Positions 1 through 44,990 of a stretch of DNA of 44,990 nucleotides are shown here, piece after piece (positions within the stretch are counted from its first letter, which is position 1; each line of letters begins with the position of its first letter). A model generated the notes under the pieces. That model was not told where the DNA came from. It was given only the letters and a program-made list of their open reading frames with translations, and ran no database searches. The stretch comes from Planctomycetota bacterium (lineage in GTDB: Bacteria > Planctomycetota > MHYJ01 > JACPRB01). The stretch covers positions 1 through 44,990 of the forward strand of contig DATLZA010000130.1 of assembly GCA_035574235.1 (NCBI GenBank), written 5' to 3'. A program made the position numbers and the translations under genes.

Positions 1-519
1 GGGCGGATTTCCGGATCGGACGAGTTCCGCGTGGCCGCGGTTTCGGGACGCGCGATCGTCGTGCGGGCGGACGGCTCGTCGGAGGCGTTGCGGGCCGGGG
101 CCGTCGTGGCTCCCGGAGAACGCGTGGTCACGGAGGCCGGCGGCGCGGTGACGTTCGAGCTCGGGCGCGGGACGCTGCGTCTGGGCGAGGACGCCTCGGT
201 GACGCTCGCCTCGTTCCGGAAACTCGTTCTGGATCGGGGGGACGTGCGGGTGGATCTCGGAGAGCGGTTGCGGGAGGCGCTCGTGGTGACGGACCTGGGG
301 AGCAATTTCGTGGCGATCCGGCGGGGGCGGGTGGAGGCGGGCATTCGGGAAGTGAAGGGGCTCGTGGGGGCCGCGCAGGAGGGGCGCGGGGAGGGGGAGG
401 CCCACCTGCCGGGGGCTCAGGTCTCGGCGCCGGCGCGGCGTCTGGTGGTTCTGAGGGCGGAAGGGGACGTGGACGGGTCCTATCACTGGCGGCTGGCCCC
501 GGGGCCGGCCGAACGGTAG
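1..519 (+). CDS. FecR-like domain protein, 5' end outside window
   Basis: The reading frame is open from the first base, so the gene is cut by the left edge; the first internal GTG (31) lies inside conserved sequence and is probably not the start. The visible part reads GERVVTEAGGAVTFELG followed by RGTLRLGEDASVTL. That is the FecR pattern in which a gene-product loop is exposed (G-D/E-R-V-x-T) and followed by short beta strands. FecR domains occur in periplasmic signal-transducing anti-sigma regulators and in many envelope proteins with no known signalling role. A basic Gly/Arg-rich stretch and a short C-terminal tail follow. The gene ends 19 bases before the secretin gene and shares its direction, so it is probably the upstream member of the type II secretion operon. 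Whether it regulates the operon or is structural cannot be told from this fragment. Confidence 0.7.
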   Translation, partial: GRISGSDEFRVAAVSGRAIVVRADGSSEALRAGAVVAPGERVVTEAGGAVTFELGRGTLRLGEDASVTLASFRKLVLDRGDVRVDLGERLREALVVTDLGSNFVAIRRGRVEAGIREVKGLVGAAQEGRGEGEAHLPGAQVSAPARRLVVLRAEGDVDGSYHWRLAPGPAER

Positions 520-538
520 AGGGGCGACGGGAGGAGCC

Positions 539-2671
539 ATGAGGCGGATCGGGAGGGTGGGCGCGCTCTGGGCGCTGGCGGCGTCGGCGGTTCTGGCGCA
601 GCAGCAGCCGCCGCCGGCGGCCGGCCGGCAGGAAGAGAAGAAGCCGGGGGGGATCCTTCAGGACGTGAACCTGCACGACCTCACGGTGGCCGTGCAGCGG
701 ATCACCAAGAAGACGATCCTGTGGACGGAGGACCTGGGCCTGCGCAACAAGCGGGTGCACCTGGTCAGCGACACGCCGATCGCGGACAACCCCGAGCTTC
801 TCTTCAAGGCGTACCAGTCCATTCTGCAGGTGAGCGATCTCGTCCTCATCCCGACCGAACAGGGCGGCGAGACGATCTACAAGATCGCGGCGGCTCCGGT
901 GGCCCCCAAGAAGCCCGTGCCGGTGGAGAAGGGAGAGCTGCGGCCGCAGGACCGGTTCATCACGCGGATCTTCTCGCTTCAGTACGTGAGTCCCCGGGAC
1001 GTCCAGGCGGCGCTTCTCAACATGGCGTCGTTCCCGCAGAACATCCTCTCGATCGAATCGGCGGGGCTTCTGATCGCCACGGACTACGACTACAACATCC
1101 AGCGCTTCGAGGAGATCATCCGGGCGATGGATGTGAAGAAGCCCGACGTCGAGATGAAGGTGATCCCGCTCAAGAACGCGATCGCCACGGAAGTCGAGCA
1201 GATGATGAACAATCTCGTCAAGACCCTCATCGGCCGGCAGGTCCAGCCCCGGCCGGCGGGGGTGGTACCCGGCGTTTCCGGTCCGGAGTCCGTTCAGGTG
1301 GTCGCCGACAAGCGCACGAACGCCGTGGTGCTTCTGGCGGAGCCCAACCGTCTCGCGCAGCTCGAGGACATCGTGCGGCGGCTGGACGGGGAGACGGAGT
1401 TCGAAACGAGCGGCATCTACATTCTGCACCTGCGGCACACGAACGCCGTGGACATCGCCCGGACGCTCAACGCGATGTACCGGATTTCGGTGGACGACAA
1501 GGGGGTTCCGGCGGGCGGCGGGTTCGGGGCGGTACGGCCCGGCCAGGCGGTGCCGCCGCCGGGCGCGCCGCCGGTGCAGGCTCTCGGGCCGACGACGTCT
1601 CCCTTTCCCACGGCTCCGGGAACGACGCTGACCGGCACGGAGCCCACGATCGTCGCGGACATCCGGTCGAACTCGGTGATCCTGGTCACCGACCGGAACA
1701 CGTACAAGACCCTCGAGCAGATCGTGCGGCGGCTGGACCAGCGCCGCCCGCAGGTGCTCATCAAGGCGACGGTCGTGGAGGTGACGGCCAACCAGGACTT
1801 CGATCTCGGGGTGGAGCTGGCCCGCCTGGAGGATCCCACGGGCCGGACGATCGGCGGGGGGCGGACGGCGTTCGGGCTGTCGGCGGTGCAGTTCGATTCG
1901 GCCACGGGGCTTCCTTCCATCACGCCCGACGTCGCTACGCCGGGGATTCTCCTTCTGGCCGTGCGGGACCGGTTCGGCAACATCCCGGCGCTTCTGAAGG
2001 CCTTCGAGGGGCGCGCCCGGATCTCGATCCTGGACGAGCCCGAAGCCGCGACCAACGACAACGGGGCCGCGGAGATGAAGGTGACGACCCGCTTCCCGGT
2101 TCCTCAGACGACGGTGGCCGGAACGGGGCTGGCGCAGACCTCCTTCACGTTCGAGACGGCCGAGACGACGCTTTCGATCTCGCCGCACATCAGCGAGGGC
2201 GGCTATCTGCGCCTGGAGACGACGGTGAAGATCGAAAAGCTGGCTCCCGGCCCGTCCAACCTCCCTCCGACCCGCAACTCGCGCGAGATCAAGACGAAGG
2301 AGATCATGGTCCCGAGCGGGCAGACGATGGTCATCGGCGGCATCGTCACGCAGGAAGCCTCGGACAACGTCCAGGGGATCCCGATCCTCTCGCACATCCC
2401 GCTTCTCGGGTGGCTCTTCCGGCGCACCACCGAGTCCGAGGACCGGCGGACGCTCTACATCTTCCTGACGCCCTACATTCTCTACGACTACGGGTTCGGC
2501 GACTACCGGGAGCTGACCCGGGATCGCAAGGGGATCATCGACCGGCTGCGGGGGGAGCCCGTCTCAGGACTTCAGGTCGAGCTGCGGGGGGAGCGGCTGC
2601 CGGAATCCACCTTCCGCTTCCAGGCGCCTCCTCCCGCGAAGCGTCCGGCCGAGACGCCGCGGCGGGAGTGA
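539..2671 (+). CDS. gspD: Type II secretion system secretin GspD
   Basis: This is the outer-membrane secretin through which folded proteins exit the periplasm. Residues 1-20 form a signal peptide (MRR, hydrophobic core, ending VLA before a Gln/Pro-rich linker). A divergent N0-like domain occupies about 38-117. Three N1-type ring domains follow at about 140-200, 204-285 and 290-402; the last carries a Gly/Pro-rich insert at 322-368. The secretin beta-barrel domain runs from about 403 to 650 and contains the hallmark VPSGQTMVIGGIV and the closing GIPILSHIPLLGWLFRR. The usual 'TxDNxxAxxxVG' element reads TNDNGAAEMKVT, so the VG dyad is altered. At 710 residues the length is normal for GspD. A GGGAGGAG-type ribosome site precedes the ATG, and the stop lies 7 bases before gspE. 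No pilotin-binding S-domain is recognisable at the Pro-rich C-terminus. Confidence 0.93.
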   Translation: MRRIGRVGALWALAASAVLAQQQPPPAAGRQEEKKPGGILQDVNLHDLTVAVQRITKKTILWTEDLGLRNKRVHLVSDTPIADNPELLFKAYQSILQVSDLVLIPTEQGGETIYKIAAAPVAPKKPVPVEKGELRPQDRFITRIFSLQYVSPRDVQAALLNMASFPQNILSIESAGLLIATDYDYNIQRFEEIIRAMDVKKPDVEMKVIPLKNAIATEVEQMMNNLVKTLIGRQVQPRPAGVVPGVSGPESVQVVADKRTNAVVLLAEPNRLAQLEDIVRRLDGETEFETSGIYILHLRHTNAVDIARTLNAMYRISVDDKGVPAGGGFGAVRPGQAVPPPGAPPVQALGPTTSPFPTAPGTTLTGTEPTIVADIRSNSVILVTDRNTYKTLEQIVRRLDQRRPQVLIKATVVEVTANQDFDLGVELARLEDPTGRTIGGGRTAFGLSAVQFDSATGLPSITPDVATPGILLLAVRDRFGNIPALLKAFEGRARISILDEPEAATNDNGAAEMKVTTRFPVPQTTVAGTGLAQTSFTFETAETTLSISPHISEGGYLRLETTVKIEKLAPGPSNLPPTRNSREIKTKEIMVPSGQTMVIGGIVTQEASDNVQGIPILSHIPLLGWLFRRTTESEDRRTLYIFLTPYILYDYGFGDYRELTRDRKGIIDRLRGEPVSGLQVELRGERLPESTFRFQAPPPAKRPAETPRRE

Positions 2672-2678
2672 AGGGGCC

Positions 2679-4385
2679 ATGGCGCTGATCGAGACTCTGA
2701 AGGCCATCCTCGAGCGGGAGGGACTGTACGTCCGCGACAAGTTCGAGGAGTGGGTCCATCTCGCCCACACGACGGGTCAGCCGCTCGACCGCGTGCTGGC
2801 GACCTCGGGATATCTCACCGAGGCGCAGATGCTTCGGATCTTCGGCGAGTGCCTCGGGATGCCGGTTCTCGACCGGCTGCTCGATTATGAAGTTCCCAAG
2901 GAGTTCGTGGAGCGGGTTCCCGTCCAGTTCGCCCGCCATCACAACCTGATCGCGATCGGGCAGGCCAACGGAACGATCCGGGTGGCGTCCTGCTCGCCTC
3001 TGGAGACCCATCCGATCGACGAGCTGTCGGCGATGCTCGACCGGATCGTGGAGCCCGTGCTCGCCTCGCGCGCCGAGATCACCGCGCTCATCAACCGCGC
3101 CTACCAGCAGAAGGTGGACGTGGTGGACGAGATGCTCGAGCAGCTGGACGAGAACGAGCTGGCGGGGCTCTCCAAGGAAGTCGAGGGCAGCCAGGACCTC
3201 CTCGACATCGCCAACAAGGCGCCCATCATCAAGCTGGTCAACATGATCCTCTTCCAGGCGCTCAAGATGCGCGCCAGCGACGTCCACATCCAGCCCTACG
3301 AGGACAAGCTGCAGGTCCGCTACCGCATCGACGGCATCCTCTACGACATGATGGCGCCGCCGAAGAAGATCCAGGATGCGGTGATCTCCCGGATCAAGAT
3401 CATGGGGAAGATGGACATCGCCGAGCGGCGCCTTCCGCAGGACGGCGGCTGCAACGTGCGTCTCGGGGACAGCGACGTGGACATCCGCATCTCGAGCGTC
3501 CCCACGATCTACGGCGAGCGGATCGTGATGCGGCTGCTCGACAAGAGCGCGCGCCTGTACGACCTCGAGGAGCTGGGCCTCGAGGGTCAGGACATGGAGA
3601 TCTTCAAGAAGTTCGTGGACGCCTCGCACGGAATCGTGCTCGTCACGGGTCCCACGGGCAGCGGCAAGACCACGTCTCTCTACGCCGCGCTCAAGAAGAT
3701 CAACACGGTCGAATACAACGTGATGACGATCGAGGATCCGATCGAGTACCACCTGCCGGGGATCAGTCAGATCGAGGTGAATTACAAGAAGGGGCTGACC
3801 TTCGCCACGGGCTTGCGTTCGATCGTGCGGCAGGATCCGGACATCATCTTCGTGGGCGAAATCCGGGATCTCGACACGGCCACGATCGCCATCCAGGCGG
3901 CCCTCACGGGACACCTGGTCTTCTCGACCCTGCACACGAACGACGCGCCGGGGGCGATCACGCGGCTCCTCGATCTCGGGGTGGAGCCGTATCTCGTGGC
4001 CAGCTCGGTGATCGGAGTCGTCGCTCAGCGGCTCGTGCGCCTGATCTGCAAGCACTGCAAGGCCGAGTACGCCCCGACGGAGCGGGAGCTGGCCGGGATC
4101 GGGCTTTCGCCCAAGGACGTTCCCGGCGGGAAGCTCTGGCGGGGCCGCGGATGCCCGTACTGCCTCAACTCCGGATACCGGGACCGCACGGCGATTTTCG
4201 AGATTTTCACCGTGGACGACCACGTGCGGGAGCAGACGATGCAGCGGGTCGGGTCCACGTTCATCAAGCAGGACGCGATCAAGCGCGGAATGCGGACGCT
4301 CCGGATGGACGGGGCGCGCAAGGTCCTGGCGGGGAAGACCACCCCCGAGGAGGTCCTGCGCGTGACCCAGATGGATACGTTTTAG
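2679..4385 (+). CDS. gspE: Type II secretion ATPase GspE
   Basis: This is the cytoplasmic hexameric ATPase that powers pseudopilus assembly. The N-terminal T2SSE domain (about 1-145) contains the LTEAQMLRIFGECLGMPVLD region. The ATPase core includes the Walker A motif GPTGSGKT at 324-331, the Asp box around 348-358 (MTIEDPIEY), Walker B with IIFVGEIRD near 389-397, and the His box GHLVFSTLHTND at 411-422. A tetracysteine zinc module is present (C457, C460, C492, C495), as in GspE and PilB. At 568 residues it is of family length. The two-base-level spacing to gspD and the following gspF argue for GspE rather than PilB, although the two families are closely similar; no pilT or pilC-pilD context is seen. 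Confidence 0.94.
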   Translation: MALIETLKAILEREGLYVRDKFEEWVHLAHTTGQPLDRVLATSGYLTEAQMLRIFGECLGMPVLDRLLDYEVPKEFVERVPVQFARHHNLIAIGQANGTIRVASCSPLETHPIDELSAMLDRIVEPVLASRAEITALINRAYQQKVDVVDEMLEQLDENELAGLSKEVEGSQDLLDIANKAPIIKLVNMILFQALKMRASDVHIQPYEDKLQVRYRIDGILYDMMAPPKKIQDAVISRIKIMGKMDIAERRLPQDGGCNVRLGDSDVDIRISSVPTIYGERIVMRLLDKSARLYDLEELGLEGQDMEIFKKFVDASHGIVLVTGPTGSGKTTSLYAALKKINTVEYNVMTIEDPIEYHLPGISQIEVNYKKGLTFATGLRSIVRQDPDIIFVGEIRDLDTATIAIQAALTGHLVFSTLHTNDAPGAITRLLDLGVEPYLVASSVIGVVAQRLVRLICKHCKAEYAPTERELAGIGLSPKDVPGGKLWRGRGCPYCLNSGYRDRTAIFEIFTVDDHVREQTMQRVGSTFIKQDAIKRGMRTLRMDGARKVLAGKTTPEEVLRVTQMDTF

Positions 4386-4406
4386 CCCGGCCGGTTCGGA
4401 ACCGCG

Positions 4407-5621
4407 ATGCCCGTTTACACGTACAAGGCGCTCAAGGAGGACGGCGCGGCCGAGGCCGGCGTCATCGACGCCGACTCTCCCAAGGAGGCGCGCCTCAAGC
4501 TCAAGGGACGCCGGCTTCACGTCACGGATCTCGAACCCCTCGTTCAGGGGCGCGAGGGAGGGGGGCGGCGGCTGCGGCTCTGGCCGGGCCGGCGGCGCCC
4601 CGAAGACGTGGCGCTCGTCACCCGCCAGATGGCGACGCTCCTCGGGTCCGGCATTCCCATGATCGGCGCGCTCACCGCGGTGATCGACCAGGTGGAGGCG
4701 ACCGATCTCAAGGCCGCCCTGATGGACATCCGCGAGCGGGTCTCCCAGGGCAGCGCGCTCTCGGAGGCCCTGGCGGGTCATCCTCGGTACTTCAACGACC
4801 TTTACGCCAACATGGTCCGCGCGGGGGAGGCCGGCGGGAACCTGGACAAGGTGCTTCTGCGCCTGGCCGATTACCTTCACGCGCAGAACCGCATGCGGTC
4901 GCGCGTCATGGCCGCGCTCACCTATCCCATCATCATGCTCGTCATCGGCGTGGGCGTCGTGGCGGTGCTGCTGACGTACGTGGTTCCCAAGATCCTGGAG
5001 GTCGTCCAGAAGCAGGGGAAGGCCGCCCTGCCGCTGCCGACGGAAATTCTCATGGCGGTCTCCGGGTTCCTGGCGGGATATTGGTGGGCGCTCGGGGCGG
5101 CGGGGGTGGGGCTCTGGCTGGCCTACCTCCAGGCGCTGCGGACTCCGGGCGGGCGCCTCTGGATCGACACGATGAAGCTCAGGATTCCCGTCCTCGGCAA
5201 CCTCATGCGCAAGGCCGCCATTTCGCGCTTCGCGATCACGCTGGCCACGCTTCTGGAAAGCGGCCTTCCGGTGCTCGAGGCCATGGGGGTGGTCAAGCGC
5301 GTCGTGGACAACGCGCTTCTGGCCGACGCTCTCGAGGAGGTCCGCCGGAAGGTCGCGGAAGGGGCCGACATCGCCACCCCGCTCAAGCAGAGCCGGGTCT
5401 TTCCTCCCGTGGTCGCGTACATGATCGGCGTGGGCGAGGAATCGGGCCGCCTCGAGGAGCTCCTCAAGAAGACCGCGCAGGCGTACGACGAAGAGGTCGA
5501 GGTGGCCGCCCAGAAGCTGACCGCGCTCCTCGAGCCGCTGATGATCGTTCTTATGGCCTTCGTCGTGGGATTCATCGTGCTGTCGATCCTCCTTCCGATT
5601 CTCCAGATGTCCAACCTTTAA
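4407..5621 (+). CDS. gspF: Type II secretion inner-membrane platform protein GspF
   Basis: This polytopic inner-membrane protein couples GspE to pseudopilus assembly. It is 404 residues, the usual GspF length. It begins MPVYTYKALKEDG, the typical GspF start, and contains two T2SF repeats: the first around 65-190 with GEAGGNLDKVL at 140-150, the second around 268-400 with GVGEESGRLEELL. Three membrane segments are visible: about 172-196, about 213-245, and a C-terminal one at about 378-400 (VLMAFVVGFIVLSILLPIL). The gene lies 21 bases after gspE and 10 bases before gspG. The start ATG was chosen because it directly opens the conserved MPxYxYKA motif. Confidence 0.93.
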   Translation: MPVYTYKALKEDGAAEAGVIDADSPKEARLKLKGRRLHVTDLEPLVQGREGGGRRLRLWPGRRRPEDVALVTRQMATLLGSGIPMIGALTAVIDQVEATDLKAALMDIRERVSQGSALSEALAGHPRYFNDLYANMVRAGEAGGNLDKVLLRLADYLHAQNRMRSRVMAALTYPIIMLVIGVGVVAVLLTYVVPKILEVVQKQGKAALPLPTEILMAVSGFLAGYWWALGAAGVGLWLAYLQALRTPGGRLWIDTMKLRIPVLGNLMRKAAISRFAITLATLLESGLPVLEAMGVVKRVVDNALLADALEEVRRKVAEGADIATPLKQSRVFPPVVAYMIGVGEESGRLEELLKKTAQAYDEEVEVAAQKLTALLEPLMIVLMAFVVGFIVLSILLPILQMSNL

Positions 5622-5631
5622 GGGGGGCCCC

Positions 5632-6054
5632 ATGCGCCGCACATCCGGGTTCACGCTCGTCGAGATGATGGTGGTCATCGTGATCATCGGCGTCCTGGCG
5701 ACCGTGCTCATCACGCAGATCGCCGGGAAGGCCGAACGCGCCAAGGTCGAGGCCACGCGCGCCCTGATCAGCCAGGTGAGCAACGCCCTCGTTCAGTTCA
5801 AGCTCGATCACAACCGCTATCCCGACCGGCTGGACGATCTGGTGACGATGCCCCCGTACGCCAACCCGAGGAACTGGCCCCCCGGCGGGTATCTCAAGGA
5901 TCCGCCGCGCGACGCATGGGGCCGGGAATTCATCTACCGGGTCCCGGGCACCAAAGGGCAGCCGTTCGACATCATCTCGCTGGGCGACGACGGCCGGGAA
6001 GGCGGCGAAGGGTACGCGGAGGACATCTGGAACCATGAAGCGTACAAGCGGTAG
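5632..6054 (+). CDS. gspG: Major type II pseudopilin GspG
   Basis: This is the main subunit of the periplasmic pseudopilus. The short basic leader MRRTSG is followed by FTLVE, so prepilin peptidase would cut after G6 and leave Phe1 (N-methylated) with Glu at +5. A hydrophobic helix follows (MMVVIVIIGVLATVLI). The globular part has the GspG pattern RYPDRLDDL, DPPRDAWGREFIYRVPG and a C-terminal calcium-site-like loop, SLGDDGREGGEG ... EDIWN. At 140 residues it matches the family. A GGGG ribosome site precedes the ATG. The 3' end overlaps gspH by 20 bases. Confidence 0.94.
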   Translation: MRRTSGFTLVEMMVVIVIIGVLATVLITQIAGKAERAKVEATRALISQVSNALVQFKLDHNRYPDRLDDLVTMPPYANPRNWPPGGYLKDPPRDAWGREFIYRVPGTKGQPFDIISLGDDGREGGEGYAEDIWNHEAYKR

Positions 6055-6595
6055 CCGGCGCGGCGGCTTCACGCTGATCGAGCTGATCGCCGTGACGGCG
6101 ATCCTGGGGCTTCTCGTCGCCCTGGCGGCCACGCGCATGGACTATCTGGTGCCGAAATACCGCCTCCGGGGCGCGGCGCGGGAGATGGCGGGGCTGTTCA
6201 AGCAGGGGATGGCCCGGGCGGCGGCCACGGGGCGCGACGTCTATTTCGAGATCGACCTTTCGGGAGGGCGCTACTGGCTCTGGGCCGCGTTCCCGCGCTC
6301 GGCCGCCGCCGGCGACGAAACCCTCAAAGGCTACGAGTACGAGCCCGTTTTTCTGAAGGAGCTGCCCGAGGACGTCGCCGTGACCGACGTTCTGGCGGGG
6401 GACCGGCAGCGCGTCGAGACCGGCCGGACGCGCCTGCGGCTGTCCCCCTTCGGGACGACCTCCCACGCCGTCGTCAATCTGCGCAACCGGGACGGACGCG
6501 AGCTGGCGGTCAAGTTCAACGGCTTCACCGGAGCGGTTTCCTTCTACGAGGGCCGCAAGGAGGCCGACGAGGTGCTGCGCGATGAAGGTCCCTGA
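6035..6595 (+). CDS. gspH: Minor pseudopilin, GspH-like
   Basis: A class III prepilin leader (MKRTSGSRRGG) is followed by FTLIE, with the cut predicted after G11 and Glu at +5, then a hydrophobic helix (LIAVTAILGLLVALAATRM). The rest is a soluble GspH/FimT-like domain: 'LRGAAREMAGLFKQGMARAAATGRDVYFEID' spans the region typical of GspH, where the polypeptide follows the helix with an (A)RxxA...G pattern. In T2SS the minor pseudopilins form the tip that primes assembly. Assignment to H rests on position (between G and I) and on the FimT-like sequence. The start ATG lies inside gspG, 20 bases before its stop, implying translational coupling. Confidence 0.8.
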   Translation: MKRTSGSRRGGFTLIELIAVTAILGLLVALAATRMDYLVPKYRLRGAAREMAGLFKQGMARAAATGRDVYFEIDLSGGRYWLWAAFPRSAAAGDETLKGYEYEPVFLKELPEDVAVTDVLAGDRQRVETGRTRLRLSPFGTTSHAVVNLRNRDGRELAVKFNGFTGAVSFYEGRKEADEVLRDEGP

Positions 6596-7160
6596 CGGCG
6601 GATCCGTCCGGCGCCGCGCCCAGGGGGGCTTCACCCTCGTCGAGGTCCTCGTGGCGCTCGGAATTCTGGGGACGACGGCCGTTCTTCTTCTCCACCGCCG
6701 AGTGGAGATCGTGCGGGAGGCCGCCTGGTCGCGCGACGTGCGCACCGCGTGGATGCTGGCTTCCCGGAAGATGGCCGAGCTTGAGCTGGACCGGGCGCTC
6801 TGGACGGGCGTGGGGGGAAGCGCCGCGGGGGACTTCGGCCAGGACGACGCCGCGTACGCGGGGTTCACCTGGGAATATCTGGCGGCGCGCCGTCCGATTC
6901 CGCTCGAAGATCCGAACCTGCCGAAGGACAAGGTTTCCTGGAAGCTCCGGGAGCTTTTCCACCTGACCCTCCGGATCGGGATCCCGGACGTCGAGGAGCC
7001 CATCGTGCTGGAAAGTTTCTTCCCGATTGCTTCGTCCCAGGGGGAGGCCGAAGAGGACGCCCCGCCGCCGGGAGGAGAGAAGCCGGAGGGCACCCCCGCC
7101 GGCCGGGATCCGGACGCGCCTCCGCCCGCGGGGAATCCTTCCCGGGAGGGATCGCCGTGA
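6582..7160 (+). CDS. gspI: Minor pseudopilin, GspI-like
   Basis: The leader is MKVPDGGSVRRRAQGG; the processing motif G16|FTLVE gives Glu at +5, followed by VLVALGILGTTAVLLL. The mature part, with 'AWMLASRKMAELELD' after the helix, resembles GspI, in which A-x-x-L-A-x-x-k-x-x-E-L is conserved. The last 45 residues are an unusual Glu/Pro/Gly-rich tail (EEDAPPPGGEKPEG and onward) with no predicted fold. The gene overlaps gspH by 14 bases and gspJ by 4 bases (GTGA). The membership is clear; the letter assignment rests on order and the post-helix motif. Confidence 0.8.
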   Translation: MKVPDGGSVRRRAQGGFTLVEVLVALGILGTTAVLLLHRRVEIVREAAWSRDVRTAWMLASRKMAELELDRALWTGVGGSAAGDFGQDDAAYAGFTWEYLAARRPIPLEDPNLPKDKVSWKLRELFHLTLRIGIPDVEEPIVLESFFPIASSQGEAEEDAPPPGGEKPEGTPAGRDPDAPPPAGNPSREGSP

Positions 7161-7807
7161 GGAGCGGATTCACCCTCGTCGAGCTGATGCTCGCGGTGCT
7201 TCTCCTGGCCATCATGATGACGGTCGCCTACGGGGTGCTGGTCTCCACCGTTCAGGGGCAGGAGCGGATCGAGGCGATCCTGGCTTCGAGCGAAATCGGA
7301 CCTGCGATTCTGGCCCAGATCCGCGAGGATCTCGAAGGGGCCGTTCTTCCTCCCAAGGAGGGGGAGAACGAAGTCGATGGCTTCCTGGCGGTCAGCCGCT
7401 CGGCTCCGGCCGGCGAACGGGATCGGATCGATTTCGTCACCTCGCGCCTGGCGTACGGATCGCGCCGCGAGGACGAGGAACCGGCGTTTCACTCCGTCAA
7501 CGAGGTGGGCTACCAGCTCCGGGACCACCCCTCCGAGTCCGGGGTGGCCATCCTCTATCGGCGCGAAGACTACTTTGTGGACGCCGAACCGCTCCGGGGC
7601 GGGTCTCTCCTCGAGCTTTACGACCGGGTGACCCACTTCGACCTTCAGTTCTGGAACGGCGAGCGCTGGCAGGCGGAGTGGAGCGCGGTGAAGGAAAAAG
7701 GGAAGCTTCCCAAGGCCGTCAAGGTCGAGCTCCGCGTGCGGCTCCGGGACCGCGATGGGCGCGACCAGGACCGCGCCTTCGCGACGATCGTCACCCTCCC
7801 GCGCTGA
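7157..7807 (+). CDS. gspJ: Minor pseudopilin, GspJ-like
   Basis: The GTG start overlaps the gspI stop by four bases. A very short leader (MRSG) is followed by FTLVE, with Glu at +5, and a hydrophobic helix ([19 protein letters not shown]). GspJ-like features are a long soluble beta-rich domain of about 180 residues and the pattern of Asp/Arg residues in RDDLEGAV-type sequence, here [11 protein letters not shown]. Fourth and last pseudopilin of the operon; no gspK, L or M follows. The 3' end overlaps the convergent ATPase gene by 17 bases, so the operon ends abruptly without a visible terminator. Confidence 0.8.
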
Positions 7808-8822
7808 CGGGGCCGGGCGGCTCGGGCGCTCCGCGGATCGTTCCGGTCAGCTCCTTCTCGACGACGTGGCAGGCCACCTGGTGGCCGTCGTAGCTCTTGA
7901 GCGGCGGGGCGACCACGTCGCAGAGTCCCCGGATCGCCTTGGGGCATCGCGGATGGAAGCGGCAGCCCGAGGGCGGATGCAGAGGGGACGGCACGTCTCC
8001 CGGAAGAAGGATCCGCGTGCGCTTGCGCTCCGGATCCGGGACCGGCACCGCCGAAAGGAGCGCTTCGGTGTACGGATGGAGCGGCCTCCGGTAGATCTCC
8101 TCCGTAGGCGCCGTCTCCACGATCTCCCCGAGGTACATGACCGCGACGCGGTCGCTGATGTACTTCACGACGCGCAGGTCGTGGGAGATGAAAAGGTACG
8201 CGATGCCGTATTTTTCGCGCAGCTCCACGAGGAGATTGACCACCTGGGACTGCACCGAGACGTCCAGGGCCGAGACCGGCTCGTCGCAGACGATGAACTT
8301 GGGGTTGAGCACGAGGGCGCGGGCGATGCCGATGCGCTGGCGCTGTCCGCCGGAGAACTCGTGGGGATACCGGTGGGCCCAGGCGGGGTCGAGCCCCACG
8401 CGCGCGAGGGTTTCGCGGACGATCTCCGCCCGCTCCGCGCGCGTGCCGATGTCGTGCACGACGAGCCCTTCGGCGACGATGGCGCCCACGGTCATGCGGG
8501 GGTTGAGCGATCCGTAGGGATCCTGGAAGATGATCTGGAGGTCGCGGCGCTTGCGGCGAAGCTCGGCGGGGGGAAGCGCCAGGAGGTCCGCGCCCTGGTA
8601 GAGGACCCGTCCCGCCGTCGGCTCGATGAGCCGCAGGAGGCTCCGGCCGGCCGTGGTCTTGCCGCAGCCGGATTCGCCCACCAGCCCGAGGGTTTCGCCG
8701 GGAGCCAGCGCGAAGGAGACGCCGTCCACGGCGCGCACCCAGCCGGCCACGCGCCCGAAGAGTCCCTTGCGCACGGGGAAGTGCTTCTTGAGATCCCGGA
8801 CTTCGAGGAGCGGCGGCGTCAC
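7791..8822 (-). CDS. Oligopeptide/dipeptide ABC transporter ATPase, OppF/DppF type
   Basis: This is the second ATP-binding subunit of a peptide importer. With a GTG start at 8822 the protein is 343 residues and begins [20 protein letters not shown], the standard OppF/DppF N-terminus. It has Walker [10 protein letters not shown], the ABC signature EFSGGQRQR, Walker [13 protein letters not shown] and the His switch FISHDL. The C-terminal oligopeptide-transporter extension carries the Cys cluster [11 protein letters not shown]...C. The start overlaps the previous gene's stop by four bases (GTGA), which decides it; a longer open frame upstream to 9656 is only antisense-like Pro/Arg-rich sequence inside the OppD gene. 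It is the last gene of the transporter operon. Confidence 0.93.
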
Positions 8823-9802
8823 GGGTTCACCACGTCGCACGCGACCCAGTGTCCGGGACGGAGCTCCCGCAGGCGGGGTTCGACGGCCCGGCAGCGGTCC
8901 ACGGCCAGGGGGCACCGGGGATGGAACGCGCAGCCCGGCGGAAACCGGAGCGGGTTGGGCACCGTGCCCGGGATGACGGCGAGCTTCCCGGCCTTCGGAG
9001 TGTCCAGGCGGGGGATCGAGCGCAGGAGCCCCGCCGTGTACGGGTGAAGCGGCTCGCGGAAAAGCTCCCGCGCGGGGGCGTACTCCACGATTTTGGAGGC
9101 GTACATCACGGCGACCTCGTCGGCCACCTCGGCGACGACCCCGAGGTCGTGGGTGATGATCAGGACGGACATCCGGAATTCCTGCTGGAGCTCGCGCAGG
9201 AGGTCCAGGATCTGGGCCTGGATCGTGACGTCGAGGGCGGTGGTGGGTTCGTCGGCGATGAGCAGCCGGGGCGTGCAGGCCAGGGCCATGGCGATCATGA
9301 CGCGCTGGCGCATGCCACCGGACATCTGGTGGGGGTAGTCGTCCACGCGGCGGGCGGCGGCGGGGATCTTGACCTTCTCGAGGAGTTCGACCGCCCGGCG
9401 GCGCGCTTCCGCGCGGGAGACCGGAAGGTGCGTCCGGATCGCTTCCATGATCTGGTAGCCCACGGTGAAGACGGGATTGAGGGAGGTCATGGGTTCCTGG
9501 AAGATCATGGCGATGTCGCGCCCGCGGACGGCGCGCATCTCGGGTTCCGGAAGGGTCGCCAGGTCGCGTCCTTCGAAAAGGATCCGGCCGCCGACGTGCC
9601 GGCCCGGCGGGGGAATCAGGCGCATGACGGAGAGGGCGGTGACGGACTTGCCGCACCCCGATTCCCCCACGACCCCCAGGGTCTTGCCGCGGCGGACGCG
9701 GAAGGACACCCCGTCCACCGCGCGCACGACGCCGTCGTCGGTGAAGAAGTGCGTGCGGAGGTCGCGGACGTCCAGGAGGACGTCGCCGTCGGCGTTCTCC
9801 AT
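8819..9802 (-). CDS. Oligopeptide/dipeptide ABC transporter ATPase, OppD/DppD type
   Basis: This is the first ATP-binding subunit of the importer, at 327 residues. It has Walker [14 protein letters not shown], the signature QMSGGMRQR, Walker [17 protein letters not shown] and the switch [10 protein letters not shown]. The C-terminal peptide-transporter domain includes [23 protein letters not shown], whose cysteines are conserved in the DppD/OppD group and in homologues bind an iron-sulfur cluster. OppD and OppF form the asymmetric nucleotide-binding pair. The ATG at 9802 lies 57 bases after the permease gene. The 3' end overlaps the oppF-type GTG start by four bases, coupling translation of the pair. 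Confidence 0.93.
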
Positions 9803-9859
9803 AGAAGGCGGCGTCAGTTTAGCATGGCCCGGGAGGGGCGAAAAGCGCCACGGGCGGTC

Positions 9860-11017
9860 TCATTGTCTGAGGCGCGGATCCAGGGCGTCCCGGAGGCCGT
9901 CCCCCACGAGGTTGTAGCCCACGACGGTGATGAGGATCGCGGTGCCGGCCGAGAGCGGGAGCCACCACTCCGAGAAGATGTTGCCTTTGGTGTCGTAGAC
10001 GATGTTCCCCCAACTCGGGGTGGGAGGCTGGACGCCCAGTCCCAGGAAGCTCAGGCCGGCCTCCAGAAGGATCGTGGAGCCCACCTGGAGGGTGGCCGCG
10101 ACGATGACGGGGGTCATGGCGTTCGGGAGGAGGTGGCGGAAGATAAGGCGCGGGGGGCGCGTCCCGAGCGCCCGGGCGGCCTGGGCGTAGTCGAGTTCCT
10201 TGAGCACCAGAAATTCGCCGCGCACCAGGCGCGCCACGCCCATCCAGGAGGTCAGCCCGATGACCGTGATGATGATCCAGATCGACTGGTGCCTCCAGAG
10301 GGCGATCACCGTGATGATGAGGATGATCGTGGGGAAACAGAGCAGGACATCCACGATCCGCATCATGACGTTGTCCACCCGCCCGCCGCAGTAGCCCGAA
10401 ATCGCTCCGTAGACCGTGCCGATCGTCACGGTGATTCCGACGGCCAGGAAGCCCACCAGAAGCGAGATTCGCGAGCCGTAGACGATGCGGCTGAGGGCGT
10501 CGCGGGCGAACTTGTCCGTGCCCAGGGGATGTTCGGCGGAGGGGGGCAGAAGCCGCTCGCGGACGCGGTCGCCCTGTTCGGCGGGGTCGTAGGGGGCGAC
10601 CAGCGGCGCCAGCAGCGCCACGAGGTAGATTCCGAGGAGGATCACGGAGCCCGCCACGGCCAGACGGTTCTTGCGGAACTGCCGGAAGGCGATCTTCCAG
10701 TGGGACTCGGAGCGGGGCCGGTCGCCGGCGGCCTCGCCACGCGCCCGGCGGCACAGGCGGCCGGACAGGACGAACAGACCCGCCGCCAGCGCCAGGAGGA
10801 GGAGTCCGGACACGACGAAATCGACGTGCCGCGCGGTGACGGCCACGGGTTCGCCGCGCGCGCGCCGGAGGATGCGGCCGGCGGCGTCGGCCAAGGGGGC
10901 GGCGTTGGCCGCCCCGAGCCCGACGAAAAGCGCCAGGAACCCCGCCAGGATCAGGGCGGTCCGCCGCCGCCCGATCCGCCAGTGGCCGAGTCCGGGAATC
11001 CAGTCGAGAGCGTTCAT
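9860..11017 (-). CDS. Peptide ABC transporter permease, OppC/DppC type, with N-terminal extension
   Basis: This inner-membrane permease has the binding-protein-dependent transport domain, including the EAA loop read as [20 protein letters not shown] and the C-terminal [12 protein letters not shown]. The typical OppC beginning, [18 protein letters not shown], only appears near residue 110. The first 100 or so residues form an extra region with two hydrophobic segments (about 20-38 and 64-85) joined by a soluble loop, so the protein is 385 residues rather than about 300. The extension begins with [19 protein letters not shown]. It is in frame and not interrupted, so it is probably translated, though a start nearer the core cannot be excluded. 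The start lies 3 bases after the OppB-type gene. Confidence 0.9.
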
Positions 11018-11020
11018 GGC

Positions 11021-11995
11021 CTACTCCAGCCTCACCCGCGGATCGACCACCGCGTAGAGCAGGTCGGCCAGGAGGTTGCCGAGCATGACGACGGCGGCGA
11101 AGATGAGGTTGACCGCCAGGAACATCGGATAGTCGCGCTGGAAGGCCGCCTCCACGGCCACGCGTCCCATGCCGGGCCAGGCGAAGACGTTTTCGACGAT
11201 CGCCGCGCCGCTGAAGAGGAAGGGCAGGCTCAGGCCCATGAGCGTGACGATGGGCATGAGGGCGTTCCGCAGCGCGTGCCGGAAGACGACGACGCGCTCC
11301 GGAAGCCCCTTGGCGCGCGCGGTGCGGATGTAGTCCTGGCGGATGACCTCGAGGAGCTGCCCCCGCATGTACCGCGACACGTAGGCGGCGCTTCCGATGC
11401 CCAGCGTGGCCGCCGGCAGCACGATGTGGAGGAAGCGGTCCCAGAGTTTCCCCAGGGGCGGGAGGTCCTCGTACCCGGGGACGCTCATCATTCCGGAAGC
11501 GGGAAGGAGGTGCCAGACGCCCCCGGCGAAAAGGAAGAGGAAGAGGAGTCCGAGATAGAAGGAGGGCATGGAGTAGAAGGCCAGGGCCGCCACGCGGGAG
11601 ACGTTGTCGAACGCGGAGTACTGCCGCACGGCGGCCACGATGCCGACCGCCAGCCCGATGGCCAGTTCCAGGAAAAGCGCCAGGAGCGAAAGCTGGATCG
11701 TGTTCGGCAGGGCGTCGAGGATCTCGTCGGCCACGGGGCGCTTCTTGGCGAACGAGTATCCGAATTCGAAATCGACGAGGACGGATTTCAGGTACTTGAC
11801 GTACTGCACGGGGACCGGCTGGTCCAGACCGAGATTGCGCCGGAGCATCCGGCGGTACTCGGGGGGAAGGTCGGGGTTGTCGAAGATGTCGGCGGGGTCT
11901 CCGGGGGCCGCGTGGATCACGAAGAAGTTGAGCGTGAGGATCCCGAAGAGGAGGGGGACCATGAGGGCCAGGCGGCGGAGGATATAGGTCCGCAT
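11021..11995 (-). CDS. Peptide ABC transporter permease, OppB/DppB type
   Basis: This is the second permease, at 324 residues, typical for DppB/OppB. It begins MRTYILRRLALMVPLLFGILTL, the family N-terminus, and has the EAA loop read as DYIRTARAKGLPERVVVFRHALRNALMP (partial). The sequence ends AVVDPRVRLE, also typical. It contains about six membrane segments. It sits between the binding lipoprotein gene (12 bases upstream) and the OppC-type gene (3 bases downstream), so the order is binding protein, B, C, D, F. Confidence 0.93.
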   Translation of the reverse strand: MRTYILRRLALMVPLLFGILTLNFFVIHAAPGDPADIFDNPDLPPEYRRMLRRNLGLDQPVPVQYVKYLKSVLVDFEFGYSFAKKRPVADEILDALPNTIQLSLLALFLELAIGLAVGIVAAVRQYSAFDNVSRVAALAFYSMPSFYLGLLFLFLFAGGVWHLLPASGMMSVPGYEDLPPLGKLWDRFLHIVLPAATLGIGSAAYVSRYMRGQLLEVIRQDYIRTARAKGLPERVVVFRHALRNALMPIVTLMGLSLPFLFSGAAIVENVFAWPGMGRVAVEAAFQRDYPMFLAVNLIFAAVVMLGNLLADLLYAVVDPRVRLE

Positions 11996-12007
11996 CGGGA
12001 GGGGGCG

Positions 12008-13747
12008 CTACTTGTACTTTTGATCCGCCCGGGGCACCCACCACTGGTTGACGTTGTAGTTCCAGCCCACGGTCTCCATCTGCACGTTCCGGAAGCGCTT
12101 GTGGAGAAAATTGATCTGCCGGGGGACGTACAGGAACGTGTACGGCTGGTCCTCGGCGATAAGATCCTGGGCGCGGTGCCACATCGCCCGGGCCTTCTCG
12201 CGGTCCATCTCGAACTGAGCTTCGTCGATCAGGCGGTCCACTTCCGGATTGGAATAGGAGACGAAGTTGAACTTGTCCGGAATGGACTTGGAGTGCCACA
12301 TGGTCGTGAGATCCATCTTGAGCCCCACGGACCAGCCGGCCACGGCGGCCTCGAAATTCTTCTTGTTGAGGTCTTCGCTGAAGATCGTCCATTCCAGAAG
12401 CGTCGGGTTCACCTTGATGCCGACTTTCTTGAGCTGGTCCTGGACGATGACGCAGATGTCCTCGCGGATTTGATTCCCCTTGTTGGTCTTGAGCGTGAAC
12501 TCGAAGCGCCGGCCGTCCTTGTCCAGCCACCCGTCGCCGTCGGTGTCCTTCCAGCCCTCTTCGGCCAGAAGCTGCCGGGCCCGGTCGGGGTTGTAGGGGA
12601 AATCGGGAACGTCGCGCTTATGCGCCCAGATGATGGGATGGACGGGGCCCTTGCAGATTTCCCCGAATCCGAAGAGCACGGAGTCGATGATGTCCTGGCG
12701 GTTGATCGCGTGGGTAAGCGCCTGGCGCACCTTGCGGGATCGGAAGATCGGATGCGTCAGATTCCAGCCGATGTATCCGTACGCCCGGCTCGGATAGACG
12801 TACCCCTGCAGGTGCGGCACCCGGGAGAGTTCCTGAAAGAACTTGGGCGGCACCATCTCCATGAAGTCGATCTGCTGGCTCTTGAGCTGCAGGATGAGGT
12901 TCTCCTGGTCGGGGATTACCTTGAAGATGATGCGATCGAGAGGCGGCCGGCCCATGAAGTAGCGGTCGTTGGCCTCGACGATGATGTGGGATTGGGCCTT
13001 CCACTCCTTGAACCTGTAGGGCCCGTTGCCCACCGGGTTGCGGTTGAAGGCGGCCGATTTCCATTCCGCCGGAGGGACTTTTTCCAAGAGGTGCTTGGGA
13101 AGGATCTCGCCGACGACGGCGTCCATGAGCTGATAGGGGTAGACGCGGGTGAAGATGAATTTGACCGTGTAGTCGTCCACGACGACGACGTCCTTGATGT
13201 GTTCCTTCCATTTGATGGCGGACCAGCCGATCTCCGGGTTGATCGCCCGTTCGTGGGTGAATTTCACGTCGTGGGCGGTGGTCTTGACGCCGTCGTGCCA
13301 GTAGACGTCGTCGCGCAGCCTGAAGGTCAGTTCCCGATGGTCGGGGGAGAATTCCCAGGACTTCGCCAGAAGAGGCGCGTGGGAGAAGTCGGGATTCGTG
13401 CGGGTGAGGCCGAGGAAAAGAAGGCCCTCGACATCGCTGGCTCCCTTGGTCGTGCTGACGAGCGGATTGAGCGCGTCGGCGTCCCCGATCGTGCCGATCA
13501 CGAGCGTGTCGCCGCGGTCGTAGGCGCTCTTGTAGAACCCGTCCCAGCGGGCCTCGAACTCGGGGTTGCGCTCTTCGGACATGCCCCGGTCGGCGACGGC
13601 GGTCGCGGAGGAAGCGGCGCCGGAGGTGTCCGGAGCGGCCTTTCCCCCGGCCGGGGGTCTGTCGCTTTCGGAAGGTTTGCAGGAGATCGGCCCGGCGGTC
13701 AGGCAGGCCGCCAGAAGGAGAAGTCGAATGCCCGGCGAACGGTTCAT
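12008..13747 (-). CDS. Peptide-binding lipoprotein of ABC transporter (SBP family 5)
   Basis: This is the extracytoplasmic substrate-binding protein of the importer. With ATG 13747 it is 579 residues. The n-region MNRSPGIR is followed by a short hydrophobic stretch and a lipobox-like LAAC (C15), with a second candidate Cys at 23; either makes it a lipoprotein. A Ser/Pro/Ala-rich linker leads into the SBP_bac_5 fold: EPATLNPL-type start here DADALNPLVSTTKGA, then 'AKSWEFSPDHRELTFRLRDDVYWHDG', the family signature region, and PVGNGPYRFKEW. Frames upstream of 13747 are open but hold no family sequence and overlap the promoter region, so this start was chosen. The ligand is a di- or oligopeptide by family; the precise class cannot be read. 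Confidence 0.92.
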   Translation of the reverse strand: MNRSPGIRLLLLAACLTAGPISCKPSESDRPPAGGKAAPDTSGAASSATAVADRGMSEERNPEFEARWDGFYKSAYDRGDTLVIGTIGDADALNPLVSTTKGASDVEGLLFLGLTRTNPDFSHAPLLAKSWEFSPDHRELTFRLRDDVYWHDGVKTTAHDVKFTHERAINPEIGWSAIKWKEHIKDVVVVDDYTVKFIFTRVYPYQLMDAVVGEILPKHLLEKVPPAEWKSAAFNRNPVGNGPYRFKEWKAQSHIIVEANDRYFMGRPPLDRIIFKVIPDQENLILQLKSQQIDFMEMVPPKFFQELSRVPHLQGYVYPSRAYGYIGWNLTHPIFRSRKVRQALTHAINRQDIIDSVLFGFGEICKGPVHPIIWAHKRDVPDFPYNPDRARQLLAEEGWKDTDGDGWLDKDGRRFEFTLKTNKGNQIREDICVIVQDQLKKVGIKVNPTLLEWTIFSEDLNKKNFEAAVAGWSVGLKMDLTTMWHSKSIPDKFNFVSYSNPEVDRLIDEAQFEMDREKARAMWHRAQDLIAEDQPYTFLYVPRQINFLHKRFRNVQMETVGWNYNVNQWWVPRADQKYK

Positions 13748-13775
13748 CGCAAGCCCCCCATGTCCGCGCGATTTC

Positions 13776-13803
13776 ATCGTAGGGGCCGAGGCCGGGGAGT
13801 CAA
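13776..13803 (-). promoter_or_regulatory. Sigma-70-like promoter of the peptide transporter operon
   Basis: On the minus strand TTGACT (13803-13798) is followed by a 16-base spacer and TACGAT (13781-13776). Transcription would begin near 13769, giving a leader of about 22 bases before ATG 13747, and a G-rich ribosome site lies in the leader. It is arranged back-to-back with the promoter of the FHA-cyclase gene. Confidence 0.6.
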
Positions 13804-13825
13804 CTGTTTTTGCCGGGCGGCGACC

Positions 13826-13854
13826 TTGACCCTCGTGCGGCGCGGTGATTAAAT
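13826..13854 (+). promoter_or_regulatory. Sigma-70-like promoter of the FHA-cyclase gene
   Basis: TTGACC (13826-13831), a 17-base spacer and TTAAAT (13849-13854). Transcription would begin near 13861, which places the possible GTG start at 13845 upstream of the transcript and supports the TTG at 13908. Only 22 bases separate this -35 box from that of the opposing promoter, so one bound regulator could affect both. Confidence 0.55.
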
Positions 13855-13907
13855 ACGTCGGTCGTTCGTCCGTTTCGAGACCCTCCGGAAAGCGTCGGAG
13901 TCTCTCC

Positions 13908-15560
13908 TTGGCGAAGCTCGTCGTCAGGCAGGGCGGCCAGACGAGGGAGTTCCCCCTCACCAAGGACAGCGTCTCCATCGGCCGAACGCCCGACAACGAC
14001 ATCGAGCTGAAGGACTCCCTGATTTCGCGCCGACACACGACAATCGTCCGGCGGGGCGACCGGTACGTGGTTCAGGACCTCGGCAGTTCCAACGGCACCT
14101 TCGTCAACCGCGAGCGCGTCGAGACGAGAACCCTGGACCACGGGGACGTGATCCGCCTGGGCGACGCCGAGATCACCTTCCTCGACGAGGAGCCCGGCCG
14201 GCCCTCGGCGGTCCGGCCCGCCGCGCGGCGGGAAGGAACCGAGTTTTTCGGCGGCCCGGAGATCGTCCAGCGCGTGGACGACATCGCCCAGAACTACAGC
14301 ATCGACATCGCCGGCGCCCTCTCCCAGGGCCTTTCGCTCAAGGACATCCGAAGAGACGTCAGCGGCGAGCGCGCCGCGCGCGACTCGAAGATGTTCTTCA
14401 TCCTCTTCCAGGTGGGAAAAGCCCTCTCGACCGCGGCGACGCTCGACGACATGCTGGCGACGGCCATGCGCCTCATCTTCGAGGTCATCCAGGCGGAGCG
14501 GGGCGTCATCCTCCTGCGCTCCGGGCCGCAGGGGGAGCTCAGGGCCCGCCTCGCCTTCCATCGCGCCCGCGGGCTCATCGACGGCCGGGACATCCACGTC
14601 TCGACCACGATCACCTCCCAGGTCGTCGGCCAGAAAGTCTCGATCATCACCTCCGACGCCCTGCAGGATCCGCGCTTCATGCAGGGGCTCTCGATCGTCC
14701 AGTACAACATCCGCTCCGCCCTCTGCGTGCCCCTTTGGGAGGAGCGGGAGGTCTACGGCGCCCTCTACGTGGACAATCTCGCCAAGTCCTACGCCTTCAC
14801 GAAGGAGGATCTCGAGCTTCTGACGGCGATCGCCAACCTCATCGCCATCCGCATCCGGCAGGAGGAGACCCAGATGCGCCTGCGGCGGGAGGAGCTTCTG
14901 CGGACCAATCTCTCGAAGTACCACTCGCCGGACGTAGTCGCCATGCTCATGAGCCGCGGCGGGGAAGTGGGGCTCGAGGTCGTCGAACGCGAAGTGAGCG
15001 TGGCCTTCATCGACGTGGAGGCGTCCACCCGGCTGGCCGAGACGATCGGGCCCAAGGGGATCGCCGATCTCCTCAACGAATTTTTCCTCATGGCCACCCG
15101 GGCGGTCTTCGCCCACAAGGGCAACGTCAACAAGTTCATCGGGGACGAGGTGATGGCCATCTTCAACGCCCCCGTGGACCTTCCGAATCACGCCGCCGCG
15201 GCGGTCCGCTGCTGCCTCACGATGCTCGACGAGCTGGAGCGCTTCAACCGCGAGAACCCCGGCCGGCGCTTCAACGTCCGCTGCGCCGTCAACACGGGGC
15301 CCGTCGTGGCCGGAAACGTCGGCACGCCCACCCGCATGGAGTACACCGTCCTCGGCGACACGGTCAACGTGGCCGCGCGGCTCTCCAAGCTCCCGCCGGT
15401 CAACAGCGTGGTCGTGGGGGAGCGCACGCATCAGCTCGTCAAGGACGAGTTCCCGGCGCGCGACCTGGGCGAAGTGGTCCTCAAGGGAAGGGAAAAGCCT
15501 CTCCGGGCGTTCGAGATCCTCCGGGAGGCCCCGCGGCCCGCGGGCGCGGAAACTTTGTGA
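13908..15560 (+). CDS. FHA-GAF-adenylate cyclase (class III)
   Basis: A cytoplasmic three-domain signalling enzyme, 550 residues from the TTG start. FHA domain, about 1-95: GRTPDNDIEL, the phosphothreonine-binding SLISRRH and DLGSSNGTFVN. GAF domain, about 175-320. Class III cyclase domain, about 360-510, with metal ligands D369 and D413, transition-state N487 and R491, and the K409/D484 pair that selects ATP over GTP; all catalytic positions are intact. It should therefore make cAMP in response to a GAF ligand and to phosphorylated partners. The TTG start was chosen because GGAG lies 7 bases before it, because FHA sequence begins immediately (AKLVVRQGG), and because the promoter's -10 box overlaps the alternative GTG at 13845. 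A partner kinase might be the one encoded at 21534, but that is inference. Confidence 0.9.
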   Translation: MAKLVVRQGGQTREFPLTKDSVSIGRTPDNDIELKDSLISRRHTTIVRRGDRYVVQDLGSSNGTFVNRERVETRTLDHGDVIRLGDAEITFLDEEPGRPSAVRPAARREGTEFFGGPEIVQRVDDIAQNYSIDIAGALSQGLSLKDIRRDVSGERAARDSKMFFILFQVGKALSTAATLDDMLATAMRLIFEVIQAERGVILLRSGPQGELRARLAFHRARGLIDGRDIHVSTTITSQVVGQKVSIITSDALQDPRFMQGLSIVQYNIRSALCVPLWEEREVYGALYVDNLAKSYAFTKEDLELLTAIANLIAIRIRQEETQMRLRREELLRTNLSKYHSPDVVAMLMSRGGEVGLEVVEREVSVAFIDVEASTRLAETIGPKGIADLLNEFFLMATRAVFAHKGNVNKFIGDEVMAIFNAPVDLPNHAAAAVRCCLTMLDELERFNRENPGRRFNVRCAVNTGPVVAGNVGTPTRMEYTVLGDTVNVAARLSKLPPVNSVVVGERTHQLVKDEFPARDLGEVVLKGREKPLRAFEILREAPRPAGAETL

Positions 15561-15593
15561 TCCGGGCCCGTTTGTGCTGAAATGGGAACCGTC

Positions 15594-16733
15594 ATGAGGC
15601 GGGTCGCGATTCTCGGCTCGACGGGCTCGATCGGCACCCAGGCCCTCGACGTGGCCGCCCACCTGGGGCTCGAGGTGCGGGCGCTGGCCGCCGGCTCCAA
15701 CTGGCGCGCGCTCAAGGAACAGATCGAGCGCTTCCGGCCGGCCCGCGCCGCGCTGGCGGACCCCGCGGCCGGAGAGGCCCTCCGCCGGGCGCTCAACGGC
15801 TCGCCCACCGTGCTTCTTCCGGGGCCCGAGGGGGTCCGCGCCGTCGCCTCCGGGGACGACGTGGAGGTCGTGCTCTGCGGGATCACGGGCGCCGCGGCGC
15901 TCGGACCCGCGCTGGCGGCGGCGGAGCGGGGAAAGACTCTCGCTCTGGCCAACAAGGAAGCTCTCGTCATGGCGGGGCCGATTCTCCTTGAAGCGGCGCG
16001 CGCCTCGGGAGCCCGGATCGTCCCCGTCGACAGCGAGCACAGCGCCATCTTCCAGGCCCTCCGCGCCGGAAGCCGCCGCGAGGTGCGCCGCGTCATCCTC
16101 ACCGCCTCCGGCGGCCCCTTCGCGCGGCTCTCCCGCGCCGAGCTCGAGAACGTCACCCCCGAACAGGCCCTCCGCCATCCCACCTGGGACATGGGGGGCA
16201 AGATCACCGTCGATTCGGCCACGATGTTCAACAAGGCCCTCGAGATCGTCGAGGCCAAATGGCTTTTCGATCTGGCGCCTTCGCAGATCGAGGTGCTCCT
16301 GCATCCCCAGTCCATCGTCCACTCGCTCGTCGAGTTCGTGGACGGTTCGGTCGTGGCCCAGATGAGCGTGCCGGATATGCGCGCCCCCATCCAGTACGCC
16401 TTCACGTTCCCGGAACGGGCCGCCGGGACCATCCGCCCGCTCGACCTGGCCGAAGTCGGGGCGCTCACCTTCGAGCGCCCGGACCGGGGGAAATTCCCGT
16501 CGCTGGATCTCGGGTACCGCGCGGCCGAGGTCGGCGGGACGCTGGGGGCGGTCCTGAACGCGGCCAACGAGGTCGCCGTGGATCTTTTCCTGGCGGGGCG
16601 CATCCGGTTTCCCCAGATCTTCGACGTCGTGCGGCGGGTGATGGACCGCCACCGCGGGGTGGCCCGCCCGTCGCTCGAGGACGTCCTCCAGGCCGATGCC
16701 TGGGCCAGACAGGAGGCCCGATGGAATTTCTGA
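15594..16733 (+). CDS. dxr: 1-deoxy-D-xylulose 5-phosphate reductoisomerase
   Basis: This enzyme converts DXP to 2-C-methyl-D-erythritol 4-phosphate with NADPH, the committed step of the non-mevalonate isoprenoid pathway. The NADPH loop GSTGSIGTQ, the ANKEALVMAG segment, the metal/substrate motif DSEHSAIFQAL, the flexible loop region HPTWDMGGKITVDSATMFNK and the C-terminal NAANEVAVDLFL are all present. It is 379 residues from ATG 15594, the usual length. An in-frame ATG 12 bases earlier (15582) has no ribosome site, whereas GGGAA precedes 15594. The 3' end overlaps rseP by 13 bases, the frequent dxr-rseP pairing. Confidence 0.95.
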   Translation: MRRVAILGSTGSIGTQALDVAAHLGLEVRALAAGSNWRALKEQIERFRPARAALADPAAGEALRRALNGSPTVLLPGPEGVRAVASGDDVEVVLCGITGAAALGPALAAAERGKTLALANKEALVMAGPILLEAARASGARIVPVDSEHSAIFQALRAGSRREVRRVILTASGGPFARLSRAELENVTPEQALRHPTWDMGGKITVDSATMFNKALEIVEAKWLFDLAPSQIEVLLHPQSIVHSLVEFVDGSVVAQMSVPDMRAPIQYAFTFPERAAGTIRPLDLAEVGALTFERPDRGKFPSLDLGYRAAEVGGTLGAVLNAANEVAVDLFLAGRIRFPQIFDVVRRVMDRHRGVARPSLEDVLQADAWARQEARWNF

Positions 16734-18586
16734 AGCCGTACCTCGACAGCCTGGGCTCGATCCTCATGGTCATCCTGGGGCTCGGGTTCATCATCTTCCT
16801 CCACGAGCTCGGCCATTTCCTGATGGCCAAAAAGAACAAGGTCCGCGTGGAGGTCTTCTCGCTCGGCTTCGGCCACGCGATCTTCAAGTTCCGCCGGGGC
16901 GAGACGGAATACCGCGTGGCGTGGCTGCCGCTGGGGGGCTACGTGAAGATGGCCGGAGAATCCCTCGGCGACGAACGCCGCGGCGAACCCTGGGAGCTGA
17001 CCTCGAAAACCCCGTGGCAGCGCTTCCAGATCTTCACCGCGGGCGCCGTCATGAACCTTCTCATCGCCTTCCCCATCGCGATTCTGTCGTACGCCGTCGG
17101 GAAGTACGAGGCGCCGAATGAAGTGGGCGTTCCGGGCATGGCCGAGGCCCATTCGGGAATGCGCCCCGGGGACGTGATCCTGGAGGTGGACGGCCGCCGG
17201 ATTACGAGCCTCGACCAGTTCCGCATCGAGATGATCCGCCGCCCCGCGGGCTCCTCGGTGCCGGTCCGCGTGCGGCGAGGCGACCGGGAGGAGACGCTCC
17301 AGATCCGCACCATGAAGTCCTCCTACCACGCGGGCACGATTCCCCCGACGACGCGCCTGCCGTCCGTCACGCCCGATTCCCCGGCGGCCCGGGCCGGAAT
17401 CCGGGCCGGCGACGAGATCGTCGCCCTCGACGGCCGGCGCGTCACGACGGGCCGCGAGGCCGGAACCCTTCTGCGGGCCGCCGCGGGGCGCGAGGTGCTC
17501 CTGACCCTGCGCCGCCGGGCCGCGGACTTCGAGGACGCCGATTACTCCGTGCGCCTGACCGTTCCCGCCCGGGAATGGCACGTCGTTCCCCAGGACGACA
17601 ATCTTCTCGAGTGCATCGTGGGGCGCGTGCTTCCGGGGACGCCGGCCTACGACAAGCTGGAGCCGGGGGACGTCCTCGTCCGCGTCGGCGATCGGCCGGT
17701 GGCCTGCTGGCAGGACCTGCGCGACGCCATCGAGCCCCATCCGGACCGGGAGTTCGAGATCGAAGTGCGGCGGGGCGACCGGACGGAGCGGGTGCGCCTG
17801 CGGACCGGCTTCGGGGCCGACAGCGGAAAGGGCGTCATCGGGATCCAGCCTCACTGGACGAACGTCGTCGCGCGCGTCGTTCCCGGGTCGTACTACGACC
17901 GCGCGGGCCTGAAGCCCGGCGACCGGCTCCGGGCCGTGGAAGGTCAGCCGGGAGAGGTGACCCTGGCGAGCCTTCTCGGACAGCGGTTCGAGCGCCCCGG
18001 CCGCGTGCGCATCGAGGTCGAGCGCGCGGGCGAACCCAAGTGGATCGCCTTGACCCTGGAGACCGAACGGATCGTGGAGGGAGACGTCGCGGCGCTGGGG
18101 CTGCCCGCGTACACGTCCGGGCCCCTGGCGGGGTTCCTCGCCACGGAGGATTCGCGCCCCTTCCGCCGGCGCTCCCTGGGTCAGGCCGTCGCGGCCGGCG
18201 TCTACGAGCCGTACGACATCACGATAATGACCTTCGAGGTCCTCAAGAAACTCGTCACGGGCGGAGAATCCGCCAAGGGACTGTCGGGGCCGATCGGGAT
18301 CATCCACGTGACCTACCGCAGCGCCGATCTTTCGTTCGGCAACTTCCTGTGGCTGCTCTGCCTGATCACGGTGAACCTCGGGATCTTCAATCTCCTGCCG
18401 ATTCCCGTGCTCGACGGCGGACATAACGTCCTTCTGGCGATCGAAGTCGTCCGCAAGTGGCTGGGGAAGCCTCCTCCGAGCGAGAAGTTCGTGGCGACGT
18501 TCCAGTACGCCGGACTGCTCTTCATCCTGGCGCTGTTCCTCTTCGTGACCTACAACGACATCTCCAAGCTGATCATCGGTGGATAA
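16721..18586 (+). CDS. rseP: Site-2 intramembrane metalloprotease, RseP family, with four PDZ modules
   Basis: A zinc protease that cleaves membrane-anchored substrates such as anti-sigma factors. The catalytic HELGH is at 28-32 in the first membrane helix, and the third zinc ligand is in NLLPIPVLDGGH (557-568). Between the helices are four PDZ-like repeats, each with a (G/Y)xxxGD(x)(I/V/L) core: GMRPGDVILEVDG (146-158), GIRAGDEIVALDG (226-238), KLEPGDVLVRVGD (312-324) and GLKPGDRLRAVEG (396-408). RseP normally has two, which explains 621 residues against about 450. The ATG at 16721 has AGGAGG four bases upstream and lies inside the end of dxr. The last helix ends FVTYNDISKL. Confidence 0.93.
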   Translation: MEFLKPYLDSLGSILMVILGLGFIIFLHELGHFLMAKKNKVRVEVFSLGFGHAIFKFRRGETEYRVAWLPLGGYVKMAGESLGDERRGEPWELTSKTPWQRFQIFTAGAVMNLLIAFPIAILSYAVGKYEAPNEVGVPGMAEAHSGMRPGDVILEVDGRRITSLDQFRIEMIRRPAGSSVPVRVRRGDREETLQIRTMKSSYHAGTIPPTTRLPSVTPDSPAARAGIRAGDEIVALDGRRVTTGREAGTLLRAAAGREVLLTLRRRAADFEDADYSVRLTVPAREWHVVPQDDNLLECIVGRVLPGTPAYDKLEPGDVLVRVGDRPVACWQDLRDAIEPHPDREFEIEVRRGDRTERVRLRTGFGADSGKGVIGIQPHWTNVVARVVPGSYYDRAGLKPGDRLRAVEGQPGEVTLASLLGQRFERPGRVRIEVERAGEPKWIALTLETERIVEGDVAALGLPAYTSGPLAGFLATEDSRPFRRRSLGQAVAAGVYEPYDITIMTFEVLKKLVTGGESAKGLSGPIGIIHVTYRSADLSFGNFLWLLCLITVNLGIFNLLPIPVLDGGHNVLLAIEVVRKWLGKPPPSEKFVATFQYAGLLFILALFLFVTYNDISKLIIGG

Positions 18587-18854
18587 GACGGCCTGGGAGA
18601 AGTTCCTGAACGAAGTCGTCGTCGTGGACACGGACTCGGCGTTCGTGTACCTGGGGACGCTCGACCGCCTGGAGGGGGAGTTCGTGGTGCTTCGGGACGC
18701 CGACGCGCACGATCGGGCCGAGGGGCCCTCCACCAAGGAGCAGTACGTGATGGACGCCCGGCGGTTCGGGATCCATCCCAACCGGAAGGAAGTGCGGGTC
18801 CGCGCGGAGAAGATCGTCAGCATCTCCCGCCTGGCCGACGTCATCGTCTACTGA
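18579..18854 (+). CDS. Small conserved-looking protein, possible Sm-like fold
   Basis: I do not recognise an assigned family. The 91-residue product begins MDKTAWEKFLNEVVVVDTDSAFVYLGTL from a GTG that overlaps the rseP stop by eight bases. The stretch VYLGTLDRLEGEFVVLRDADAHD resembles an Sm1 motif (a G-x-L strand, then x-x-F-V-V-L-x-D-A), and the later KEVRVRAEKIVSISRLADVIVY is like the closing strands of a small beta barrel. No cysteines, signal peptide or membrane segment are present, so it is cytoplasmic. Tight coupling to rseP suggests coordinate expression. An RNA-binding Sm-like function is a guess; a structural comparison would decide it. Confidence 0.75.
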   Translation: MDKTAWEKFLNEVVVVDTDSAFVYLGTLDRLEGEFVVLRDADAHDRAEGPSTKEQYVMDARRFGIHPNRKEVRVRAEKIVSISRLADVIVY

Positions 18855-18869
18855 GCCGCGCCGGTTCCC

Positions 18870-19649
18870 ATGGGTTCCGCCCTGACCCTGCGCATCGCCG
18901 GAGTGGGGCTTCGCCTGGCGGCCGGCCGCGCGGAGCTTCTGCGCCGCCTGGGCGCCCGATACGAGCCCTTTCGCGCGCCCGGCGGGGCGGATCTGCGCCT
19001 TCACGTCGATTTCGTGGATCGGCCGCTGGGTCCGGATCGGGAAGAGCCCCGCGTGTGCGCCCACGGACGAGGCGTGCGGATCCAGCGCCATGACCTGGAG
19101 GCCGAGCTGGGAGGGCGCGGCGGCTGGGCGCGGATCCTGGCGCGGCCGTCTCCGCTCGATTCGCTCCTTCGGATCGCGCTCAGTTTCGCGCTGATCCGCC
19201 GGGGCGGCTTCCTTTGCCATGCGGCGGCCGTGGACGGGTGGCTCTTTCCGGGCCCCTCGGGGGCGGGAAAAAGCACCCTCGGGCGCGTCGCGCCGCGGGA
19301 CCGGCTGCTGGCCGACGAGCTCGTGGGCGTGCGGGCGGGGCGGCTCTACGCGACGCCGTTCTGGGGGGATTTCCGCCCGGGACGCGACAACGGGAATCGC
19401 CCGCTGGAGGGGATTTTTTTTCTCGACCGGCGGGCTCCCCGGGGGGCGCGGCCGCTGGGGAAGGGGGAGGCGCTCCTGCGGCTGCTGAGGTGCGTGCTTT
19501 ATTTCGGGGACGACGCGGCGGCGGGGGCGCGGCTCCTGGAGCGCGCGCGCCGCCTGGTGGAGCGGGTTCCCGCGTTCACGCTGAGCTACGACGCGCGCCG
19601 CTGGGGCTTCCGGGACGTGGAGGCGTGCCTTCGGGAGGCCTTGGAATGA
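18870..19649 (+). CDS. HprK-like P-loop protein
   Basis: A 259-residue cytoplasmic protein with a Walker A motif GPSGAGKST at 128-136 and a downstream LLADE (146-150). The order 'GGFLCHAAAVDGWLFPGPSGAGKSTL ... LLADE' is that of HPr-kinase/PEP-carboxykinase-like folds, in which a beta strand and His-Ala segment precede the P-loop and LxxDE supplies a metal-binding acid. Such HprK-related proteins often lie in peptide-modification clusters, but no PqqD or radical SAM gene is visible here. Its substrate is unknown. The last codon overlaps the asparaginase start (ATGA). Start ATG 18870 lacks a good ribosome site; translational coupling is likely. Confidence 0.75.
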   Translation: MGSALTLRIAGVGLRLAAGRAELLRRLGARYEPFRAPGGADLRLHVDFVDRPLGPDREEPRVCAHGRGVRIQRHDLEAELGGRGGWARILARPSPLDSLLRIALSFALIRRGGFLCHAAAVDGWLFPGPSGAGKSTLGRVAPRDRLLADELVGVRAGRLYATPFWGDFRPGRDNGNRPLEGIFFLDRRAPRGARPLGKGEALLRLLRCVLYFGDDAAAGARLLERARRLVERVPAFTLSYDARRWGFRDVEACLREALE

Positions 19650-20608
19650 AGGAGATCCTCTGCGAATTCCGGCGCGGGGGGCGGGTGGAGTCGCTTCATC
19701 GCGTGCGGGTCGCGGTTCTCGTGGACGGCCGCACGGCGCTGGCGTGCGGGGAGGTCGCGGCGCCGGTGTTCCTGCGCTCGTGCGCCAAGCCGTTTCAGGC
19801 CTGGGCCGTCGTGGAGGCGGGGGCGGCCGACGCGTACGGGCTCGAGGCTTCGGAGCTGGCCGTCATGGCGGGGTCGCACGGGGGAGAGGCGTCCCACGTG
19901 CGGGCTGTCCGCTCGATCCTGCGCAAGGCGGGGGTGCCGGCCCGGGCGCTTCGGTGCGGAAGTCACCCGCCGCTTTCCTCCCGGGGGCTGCGGGAACTTT
20001 ACGGAGCCGGGCGGGAACCGACGCCGCTTCACAACAACTGTTCGGGGAAGCACGCCGGAATGCTGGCCGCGGCGCGGCGGCTGGGGGCGCCGCTGGAGGG
20101 TTACCTCGACCCGGGCCACCCGGTGCAGCGGGCGAACCTCCGGGCCGTCGCGCGCTTCACCGGCGTCGTCGCCCGCGCGATCCGGATCGGGATCGACGGA
20201 TGCAGCGCGCCCACCTTCGCCGTTCCCCTTCGCGCCCTCGCCCGGGCGGGAGCGGAGTTCGCCGGCGCCGCGGATCCCTCCGCCCGGCGCGTGCGGGAGG
20301 CCATGACGGCGCATCCGGACCGGGTGGGGCGTCCGTGCGCTTCGATCATGTCCTCCGCGCCGGGCAGGATCCTCGCGAAGGGAGGGGCGGAGGGCGTCTA
20401 TCTGTGCGCGGTTCCGGCGCGGCGGGCGGGAATCGCGCTCAAGGTCGTGGACGGCAACGCCCGCCCCGTCGTCCACGTTCTGGCGGCGCTTTTTCGGAAG
20501 TTCGGGCTCCTGGAGGGCGAGGATCTGGCGCGGGTCGGGAAAGCCGCCGATCCGGTCTTGCGGAACCATGCGGGGCTCGCGGTCGGGGAGGTCCGCGTGC
20601 GCCTGTGA
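19646..20608 (+). CDS. L-asparaginase, rhizobial (asparaginase II, PF06089) type
   Basis: Hydrolyses asparagine to aspartate and ammonia. The family is distinct from the classical EcA type. The residue pattern is that of the Rhizobium etli enzyme: S45xxK48 in RSCAKPF, the C132xxK135 pair in NCSGKHAGM, C186 in GCSAPTF and a downstream SSAPG...K245. In the R. etli enzyme the corresponding residues are the catalytic Ser-Lys pairs and the zinc ligands Cys-Lys-Cys; the numbering here is offset uniformly by three for the first five. At 320 residues it is slightly short of the usual 330-370. No signal peptide, so cytoplasmic. The ATG overlaps the HprK-like stop by four bases. Confidence 0.88.
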   Translation: MKEILCEFRRGGRVESLHRVRVAVLVDGRTALACGEVAAPVFLRSCAKPFQAWAVVEAGAADAYGLEASELAVMAGSHGGEASHVRAVRSILRKAGVPARALRCGSHPPLSSRGLRELYGAGREPTPLHNNCSGKHAGMLAAARRLGAPLEGYLDPGHPVQRANLRAVARFTGVVARAIRIGIDGCSAPTFAVPLRALARAGAEFAGAADPSARRVREAMTAHPDRVGRPCASIMSSAPGRILAKGGAEGVYLCAVPARRAGIALKVVDGNARPVVHVLAALFRKFGLLEGEDLARVGKAADPVLRNHAGLAVGEVRVRL

Positions 20609-20660
20609 ACCGCCGCCGGGGCTCGAATGGACATCTTGATGACAGACCCTTCTGGACAGG

Positions 20661-20681
20661 GCGCTTGCGTTCGTCGAGCGC
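20661..20681 (+). terminator. Weak hairpin after the asparaginase gene
   Basis: A 7-bp stem (GCGCTTG, 20661-20667, with CGAGCGC, 20675-20681, one G-U pair) and a 7-base loop, followed by only three T residues. It could be a weak terminator for the dxr-asparaginase unit or simply an inverted repeat. Confidence 0.25.
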
Positions 20682-20745
20682 TTTCGGGCCGCTCCGGTTG
20701 CGCGGGCGGACGCGATGGGAGGGCGCGCCGCGGGCCGGTGGGGCG

Positions 20746-20751
20746 TATACT
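20746..20751 (+). promoter_or_regulatory. Possible -10 box before the ECF sigma gene
   Basis: TATACT lies 7 bases upstream of the chosen GTG start at 20759. No convincing -35 element precedes it at 16-18 bases. If used, transcription would begin at or within a base or two of the GTG, giving a nearly leaderless message. Confidence 0.3.
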
Positions 20752-20758
20752 CGTGAAG

Positions 20759-21454
20759 GTGAGCCGGGAGACATCGATCGGCGGGTCCCGACGGACGTTC
20801 GCGCCCACGGTCTGGACCATGGTGCTTCGGGCGCGCGACCGGGGGGAGTTCGGCGCGCTCGTCGAGCGCTACTGGAAGCCCTGCTACTTCTACATCCGCC
20901 GGCGCGGCCATGACGTCGAGGACGCCAAGGATCTCACTCAAGCGTTCTTCGCGGATCTTTTCGAGCGAGAGGCGCTGGCGGCCGTCAGCCGGTCCAAGGG
21001 GCGTTTCCGGAACTTCCTGCTGGCCTGCCTGGGGCATTTCCTGTCGGACGAATACGATCGCCGCCGCGCCCTCAAGCGGGGCGGGAAGCTTCTGTCGCTC
21101 GACTTCGCCGGGGCGGAAATGGAGCTGGCCCACACGGCCGCGGAGGCGCCGGAGAAGGTGTACCGGCGGCAGTGGGCGGTGGGGATCGTGAACCGGGCCC
21201 TGGGGGTCCTGAAGGACGAGATGGGCCCCCGCTTCGAGGCGCTGCGGGAGTATCTTTCGGGCGGGGCGGCGCGCGGCCTCCGGGAGGTCGCCGGGCGACT
21301 CGGCGTGTCGGAAGGAAACCTCAAGGTGATTCTCCACCGGGCCCGGCGACGGTACCGGGAGCTTCTGCGCGAGGAGGTGGCCCGCACGGTGCAGGACCCG
21401 CGGGAGGTCGACGAGGAACTTGCGGAGCTCTTCGCGGCGCTCGGAAGGGACTGA
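20759..21454 (+). CDS. ECF-type RNA polymerase sigma factor (kinase-associated type)
   Basis: A regulator that directs RNA polymerase to a specific promoter set. From GTG 20759 the protein has 231 residues. The opening FAPTVWTMVLRAR resembles the 'FPTTRWSxV' start of the sigma factors encoded beside protein kinases in planctomycetes. Sigma-2 (about 30-100) includes YWKPCYFYIRRRGHDVEDAKDLTQAFFADLF and GRFRNFLLACLGHFLSDEYDRRRALKRGG. Sigma-4 (about 150-215) has LGVSEGNLKVILHRARRRYRELLREEVARTV. An open frame runs back to 20627 but is not family-like. No anti-sigma gene adjoins; the kinase gene begins 79 bases on, so phosphorylation may control this factor, as in the known sigma-kinase pairs. The exact start (20753, 20759) is uncertain. 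Confidence 0.85.
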   Translation: MSRETSIGGSRRTFAPTVWTMVLRARDRGEFGALVERYWKPCYFYIRRRGHDVEDAKDLTQAFFADLFEREALAAVSRSKGRFRNFLLACLGHFLSDEYDRRRALKRGGKLLSLDFAGAEMELAHTAAEAPEKVYRRQWAVGIVNRALGVLKDEMGPRFEALREYLSGGAARGLREVAGRLGVSEGNLKVILHRARRRYRELLREEVARTVQDPREVDEELAELFAALGRD

Positions 21455-21533
21455 CGGGGGAAAGCCTTGCTTTTTCGGACGTCGTGGATCGTGTAACCTT
21501 GGGGCGCGGTTTCCTTTTCCGGAGGTGGAGGCC

Positions 21534-24527
21534 ATGAACACGATGAAGAAATGCTCCACCTGCGGGGAGCTCTACGCGGGCGACCTCTGCCCCCGCTGCG
21601 CGGCGGCCTTCGCGCAGGAGCCCAGCCGGCCGGATCCAGCGGCCGAGGAACCGCCCCTCAAGCCCGGCGACGTCTTCCACGGCCTGGAGATCGTGGAGCT
21701 TCTCGGCCGCGGCGGCATGGGCGTCGTTTACAAGGCCCGCCAACCGAGCCTCGACCGGTTCGTGGCCCTCAAGATCCTCCCGCGGAAGCTCGCGCTCGAC
21801 CCGGATTTCCAGAACCGGTTCATCCGGGAGGCCAAGGCGCTCGGATCGCTCTCCCACCCGAACATCGTCGCCGTCCACGACTTCGGAGCCGAGGCGGGGC
21901 TTTTCTTCTTCGTCATGGAGTTCGTCGACGGCGTGAACCTCCGGCGCCTTCTGCGGGACCGGAAACTTACGCCGGAGGAAGCGATCCGGATCGTTCCTCA
22001 GCTCTGCGACGCCCTCGAGTACGCCCATTCGGAGGGGATCGTCCACCGGGACATCAAACCGGAAAACATCCTCGTCGACCGCAAAGGACGGGTGAAGATC
22101 GCGGACTTCGGGTTGGCCAAGATCGTGGGGGACGAACGCCGGGTTCACGCGCTGACCCTCACGAACATGGTCATGGGCACGCCGCACTACATGGCCCCCG
22201 AACAGCTCGAGAACCCGAAAGCCGTGGACCACCGCGCGGACATCTACTCGATGGGCGTGGTCTTTTACGAGATGCTGACCGGGGAGCTTCCGCTCGGGCG
22301 CTTCGAGCCCCCTTCGCGCAAGGTGCAGGTGGACGTTCGCCTGGACGACGTGGTCCTCAAGGCCCTGGAAAAGGAGCCCGAACGGCGCTACCAGAAGGCG
22401 AGCGAAATCCGGGAGGACGTCACGCGCGTCACGTCCGTGGCGCCGGCCGCTTCCTACAGCCCGACCGTCGTCACTCCCGCGGGGGTGCGCCGGGACCGGA
22501 AACGATGGGTGGCGGGCCTGGGGGTCGCCGTCGCGCTGGCGGTCACGGGCCTCGCGTCATGGGCGCTTCTTCGCCGGGAGGATCCGCTGGCGCGGCTTCG
22601 CGCCGACGCGGCCGCGCGTCTGGCCGCGGGGGACTACGCCGGCGCGCGCGACCTCTACGAGGCCCTTCTGAGGGTCGGCTCCGACGAAGCCGACCGCGCC
22701 GCCGCGCGCCGGGCCATCGAGGAATGCTCCCAAAAGCTCGCCCAGCCGCTTGATCTTACGCCGTACTTCATCACCGAGAACGACCGCGTTGTTCCGAGGG
22801 TTCTCGTGCCCCCCGGCGGAAACCTTGTGCGGAATCCCTTCTATGCGAAGGATCGCGAGGAGGTCGCCAAGATCGTCAACTGGCTGGGCCTGGCGTCCCT
22901 TTCGCCCGGGGACGTCCGCCAGGCCTACCTGGCCGTCTGGTACGCCGCCGAACCCGCCTACGCGGTGCTCGACACGGCCGCGGCCGAGGCGGCCCAGCGG
23001 GAGTTCGACCGCTCCGGAAGCCTCCGGAACCGGTGGAGCTACCGGAAGGGGAATCTGCTCGTTCTGGCCTTCGCGCGGAACCGCCCGGCGCGCGCGCTCT
23101 TCGCGGGACTCGTGGCCGCCGCGCGGAAAAGGCTCGGCCTTCCGGAAGAGCCTCTCGATGTGCCGCTCGAAAACCTCAAGTTTTCGAGATCGGATCTCGG
23201 CGGCGACGTGGTCCTCCTTCGGGAAGAGACGCGTCCGGACGGCTTCGTCCAGGAGTTCGGATTGCGGGACGGAGGCCGCGGGGTCCGGCTGGCCGCCGCG
23301 CTCCTGGAGAATCTCGAGGCGGCGCGCCGCAAGGAGGCCGAATGGGCGCGCGATCCGGAACACGCGTCCGCCTTCAAGGTGGAAGTGCTCCGCGCGGGCC
23401 GCACCGTGGCGGCGCTTTCCCTGTGGAGGAAGGATCTCCTGACGTACGAGAGGCTGGCCGAGCCGGTGCGCGAGTGGATGGGCCTTCCCGGACGCCGCTG
23501 GGAAACGATCGTCCCCTCGGCGGCGGAGCTTCCGGACGGCTTTTCGTTCGACCGCGTGGAGTCCGATCCCGCGGCCGTCCTTCGCGCGCTGGCCCTCAAG
23601 GAGATCGTCCCGTCGGAAGTGACGCGCGCCTGGAAGGCGACCCTGAAGCCCGCCGGCTCGATCGTTCTGCTGGAGATTCCGGACGTTCAGGCGCGCTCGA
23701 CGGCGGAAGTCCAGCTCAACCGGAAGGTGAACGAGCGCGACACCGCCGAAGATCACGACATCTGGCTCTACGCCGTGGACGCTCCGGACGATCCCGAGCT
23801 CGACGCGCTTCAGAACATGATCCGGGCCAAGCTCGGCTGCTCCCCGAACGCGCCGCGGTACGTTCGCCTCGGCAGGGTCCGTCTCGAGGAGAAGGACCTT
23901 CCTCCGGGATACCGCGTGGTTCGTCCCGAGGCCCCGTCCGACCGGGAAGATCGCGGAACCCTGGAAGGTCCGTCCGGCACGCTCTCCTTCTCCATGAAAG
24001 ACTATTCGGACCTCCGGGACCTGCGGCAGGACCTGCGGACGGCGCGACGCACTCCGGCGGATCTCCTCCTGCACAAGGACTATCTCCTCGTCCACGTGAC
24101 GGGACCGGAGGAGGCGTGGCCGATCCTCGACGCGCTCGAGGCGACCCTGCGCCGGAAGATGAGGATGCCTCCCCCAGCCCCCGAAGACTACGGGATCGAT
24201 GCCTCGGAACTCCCCAAGGGCATGGCGTACCTCGAGCGCCGACGGGAACCCAACCCCCAGAGCGTGGAGCTCGCCGGGAAAGTCACGGCCTGGAAGGCCC
24301 ACGTGGATCCGGCGGACGTGACGATCGTCGTGCGCGTCGGGAGGGACCCGAACTTTCTGGACGCGGAGCGCCGGCGCCTGGCCGCCGAGGGCCGGACCTT
24401 GACGCGTTTCGCCGAATACCGCAAGGAAAACATCTCGGCCGTCCTCTATCAGGAAGGATCGGGCGACGAGGCGGCCTTCCGGGCGCTTTGCGAGCTCGTC
24501 CGCGCCCGGCTTCGGGTTCCCCGATAG
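21534..24527 (+). CDS. Membrane Ser/Thr protein kinase with N-terminal zinc ribbon and repeated C-terminal domain
   Basis: A 997-residue transmembrane kinase. Residues 7-22 hold a zinc ribbon (C7, C10, C19, C22). The kinase domain, about 50-300, has the glycine-rich LLGRGGMGVVYKA, K80, the catalytic HRDIKPEN (D173), DFG at 191 and APE at 221, so it should be active. One membrane helix (about 325-345) leads outside. A short TPR-like stretch (354-400) is followed by five weakly similar units of about 105-130 residues at about 405-540, 541-655, 656-775, 776-882 and 883-997. Each unit ends in a strand, then an acidic or charged turn and a helix with (V/A)R-x-x-(L/M) and G/S-(L/C)-P. Four have a (D/E)LPxG-type turn near the start. 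GGAGG lies 8 bases before ATG. The adjacent sigma factor is a plausible target. Confidence 0.93.
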   Translation: MNTMKKCSTCGELYAGDLCPRCAAAFAQEPSRPDPAAEEPPLKPGDVFHGLEIVELLGRGGMGVVYKARQPSLDRFVALKILPRKLALDPDFQNRFIREAKALGSLSHPNIVAVHDFGAEAGLFFFVMEFVDGVNLRRLLRDRKLTPEEAIRIVPQLCDALEYAHSEGIVHRDIKPENILVDRKGRVKIADFGLAKIVGDERRVHALTLTNMVMGTPHYMAPEQLENPKAVDHRADIYSMGVVFYEMLTGELPLGRFEPPSRKVQVDVRLDDVVLKALEKEPERRYQKASEIREDVTRVTSVAPAASYSPTVVTPAGVRRDRKRWVAGLGVAVALAVTGLASWALLRREDPLARLRADAAARLAAGDYAGARDLYEALLRVGSDEADRAAARRAIEECSQKLAQPLDLTPYFITENDRVVPRVLVPPGGNLVRNPFYAKDREEVAKIVNWLGLASLSPGDVRQAYLAVWYAAEPAYAVLDTAAAEAAQREFDRSGSLRNRWSYRKGNLLVLAFARNRPARALFAGLVAAARKRLGLPEEPLDVPLENLKFSRSDLGGDVVLLREETRPDGFVQEFGLRDGGRGVRLAAALLENLEAARRKEAEWARDPEHASAFKVEVLRAGRTVAALSLWRKDLLTYERLAEPVREWMGLPGRRWETIVPSAAELPDGFSFDRVESDPAAVLRALALKEIVPSEVTRAWKATLKPAGSIVLLEIPDVQARSTAEVQLNRKVNERDTAEDHDIWLYAVDAPDDPELDALQNMIRAKLGCSPNAPRYVRLGRVRLEEKDLPPGYRVVRPEAPSDREDRGTLEGPSGTLSFSMKDYSDLRDLRQDLRTARRTPADLLLHKDYLLVHVTGPEEAWPILDALEATLRRKMRMPPPAPEDYGIDASELPKGMAYLERRREPNPQSVELAGKVTAWKAHVDPADVTIVVRVGRDPNFLDAERRRLAAEGRTLTRFAEYRKENISAVLYQEGSGDEAAFRALCELVRARLRVPR

Positions 24528-24536
24528 GGAGCCGGT

Positions 24537-26684
24537 TCACGCGCTCGAGGAGTCCTTGAGGAGGCCGCTCACGATCGTTTCGAGACGCCTGCGCTCCTCG
24601 GGACTCGGGGGGCGACCGGCGAAGCGCGTCTCGTAGAACTTGGCCGTGACGAACTCGAGGTCCGCGTCCGCCAGGAGCCCCCGGAGCGACGCGGCGAATT
24701 CGCGGGGCGTGACGGCCGGGGGCTTGCGGCGGCCGCGCCGCGCCAGGGCCCAGAGGAAATCCCGGTAGAAGTCCACCGGACAGGGATCCCGGAAGCCGGA
24801 CAGCGCCTGCCGGATCCGGCGGCGCTTCGAGCGCGGAAGAAGAAGGTACCCCGCCGTCGCCGCGCCCACGAGAGCGACCAGGGCCAGGGGGACCGCGGGA
24901 TGCGCCAGGGCGTCCGCGAGCCCGGAGGCCGCCCGCGCGAGGAAAGACAACGCTTCTTCGAAGATCCGGCTCCGCGAGCGGGCGTCGAAGTCCACGACGA
25001 AGCGGTCCCACCGGCCGCGGGGTTCCGGCTCGGACCCCTGCGGCTTGGGGTCCGTCGTGGCCACGGGCGGTCCGTCCGGGGGAGGCGCGCGGCCTTCCGG
25101 CGGAGTCGCGTCGTACGCCCTCCAGCCGGCCTCCGGGCCGAACCACACCTCGACCCACGCATGGGCGTCCGCGTTGCGCACGAGGAAGGAGCCGTCGGGG
25201 TCCGGATCATGGAGCTGGAAGCCGGTCGCCACGCGCGCGCCGATTCCGAGGGACCGGCACAGGAGCGCCAGGGCCCCGGCGAAGTGGACGCACGAGCCGG
25301 CGCGCGTCTCCAGGAAATGGTCCATGGGGTCGCGGCCGCCGGAGGGGACGAAGGGGTCGAGCCGATACGCGAACCCGTTGCGCATCAGGAAGTGCACGAG
25401 ACGGGTGACCCGGGCATGGACGCCGGGGCCGGCGCCCTCGGCGGCGCGGCGCGCGGTGTCCCGGAGCCGCGGCGCGAGCTCCGCGGGGATCTGGAGGTGC
25501 TCGGGCGCGGCCTCGGGGATCCGGCCTGCGGCCGGAACATCGAGCGGCATGAGCGCGCTTTCGACCTCGTATTCGACGCGTTCGCGGGGAGGGGCCGGGA
25601 AGAAGAAGGCGCCGGCGGGATCGCCGCGCACTTCCGGCCACGACACCCGCACGGGATCCGGCAGGGCGAAGGCCAGGTCTCCGTGCCCGGGAGCCAGGAC
25701 GATGCGCTGTCGCACGCGGGTCCGCCCTTCGGGCGGGTTGCGCTCGAGCGTCGTCCAGCCGTCCGTCCGACCGTCGTCGGCATCGCGGCGGACTTCCCGG
25801 CGCGCGCCGGCGGCGCTCCAGCGGCCGTTCTCATAGCGGTGCAGGAGCGCGCCCCGCAGGTAGAGGGTCTGTTCGGCGGGCACAGGGCGCCCTTCGAGGT
25901 CCGTGGCGCGGACGCGCAGGACGGGGCTCGGGTCCGCCTTGAGCCGTTCGAAATGGACGAGGTCGAGGAGATCGGACCGGCGGGGGATTCCGATGCGGCC
26001 GCCCGTGGGCACGGGCGGTCCGGCGGGCGCGGGGGCGGGGAGGGCGGCGCCGTCTCCGGGGCCGCCGCCGGCCGCGGGCCGGGGGAGGGCGACGAAGAAG
26101 ACCGCTCCGAGCTCGACGGCCAGGGCGCAGACCGCAAGCGTCAGGCCGACGCCGCCGGGACCGGGAGCTTCCTCCGCGCGCAGCCGTGCGGCGCGCTGGA
26201 AGGCATAGAGCGTGGTTCCCAGGCTCAGAAGGAGGAGCGGCAGGAAGGCGGGCGGCTGGAGGAACGCTCCGGAGATCATGAAGAGCGACAGCTCGATGAT
26301 CGCCAGCGTCCAGAGGTCGTACTCGGACTTGTTTTTCGAGAGGACGAAGACGACCGCGTTCCAGAGGAGGAACCGGGCGATGGCGTGGCTGAAATCCTCC
26401 GGGTCCCCGCGACCGGCTCGGGCGCCCAGGAAGACGGCGAAGAGCACCGAGCCCGCCAGGATGAGGCCGATCTTGAGGGGCGGAGAAAAGAAGAGCTTTC
26501 GGAAGCGGTGTTCGAATCCCAGGCTCCAGAGCGCGGCCGACCCGAAGACGCCGAGCTGGAGCGGCGTGAGGGGGTCGCCGGCGGCGGCGGCCAGGTAGGC
26601 GGCCAGAAGCCCCAGGTAGGCCGCCCCGCGGGCGCGCGCGTCGCCCGAGATCGGCGAGACGGAAGCGGGTTCGGCGGCGGGCAT
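24537..26684 (-). CDS. Membrane-anchored transglutaminase-like protease (TgpA-like)
   Basis: The product is 715 residues. The N-terminal half has about six membrane segments (between 20 and 200) of the DUF3488 type. The soluble middle is followed by a transglutaminase core with the Cys-His-Asp triad: C465 in GSCVHFAGALALLCRSLGI, H508 in DAHAWVEVWF and D525 in AYDATPP. A further membrane segment lies near 590-620 and a cytoplasmic tail (DUF4129-like) at 620-715. Such proteins are found with MoxR and DUF58 genes in many bacteria; activity is likely to be peptidase or cross-linking at the membrane surface. The ATG lies 4 bases after the DUF58 gene, so it is the third gene of that operon. It converges on the kinase gene with a 9-base gap. 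Confidence 0.9.
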   Translation of the reverse strand: MPAAEPASVSPISGDARARGAAYLGLLAAYLAAAAGDPLTPLQLGVFGSAALWSLGFEHRFRKLFFSPPLKIGLILAGSVLFAVFLGARAGRGDPEDFSHAIARFLLWNAVVFVLSKNKSEYDLWTLAIIELSLFMISGAFLQPPAFLPLLLLSLGTTLYAFQRAARLRAEEAPGPGGVGLTLAVCALAVELGAVFFVALPRPAAGGGPGDGAALPAPAPAGPPVPTGGRIGIPRRSDLLDLVHFERLKADPSPVLRVRATDLEGRPVPAEQTLYLRGALLHRYENGRWSAAGARREVRRDADDGRTDGWTTLERNPPEGRTRVRQRIVLAPGHGDLAFALPDPVRVSWPEVRGDPAGAFFFPAPPRERVEYEVESALMPLDVPAAGRIPEAAPEHLQIPAELAPRLRDTARRAAEGAGPGVHARVTRLVHFLMRNGFAYRLDPFVPSGGRDPMDHFLETRAGSCVHFAGALALLCRSLGIGARVATGFQLHDPDPDGSFLVRNADAHAWVEVWFGPEAGWRAYDATPPEGRAPPPDGPPVATTDPKPQGSEPEPRGRWDRFVVDFDARSRSRIFEEALSFLARAASGLADALAHPAVPLALVALVGAATAGYLLLPRSKRRRIRQALSGFRDPCPVDFYRDFLWALARRGRRKPPAVTPREFAASLRGLLADADLEFVTAKFYETRFAGRPPSPEERRRLETIVSGLLKDSSSA

Positions 26685-26688
26685 CGGA

Positions 26689-27867
26689 TCACGCGAACGT
26701 CATCAGATTCCTCATGTCCTGCGGCCCGAGCTCGATCGCCCGGGCGGCCCCCTCCCAGGGGGGCAGCGGTTCGGAGGTGAGCCGCAGGAGGAAATAGACT
26801 TCGTCGGTCCCGGGAGGTTCGTCCCTCACGAGGTCGGTCAGGCGAAGGACGCGGGAGGGCTTGAGGGTGGCGAGAGCGTGGAGCAGATCCTCGAGCGCTC
26901 CGGGGCGCGGTTCGAGAAGGAGCGTGAACGGTTCCGGGCCGCAGGCGCGGAACCGCACGCGGTAGCGCTCGGCGAGGAGCGCGTCGGCGAGGGTGGCGGC
27001 GAAGGACACGGCCCGTTCGAGCCGGCCGCGTCGGCGGGGATCCTGCGCGTCGGGCAGGAAGGTTTCCAGCAGGATCGCCGCGTCGCGCGTCTGGACGTCT
27101 TCGTATTCGCGCACGAGAAGGGCGCGCGGGAGGCGGGCGGAGCGTTTCCAGTCGATGTGCCGAGGACTGTCGCCGGGGCGGTATTCGCGCAGGCCGGCGA
27201 AGTCCTCGTTTCCCCGGCGGGCCGCCGCGGGGGTCGCGGTCACGGACGAGAGGCGCGCGAAGAGGCGGCTGGCGGGGCGGCGATGGAGGACGCCGAGGCG
27301 CGGATAGACGAGAATCGCGTCCTCGAGGGGGACGACTTTCCGGCAGGTGAAAAGGCCCGGCGGGAATTCGGAGACGACGGTGAGCGGTCCGAGACGCGCC
27401 CAGCCGCGTTCGGCGATGGAGAGGCTGTAGGCCGCGGAGGCCGAAGCGCCGGGAGACATGGCGGGGAGCCAGACGGGCGGCGGGGGAGCGCCGGCGGGGC
27501 GTCCTTCGTGCGACAGGCGGTCTTCGAGGCGCAGGCCGGCGGCGGGCCAGAAGCGGCGCGCGTTGCGGATCCGGAGGCCCACGAGGAAGAGGTCGCCGGC
27601 ATGGACGGACTCGGGAAGCGCGCGGGAGATCTCCAGGCCGCGCGCGCCGATCCAGGTCAGCCATCCGCACGCGGCGAAGAGTCCCATGAGAAGGGAGAAG
27701 ACGGCGAAGAGGAGGTTATTGTCCTTGAAGGCGGCGGCGAAGGCCACGGAGGCCGCCAGGACGAGGTACACCCATCCGCGGCCGTTGATCCGGAAGGAGC
27801 TCCGGCGGCGGCGGGGGCGGCCGCGCCGCGGAGGGCGGTCCGGCGGGCCTGCGGGAGCGGACGTCAT
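26689..27867 (-). CDS. DUF58 membrane protein
   Basis: A 392-residue protein with a basic N-terminus, two membrane segments near 38-75 and a cytoplasmic DUF58 domain. The family hallmark 'REYRPGDSPRHIDWKRSAR' followed by 'REYE' is present. DUF58 is a diverged von Willebrand factor A-like domain that partners MoxR ATPases. The ATG at 27867 overlaps the moxR stop by four bases (ATGA), which fixes the start; the longer frame to 28971 runs through moxR in the wrong register. The function is not biochemically assigned in most bacteria. Confidence 0.9.
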   Translation of the reverse strand: MTSAPAGPPDRPPRRGRPRRRRSSFRINGRGWVYLVLAASVAFAAAFKDNNLLFAVFSLLMGLFAACGWLTWIGARGLEISRALPESVHAGDLFLVGLRIRNARRFWPAAGLRLEDRLSHEGRPAGAPPPPVWLPAMSPGASASAAYSLSIAERGWARLGPLTVVSEFPPGLFTCRKVVPLEDAILVYPRLGVLHRRPASRLFARLSSVTATPAAARRGNEDFAGLREYRPGDSPRHIDWKRSARLPRALLVREYEDVQTRDAAILLETFLPDAQDPRRRGRLERAVSFAATLADALLAERYRVRFRACGPEPFTLLLEPRPGALEDLLHALATLKPSRVLRLTDLVRDEPPGTDEVYFLLRLTSEPLPPWEGAARAIELGPQDMRNLMTFA

Positions 27868-28814
27868 GGCGGCACGGGGACTTCCTGGAGGATCCTCTGG
27901 ACCACGTGGGCGGCGCCGAAGGAGCCGTCCTGGGAGCCCCGGGAGCGGCGCTCGACGACGCGGTGGGACAGCACGGCGGGGGCCACGGCCTTGACGTCGT
28001 CGGGCACGGCGTAGTCGCGTCCTTCGACGAGGGCGTAGGCTCGGACGGCCCGGGCCAGGTGGAGGGATCCCCGCGGGCTGGCTCCCGCCAGCAGAGCCTT
28101 GTCCGAACGGGTGCGGCGCACGACTTCGAGGAGATAGTCGGCCAGGGCGTTTTCGAGGCGGACTTCGGGGACTTTGCGGCAGAGGGCTTCGACCTCTTCG
28201 GCGGCGGCGACGGGGGCGAGGGTTTCGACGGGATCCCCGGCGGCGCGCGATTCGAGGATCCGGCGCTCTTCCTCGAGGGAGGGGTATCCCATGCGCAGCA
28301 CCATGAGGAAGCGGTCGAGTTGCGACTCCGGCAGAGGGTAGGTGCCCGTGAATTCCAGGGGATTCTGGGTGGCCAGGACCATGAAAGGGGACGGCAGGGG
28401 ATGGGTGACGCCGTCGACGCTGACGGAGTTCTCGTTCATGGCTTCGAGCAGGGCCGCCTGGGTGCGCGGCGTGGCGCGGTTGATCTCGTCCGCCAGGACC
28501 AGGTGGGCGAAGACGGGGCCCGGCTTGAAGACGAATTCCTTGCGGTCGGGATCGAAGACGGAAACGCCCGTGACGTCGGAGGGCAGGAGATCGGGGGTGA
28601 ACTGAATGCGCCGGAAGGAGCCCGCGACGGCGCGGGCGAGCGCCCGCGCGAGGGCGGTTTTTCCGGTGCCCGGGGCGTCTTCGATCAGAATATGGCCGCG
28701 GGCCAGGAGCGCGGCGACGGCGAGCTTGACGGTCTGGGGCTTCCCGAAGATGACGCTTTCGACGGCGCGGCGGAGCGCGGCGACGCGCTCGAGGTCCCGG
28801 GGTTCGATGGCCAT
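27864..28814 (-). CDS. MoxR-family AAA+ ATPase
   Basis: A chaperone-like ATPase, 316 residues from ATG 28814. Walker A is EDAPGTGKT (45-53) and Walker B is LVLADEINRA. MoxR-specific features include GVSVFDPDRKEFVFKPGPVFAHL, FMVLATQNPLEFTGTYPLPESQLDRFL and the C-terminal GASPRGSLHLARA region. In known cases it acts with VWA or DUF58 partners, as here. An upstream in-frame ATG at 28829 overlaps a TATAAT -10 box, so translation from it is unlikely; both candidate starts lack a clear ribosome site. First gene of the moxR-DUF58-transglutaminase operon. Confidence 0.9.
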   Translation of the reverse strand: MAIEPRDLERVAALRRAVESVIFGKPQTVKLAVAALLARGHILIEDAPGTGKTALARALARAVAGSFRRIQFTPDLLPSDVTGVSVFDPDRKEFVFKPGPVFAHLVLADEINRATPRTQAALLEAMNENSVSVDGVTHPLPSPFMVLATQNPLEFTGTYPLPESQLDRFLMVLRMGYPSLEEERRILESRAAGDPVETLAPVAAAEEVEALCRKVPEVRLENALADYLLEVVRRTRSDKALLAGASPRGSLHLARAVRAYALVEGRDYAVPDDVKAVAPAVLSHRVVERRSRGSQDGSFGAAHVVQRILQEVPVPP

Positions 28815-28827
28815 GGGTCGAGAGGGC

Positions 28828-28857
28828 ATTATATCGGCGCCGCCCGGAACGCCGCAA
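28828..28857 (-). promoter_or_regulatory. Candidate promoter of the moxR operon
   Basis: On the minus strand TTGCGG (28857-28852), an 18-base spacer and a perfect TATAAT (28833-28828). Transcription would begin near 28821, only about 7 bases before ATG 28814, giving a very short leader. Confidence 0.45.
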
Positions 28858-28879
28858 AGGTTTGGCGTTCGACGGAGCC

Positions 28880-28908
28880 TTGACAGCCTCCTGCGTAAAA
28901 CGTACGAT
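28880..28908 (+). promoter_or_regulatory. Strong sigma-70-like promoter of the histone gene
   Basis: A perfect TTGACA (28880-28885), a 17-base spacer and TACGAT (28903-28908). Transcription would begin near 28915, leaving a leader of about 55 bases that carries the ribosome site AGGAAGGAG just before ATG 28970. It is the best match to consensus in the window. Confidence 0.7.
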
Positions 28909-28969
28909 TTCGGCCGTTTCGGCCGGTTTATTCGGGTTTTGCTCCGGAGGGGGCAGGAAGGAGAGACGC

Positions 28970-29146
28970 ATGGCGGAAGTGTACGTCGTTCAGTCCAAGG
29001 TGCGGGCGCTGGCCAAGAAGAAGGGCTTTCGGTTCAGCGGGGACGCGGTGGACGCGCTGTCGAAGCTGGTGGAACAGGCGGTGATCCAGGCCGGAAACCG
29101 CGCCAAGGCGAACAAGCGCCAGACGATCAAGGCGGCCGACGTATAG
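28970..29146 (+). CDS. Single-domain bacterial histone
   Basis: A 58-residue basic protein that looks like a histone fold. It begins MAEVYVVQSKVRALAKKKG (helix 1), then FRFSGD (first loop, R21 and the S-G-D helix cap), a long central helix (about 25-49: AVDALSKLVEQAVIQAGNRAKAN) and KRQTIKAADV, matching the RKTI-x-x-x-DV second loop and start of helix 3 in archaeal and eukaryotic histones. The third helix is essentially absent, as in the small bacterial histones such as Bdellovibrio Bd0055, with which the MAE-(x)-(x)-VVQSK start and overall length agree from memory. It should form a dimer and bind DNA. Start fixed by AGGAAGGAG; the frame open upstream to 28862 is not coding. It is monocistronic, with its own promoter and terminator. 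Confidence 0.85.
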   Translation: MAEVYVVQSKVRALAKKKGFRFSGDAVDALSKLVEQAVIQAGNRAKANKRQTIKAADV

Positions 29147-29171
29147 CGTTCGGCGGGAAAGCACGGCGAAG

Positions 29172-29210
29172 GCGGCCCCGCGTCGCGAGGCGCGGGGCCG
29201 CGTCGCTTTT
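29172..29210 (+). terminator. Rho-independent-like terminator after the histone gene
   Basis: A perfect 11-bp inverted repeat, GCGGCCCCGCG (29172-29182) with CGCGGGGCCGC (29191-29201), with an 8-base loop, followed by GTCGCTTTTC. The T-tract is short and offset, but the stem is very stable. It sits 26 bases beyond the histone stop. Confidence 0.7.
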
Positions 29211-29238
29211 CGGGAGGCCGCGCGGGCGGGGCCCCTTC

Positions 29239-29267
29239 TTGACTCCCCCGGAGGGGAGGGATATCAT
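29239..29267 (+). promoter_or_regulatory. Sigma-70-like promoter of the STAS-tat-bsh unit
   Basis: TTGACT (29239-29244), a 17-base spacer and TATCAT (29262-29267). Transcription would begin near 29274, about 60 bases before the GTG at 29335. Confidence 0.6.
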
Positions 29268-29334
29268 TACGAGACGACAGCGATGATGGCCGCGGCGACC
29301 CGCCCCGCGCGCGGGTTCGTAAGGGAGAACTCGG

Positions 29335-30399
29335 GTGCCTGATCTCACGATCCAAGTCCAGGAGGTCAAGGGGGTACCGGGAACGGCCCTCGTCATCCTG
29401 AGCGGATCGATCGACGCCAAGACGGTCATTACCTTCCAGACCCATCTCAACTCCGTCAAGGAGCGCGGCGTCGAGCGGTTCATCATGGACATGGAGAACG
29501 TCAAGTACGTCAACTCCACGGGTCTCGGGTACCTCATCAACCTGTCGGATTCCGTATCCCCCGGGAAGGGGGGGATCGCCCTCGTCAAGGTCCAGCCCAA
29601 GGTCAAGGTGGTCTTCGACATGCTGGGCCTGAACGCGTTTTTCAAGATCTTTCCGACGCGGGAGGAGGCGCTGAAGGCCTTTTCCGCGGATTCGCCCGCG
29701 GCGGCGCCGGCCGAGTCGCGGGGGGCGACGCGCGCCCCGGCCGAGCCGCTCCGGCCGACCCAGGCGCCGACGCCGAGGATTCCGACGCCTGCGGTCGTTC
29801 CCGCGGCGGCTCCGGCGGCGGAACGGTACTCCACGGCCGCCGAGCGGGTGAGTCCGGCCCGGCCCGCCGAAACGCCGGCGGCCGCGCCGGCCGAACCCAT
29901 CCACGTGGAATGCCAGTCGTGCCGGGCGCTCCTGGCGGTTCGGGAATCCGGGACCTACCGCTGTCCCCGCTGCCTGAGCCTTTTCAACTATGCCGGGGGC
30001 GGCCGCGTGAGCTTCCTTCCACGTTCCAAGGCCGTGCCCGTGCAGCTCAGCCTCAGCTTTACCCCGGAATGCACCGAAGGGCTTCTCGAGTTCGTCCGCC
30101 GGCTTTCCCAGAAGAGCGGATTCAGCCCCCAGGGAATCTCCGAGGTCCAGTCGGTCGTTAAAGATACGGTGGAGACGATCCGGCGCCACGCCTACGGAGG
30201 AAGCGACGGGAACGTCTATCACGTCCTGCTCGTGTCCGTGGACTCGGAGCTCGAGATGCGGTTCGCCGATTACGGGACGCCGCTGAGCCCGGACCGCGCG
30301 GATCTTTTCGCCGCGGCGCGGCGCGGCATGGACCGCTTTGAGCTGCGCCATCATCCCAAGGGGGGTAACGTCGTCACCGTGTCCAAGAAGGCGAGATGA
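29335..30399 (+). CDS. STAS / zinc ribbon / HATPase-like fusion protein
   Basis: A cytoplasmic partner-switching-type protein of 354 residues with three parts. Residues 1-118 are a STAS (anti-sigma antagonist) domain, with the phosphorylatable Ser61 in VNSTGLGYL. Residues 119-190 are an Ala/Pro-rich linker. Residues 193-213 are a four-Cys ribbon (C193, C196, C210, C213). Residues 235-354 resemble an RsbW-type HATPase: a helix ending RRHAYGG (284-289), then VYHVLLVSVDSELEMRFADYG with the D-x-G motif (312-314), and a final KGGNVVTVSKK. In active RsbW-type kinases the helix carries Glu and Asn eight and four residues before the His; here these positions are Asp277 and Thr281, so ATP-Mg binding is doubtful. 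GTG start with AAGGGAGAA upstream. It overlaps tatA by four bases. Confidence 0.85.
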   Translation: MPDLTIQVQEVKGVPGTALVILSGSIDAKTVITFQTHLNSVKERGVERFIMDMENVKYVNSTGLGYLINLSDSVSPGKGGIALVKVQPKVKVVFDMLGLNAFFKIFPTREEALKAFSADSPAAAPAESRGATRAPAEPLRPTQAPTPRIPTPAVVPAAAPAAERYSTAAERVSPARPAETPAAAPAEPIHVECQSCRALLAVRESGTYRCPRCLSLFNYAGGGRVSFLPRSKAVPVQLSLSFTPECTEGLLEFVRRLSQKSGFSPQGISEVQSVVKDTVETIRRHAYGGSDGNVYHVLLVSVDSELEMRFADYGTPLSPDRADLFAAARRGMDRFELRHHPKGGNVVTVSKKAR

Positions 30400-30614
30400 A
30401 TATGCTGGAAGCCCTGGCTTTCGCCGGCCTGTCCACCACGGAGCTCCTGATCGTCGTCCTGGTGATCGTCCTCCTCTTCGGCGCCTCGAAGATTCCCCAG
30501 CTCATGCGCGGCATGGGGCAGGGCATCAACGAGTTCAAGAAGGGGCTCAAGGAAGGCGCCAAGGAGGAGAGCAAGGAGCCCGAGTCCTCGCCGGCGGACG
30601 CGGAAAAGAAATGA
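30396..30614 (+). CDS. tatA: Twin-arginine translocase subunit TatA
   Basis: A 72-residue protein with one membrane helix (TTELLIVVLVIVLLFG) and the FG-x-x-K(I)P hinge (LFGASKIPQL), then the amphipathic helix MRGMGQGINEFKKGLKEG and a charged tail. This is the pore-forming TatA/E subunit that transports folded proteins. The ATG overlaps the STAS fusion stop by four bases; a second in-frame ATG is two codons on. No tatC or tatB in the window. Confidence 0.92.
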   Translation: MNMLEALAFAGLSTTELLIVVLVIVLLFGASKIPQLMRGMGQGINEFKKGLKEGAKEESKEPESSPADAEKK

Positions 30615-30799
30615 GTCCCGCCCTGGGCGCGATCGGCCTCCTCGAGGCCGCCCTCATCGCCTTCGCGATCGTGCTTCTTTTCGCTTCCTCCCGGATTCCC
30701 GCCCTCATGCGCGGCCTCGGCGCGGGCCTGCACGAATTCAAGAAAGGGATTCGGGAGGGATCCGGACAGAACGGTCCGACCGCCCCGCCGAAAGCCTGA
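30611..30799 (+). CDS. Second TatA-like protein
   Basis: A 62-residue paralogue, too short to be obvious, whose ATG overlaps the first tatA stop by four bases. It has one membrane helix (LLEAALIAFAIVLLFA), the hinge LFASSRIPALMRGLGAG, and an amphipathic helix HEFKKGIREG. The hinge FG of TatA is FA here, and the charged tail is shorter. It could be a TatE- or TatB-like helper; neither can be told from sequence of this length. An N-terminal Gly/Leu segment replaces the usual polar residue that sits early in the TatA helix. Confidence 0.82.
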   Translation: MSPALGAIGLLEAALIAFAIVLLFASSRIPALMRGLGAGLHEFKKGIREGSGQNGPTAPPKA

Positions 30800-30803
30800 T
30801 CCC

Positions 30804-31487
30804 ATGCGGCTCGACCTGATGGCCTTCGCGGCCCACCGCGACGACATCGAAATCACCTGCGGAGGAACCCTCATCCGGATGGCGGAGAAGGGATACGCCG
30901 TGGGGGCCTGCGACCTGACGCAAGGCGAAATGGGGACCCTGGGCTCCGCCGCCGAACGCCGGGCCGAAGCCGAAGAGGCCGCGCGGATCATGGGCCTGGC
31001 CGTCCGGGTCAACTGCGAGCTTCCGGACGCCGGGGTCTTCAACGTCCGGGAATACCAGACGCGGGTGGTGGAGGTCCTGCGCCGCTACCGGCCCCGAACG
31101 GTCCTGCTGCCCGGCTTCGAGCAGCGCCACCCGGACCACCGCGTGACCCCGCAGCTCGTGTTCGACGCGTGCTTCTTTTCGGGACTGCGCAAGTTCGGCT
31201 CCGGAGAACCTCACCGGCCCCACAAGATCCTCTACTGCCACAGCGCCACCTACGAGGACCGCAGGCCGACCTTCGTGGTGGACGTGACGGCGCAGATGGA
31301 GAAGAAAGTCGCCGCCGTCCTGGCCTACCGGAGCCAGTTCCCGGAGTCGGAGCGGATGGCCGAGTGGCTGCGCTCGCGCGCGCGCGCGTACGGCATGCTC
31401 GTCGGATGCACGTACGGCGAGGGTTTCGTTCAGCGCGAAGTGATGCAGGTGGACGACGTCGTGGCGCTCCCCGTGGCCAGCCTGTAA
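30804..31487 (+). CDS. Bacillithiol-type N-acetylglucosaminyl deacetylase (BshB/PIG-L family)
   Basis: A zinc deacetylase of the PIG-L/LmbE superfamily, 227 residues. BshB1-like features are the start LDLMAFAAHRDD (normally 'AHPDD'), DLTQGEMGTLGSAAERRAEAEEAARIMG and RHPDHR (109-112), which supplies a zinc ligand. The zinc ligands H11, D14 and H112 are present although Pro12 is replaced by Arg. In bacillithiol producers the enzyme removes acetate from GlcNAc-malate. The closely related substrate classes (mycothiol, GlcNAc-PI) are less likely. Start ATG is 4 bases after the second tatA. No bshA or bshC in the window. Confidence 0.8.
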   Translation: MRLDLMAFAAHRDDIEITCGGTLIRMAEKGYAVGACDLTQGEMGTLGSAAERRAEAEEAARIMGLAVRVNCELPDAGVFNVREYQTRVVEVLRRYRPRTVLLPGFEQRHPDHRVTPQLVFDACFFSGLRKFGSGEPHRPHKILYCHSATYEDRRPTFVVDVTAQMEKKVAAVLAYRSQFPESERMAEWLRSRARAYGMLVGCTYGEGFVQREVMQVDDVVALPVASL

Positions 31488-31505
31488 GGGCCCCGCCGCG
31501 CGCCC

Positions 31506-32615
31506 TCAATCGCGGTGCCGGACCTGGAGGATGCCTCCGTCCGCGGTGATCTCCACGTCGAGCGCCAGGCCCAGCGACCGCGCGTCCTCGAGCAGCTTCG
31601 GAAACTCCTCGGGCGACAGGAACGTGTAGTAGCGCGTCCGGCCGTCGCGGCCCTGGGAGACGAGGGCGTACTGCTTTTCCCGCTGGAACGTCGAGGCGAC
31701 GGAGTCGCCCCGCAGCTCGATCTGGAGCTTGCCTCTCCCGGAATCGTCCAGGACGTGGAAGACGCGGTCCATGCGGCGAATCTCCGGGAGCGGCACGGCC
31801 GCCGACGGCGTCACCCACCAGAACCGGTCGCCCCGGCGGAGCACCCATCCGTCGAGGAACGTGGAATAGGTGTATTCGTCCGGCGCGCCGCCCACGCGGG
31901 CGGACGCTTCGGGCAGGCCGAAGGGCCGGCGCTCCAGCGGCGCATCGACCCGGATCACCTTCAGGAGGGCGTTCGGCAGCACGAGCGCCTCGGCGTACGG
32001 GAAAATGACCCGCCGGTGACCGGGCCGGTCCGTTTCGGGGGAAGGGGCCATCCGCCGTTCGAATTCCTGCCCCACGAGCGTCCGGTAGCGGACCTCGCGG
32101 TCCCGGCGATCCTCCCAGTAGATCCGGCGCCAGGCCTCGCCCGGAGGAAGCTCGAAGTACAGGACGTGGAAAAGCCGGGGCAGCCCGAGGAGGCGCAGCC
32201 GGGCGCGGACCGTGATGGATTCCCCCGGCAGCAGTAGGCCCGAGTTGAAGACGAGCGGGCGGCGTCCCTCGGGGGCGGGCCGCCCGCGGTCGCAAATCCA
32301 TTCGTCCGAGGAGGGACGGTATTCGAGGTGGCCGGGCATCGCGAATTGCCACGTGGCCACCGCGCTGGCCGCCTCGCCCAGCTTCGGGTCGGCCAGGCAG
32401 GTGAGGTCGCGCAGGACCACCAGGTTGCGGCCGGCGTTGCGGAGGCGGAAGACCACCGTGGCCAGGTCCCCTTCGCGGGGCCGGGACGTCGAGGTCTCCA
32501 GCTCCGTGGACACCCCGAGGCCGGCTTCGGTCGGAGCGGGAGGCCCGCCGGTTCCCCGACAGGCCGCCAGGAGCAGGGCCGCCATCAGGGACGCGCCAGT
32601 TCCGCGTCGTGCCAT
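31506..32615 (-). CDS. Unknown lipoprotein
   Basis: I do not recognise a family. Starting at ATG 32615 the product is 369 residues with a lipoprotein leader: MARRGTGASLMAALLLAAC, with a clear lipobox LAAC at residue 19. The next ATG (32585) would leave only eight residues before the Cys, too short. The mature part has two plausible beta-rich regions: an Ig-like half around 30-170, with 'FRLRNAGRNLVVLRD' and 'LLLPGESITVRARLRLLG', as in CARDB-like or intracellular-proteinase-inhibitor folds, and a second half ending DVEITADGGILQVRHRD. The start overlaps the phospholipase D-like gene by 31 bases, so it is the third gene of the panD unit. Confidence 0.7.
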   Translation of the reverse strand: MARRGTGASLMAALLLAACRGTGGPPAPTEAGLGVSTELETSTSRPREGDLATVVFRLRNAGRNLVVLRDLTCLADPKLGEAASAVATWQFAMPGHLEYRPSSDEWICDRGRPAPEGRRPLVFNSGLLLPGESITVRARLRLLGLPRLFHVLYFELPPGEAWRRIYWEDRRDREVRYRTLVGQEFERRMAPSPETDRPGHRRVIFPYAEALVLPNALLKVIRVDAPLERRPFGLPEASARVGGAPDEYTYSTFLDGWVLRRGDRFWWVTPSAAVPLPEIRRMDRVFHVLDDSGRGKLQIELRGDSVASTFQREKQYALVSQGRDGRTRYYTFLSPEEFPKLLEDARSLGLALDVEITADGGILQVRHRD

Positions 32616-33067
32616 ACGCGCTCGAAGTCCTCCCGGAAAGCCCGGGCCACCGATTCCTCCCATAACAGGACGACGTTTTCGTGATTGAACCGGTCGCCGC
32701 CCACCGTCCAGTTGTAGGATCCGGTGGCCACAAGCTCTGAATCGAACACGGCGTACTTGTGGTGAAAGCGCGTGCGTTCGTCTCCGCGGGGGATCACCCG
32801 GCGCACTTCCAGTCCCCGGTCGCGCAGAGCCTTCACGAGGTCCTCCTCCGCCTGAGAGGCGTCCAGGAGCACCCGCACAGCGACCCCGGCGCGCCGCCGG
32901 GCGGCCAGCGCCTGCGCGAGACGGTCGGACGTCATGTGGAACATGGCCACGAGGATTTCCCGCCGGGCCCGTTCGATTTCCGCGGCCAGGCGCTCCTGCA
33001 GGCGGTCGGCCTGCCCCGTGGGGGCGAAGAGGGCGTCGACGCGCGCCGCCGGACGCGCCGCCGCCAT
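32585..33067 (-). CDS. Phospholipase D-like nuclease, single HKD motif
   Basis: From ATG 33067 a product of 160 residues with one HKD motif, HHKYAVFD (H102, K104, D109), and the following GSYNWT. Single-HKD proteins such as bacterial Nuc act as homodimers on DNA or, in some cases, lipid. The core begins VDALFAPTGQADRLQERL. Family members are often secreted, and sequence upstream in the same frame, ending GAGWILAGFCMAA, would make a signal peptide, but no ATG, GTG or TTG precedes it in a usable position before the panD frame. The start is thus uncertain. It lies 29 bases after panD and its stop overlaps the lipoprotein gene. Confidence 0.75.
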   Translation of the reverse strand: MAAARPAARVDALFAPTGQADRLQERLAAEIERARREILVAMFHMTSDRLAQALAARRRAGVAVRVLLDASQAEEDLVKALRDRGLEVRRVIPRGDERTRFHHKYAVFDSELVATGSYNWTVGGDRFNHENVVLLWEESVARAFREDFERVWHDAELARP

Positions 33068-33096
33068 GCAGAAACCCGCCAGGATCCAGCCGGCCC

Positions 33097-33447
33097 CTAG
33101 GACAGCGCGTTTTCCGGCGCCAGGCGCACCACCCGCGGGCCCTTGAACCGGGCGACCTCGCCCGGGTCGGCGTATCCGTACGCCATGATGATCAGCTCGT
33201 CGCCCGGCTTGCCCATATGGGCGGCCCCGCCGTAGAGCGCGATCTGCCGGCTCCCGGCCGGTTCCGGGATCGTGTAGGTCTCGAAGCGGCGGCCGTTGGT
33301 GACGTTGGCGATGAGCACCATCTCGTAGGGCAGGATTCCCGCCGCCTCCAGGATCGCCTGGTCGACGCCCAGACTGCCCTCGTAGTGGAGGAGCGCCCGG
33401 GTGACTCGGGCGTTGGCGATCTTGGCGGTGCAGAGGCGCTTGAGCAT
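33097..33447 (-). CDS. panD: Aspartate 1-decarboxylase
   Basis: Makes beta-alanine for pantothenate and CoA synthesis. The proenzyme is 116 residues from ATG 33447 and begins MLKRLCTAKIANARVT. The self-cleavage site is intact: Y22-E23-G24|S25, where S25 becomes the pyruvoyl cofactor; the position equals the E. coli enzyme's. The motifs VTNGRRFETY and GAAHMGKPGDELIIMAY are present. A longer frame to 33486 adds only non-family residues and runs into the -35 box of the promoter. No panB or panC nearby. Confidence 0.95.
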   Translation of the reverse strand: MLKRLCTAKIANARVTRALLHYEGSLGVDQAILEAAGILPYEMVLIANVTNGRRFETYTIPEPAGSRQIALYGGAAHMGKPGDELIIMAYGYADPGEVARFKGPRVVRLAPENALS

Positions 33448-33457
33448 CGGGCGGGTC

Positions 33458-33486
33458 AGGATAGCAGATCCGGCCGGGGCGTTCAA
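33458..33486 (-). promoter_or_regulatory. Candidate promoter of panD
   Basis: On the minus strand TTGAAC (33486-33481), a 17-base spacer and TATCCT (33463-33458). Transcription would begin near 33451, so the leader before ATG 33447 is very short. Confidence 0.4.
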
Positions 33487-33550
33487 TCACGAGGCCGCCT
33501 TTCACCGGGAAGTGCCGCCGGAGCGCCGGGCGCTCGACGCCGCAACGGTT

Positions 33551-34033
33551 TTACTGCCGCGAGCAGCGGCTCAGGGCCTGGCGCCAGAGGATGCCGTCGT
33601 CCGTGTGGACCTCTCCCGATTTGAGGAGGATGTTTCCCCCCCGGTGGCCTTGAGGATCATGATTCTCGGGGGCGTCGCATCCCAGGGGCCCCTGGGGTTC
33701 GAGCGCGGCGGGATCTCCGGCAGGGCCCAGGTAGTGACACTCGGGCGCCTTGGGGTCTTCGACGAGCGGACAGCGCAGGGCCTGGGGGGCGATCCTCGGG
33801 GGACTCGTTTCCGCCAGCCGGGTCCAGAACGCCTGGCCGCGGGCGGTTCCCGGGGGCAAGCCCTCCTGGGCGCGATGGAGCGTCCGGAGGCGGTCGCGGC
33901 AGGCGAGCACCTGTTCCAGGCGCGCCGCGCGGCCCCTCAGAGGAAGGAACACCGCCGCCAGAAGGATCGCGGCGAGGACGAGGACAAGCGCCTCCGCCAG
34001 CGTGAAGCCCCGCGCGCGTTCGGGAGCGGTCAT
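33551..34033 (-). CDS. Prepilin-like protein
   Basis: A 160-residue protein with leader MTAPERARG and the processing site G9|FTLAE (Glu at +5), followed by a helix (ALVLVLAAILLAAVFLP). The soluble part ends 'NHDPQGHRGGNILLKSGEVHTDD', resembling the DUF1559-type tail GGN(V/I)L with a nearby Asp/Glu and His. The +4 residue is Ala rather than Val. It belongs to the pseudopilin or DUF1559-like prepilin group; the pilus partner is not known. The paralogue lies upstream, with a terminator between them, so this gene either has its own promoter or depends on readthrough. Confidence 0.8.
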   Translation of the reverse strand: MTAPERARGFTLAEALVLVLAAILLAAVFLPLRGRAARLEQVLACRDRLRTLHRAQEGLPPGTARGQAFWTRLAETSPPRIAPQALRCPLVEDPKAPECHYLGPAGDPAALEPQGPLGCDAPENHDPQGHRGGNILLKSGEVHTDDGILWRQALSRCSRQ

Positions 34034-34062
34034 GCGGAAGAGTATAGGGCGGCCGGGGGCTG

Positions 34063-34095
34063 AAAAAAAGCCCCGGCGGACCGTGCCGCCGGGGC
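34063..34095 (-). terminator. Rho-independent terminator after the prepilin-like gene
   Basis: Read on the minus strand, GCCCCGGCGG (34095-34086), a 6-base loop, CCGCCGGGGC (34079-34070) and seven T residues (34069-34063). A perfect 10-bp stem plus a T-tract, 30 bases beyond the stop of the gene at 34125. This is the clearest terminator in the window. Confidence 0.9.
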
Positions 34096-34124
34096 GGAAA
34101 CAGGCGTGATCGCTCTCGAAGGCG

Positions 34125-34643
34125 TCAGCGTCGCGGAGCCTTCGGAGAGTTCATGACTTCGGTCCAGCCGCTGCCCTGGAGCTCCACGACGTCGCCCCCT
34201 CTCCGCAGGACGTTGCCTCCTTCGTCGCCGCTTTCGGAGTGGTTGGTCGTGTCGTCGGCCCCCACGGGGTCGGAGCTGTTGAGCCTTCCCACCTGGAGGG
34301 CGGGGCCGAGGAAATCGATGTCTCCCGGCTGGCTGCCCCCCTTGACCGGACACCAGAGGATCTCCTGCTCATCCGGGCTGATGAGGGGGGGAGTCACCTT
34401 CTGGAGCACGCCCCAGAACGCCGAACCCGTGTCCGGCGGGAACTGCTTGTACCGACCGCCGTACTTGATCGTGTAGGTGATCTGGAGTTGCCAGAGCGAC
34501 TTGAGGTTGCTGGAACACGCGGCCACTTCGGCGCGACGGATGGCCTTGGCCACCTGGGGGAGCAGAAGACCGGCAAGAAGACCGATGATGACGATGACGA
34601 CGAGAAGCTCCACCAGGGTAAAGCCCTTGCGATGACGATTCAT
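34125..34643 (-). CDS. Prepilin-like protein
   Basis: A 172-residue protein with leader MNRHRKG and processing site G7|FTLVE, then ELLVVIVIIGLLAGLLLP. A central segment (YGGRYKQFPPDTGSAFWGVL, WCPVKGG) and the tail 'NHSESGDEGGNVLRRGGDVVELQ' follow; the tail matches the downstream paralogue. It resembles the large family of planctomycete and PVC prepilin-like proteins. It has a terminator just downstream and a likely promoter, separate from pgm, upstream. The assembly system may be the T2SS encoded at the left end, but this is inference. Confidence 0.85.
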   Translation of the reverse strand: MNRHRKGFTLVELLVVIVIIGLLAGLLLPQVAKAIRRAEVAACSSNLKSLWQLQITYTIKYGGRYKQFPPDTGSAFWGVLQKVTPPLISPDEQEILWCPVKGGSQPGDIDFLGPALQVGRLNSSDPVGADDTTNHSESGDEGGNVLRRGGDVVELQGSGWTEVMNSPKAPRR

Positions 34644-34747
34644 CGAACATCCTCCAAGGATTTCCCTGCACTTCCGCCGGCGAACGCCGCCGGACGGCGC
34701 CGGTTGGAAACGCGTTTTCGGAGCCCTCCAAAAAATCCCGGAACGGC

Positions 34748-34766
34748 GTCCGCCCCGGCGGCGGAC
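34748..34766 (-). other. Inverted repeat in the prepilin leader
   Basis: Within the roughly 140-base leader of the gene at 34643 there is a perfect 7-bp stem, GTCCGCC (34748-34754) with GGCGGAC (34760-34766). A second repeat, CCGGCG with CGCCGG, lies at about 34678-34694. A run of six T residues (minus strand) lies about 14 bases beyond the first stem. The leader could fold; no riboswitch class is recognised. Confidence 0.3.
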
Positions 34767-34788
34767 CGACCCCCCGCCCTTCTCATGA

Positions 34789-34816
34789 AGTCTATCTTGA
34801 CCCTCCGGGCAGTCAA
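34789..34816 (-). promoter_or_regulatory. Candidate promoter of the prepilin-like gene
   Basis: On the minus strand TTGACT (34816-34811), a 16-base spacer and TAGACT (34794-34789). The -35 box overlaps the end of the phosphohexomutase gene. Transcription near 34782 would give a leader of about 140 bases. Confidence 0.4.
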
Positions 34817-36126
34817 GCGTGCTCCGGCGGTCCGATGAGGGCCAGGAGCCGGGCGCGGGCCCGTTCGAGCTGTTCCGGCGTCCGGGCCTCGAGGTTCAGG
34901 CGCAGAAGCGGTTCCGTGTTCGACGGGCGCACGTTGAACCACCAGTCGTCGTACTCGACGGTGATCCCGTCCAGCGTATCCTGCCGGCCGTCGCGGAAGG
35001 CTTCCGCGATCGCCCGGAGGACGGCCTGCTTGTCGGCCACGCGGAAGTTGATTTCGCCCGTCGAATGCCACCGGCGAAGCGGGGCCAGAAGCTCCTCCAG
35101 GGGGCGCCCTTCGCGGCCGAGAAGATCGAGGACCTTGACGAACGCCATGAGTCCCGAATCGGCGAAGAAATGGTCGCGGAAATAATAGTGTCCGGAGAGT
35201 TCGCCGCCGAGAACCGCGTTGTGCTTCTTCATCGTCTCCTTGATGAAGGCGTGGCCCACCCGCTCGCGCACGGGCACTCCGCCGGCCTTGCGGATCTCTT
35301 CGGGCACCACGCGGCTGGAACGCAGATCGTAGACGACCGCCGCGCCGGGGTGGCGGCGGAGCTCCGCCCGGGCCAGAAGCACCGTGACGAGGTCGCTCGG
35401 GACGCGCTCCCCGCCGCGCGAGAAGAACATGCACCGGTCCCCGTCGCCGTCGAAGGCGACGCCGAGGTCGGCGCCCGTCGCGCGCATGGCGTCCCGGAGG
35501 TCCCGGACGTTTTCGTCCTTGAGGGGATTGGGCTCGTGGCTCGGAAAGCGGCCGTCGGGCTCGAAGCACAGGCGCACCAGCTCCAGGGGGAGGTCGCCGA
35601 AGAGGGCGTCGAAGTGCGCCCCGACGGCGCCGTGGGCCGTGTCCACGGCGATCTTGAGCCGGGGAGGCTTTTCCAGGAAGCGCCGCAGATGCGACCGGTA
35701 TTCGGAGACGAGGGAGCGCGGCACGATCCGGGAGCCGCCGGCGGGGGCCTCGGCCGCCAGGCGCTCGATTTCCTTAAGACCGGTCTTCTCCCCGACGGGG
35801 AAGGCCTTTTCGCGGCAGATCTTGAAGCCGATGTCCTCGGGCGGATTGTGGGACGCGGTCACCATGATTCCGCCGTCAAGTTCCAGGTGTCCCACGGCGA
35901 AGTAGAGCATCGGCGTCGTCGAAAGCCCGATGTCCACGACCTCGCAACCGGCGCCCCGGGCCACGGCGGCTGCGATGGAGGGGGCCGAGAGGCGCACGTC
36001 GCGTCCCACCGCGATGCGCCGCGCGCCCAGGAACCGGACGACGGCGGCGCCCAGCCGCTCGGCCAGGCGCTCGTCGATCTCGGAAGGATACTTCCCGCGC
36101 ACGTCGTAGGCCTTGAAGATGCCCAT
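34813..36126 (-). CDS. Phosphomannomutase/phosphoglucomutase
   Basis: Interconverts hexose 6- and 1-phosphates for sugar-nucleotide synthesis. From ATG 36126 it has 437 residues. Features: start MGIFKAYDVRGKYPSEID, the phosphoserine loop VTASHNP (S92), the metal loop DGDGDR (226-231), the sugar-specificity GELSGHYYF and the phosphate-binding RPSNTEPLLRLNLEA. The family is PMM/PGM (ManB/AlgC-like); the exact sugar cannot be fixed from sequence. The open frame to 36213 includes promoter sequence and is not translated family sequence. Confidence 0.93.
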   Translation of the reverse strand: MGIFKAYDVRGKYPSEIDERLAERLGAAVVRFLGARRIAVGRDVRLSAPSIAAAVARGAGCEVVDIGLSTTPMLYFAVGHLELDGGIMVTASHNPPEDIGFKICREKAFPVGEKTGLKEIERLAAEAPAGGSRIVPRSLVSEYRSHLRRFLEKPPRLKIAVDTAHGAVGAHFDALFGDLPLELVRLCFEPDGRFPSHEPNPLKDENVRDLRDAMRATGADLGVAFDGDGDRCMFFSRGGERVPSDLVTVLLARAELRRHPGAAVVYDLRSSRVVPEEIRKAGGVPVRERVGHAFIKETMKKHNAVLGGELSGHYYFRDHFFADSGLMAFVKVLDLLGREGRPLEELLAPLRRWHSTGEINFRVADKQAVLRAIAEAFRDGRQDTLDGITVEYDDWWFNVRPSNTEPLLRLNLEARTPEQLERARARLLALIGPPEHA

Positions 36127-36176
36127 GGCTCGCTGGTCTCCCGATGCGGGATTCTGAAGAATCGATCCGCCGATAG

Positions 36177-36204
36177 ACTGTAAGTGTCCCCGCGCGGAAA
36201 TCAA
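36177..36204 (-). promoter_or_regulatory. Candidate promoter of the phosphohexomutase gene
   Basis: On the minus strand TTGATT (36204-36199), a 16-base spacer and TACAGT (36182-36177). Transcription would begin near 36169, about 43 bases before ATG 36126. Confidence 0.4.
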
Positions 36205-36228
36205 GAAACACACGTCGGCGGAACGGCC

Positions 36229-36645
36229 TTACTTGATCGGCTTGATGTAGCGGATGCGCTCGATGCCCGCGTGAGCGTCCGCCCGTTCGGGACGGTCGGG
36301 ATACTCGGTGAGGAACTGCTCGTAGGCGGCGATGGCGTCCGCGTTGCGGCCGGCTTCCTCGAGGGACATGCCGTACCGCAGGAGCGCATAGGGCCGGCGG
36401 GGGTCCTCGCGGTAGCGTTCGAGGAAGCGGCGATAGTAGTCGGCCGCCCGCTCCGCCCGCATCGTGCGATAACAGGCATCCGCGGTGGCCAGCTGGAGCC
36501 ACCGGGAGAAGTCCGAGTTGGGGTTGCGGTCGATCTTCCGCTGGTAGGCGTCCATCATCGGATTGGAAAGCAGAAAGATCGGGAGCACCACAAGAAGGAC
36601 GAACGCGATGCAGACCCCCAGCGTTTTCTTCCAGCCCCACTCCAT
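36229..36645 (-). CDS. Membrane-anchored TPR protein
   Basis: A 138-residue protein with an N-terminal membrane helix (about 8-27: TLGVCIAFVLLVVLPIFLLS) and at least two tetratricopeptide-like helical pairs: ADYYRRFLERYREDPRRPYALLRYG, and MSLEEAGRNADAIAAYEQFLTEYPD. The soluble part is likely to face the periplasm. TPR proteins in this setting often act as scaffolds, and the adjacent VWA gene would agree, but no partner is known. A good ribosome site GGAGGAAG precedes ATG. Confidence 0.85.
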   Translation of the reverse strand: MEWGWKKTLGVCIAFVLLVVLPIFLLSNPMMDAYQRKIDRNPNSDFSRWLQLATADACYRTMRAERAADYYRRFLERYREDPRRPYALLRYGMSLEEAGRNADAIAAYEQFLTEYPDRPERADAHAGIERIRYIKPIK

Positions 36646-36674
36646 AGGCTTCCTCCGCCGATCCCGCCTTCGAA

Positions 36675-36680
36675 ATTATA
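36675..36680 (-). promoter_or_regulatory. -10 box before the TPR gene
   Basis: A perfect TATAAT on the minus strand, 30 bases upstream of ATG 36645, without a convincing -35 element. It would give a leader of about 22 bases. Confidence 0.4.
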
Positions 36681-36707
36681 CCCTGTCCGAAGAGCGCACG
36701 CCGGAGA

Positions 36708-38858
36708 TCAGGCCTTCCAGAACGTCGTCAGCGCCATCTCCAGGAAGACCAGCACCAGGGCCGCCGCCAGGAAGAACGGACGACCGGGGCGCGGTTCCGG
36801 CCGGGAGGATCGCGGCAACGTCTGGAGTTCCTCCGGGCTCCAAAGGATCCGCCCTCCCGTGTCCGCGGCCAGCCGCTCGAGGGCCTTTCGGTCGACTCCC
36901 ACCGCGCGGTACTCGTCCGCGTACGGGATCGTGGCCGCCGCGCGCGCCCGTCCCAGGCGCAAGACGATCGTCCCCGGCCGGGTCGCCGGGAGCGGACCTT
37001 CCCAGAGGTCGGAGCGCACCTGATGGAGGACCGCGACCCCGGACTCCAGCGACGGGCGGGCCTGCCAGGGGACTTCCAGACGGGGCTCGGCGGCCCGCCC
37101 GCGGGCCCGCACGAAGGGCGGATCCACGAAAAGCGTGAGGGTTCCCTCGGCCGCGCTCAGGAGCGACCGAAGCGCCGGCCCGATCAGGCGGGGCAGCGCC
37201 AGTCCGTCGAACGCGAAGGCGCCGACCTGCCCCCGTCCCTCGCGCCGGACGGCGAGCGCCGGAAGGACGTCCGGCGGCCGCCCCGCGCGTCCGAGCACCT
37301 GGGCGTCCGGACGGGCGCGCAGGCGATGGATCCCGGGGACGACCGCCCGTCCGAGCCCCGCGGTCGCCGGATGGTCCGCGAACTCCACGGAGGTTGGAGC
37401 GGCAAGGTAGTCTTCCCGAACGGTCCGGAGGAGCCGATCCAGCGCCCGGTCCAGGGACTTCCAGTCATCGATCCGCACGTTCTCGCCGATCTCGAGAAGC
37501 CGGTTCGTGGTGACGACCGTCAGGGCGATGCCGCGCCGTTCCAGCTCGCGGCCCTGCAGCAGGCGTTCTTCGGCCTTCTCGTCCGGGTGGGTCTCCCCGT
37601 CGGTGAGAAGAAAAATCTGTTTGCGGTCCGCCTCCACCTGTTCGAGATGAAGCCGCGCCTTTTCCAGGGCGCCCGCGATGAACGTTCCCCCTTCGGCCCG
37701 GATGCGGCGCAGATCCAGCGGATCGCGGATCAGATCCAGGTTCGGAAACGGAACAGCCGCCACGGAATCCCCGGGTCCGAACCGCGCCCAGGCGCGCCGG
37801 ACGGCGTCGAGAACCGCGTCGAGCTTTCCTTCCTTCATGCTGCCCGAGGCGTCGATCAGGAAGACCGCGGCCACCCGGCGGTCGGGTCCCGGAAAGAGGG
37901 GAGAAATCTCCGCCACGGCCGGGGGGAGTCCTCCCGCGCCGGGCCCGCCCAGAAGCAGGAGCGCCCCGCCGAAGTCGCGCACGTACGCCGCCAGCGACGC
38001 CGCGTCCTCGGCGTTCAGCGGGAAGCCGTCCACGATCACCGCGTCGTAAGGGCGCGGGTCCTCGAAGGCGGCGGATCGGCGCGCCTCGAATCCTTCGGGC
38101 GCCGGAAAATCGCGCGTCGAAAGGATGAGCGTCCGGGGGGCATCCGATCGGACGAAGATTTCCCCTTCGGCGGCGTCGTTCTGCGGGCAGGCGTCGGCCG
38201 GCTCCAGCCGGAGGCGGAAGGGGCCGGCGGGACGGTCCGGGAAGGAGACGCGCGACGGAGCGCCGGGAGCCACGGGAACGGAGCGGGCTTCGCCGTCGAG
38301 CCGCACGGTGAGGGTCGTTTCGAAGGTCGATTCGAGGCGCGCTTCCAGCGTTCCGCGCTCGCCGGGCGCCAGGGCCGCGGGGGCGCGGACGTCGGCGATG
38401 CGGGCGTCGCGCGGGTTCACGGGGCCCAGGGGGAAGACGTGAACGGGGACGCCGCGCGTCCGGCAGAGGAGGAGGGCGCGTCCGGGGTCGGCCCGCCCGT
38501 CGGTGTGAAGGACGATCTCGGTGGGATCCCGCGCGAGCGCCGCTTCGAGCGCCGCTTCGAGCCGCGACTCCTCGGGATCCACCGTCTCGGATTCGAAGGC
38601 GACTTCGCGTCCGAACGAAGCCCAGAGGATGCGGTCGCCGGAAGCGGCCGCCCTCCGGAGGTCCCACTCGACGATGCGGCGGGCGTCCGCGGGCGTGAGC
38701 GATTCGGGGGCGCCGGGAACGAGGACGGACCCCGAGCGGTCGATCAGGTGGACGCGGACGCGGGCGCGGGACCGGCCCGGAAGCGGAAGGTTCGCGACGG
38801 CGGCGGCGAGGGCCAGGACGATGAGGCCCCGGGTCGCCAGGATCGCCGCTCGTCTCAC
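36708..38858 (-). CDS. Membrane protein with two von Willebrand A domains
   Basis: A 716-residue protein from a GTG start. An N-terminal hydrophobic segment (about 5-25) is followed by a first VWA-like domain (35-145) with a MIDAS-type DRSGS at 40-44 and HTDGR near 118-122. A beta-sandwich-like region covers about 155-235. A glutamine-amidotransferase-like fold covers about 242-312 (YDAVIVDGFPL, GGALLLLGGPG). A second VWA domain (about 330-470) has DASGS at 336-340 and LLTDGE. A C-terminal membrane helix occupies about 694-713. This plan resembles Bat-like or 'DUF4159/GATase' proteins. The order rhomboid, VWA, TPR, with only 1 base between the first two, suggests one operon. Function unknown. 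Confidence 0.85.
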   Translation of the reverse strand: MRRAAILATRGLIVLALAAAVANLPLPGRSRARVRVHLIDRSGSVLVPGAPESLTPADARRIVEWDLRRAAASGDRILWASFGREVAFESETVDPEESRLEAALEAALARDPTEIVLHTDGRADPGRALLLCRTRGVPVHVFPLGPVNPRDARIADVRAPAALAPGERGTLEARLESTFETTLTVRLDGEARSVPVAPGAPSRVSFPDRPAGPFRLRLEPADACPQNDAAEGEIFVRSDAPRTLILSTRDFPAPEGFEARRSAAFEDPRPYDAVIVDGFPLNAEDAASLAAYVRDFGGALLLLGGPGAGGLPPAVAEISPLFPGPDRRVAAVFLIDASGSMKEGKLDAVLDAVRRAWARFGPGDSVAAVPFPNLDLIRDPLDLRRIRAEGGTFIAGALEKARLHLEQVEADRKQIFLLTDGETHPDEKAEERLLQGRELERRGIALTVVTTNRLLEIGENVRIDDWKSLDRALDRLLRTVREDYLAAPTSVEFADHPATAGLGRAVVPGIHRLRARPDAQVLGRAGRPPDVLPALAVRREGRGQVGAFAFDGLALPRLIGPALRSLLSAAEGTLTLFVDPPFVRARGRAAEPRLEVPWQARPSLESGVAVLHQVRSDLWEGPLPATRPGTIVLRLGRARAAATIPYADEYRAVGVDRKALERLAADTGGRILWSPEELQTLPRSSRPEPRPGRPFFLAAALVLVFLEMALTTFWKA

Positions 38859-38859
38859 G

Positions 38860-40284
38860 TCATCCTCGGGGGCTTCCGGTCCGGGAGAGGGTCAGGTTGT
38901 AGGTCCAGAAGAGGTAATCGTCGTAGTCCCCGGCGGTCCTGAAGTGGAGCCATCCCCAGGACCCGTGATGGGCCAGGACGCGGACGCCTTCGTTGACGGC
39001 GGCGCCCGGGGCGCGCTCGAGGAGAGCGCGGGCGAAGGCGTGCAGATCGGCGGGGATCTCGGCGCGGCGCCGGGGATCCACGTGCACGTAGGCGGCGTCC
39101 GGAGCGTCGGTGAGGCGGAAGGCGGCGCGGCGGCTCACGAAGAGATCGACGAAGGAGGAGGGACCCAGACGCGCGCCCACGGCCAGGAAGGGGGCGGTCC
39201 ACGGGACGGGGATAAGCTCTCCGCCCGAGCGGAGGCGCACGGCGTGGTCATCCCAGCTGGCCGCCTCGACGGGGCGGGGTTCGGGAGGGAAGTTGACGCG
39301 GTGAAAGAGGATGAGGGCGGCGGGGATGCCCTGCACGTGCAGCTCGCGCTGGAGGCGCTCGGCGGCGGCGCGGGGGAGATCGCGGGCGATCATGCCGCGG
39401 GTGGCTTCGAGGCGGCGGGCGATCCGGCGCGGGTCTTCGCCCGTGACGGCGGCCGCGGCGCGGGCGATGCGGCCGACGGCGTGGAGTTCCTCGTCCAGAA
39501 GGAGCACGGCGTAGCGATCCTCGGGTTCCTCGAGGAATTCGATTCCGGAGTCGTCCTCCAGAGAGAGGAACGGGCGGCGCTCCGGCGGGGTTCGGTCGGA
39601 CGCACGGGCGTTCCTCCGGCGGGAACTCCGGAGGCGTCCGGCGAAGCGGAGGGCGGATCCCGCGAGGGCGCCGGCGGCGAAGCCGCCGATGTGGGCCCAG
39701 TAGGCCACGCCCGTGAATCCGAGGTGCGCGAAGACGAGCTGTTCGAGGAACCAGATGCCGATCCACCAGAAGGCGGGGATGTAGAGGATGTCCACGAACC
39801 AGTAGAACCAGAGGAGCATCTTCACGCGGTGTCGCGGGTAGAAGAGGACGTAGGCGCCGATGACCCCCGAAATGGCGCCGGAGGCCCCGAGCAGGGGGAT
39901 GTCCGCGGGGCGCAGGCCCATTTCGGCCAGCGCCGGGTGGTGGGCGGGCAGGGTCACGAGGTGCAGCACATCGGCCGCCAGTCCGCAGGCGACATAGAAG
40001 GCCGCGTATCCCACGTGGCCCAGGCGGTCCTCGACGTTATCGCCGAAGATCCAGAGGAAAAGCATGTTCCCGGCCAGGTGGAGGAGGTTGGCGTGGAGGA
40101 ACATGCTCGTGAAGAAGGTGAGGGGTTCGGAGCGGCTGGGGGTCAGCGCGAAGCGTTCGAGGATTTCGGGGCGGGGCTCGGGAAAGGTGAAGAGAAAAAA
40201 GACGGCGATGTTGGCGGCCAGGAGCGAGTAGTTGACGACGGGCGTGCGCTCGCGGGGGTTGTCGTCGCCGATGGGGATGAACAT
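38860..40284 (-). CDS. Rhomboid family intramembrane serine protease with C-terminal domain
   Basis: A six-helix intramembrane protease in the N-terminal 210 residues, with catalytic GASG (S135) and H198 in YWAHIGG. The N-terminal FIPIGDDNP(R) start and HLxxNMLFLWIFGDNVED are typical of bacterial rhomboids. A soluble, Arg-rich C-terminal region (about 215-474) is not a known domain to me; it includes a short acidic segment ERRPFLSLEDDSGIEFLEEP and ends NLTLSRTGSPRG. At 474 residues it is far longer than the roughly 200-residue core. The stop lies one base before the VWA gene's GTG. Confidence 0.92.
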   Translation of the reverse strand: MFIPIGDDNPRERTPVVNYSLLAANIAVFFLFTFPEPRPEILERFALTPSRSEPLTFFTSMFLHANLLHLAGNMLFLWIFGDNVEDRLGHVGYAAFYVACGLAADVLHLVTLPAHHPALAEMGLRPADIPLLGASGAISGVIGAYVLFYPRHRVKMLLWFYWFVDILYIPAFWWIGIWFLEQLVFAHLGFTGVAYWAHIGGFAAGALAGSALRFAGRLRSSRRRNARASDRTPPERRPFLSLEDDSGIEFLEEPEDRYAVLLLDEELHAVGRIARAAAAVTGEDPRRIARRLEATRGMIARDLPRAAAERLQRELHVQGIPAALILFHRVNFPPEPRPVEAASWDDHAVRLRSGGELIPVPWTAPFLAVGARLGPSSFVDLFVSRRAAFRLTDAPDAAYVHVDPRRRAEIPADLHAFARALLERAPGAAVNEGVRVLAHHGSWGWLHFRTAGDYDDYLFWTYNLTLSRTGSPRG

Positions 40285-40321
40285 ACCCGACTTATGACTC
40301 TCCCCGCGGGGGGCCGTTACG

Positions 40322-41566
<1,245 letters not shown>

Positions 41567-41621
41567 CGTGCGTATCCTTATGCTCCGTTTTCCGCGGGCG
41601 TGCCCGGGTCGTCGAAGGGAG

Positions 41622-41717
41622 TGGCGGGAGCGCATGGGAATCGAACCCACCTACCAGCTTGTGGCCGGTACCACGGGTTTGAAGCCCGGGGGGCCCACCA
41701 GGTGCCCTACCGCTCCC
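41622..41717 (-). tRNA. selC: Selenocysteine tRNA, anticodon UCA
   Basis: Ninety-six bases on the minus strand. The acceptor arm is GGGAGCG with CGCTCCC, plus an eighth position that is a G-G mismatch. The anticodon loop is CTTCAAA with anticodon TCA, on a stem CGGG with CCCG. A very long variable arm has a 7-bp stem (TACCGGC with GCTGGTA). The T arm is GTGGG, TTCGATT, CCCAT. CCA is encoded at the 3' end (41625-41622, after discriminator G). The UCA anticodon and the long variable arm together identify tRNA-Sec, which reads UGA. A suppressor tRNA-Ser is unlikely because the variable arm and long acceptor architecture are those of SelC. Confidence 0.93.
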
Positions 41718-41776
41718 GTTCTCTTCCGGAACGCCGCCCTCTCCAGCCCGCTCTCGGAAGGACCCGCGGCATCGGT

Positions 41777-41805
41777 ATGATCGGCGGGCCCCCCGCCGTT
41801 GTCAA
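41777..41805 (-). promoter_or_regulatory. Candidate promoter of the selenocysteine tRNA
   Basis: On the minus strand a perfect TTGACA (41805-41800), a 17-base spacer and GATCAT (41782-41777). Transcription would begin near 41770, about 53 bases before the tRNA, and may continue into citrate synthase. Confidence 0.55.
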
Positions 41806-41875
41806 GAAGAACCGGCCGAATCGGGCGGCGCGTTTGCTTGCCCGCGCCGAACCGATTTGGTGAGATGCGGCCTTC

Positions 41876-43654
41876 ATGCGCGTCGTGGGCGTGGACACGG
41901 GAGGGACCTTCACGGATCTCATCCTCTTCGACGGCCGGACGGTCCGCACGCACAAGGTGCTGTCCACGCCCCGCGACCCGGCGCGCGCGGTCCTCGAGGG
42001 GTTGCGGGCGCTGGGGGCGCTGGACGCCCAGGTCGTCCACGGCTCCACCGTCGCCACGAACGCCTTTCTCGAGCGGCGTGGGGCGCGCGTGGCGCTCGTG
42101 ACGACCCGGGGCTTCGAGGACCTCCTCGAGATCGGCCGTCAGGCGCGCGGGTCGCTGTACGATCTTTTCTGGTCGCCGCCGGAGCCGCTCGTTCCGAGGG
42201 CGCGCCGGTACGGCGTGCGCGAGCGGATCGGGCCGGACGGGCGGGTTCTCGTGCCGCTCGACCGCGCGGCGGTGCGGCGCATCCGGGAACGGCATGTGGC
42301 GGTCTGCTTTCTTCACTCCTACGCCAATCCCGCGCACGAACGGGCCGTGGCGCGGCTCCTGCCCGGCGCGGTCCTTTCGAGCGACGTCCTTCCGGAATAC
42401 CGCGAGTACGAGCGGCTTTCGACGACGGTGCTGACGGCCTACGTGGCGCCCGTGGTGGGGACGTATCTGGCGCGGCTGGGGCGGTCGCTGCCCCGGCTGC
42501 GGCTTCTGGCGTCGGACGGCGGGTCGATCTCGGCGGAATCGGCCCGCCGGCGCGCGGCGCAGACGCTCCTTTCGGGGCCGGCCGGAGGGGTGATCGCCGC
42601 GCAGGCGCTGGGCCTCGGCAAGGTCGTCTCGTTCGACATGGGCGGGACCTCGACGGACGTGGCGCTCCTGGACGGTTCGGCGCGCGTGACCAAGGAAGGG
42701 ACGATCGGCGGGATGCCGCTGCGGGTGCCGCACTTCGAGATCCACACCGTGGGAGCGGGAGGCGGATCGATCGCGCGGTTCGACGAAGGCGGAGCGCTTC
42801 GCGTGGGGCCGGAAAGCGCGGGGGCGGATCCGGGTCCGATCTGCTACGGCCGCGGCGGCACGCGCCCCACGGTGACGGACGCGAATCTGGCGCTGGGGCG
42901 GATCGACCCGACGCTCTTCTTCGGGGGACGGATGAAGCTCCGCGACCCCGGACTGCGGCGCGCTCAGGCGGAAGGGATCCTCGAAGTCGCCGATGCCGCG
43001 ATGGAGCGGGCGCTCCGACGCGTGAGCGTCGAACGGGGCTACGACCCGGCGGAGTTCCGGCTGGTGGCCTTCGGCGGGGCGGGGCCGCTCCATGCGTGCG
43101 CGCTGGCCGACCGGCTGGGGATGAAGGGCGTCGTGGTCCCGCGGTGGCCGGGTCTTTTCAGCGCCCTCGGCATGGTGCTGGCGGACCTCACGGTGGAAGT
43201 GTCGCGCACGGTTCTGGGGCGGCCGATCGATTGGGGCGCCCTCGAGCGGGCGGCGCGGCGCGAGCTTGCCGGAACGCTGGAGCGTTTCGTCGAGGTCCGC
43301 TACCGGGGGCAGTCCTATGAGCTGCGTTTGCCGTGGGAGAAGCGGCCGGAGGCGCTGGCGCGCCGTTTTCACGAGGAGCATCGCCGGCGGTACGGTTTCG
43401 CGCGCGAGGAGGCGCCCGTGGAGGTGGTCAACGCGATCGTGCGGGCGACCGTCCGGACGCCCAAGCCGCGCTTCGCTCCGCTGGCGCGGGGCGGGCGGAC
43501 GTGGCGGGGCGGGACGGTCCCGCGGGAGCGCCTGCGGGCGGAGGACGTGGTGCGGGGGCCGGCCGTCGTGGCCGAAGACAACGCGACGACGTGGATTCCT
43601 CGGGGGTGGGCGGCGCGGGTCGATCCCGTGGGGCATCTGGAGCTTTTTCGATAA
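41876..43654 (+). CDS. hyuA: Hydantoinase/oxoprolinase subunit A (HyuA)
   Basis: ATP-dependent cyclic amide hydrolase, subunit A, 592 residues. The acetate-kinase-like fold shows the start VVGVDTGGTFTDLILFDG, GSTVATNAFLER, FDMGGTSTDVAL, GAGGGSIAR and GPESAGADPGPICYGRGG. These motifs bind ATP. With HyuB it opens hydantoins, 5-oxoproline or acetone-related substrates (the last need a third subunit). At 592 residues it lacks about 80-100 residues at the C-terminal end compared with typical members. Followed by hyuB after 19 bases. Confidence 0.92.
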   Translation: MRVVGVDTGGTFTDLILFDGRTVRTHKVLSTPRDPARAVLEGLRALGALDAQVVHGSTVATNAFLERRGARVALVTTRGFEDLLEIGRQARGSLYDLFWSPPEPLVPRARRYGVRERIGPDGRVLVPLDRAAVRRIRERHVAVCFLHSYANPAHERAVARLLPGAVLSSDVLPEYREYERLSTTVLTAYVAPVVGTYLARLGRSLPRLRLLASDGGSISAESARRRAAQTLLSGPAGGVIAAQALGLGKVVSFDMGGTSTDVALLDGSARVTKEGTIGGMPLRVPHFEIHTVGAGGGSIARFDEGGALRVGPESAGADPGPICYGRGGTRPTVTDANLALGRIDPTLFFGGRMKLRDPGLRRAQAEGILEVADAAMERALRRVSVERGYDPAEFRLVAFGGAGPLHACALADRLGMKGVVVPRWPGLFSALGMVLADLTVEVSRTVLGRPIDWGALERAARRELAGTLERFVEVRYRGQSYELRLPWEKRPEALARRFHEEHRRRYGFAREEAPVEVVNAIVRATVRTPKPRFAPLARGGRTWRGGTVPRERLRAEDVVRGPAVVAEDNATTWIPRGWAARVDPVGHLELFR

Positions 43655-43673
43655 GTCCGGTCGGCGAGGGACT

Positions 43674-44990
43674 ATGGACGCGGTTCGTCTGGAGGTCTTC
43701 CGGCATCTTTTCGCCGGAGTGGCCGAGGAGATGGGCGTGGTGCTGGGCCGCTCGGCGTATTCGGTCAACATCAAGGAGCGCAAGGACTATTCGTGCGCCG
43801 TCTTCGACGCGCGCGGCCGCATGATCGCCCAGGCGGCGCACATTCCTGTGCATCTCGGGTCCATGCCGCGCTCGGTGGCGGCGGCGCTCGGGCGGATCCG
43901 CTTCCGGCCGGGGGACGTGGCGGTGCTGAACGATCCGTATCATGGAGGGACCCACCTGCCGGACGTGACCTTCGTGGCGCCCGTTTTTCACGGGGGGCGC
44001 CTGGACTTCTTCACGGCGTGCCGGGCGCACTATTCCGACATCGGCGGGATGGCGCCGGGGTCGATGCCCGTGTCGACGGATCTCTTCCAGGAGGGGCTCG
44101 TCCTGCCTCCGGTTCTTCTGACGGCGGAGGTGCGGGCGCTTCTTCTGGCCAACGTGCGCAATCCCCGCGAGGTGGAGGGGGATCTGGCGGCGCAGGAGGC
44201 GGCCTGCCGGATCGGAGCCGGGAGGCTCGTGGAGCTGGTCGAACGCTACGGCCGGGGGGAAGTTCTCCGGCGGGCGCGGGAACTTCAGGACTACGCCCGG
44301 CGGCGGATGGTGGCGGCGATTCGGCGGATTCCGCCGGGGCGGTACGTTTTCGAGGATGCGCTCGACGACGACGGCGTGACGGGAAAGCCCGTGCGGATCC
44401 GGGCGGAGGTGGCGCGGCGGGGGGACCGGGTGCGCGTGGACTTCACCGGAAGCGCCCCGCAGGCGCCCGGCAACGTCAACGCGGTGGAGGCGGTGACCCT
44501 TTCGGCGGTGCTTTATGCCTTCCGGTGTCTGGTTCCCGAGGACATTCCGCTCAACGCGGGGGCGGCGGAGCCGATCGAGGTCGTGGCGCCGCCGGGGACG
44601 GTCGTGCACGCCCTTCCGCCGGCGGCGGTGACGGCGGGGAACGTGGAAACCTCGCAGCGCATCGTGGACACGGTTTTCGGAGCGCTCCGGAAGGCGCTTC
44701 CGGATCTCATTCCGGCGGCCAGCCAGGGGACGATGAACAACCTGTCGTTCGGGGGCGCGGGGTTCGCGTACTACGAAACGATCGCCGGCGGCATGGGGGC
44801 GCGTCCCGGGGCGCACGGCGTTTCGGGGGTCCACACGCACATGACGAACACGCAGAATACGCCGATCGAGGCGCTGGAACATGCGTATCCGGTGCGCGTG
44901 GTGGAGTACCGGATCCGCCGGGGCTCGGGCGGGCGGGGCCGGTGGAGGGGCGGGGACGGGATCGTGCGCGAGCTGGAATTCCTGGCGCCG
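43674..44990 (+). CDS. hyuB: Hydantoinase/oxoprolinase subunit B (HyuB), truncated by the window
   Basis: The frame from ATG 43674 is open to the last base, so 439 residues are seen of an expected 520-600. Family features are RLEVFRHLFAGVAEEMGVVLGRSAYSVNIKERKDYSCAVFD, DPYHGGTHLPDVTFVAPVF, DYARRRM and SGGRGRWRGGDGIVREL near the edge. With HyuA it forms the hydantoinase or oxoprolinase complex. The stop codon is outside the window, not a frameshift. GCGAGGG precedes the start. Confidence 0.92.
   Translation, partial: MDAVRLEVFRHLFAGVAEEMGVVLGRSAYSVNIKERKDYSCAVFDARGRMIAQAAHIPVHLGSMPRSVAAALGRIRFRPGDVAVLNDPYHGGTHLPDVTFVAPVFHGGRLDFFTACRAHYSDIGGMAPGSMPVSTDLFQEGLVLPPVLLTAEVRALLLANVRNPREVEGDLAAQEAACRIGAGRLVELVERYGRGEVLRRARELQDYARRRMVAAIRRIPPGRYVFEDALDDDGVTGKPVRIRAEVARRGDRVRVDFTGSAPQAPGNVNAVEAVTLSAVLYAFRCLVPEDIPLNAGAAEPIEVVAPPGTVVHALPPAAVTAGNVETSQRIVDTVFGALRKALPDLIPAASQGTMNNLSFGGAGFAYYETIAGGMGARPGAHGVSGVHTHMTNTQNTPIEALEHAYPVRVVEYRIRRGSGGRGRWRGGDGIVRELEFLAP

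Follow-up and report, generated by a model that had tools for sequence, protein, structure and literature searches.

The window, as we call the whole stretch of 44,990 nucleotides of Planctomycetota DNA analyzed here, encodes at positions 28970–29146 (+ strand) a 58-aa single-fold bacterial alpha3 histone, which carries the face-to-face (FtF) signature and lacks an N-terminal tail. For this protein, we establish below the predicted fold, the homology, the signature residues, and the conservation of both gene order and transcription signals and, by analogy with its characterized relatives, the window histone is likely to be a bacterial FtF alpha3 histone forming an HLp-like tetramer, with ~50–60 bp of DNA wrapped around it. 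Only two bacterial histones have been studied in detail so far, in a field that is newly characterized (PMC13260811). FtF histones of Planctomycetota have already been catalogued, and the window histone adds to these a tail-less member, a third type on a branch of its own, from a bacterium in which HU is encoded as well. An earlier note on this DNA, made from the sequence alone, was right about the gene and its signals and too narrow on the binding mode.

Identity of the histone and residues of the probable tetramer interface

The translated gene is a basic protein (pI 10.3, net charge +7, with 12 K/R and 5 D/E) that contains both features by which it had originally been recognized, an S-G-D helix cap and a KRQTI...DV stretch. 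Its assignment to bacterial histones was borne out, with HLp and HBb the best solved relatives by sequence and by predicted fold. Specifically, the search of histone families including Bd0055 proposed in the earlier note matched the solved structures of HBb (Bd0055 of Bdellovibrio bacteriovorus; PDB 8FVX, 8CMP) and HLp (Leptospira perolatii; PDB 9QT0) at E ~1e-8, and the two obtained approximately equal phmmer scores (37.8 bits for HBb vs. 37.1 bits for HLp). Scores against Pfam Histone PF00125 (22.6 bits, curated cut-off 26.4) and NCBIfam archaeal histone NF043032 (23.9 bits, curated cut-off 50) fell under the cut-offs because the protein is too divergent, and the family was settled by the solved-structure matches. 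An AF2 model based on a seven-sequence alignment (pLDDT 87) has helices at residues 2–18 and 24–47 and one short turn at residues 55–57, the third helix being truncated, and a Foldseek comparison to the PDB ranked HLp first (E 6.6e-4, TM ~0.7) and HBb second, followed by other histone folds. AF2 and Foldseek thus recover the short helix 2 and one-turn helix 3 of bacterial alpha3 histones, and the RxTxxxxD motif of this group is present as R50-Q-T52-IKAA-D57. Given the solved-structure matches, the helix pattern of the model, and the Foldseek ranking, the identity of this protein, the single histone in its genome, as a single-fold bacterial histone is secure.

FtF histones are defined by conserved R48, N52, R54, T56, and D61 without a conserved K/R at position 55, whereas the R and N at the dimer–dimer interface are missing from bacterial dimer histones (Schwab et al., PMC11390915). 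The window histone matches this FtF definition with R44, N48, R50, T52, and D57 together with Q51, and is filed as FtF on the basis of these residues and of the R/N/R triad. This triad was found in 48 of the 55 aligned rows, including the window histone and HLp, and is replaced by S/D/R in HBb and by K/S/K in a separate paralogue group from the same class as the window. The HLp of Leptospira is a tetramer built via R49, N53, and R55 (Hu et al., PMC12701072), which correspond to R44, N48, and R50 of the window histone, just as its RD clamp R55–D62 corresponds to R50–D57; the third helix is truncated in both proteins. The earlier statement that such histones bind DNA as dimers in Bdellovibrio and Leptospira is therefore unsupported here, since the window histone carries FtF tetramer residues that are absent from HBb and HLp is itself tetrameric. 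In one genome of the same class (G008), an FtF-type histone occurs beside one of the dimer type with K/S/K (L004 and L026).

The similarity to HBb calls for weighing a second possibility, namely an HBb/Bd0055-like bacterial-dimer histone bending or coating DNA solely as dimers. The window histone resembles HBb in length, in its MAEV-VV-SKV start, in fold, in the S9-K10 helix start, and in the RxTxxxxD motif, and this likeness is reflected in the equal sequence scores, in the rank of HBb as second-best fold match, and in the presence of HBb-like (K/S/K) paralogues in the same class. We nevertheless consider a purely dimeric protein quite unlikely, as R44 and N48, absent from dimer histones (PMC11390915), are present in the window histone, while HBb, a dimer, has S45 and D49 at these positions. 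Similarly, the K of the RKT motif, K52 in HBb, is Q51 in the window histone, which reads RQT, and in the trees the window histone branched separately from HBb and from the K/S/K group, although an AU test did not reject joining them (p 0.37).

Conserved locus and transcription signals

The histone gene is its own transcription unit, and gene order, promoter, and downstream hairpin are conserved in each of the four family genomes with an assembled locus. The window histone is 57–67% identical to the proteins of three other family genomes, with 53% for the most distant one over its 62 residues. In each of the four genomes, the gene is flanked by a divergent MoxR-DUF58-transglutaminase cluster and by a STAS gene, with TatA next after STAS where the contig is long enough, and PIG-L following in the window, in G002, and in a fifth genome, G001. 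The apparent absence of the histone from G001 is an artefact, its contig ending just upstream of the STAS gene. The identical MoxR/STAS-flanked locus in four separate genomes and the conserved bacterial sigma-70 type promoter described below leave a negligible probability for a chance small ORF or for an archaeal contaminant in the assembly; despite close archaeal relatives (57–60% identity) that could have pointed to contamination, these explanations are ruled out by the synteny. Two consecutive TatA/B-type genes lie immediately after the STAS gene of the window (30396–30799), and a 385-aa protein with no Pfam match (31506–32663, − strand) is conserved beside the histone locus in three other family genomes.

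The promoter consists of a −35 element TTGACA (28880–28885, +) and a −10 element TACGAT (28903–28908, +) separated by 17 nt, i.e., 10 of 12 consensus matches, while shuffled sequences yielded 0.0 such sites per stretch. What had been described as a perfect TTGACA promoter is thus perfect in its −35 element, but matches at only four of six positions in the −10 element. The related claim of a strong promoter dedicated to this gene is supported. The four family genomes share an invariant CTTGACAG at the −35 element, 16 nt, TAnnnT at the −10 element (4/4), most of the TTTCGGCCGTTT block, and a GC hairpin that precedes an AAGGA-type ribosome site. The ribosome site noticed earlier was confirmed as a Shine-Dalgarno sequence, AGGAAGGAG, at 28955–28963 (+), 6 nt 5′ of the ATG and conserved among family genomes. 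The combined promoter and leader motif occurs once in the window genome, and a reversed control gave no match.

Between promoter and ribosome site, a short GC hairpin (28910–28926, +) is located near the predicted mRNA 5′ end, inside the conserved TTTCGGCCGTTT block, and a tentative leader hairpin, TGCTCC-GGAG-GGGGCA (28940–28955, +), directly 5′ of the ribosome site. A GCYCC..GGGGC-like stem was also detected in the leaders of three relatives. Because only one of the four leaders folds better than shuffled sequences (z below −2), we regard these hairpins as a tentative candidate for a conserved RNA element, and an Rfam search of the histone leader matched no family. Downstream of the gene, a GC stem-loop with a weak T tract (29172–29201, +) represents a probable terminator. 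The stem reported earlier does exist, far above chance expectation, but comprises 13 pairs, 12 of them G-C, instead of 11; relatives also have downstream hairpins, with that of the family genomes obviously GC-rich in three and AT-richer in the fourth. A second promoter-like site, TTGACT-17-TATCAT, is found at window positions 29239–29267, before the STAS gene.

Distribution and phylogeny

Histone matches were obtained in 162 of the 392 sampled genomes of Planctomycetota, the phylum of the window, and 98 of 156 Aenigmatarchaeota genomes encode such histones. The best named relatives outside the family are Aenigmatarchaeota FtF histones (L037–L039), which share with the window histone 57–60% identity, the lack of a tail, and the R/N/R triad, but are encoded in archaeal genomes beside archaeal neighbour genes. 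By our reading, their contigs carry genes of archaeal type, among them DNA polymerase B and SecD/F. Every characterized FtF relative comes from other lineages. A single-sequence scan of the genome contigs returned zero relatives, while a search with the family alignment did retrieve them, and no histone relatives were found in the phage and plasmid records searched. A single distant frame on a viral contig (L043:4001–4147) is histone-like at its N-terminus (33% identity) and continues into a C-terminal region that differs, and a bacterial MAG (L041:4001–4400) encodes tandem histone folds, an FtF-like doublet with the R/N/R triad in both.

In a tree of 82 rows and only 58 columns, the window histone and two other family members joined 18 Aenigmatarchaeota rows (96/82, starred), while the fourth member, L005, was placed just outside that group, beside one archaeon. 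The main Planctomycetota clade, composed mostly of proteins with lysine-rich N-terminal extensions, was separate (95/92) and included the tailed HLp of Leptospira; contrary to most Planctomycetota histones, the window histone has no lysine-rich tail. Since three of the four family members are placed with Aenigmatarchaeota and outside the main Planctomycetota clade, these sequences suggest a transfer of the histone gene between archaea and bacteria, in either direction, as already inferred for histones in published work. With 58 columns, a topology constrained to place the family inside the main bacterial clade was 18 log units worse but was not rejected (p-AU 0.21), and p-AU was 0.096 when all bacteria were placed together. 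One possible though doubtful scenario is that this lineage replaced, or never had, the lysine-tailed FtF histone usual for its phylum, and relies on a tail-less histone in common with Aenigmatarchaeota, which would have moved between domains and then come under a bacterial promoter. An archaea-like histone under a bacterial promoter represents a test case for the exchange of histones across domains.

Putative DNA-binding mode and abundance

The DNA contacts of HLp include S14, K15, K17, K21, G29, and T57, as well as T27 and T56 (PMC12701072). The first six correspond to S9, K10, R12, K16, G24, and T52 of the window histone, whereas T27 and T56 are replaced by F22 and Q51, and the terminal residue is V58 instead of F63, differences that count against an HLp-like mode. 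We propose that two chains would pair head-to-tail through helix 2, and that two such dimers would be linked via R44, N48, and R50, located where helix 2 ends and in loop 2, to close a ring-like tetramer. A basic rim formed by S9-K10-R12-K16 of helix 1 and G24/T52 of the loops would contact DNA non-specifically, with ~50–60 bp probably wrapped, as by the Leptospira protein. Transcription of the gene alone from its own conserved promoter would provide a steady supply of this architectural protein beside HU. Judging from its relatives, the window histone is probably tetrameric and DNA-wrapping and plausibly abundant, and with it one could ask if bacterial FtF histones without a tail wrap DNA like the tailed Leptospira HLp.

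An abundant chromatin protein, as envisaged in the earlier note, is plausible from these transcription signals, a strong and conserved single unit being what would fit such a protein, though no measure of abundance. Since HU is encoded in the same genome, the histone is not the sole architectural protein. The presence of HU, along with the expression of some FtF histones far below the main histone (HTkC), would also be compatible with a minor or specialized regulator (e.g., weakly expressed or stress-tied) rather than an abundant chromatin component. This role appears fairly unlikely for a stand-alone gene whose consensus-like promoter and strong ribosome site are kept in four family genomes, in a genome with no second histone. 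Separately, contig C59 of the same genome encodes an unusual HU fusion (L078:588–1937, − strand), a 449-aa protein with two N-terminal HU-like DNA-binding domains, a C-terminal HATPase_c_2 (anti-sigma kinase-like) domain, and an unassigned, receiver-like stretch between them.
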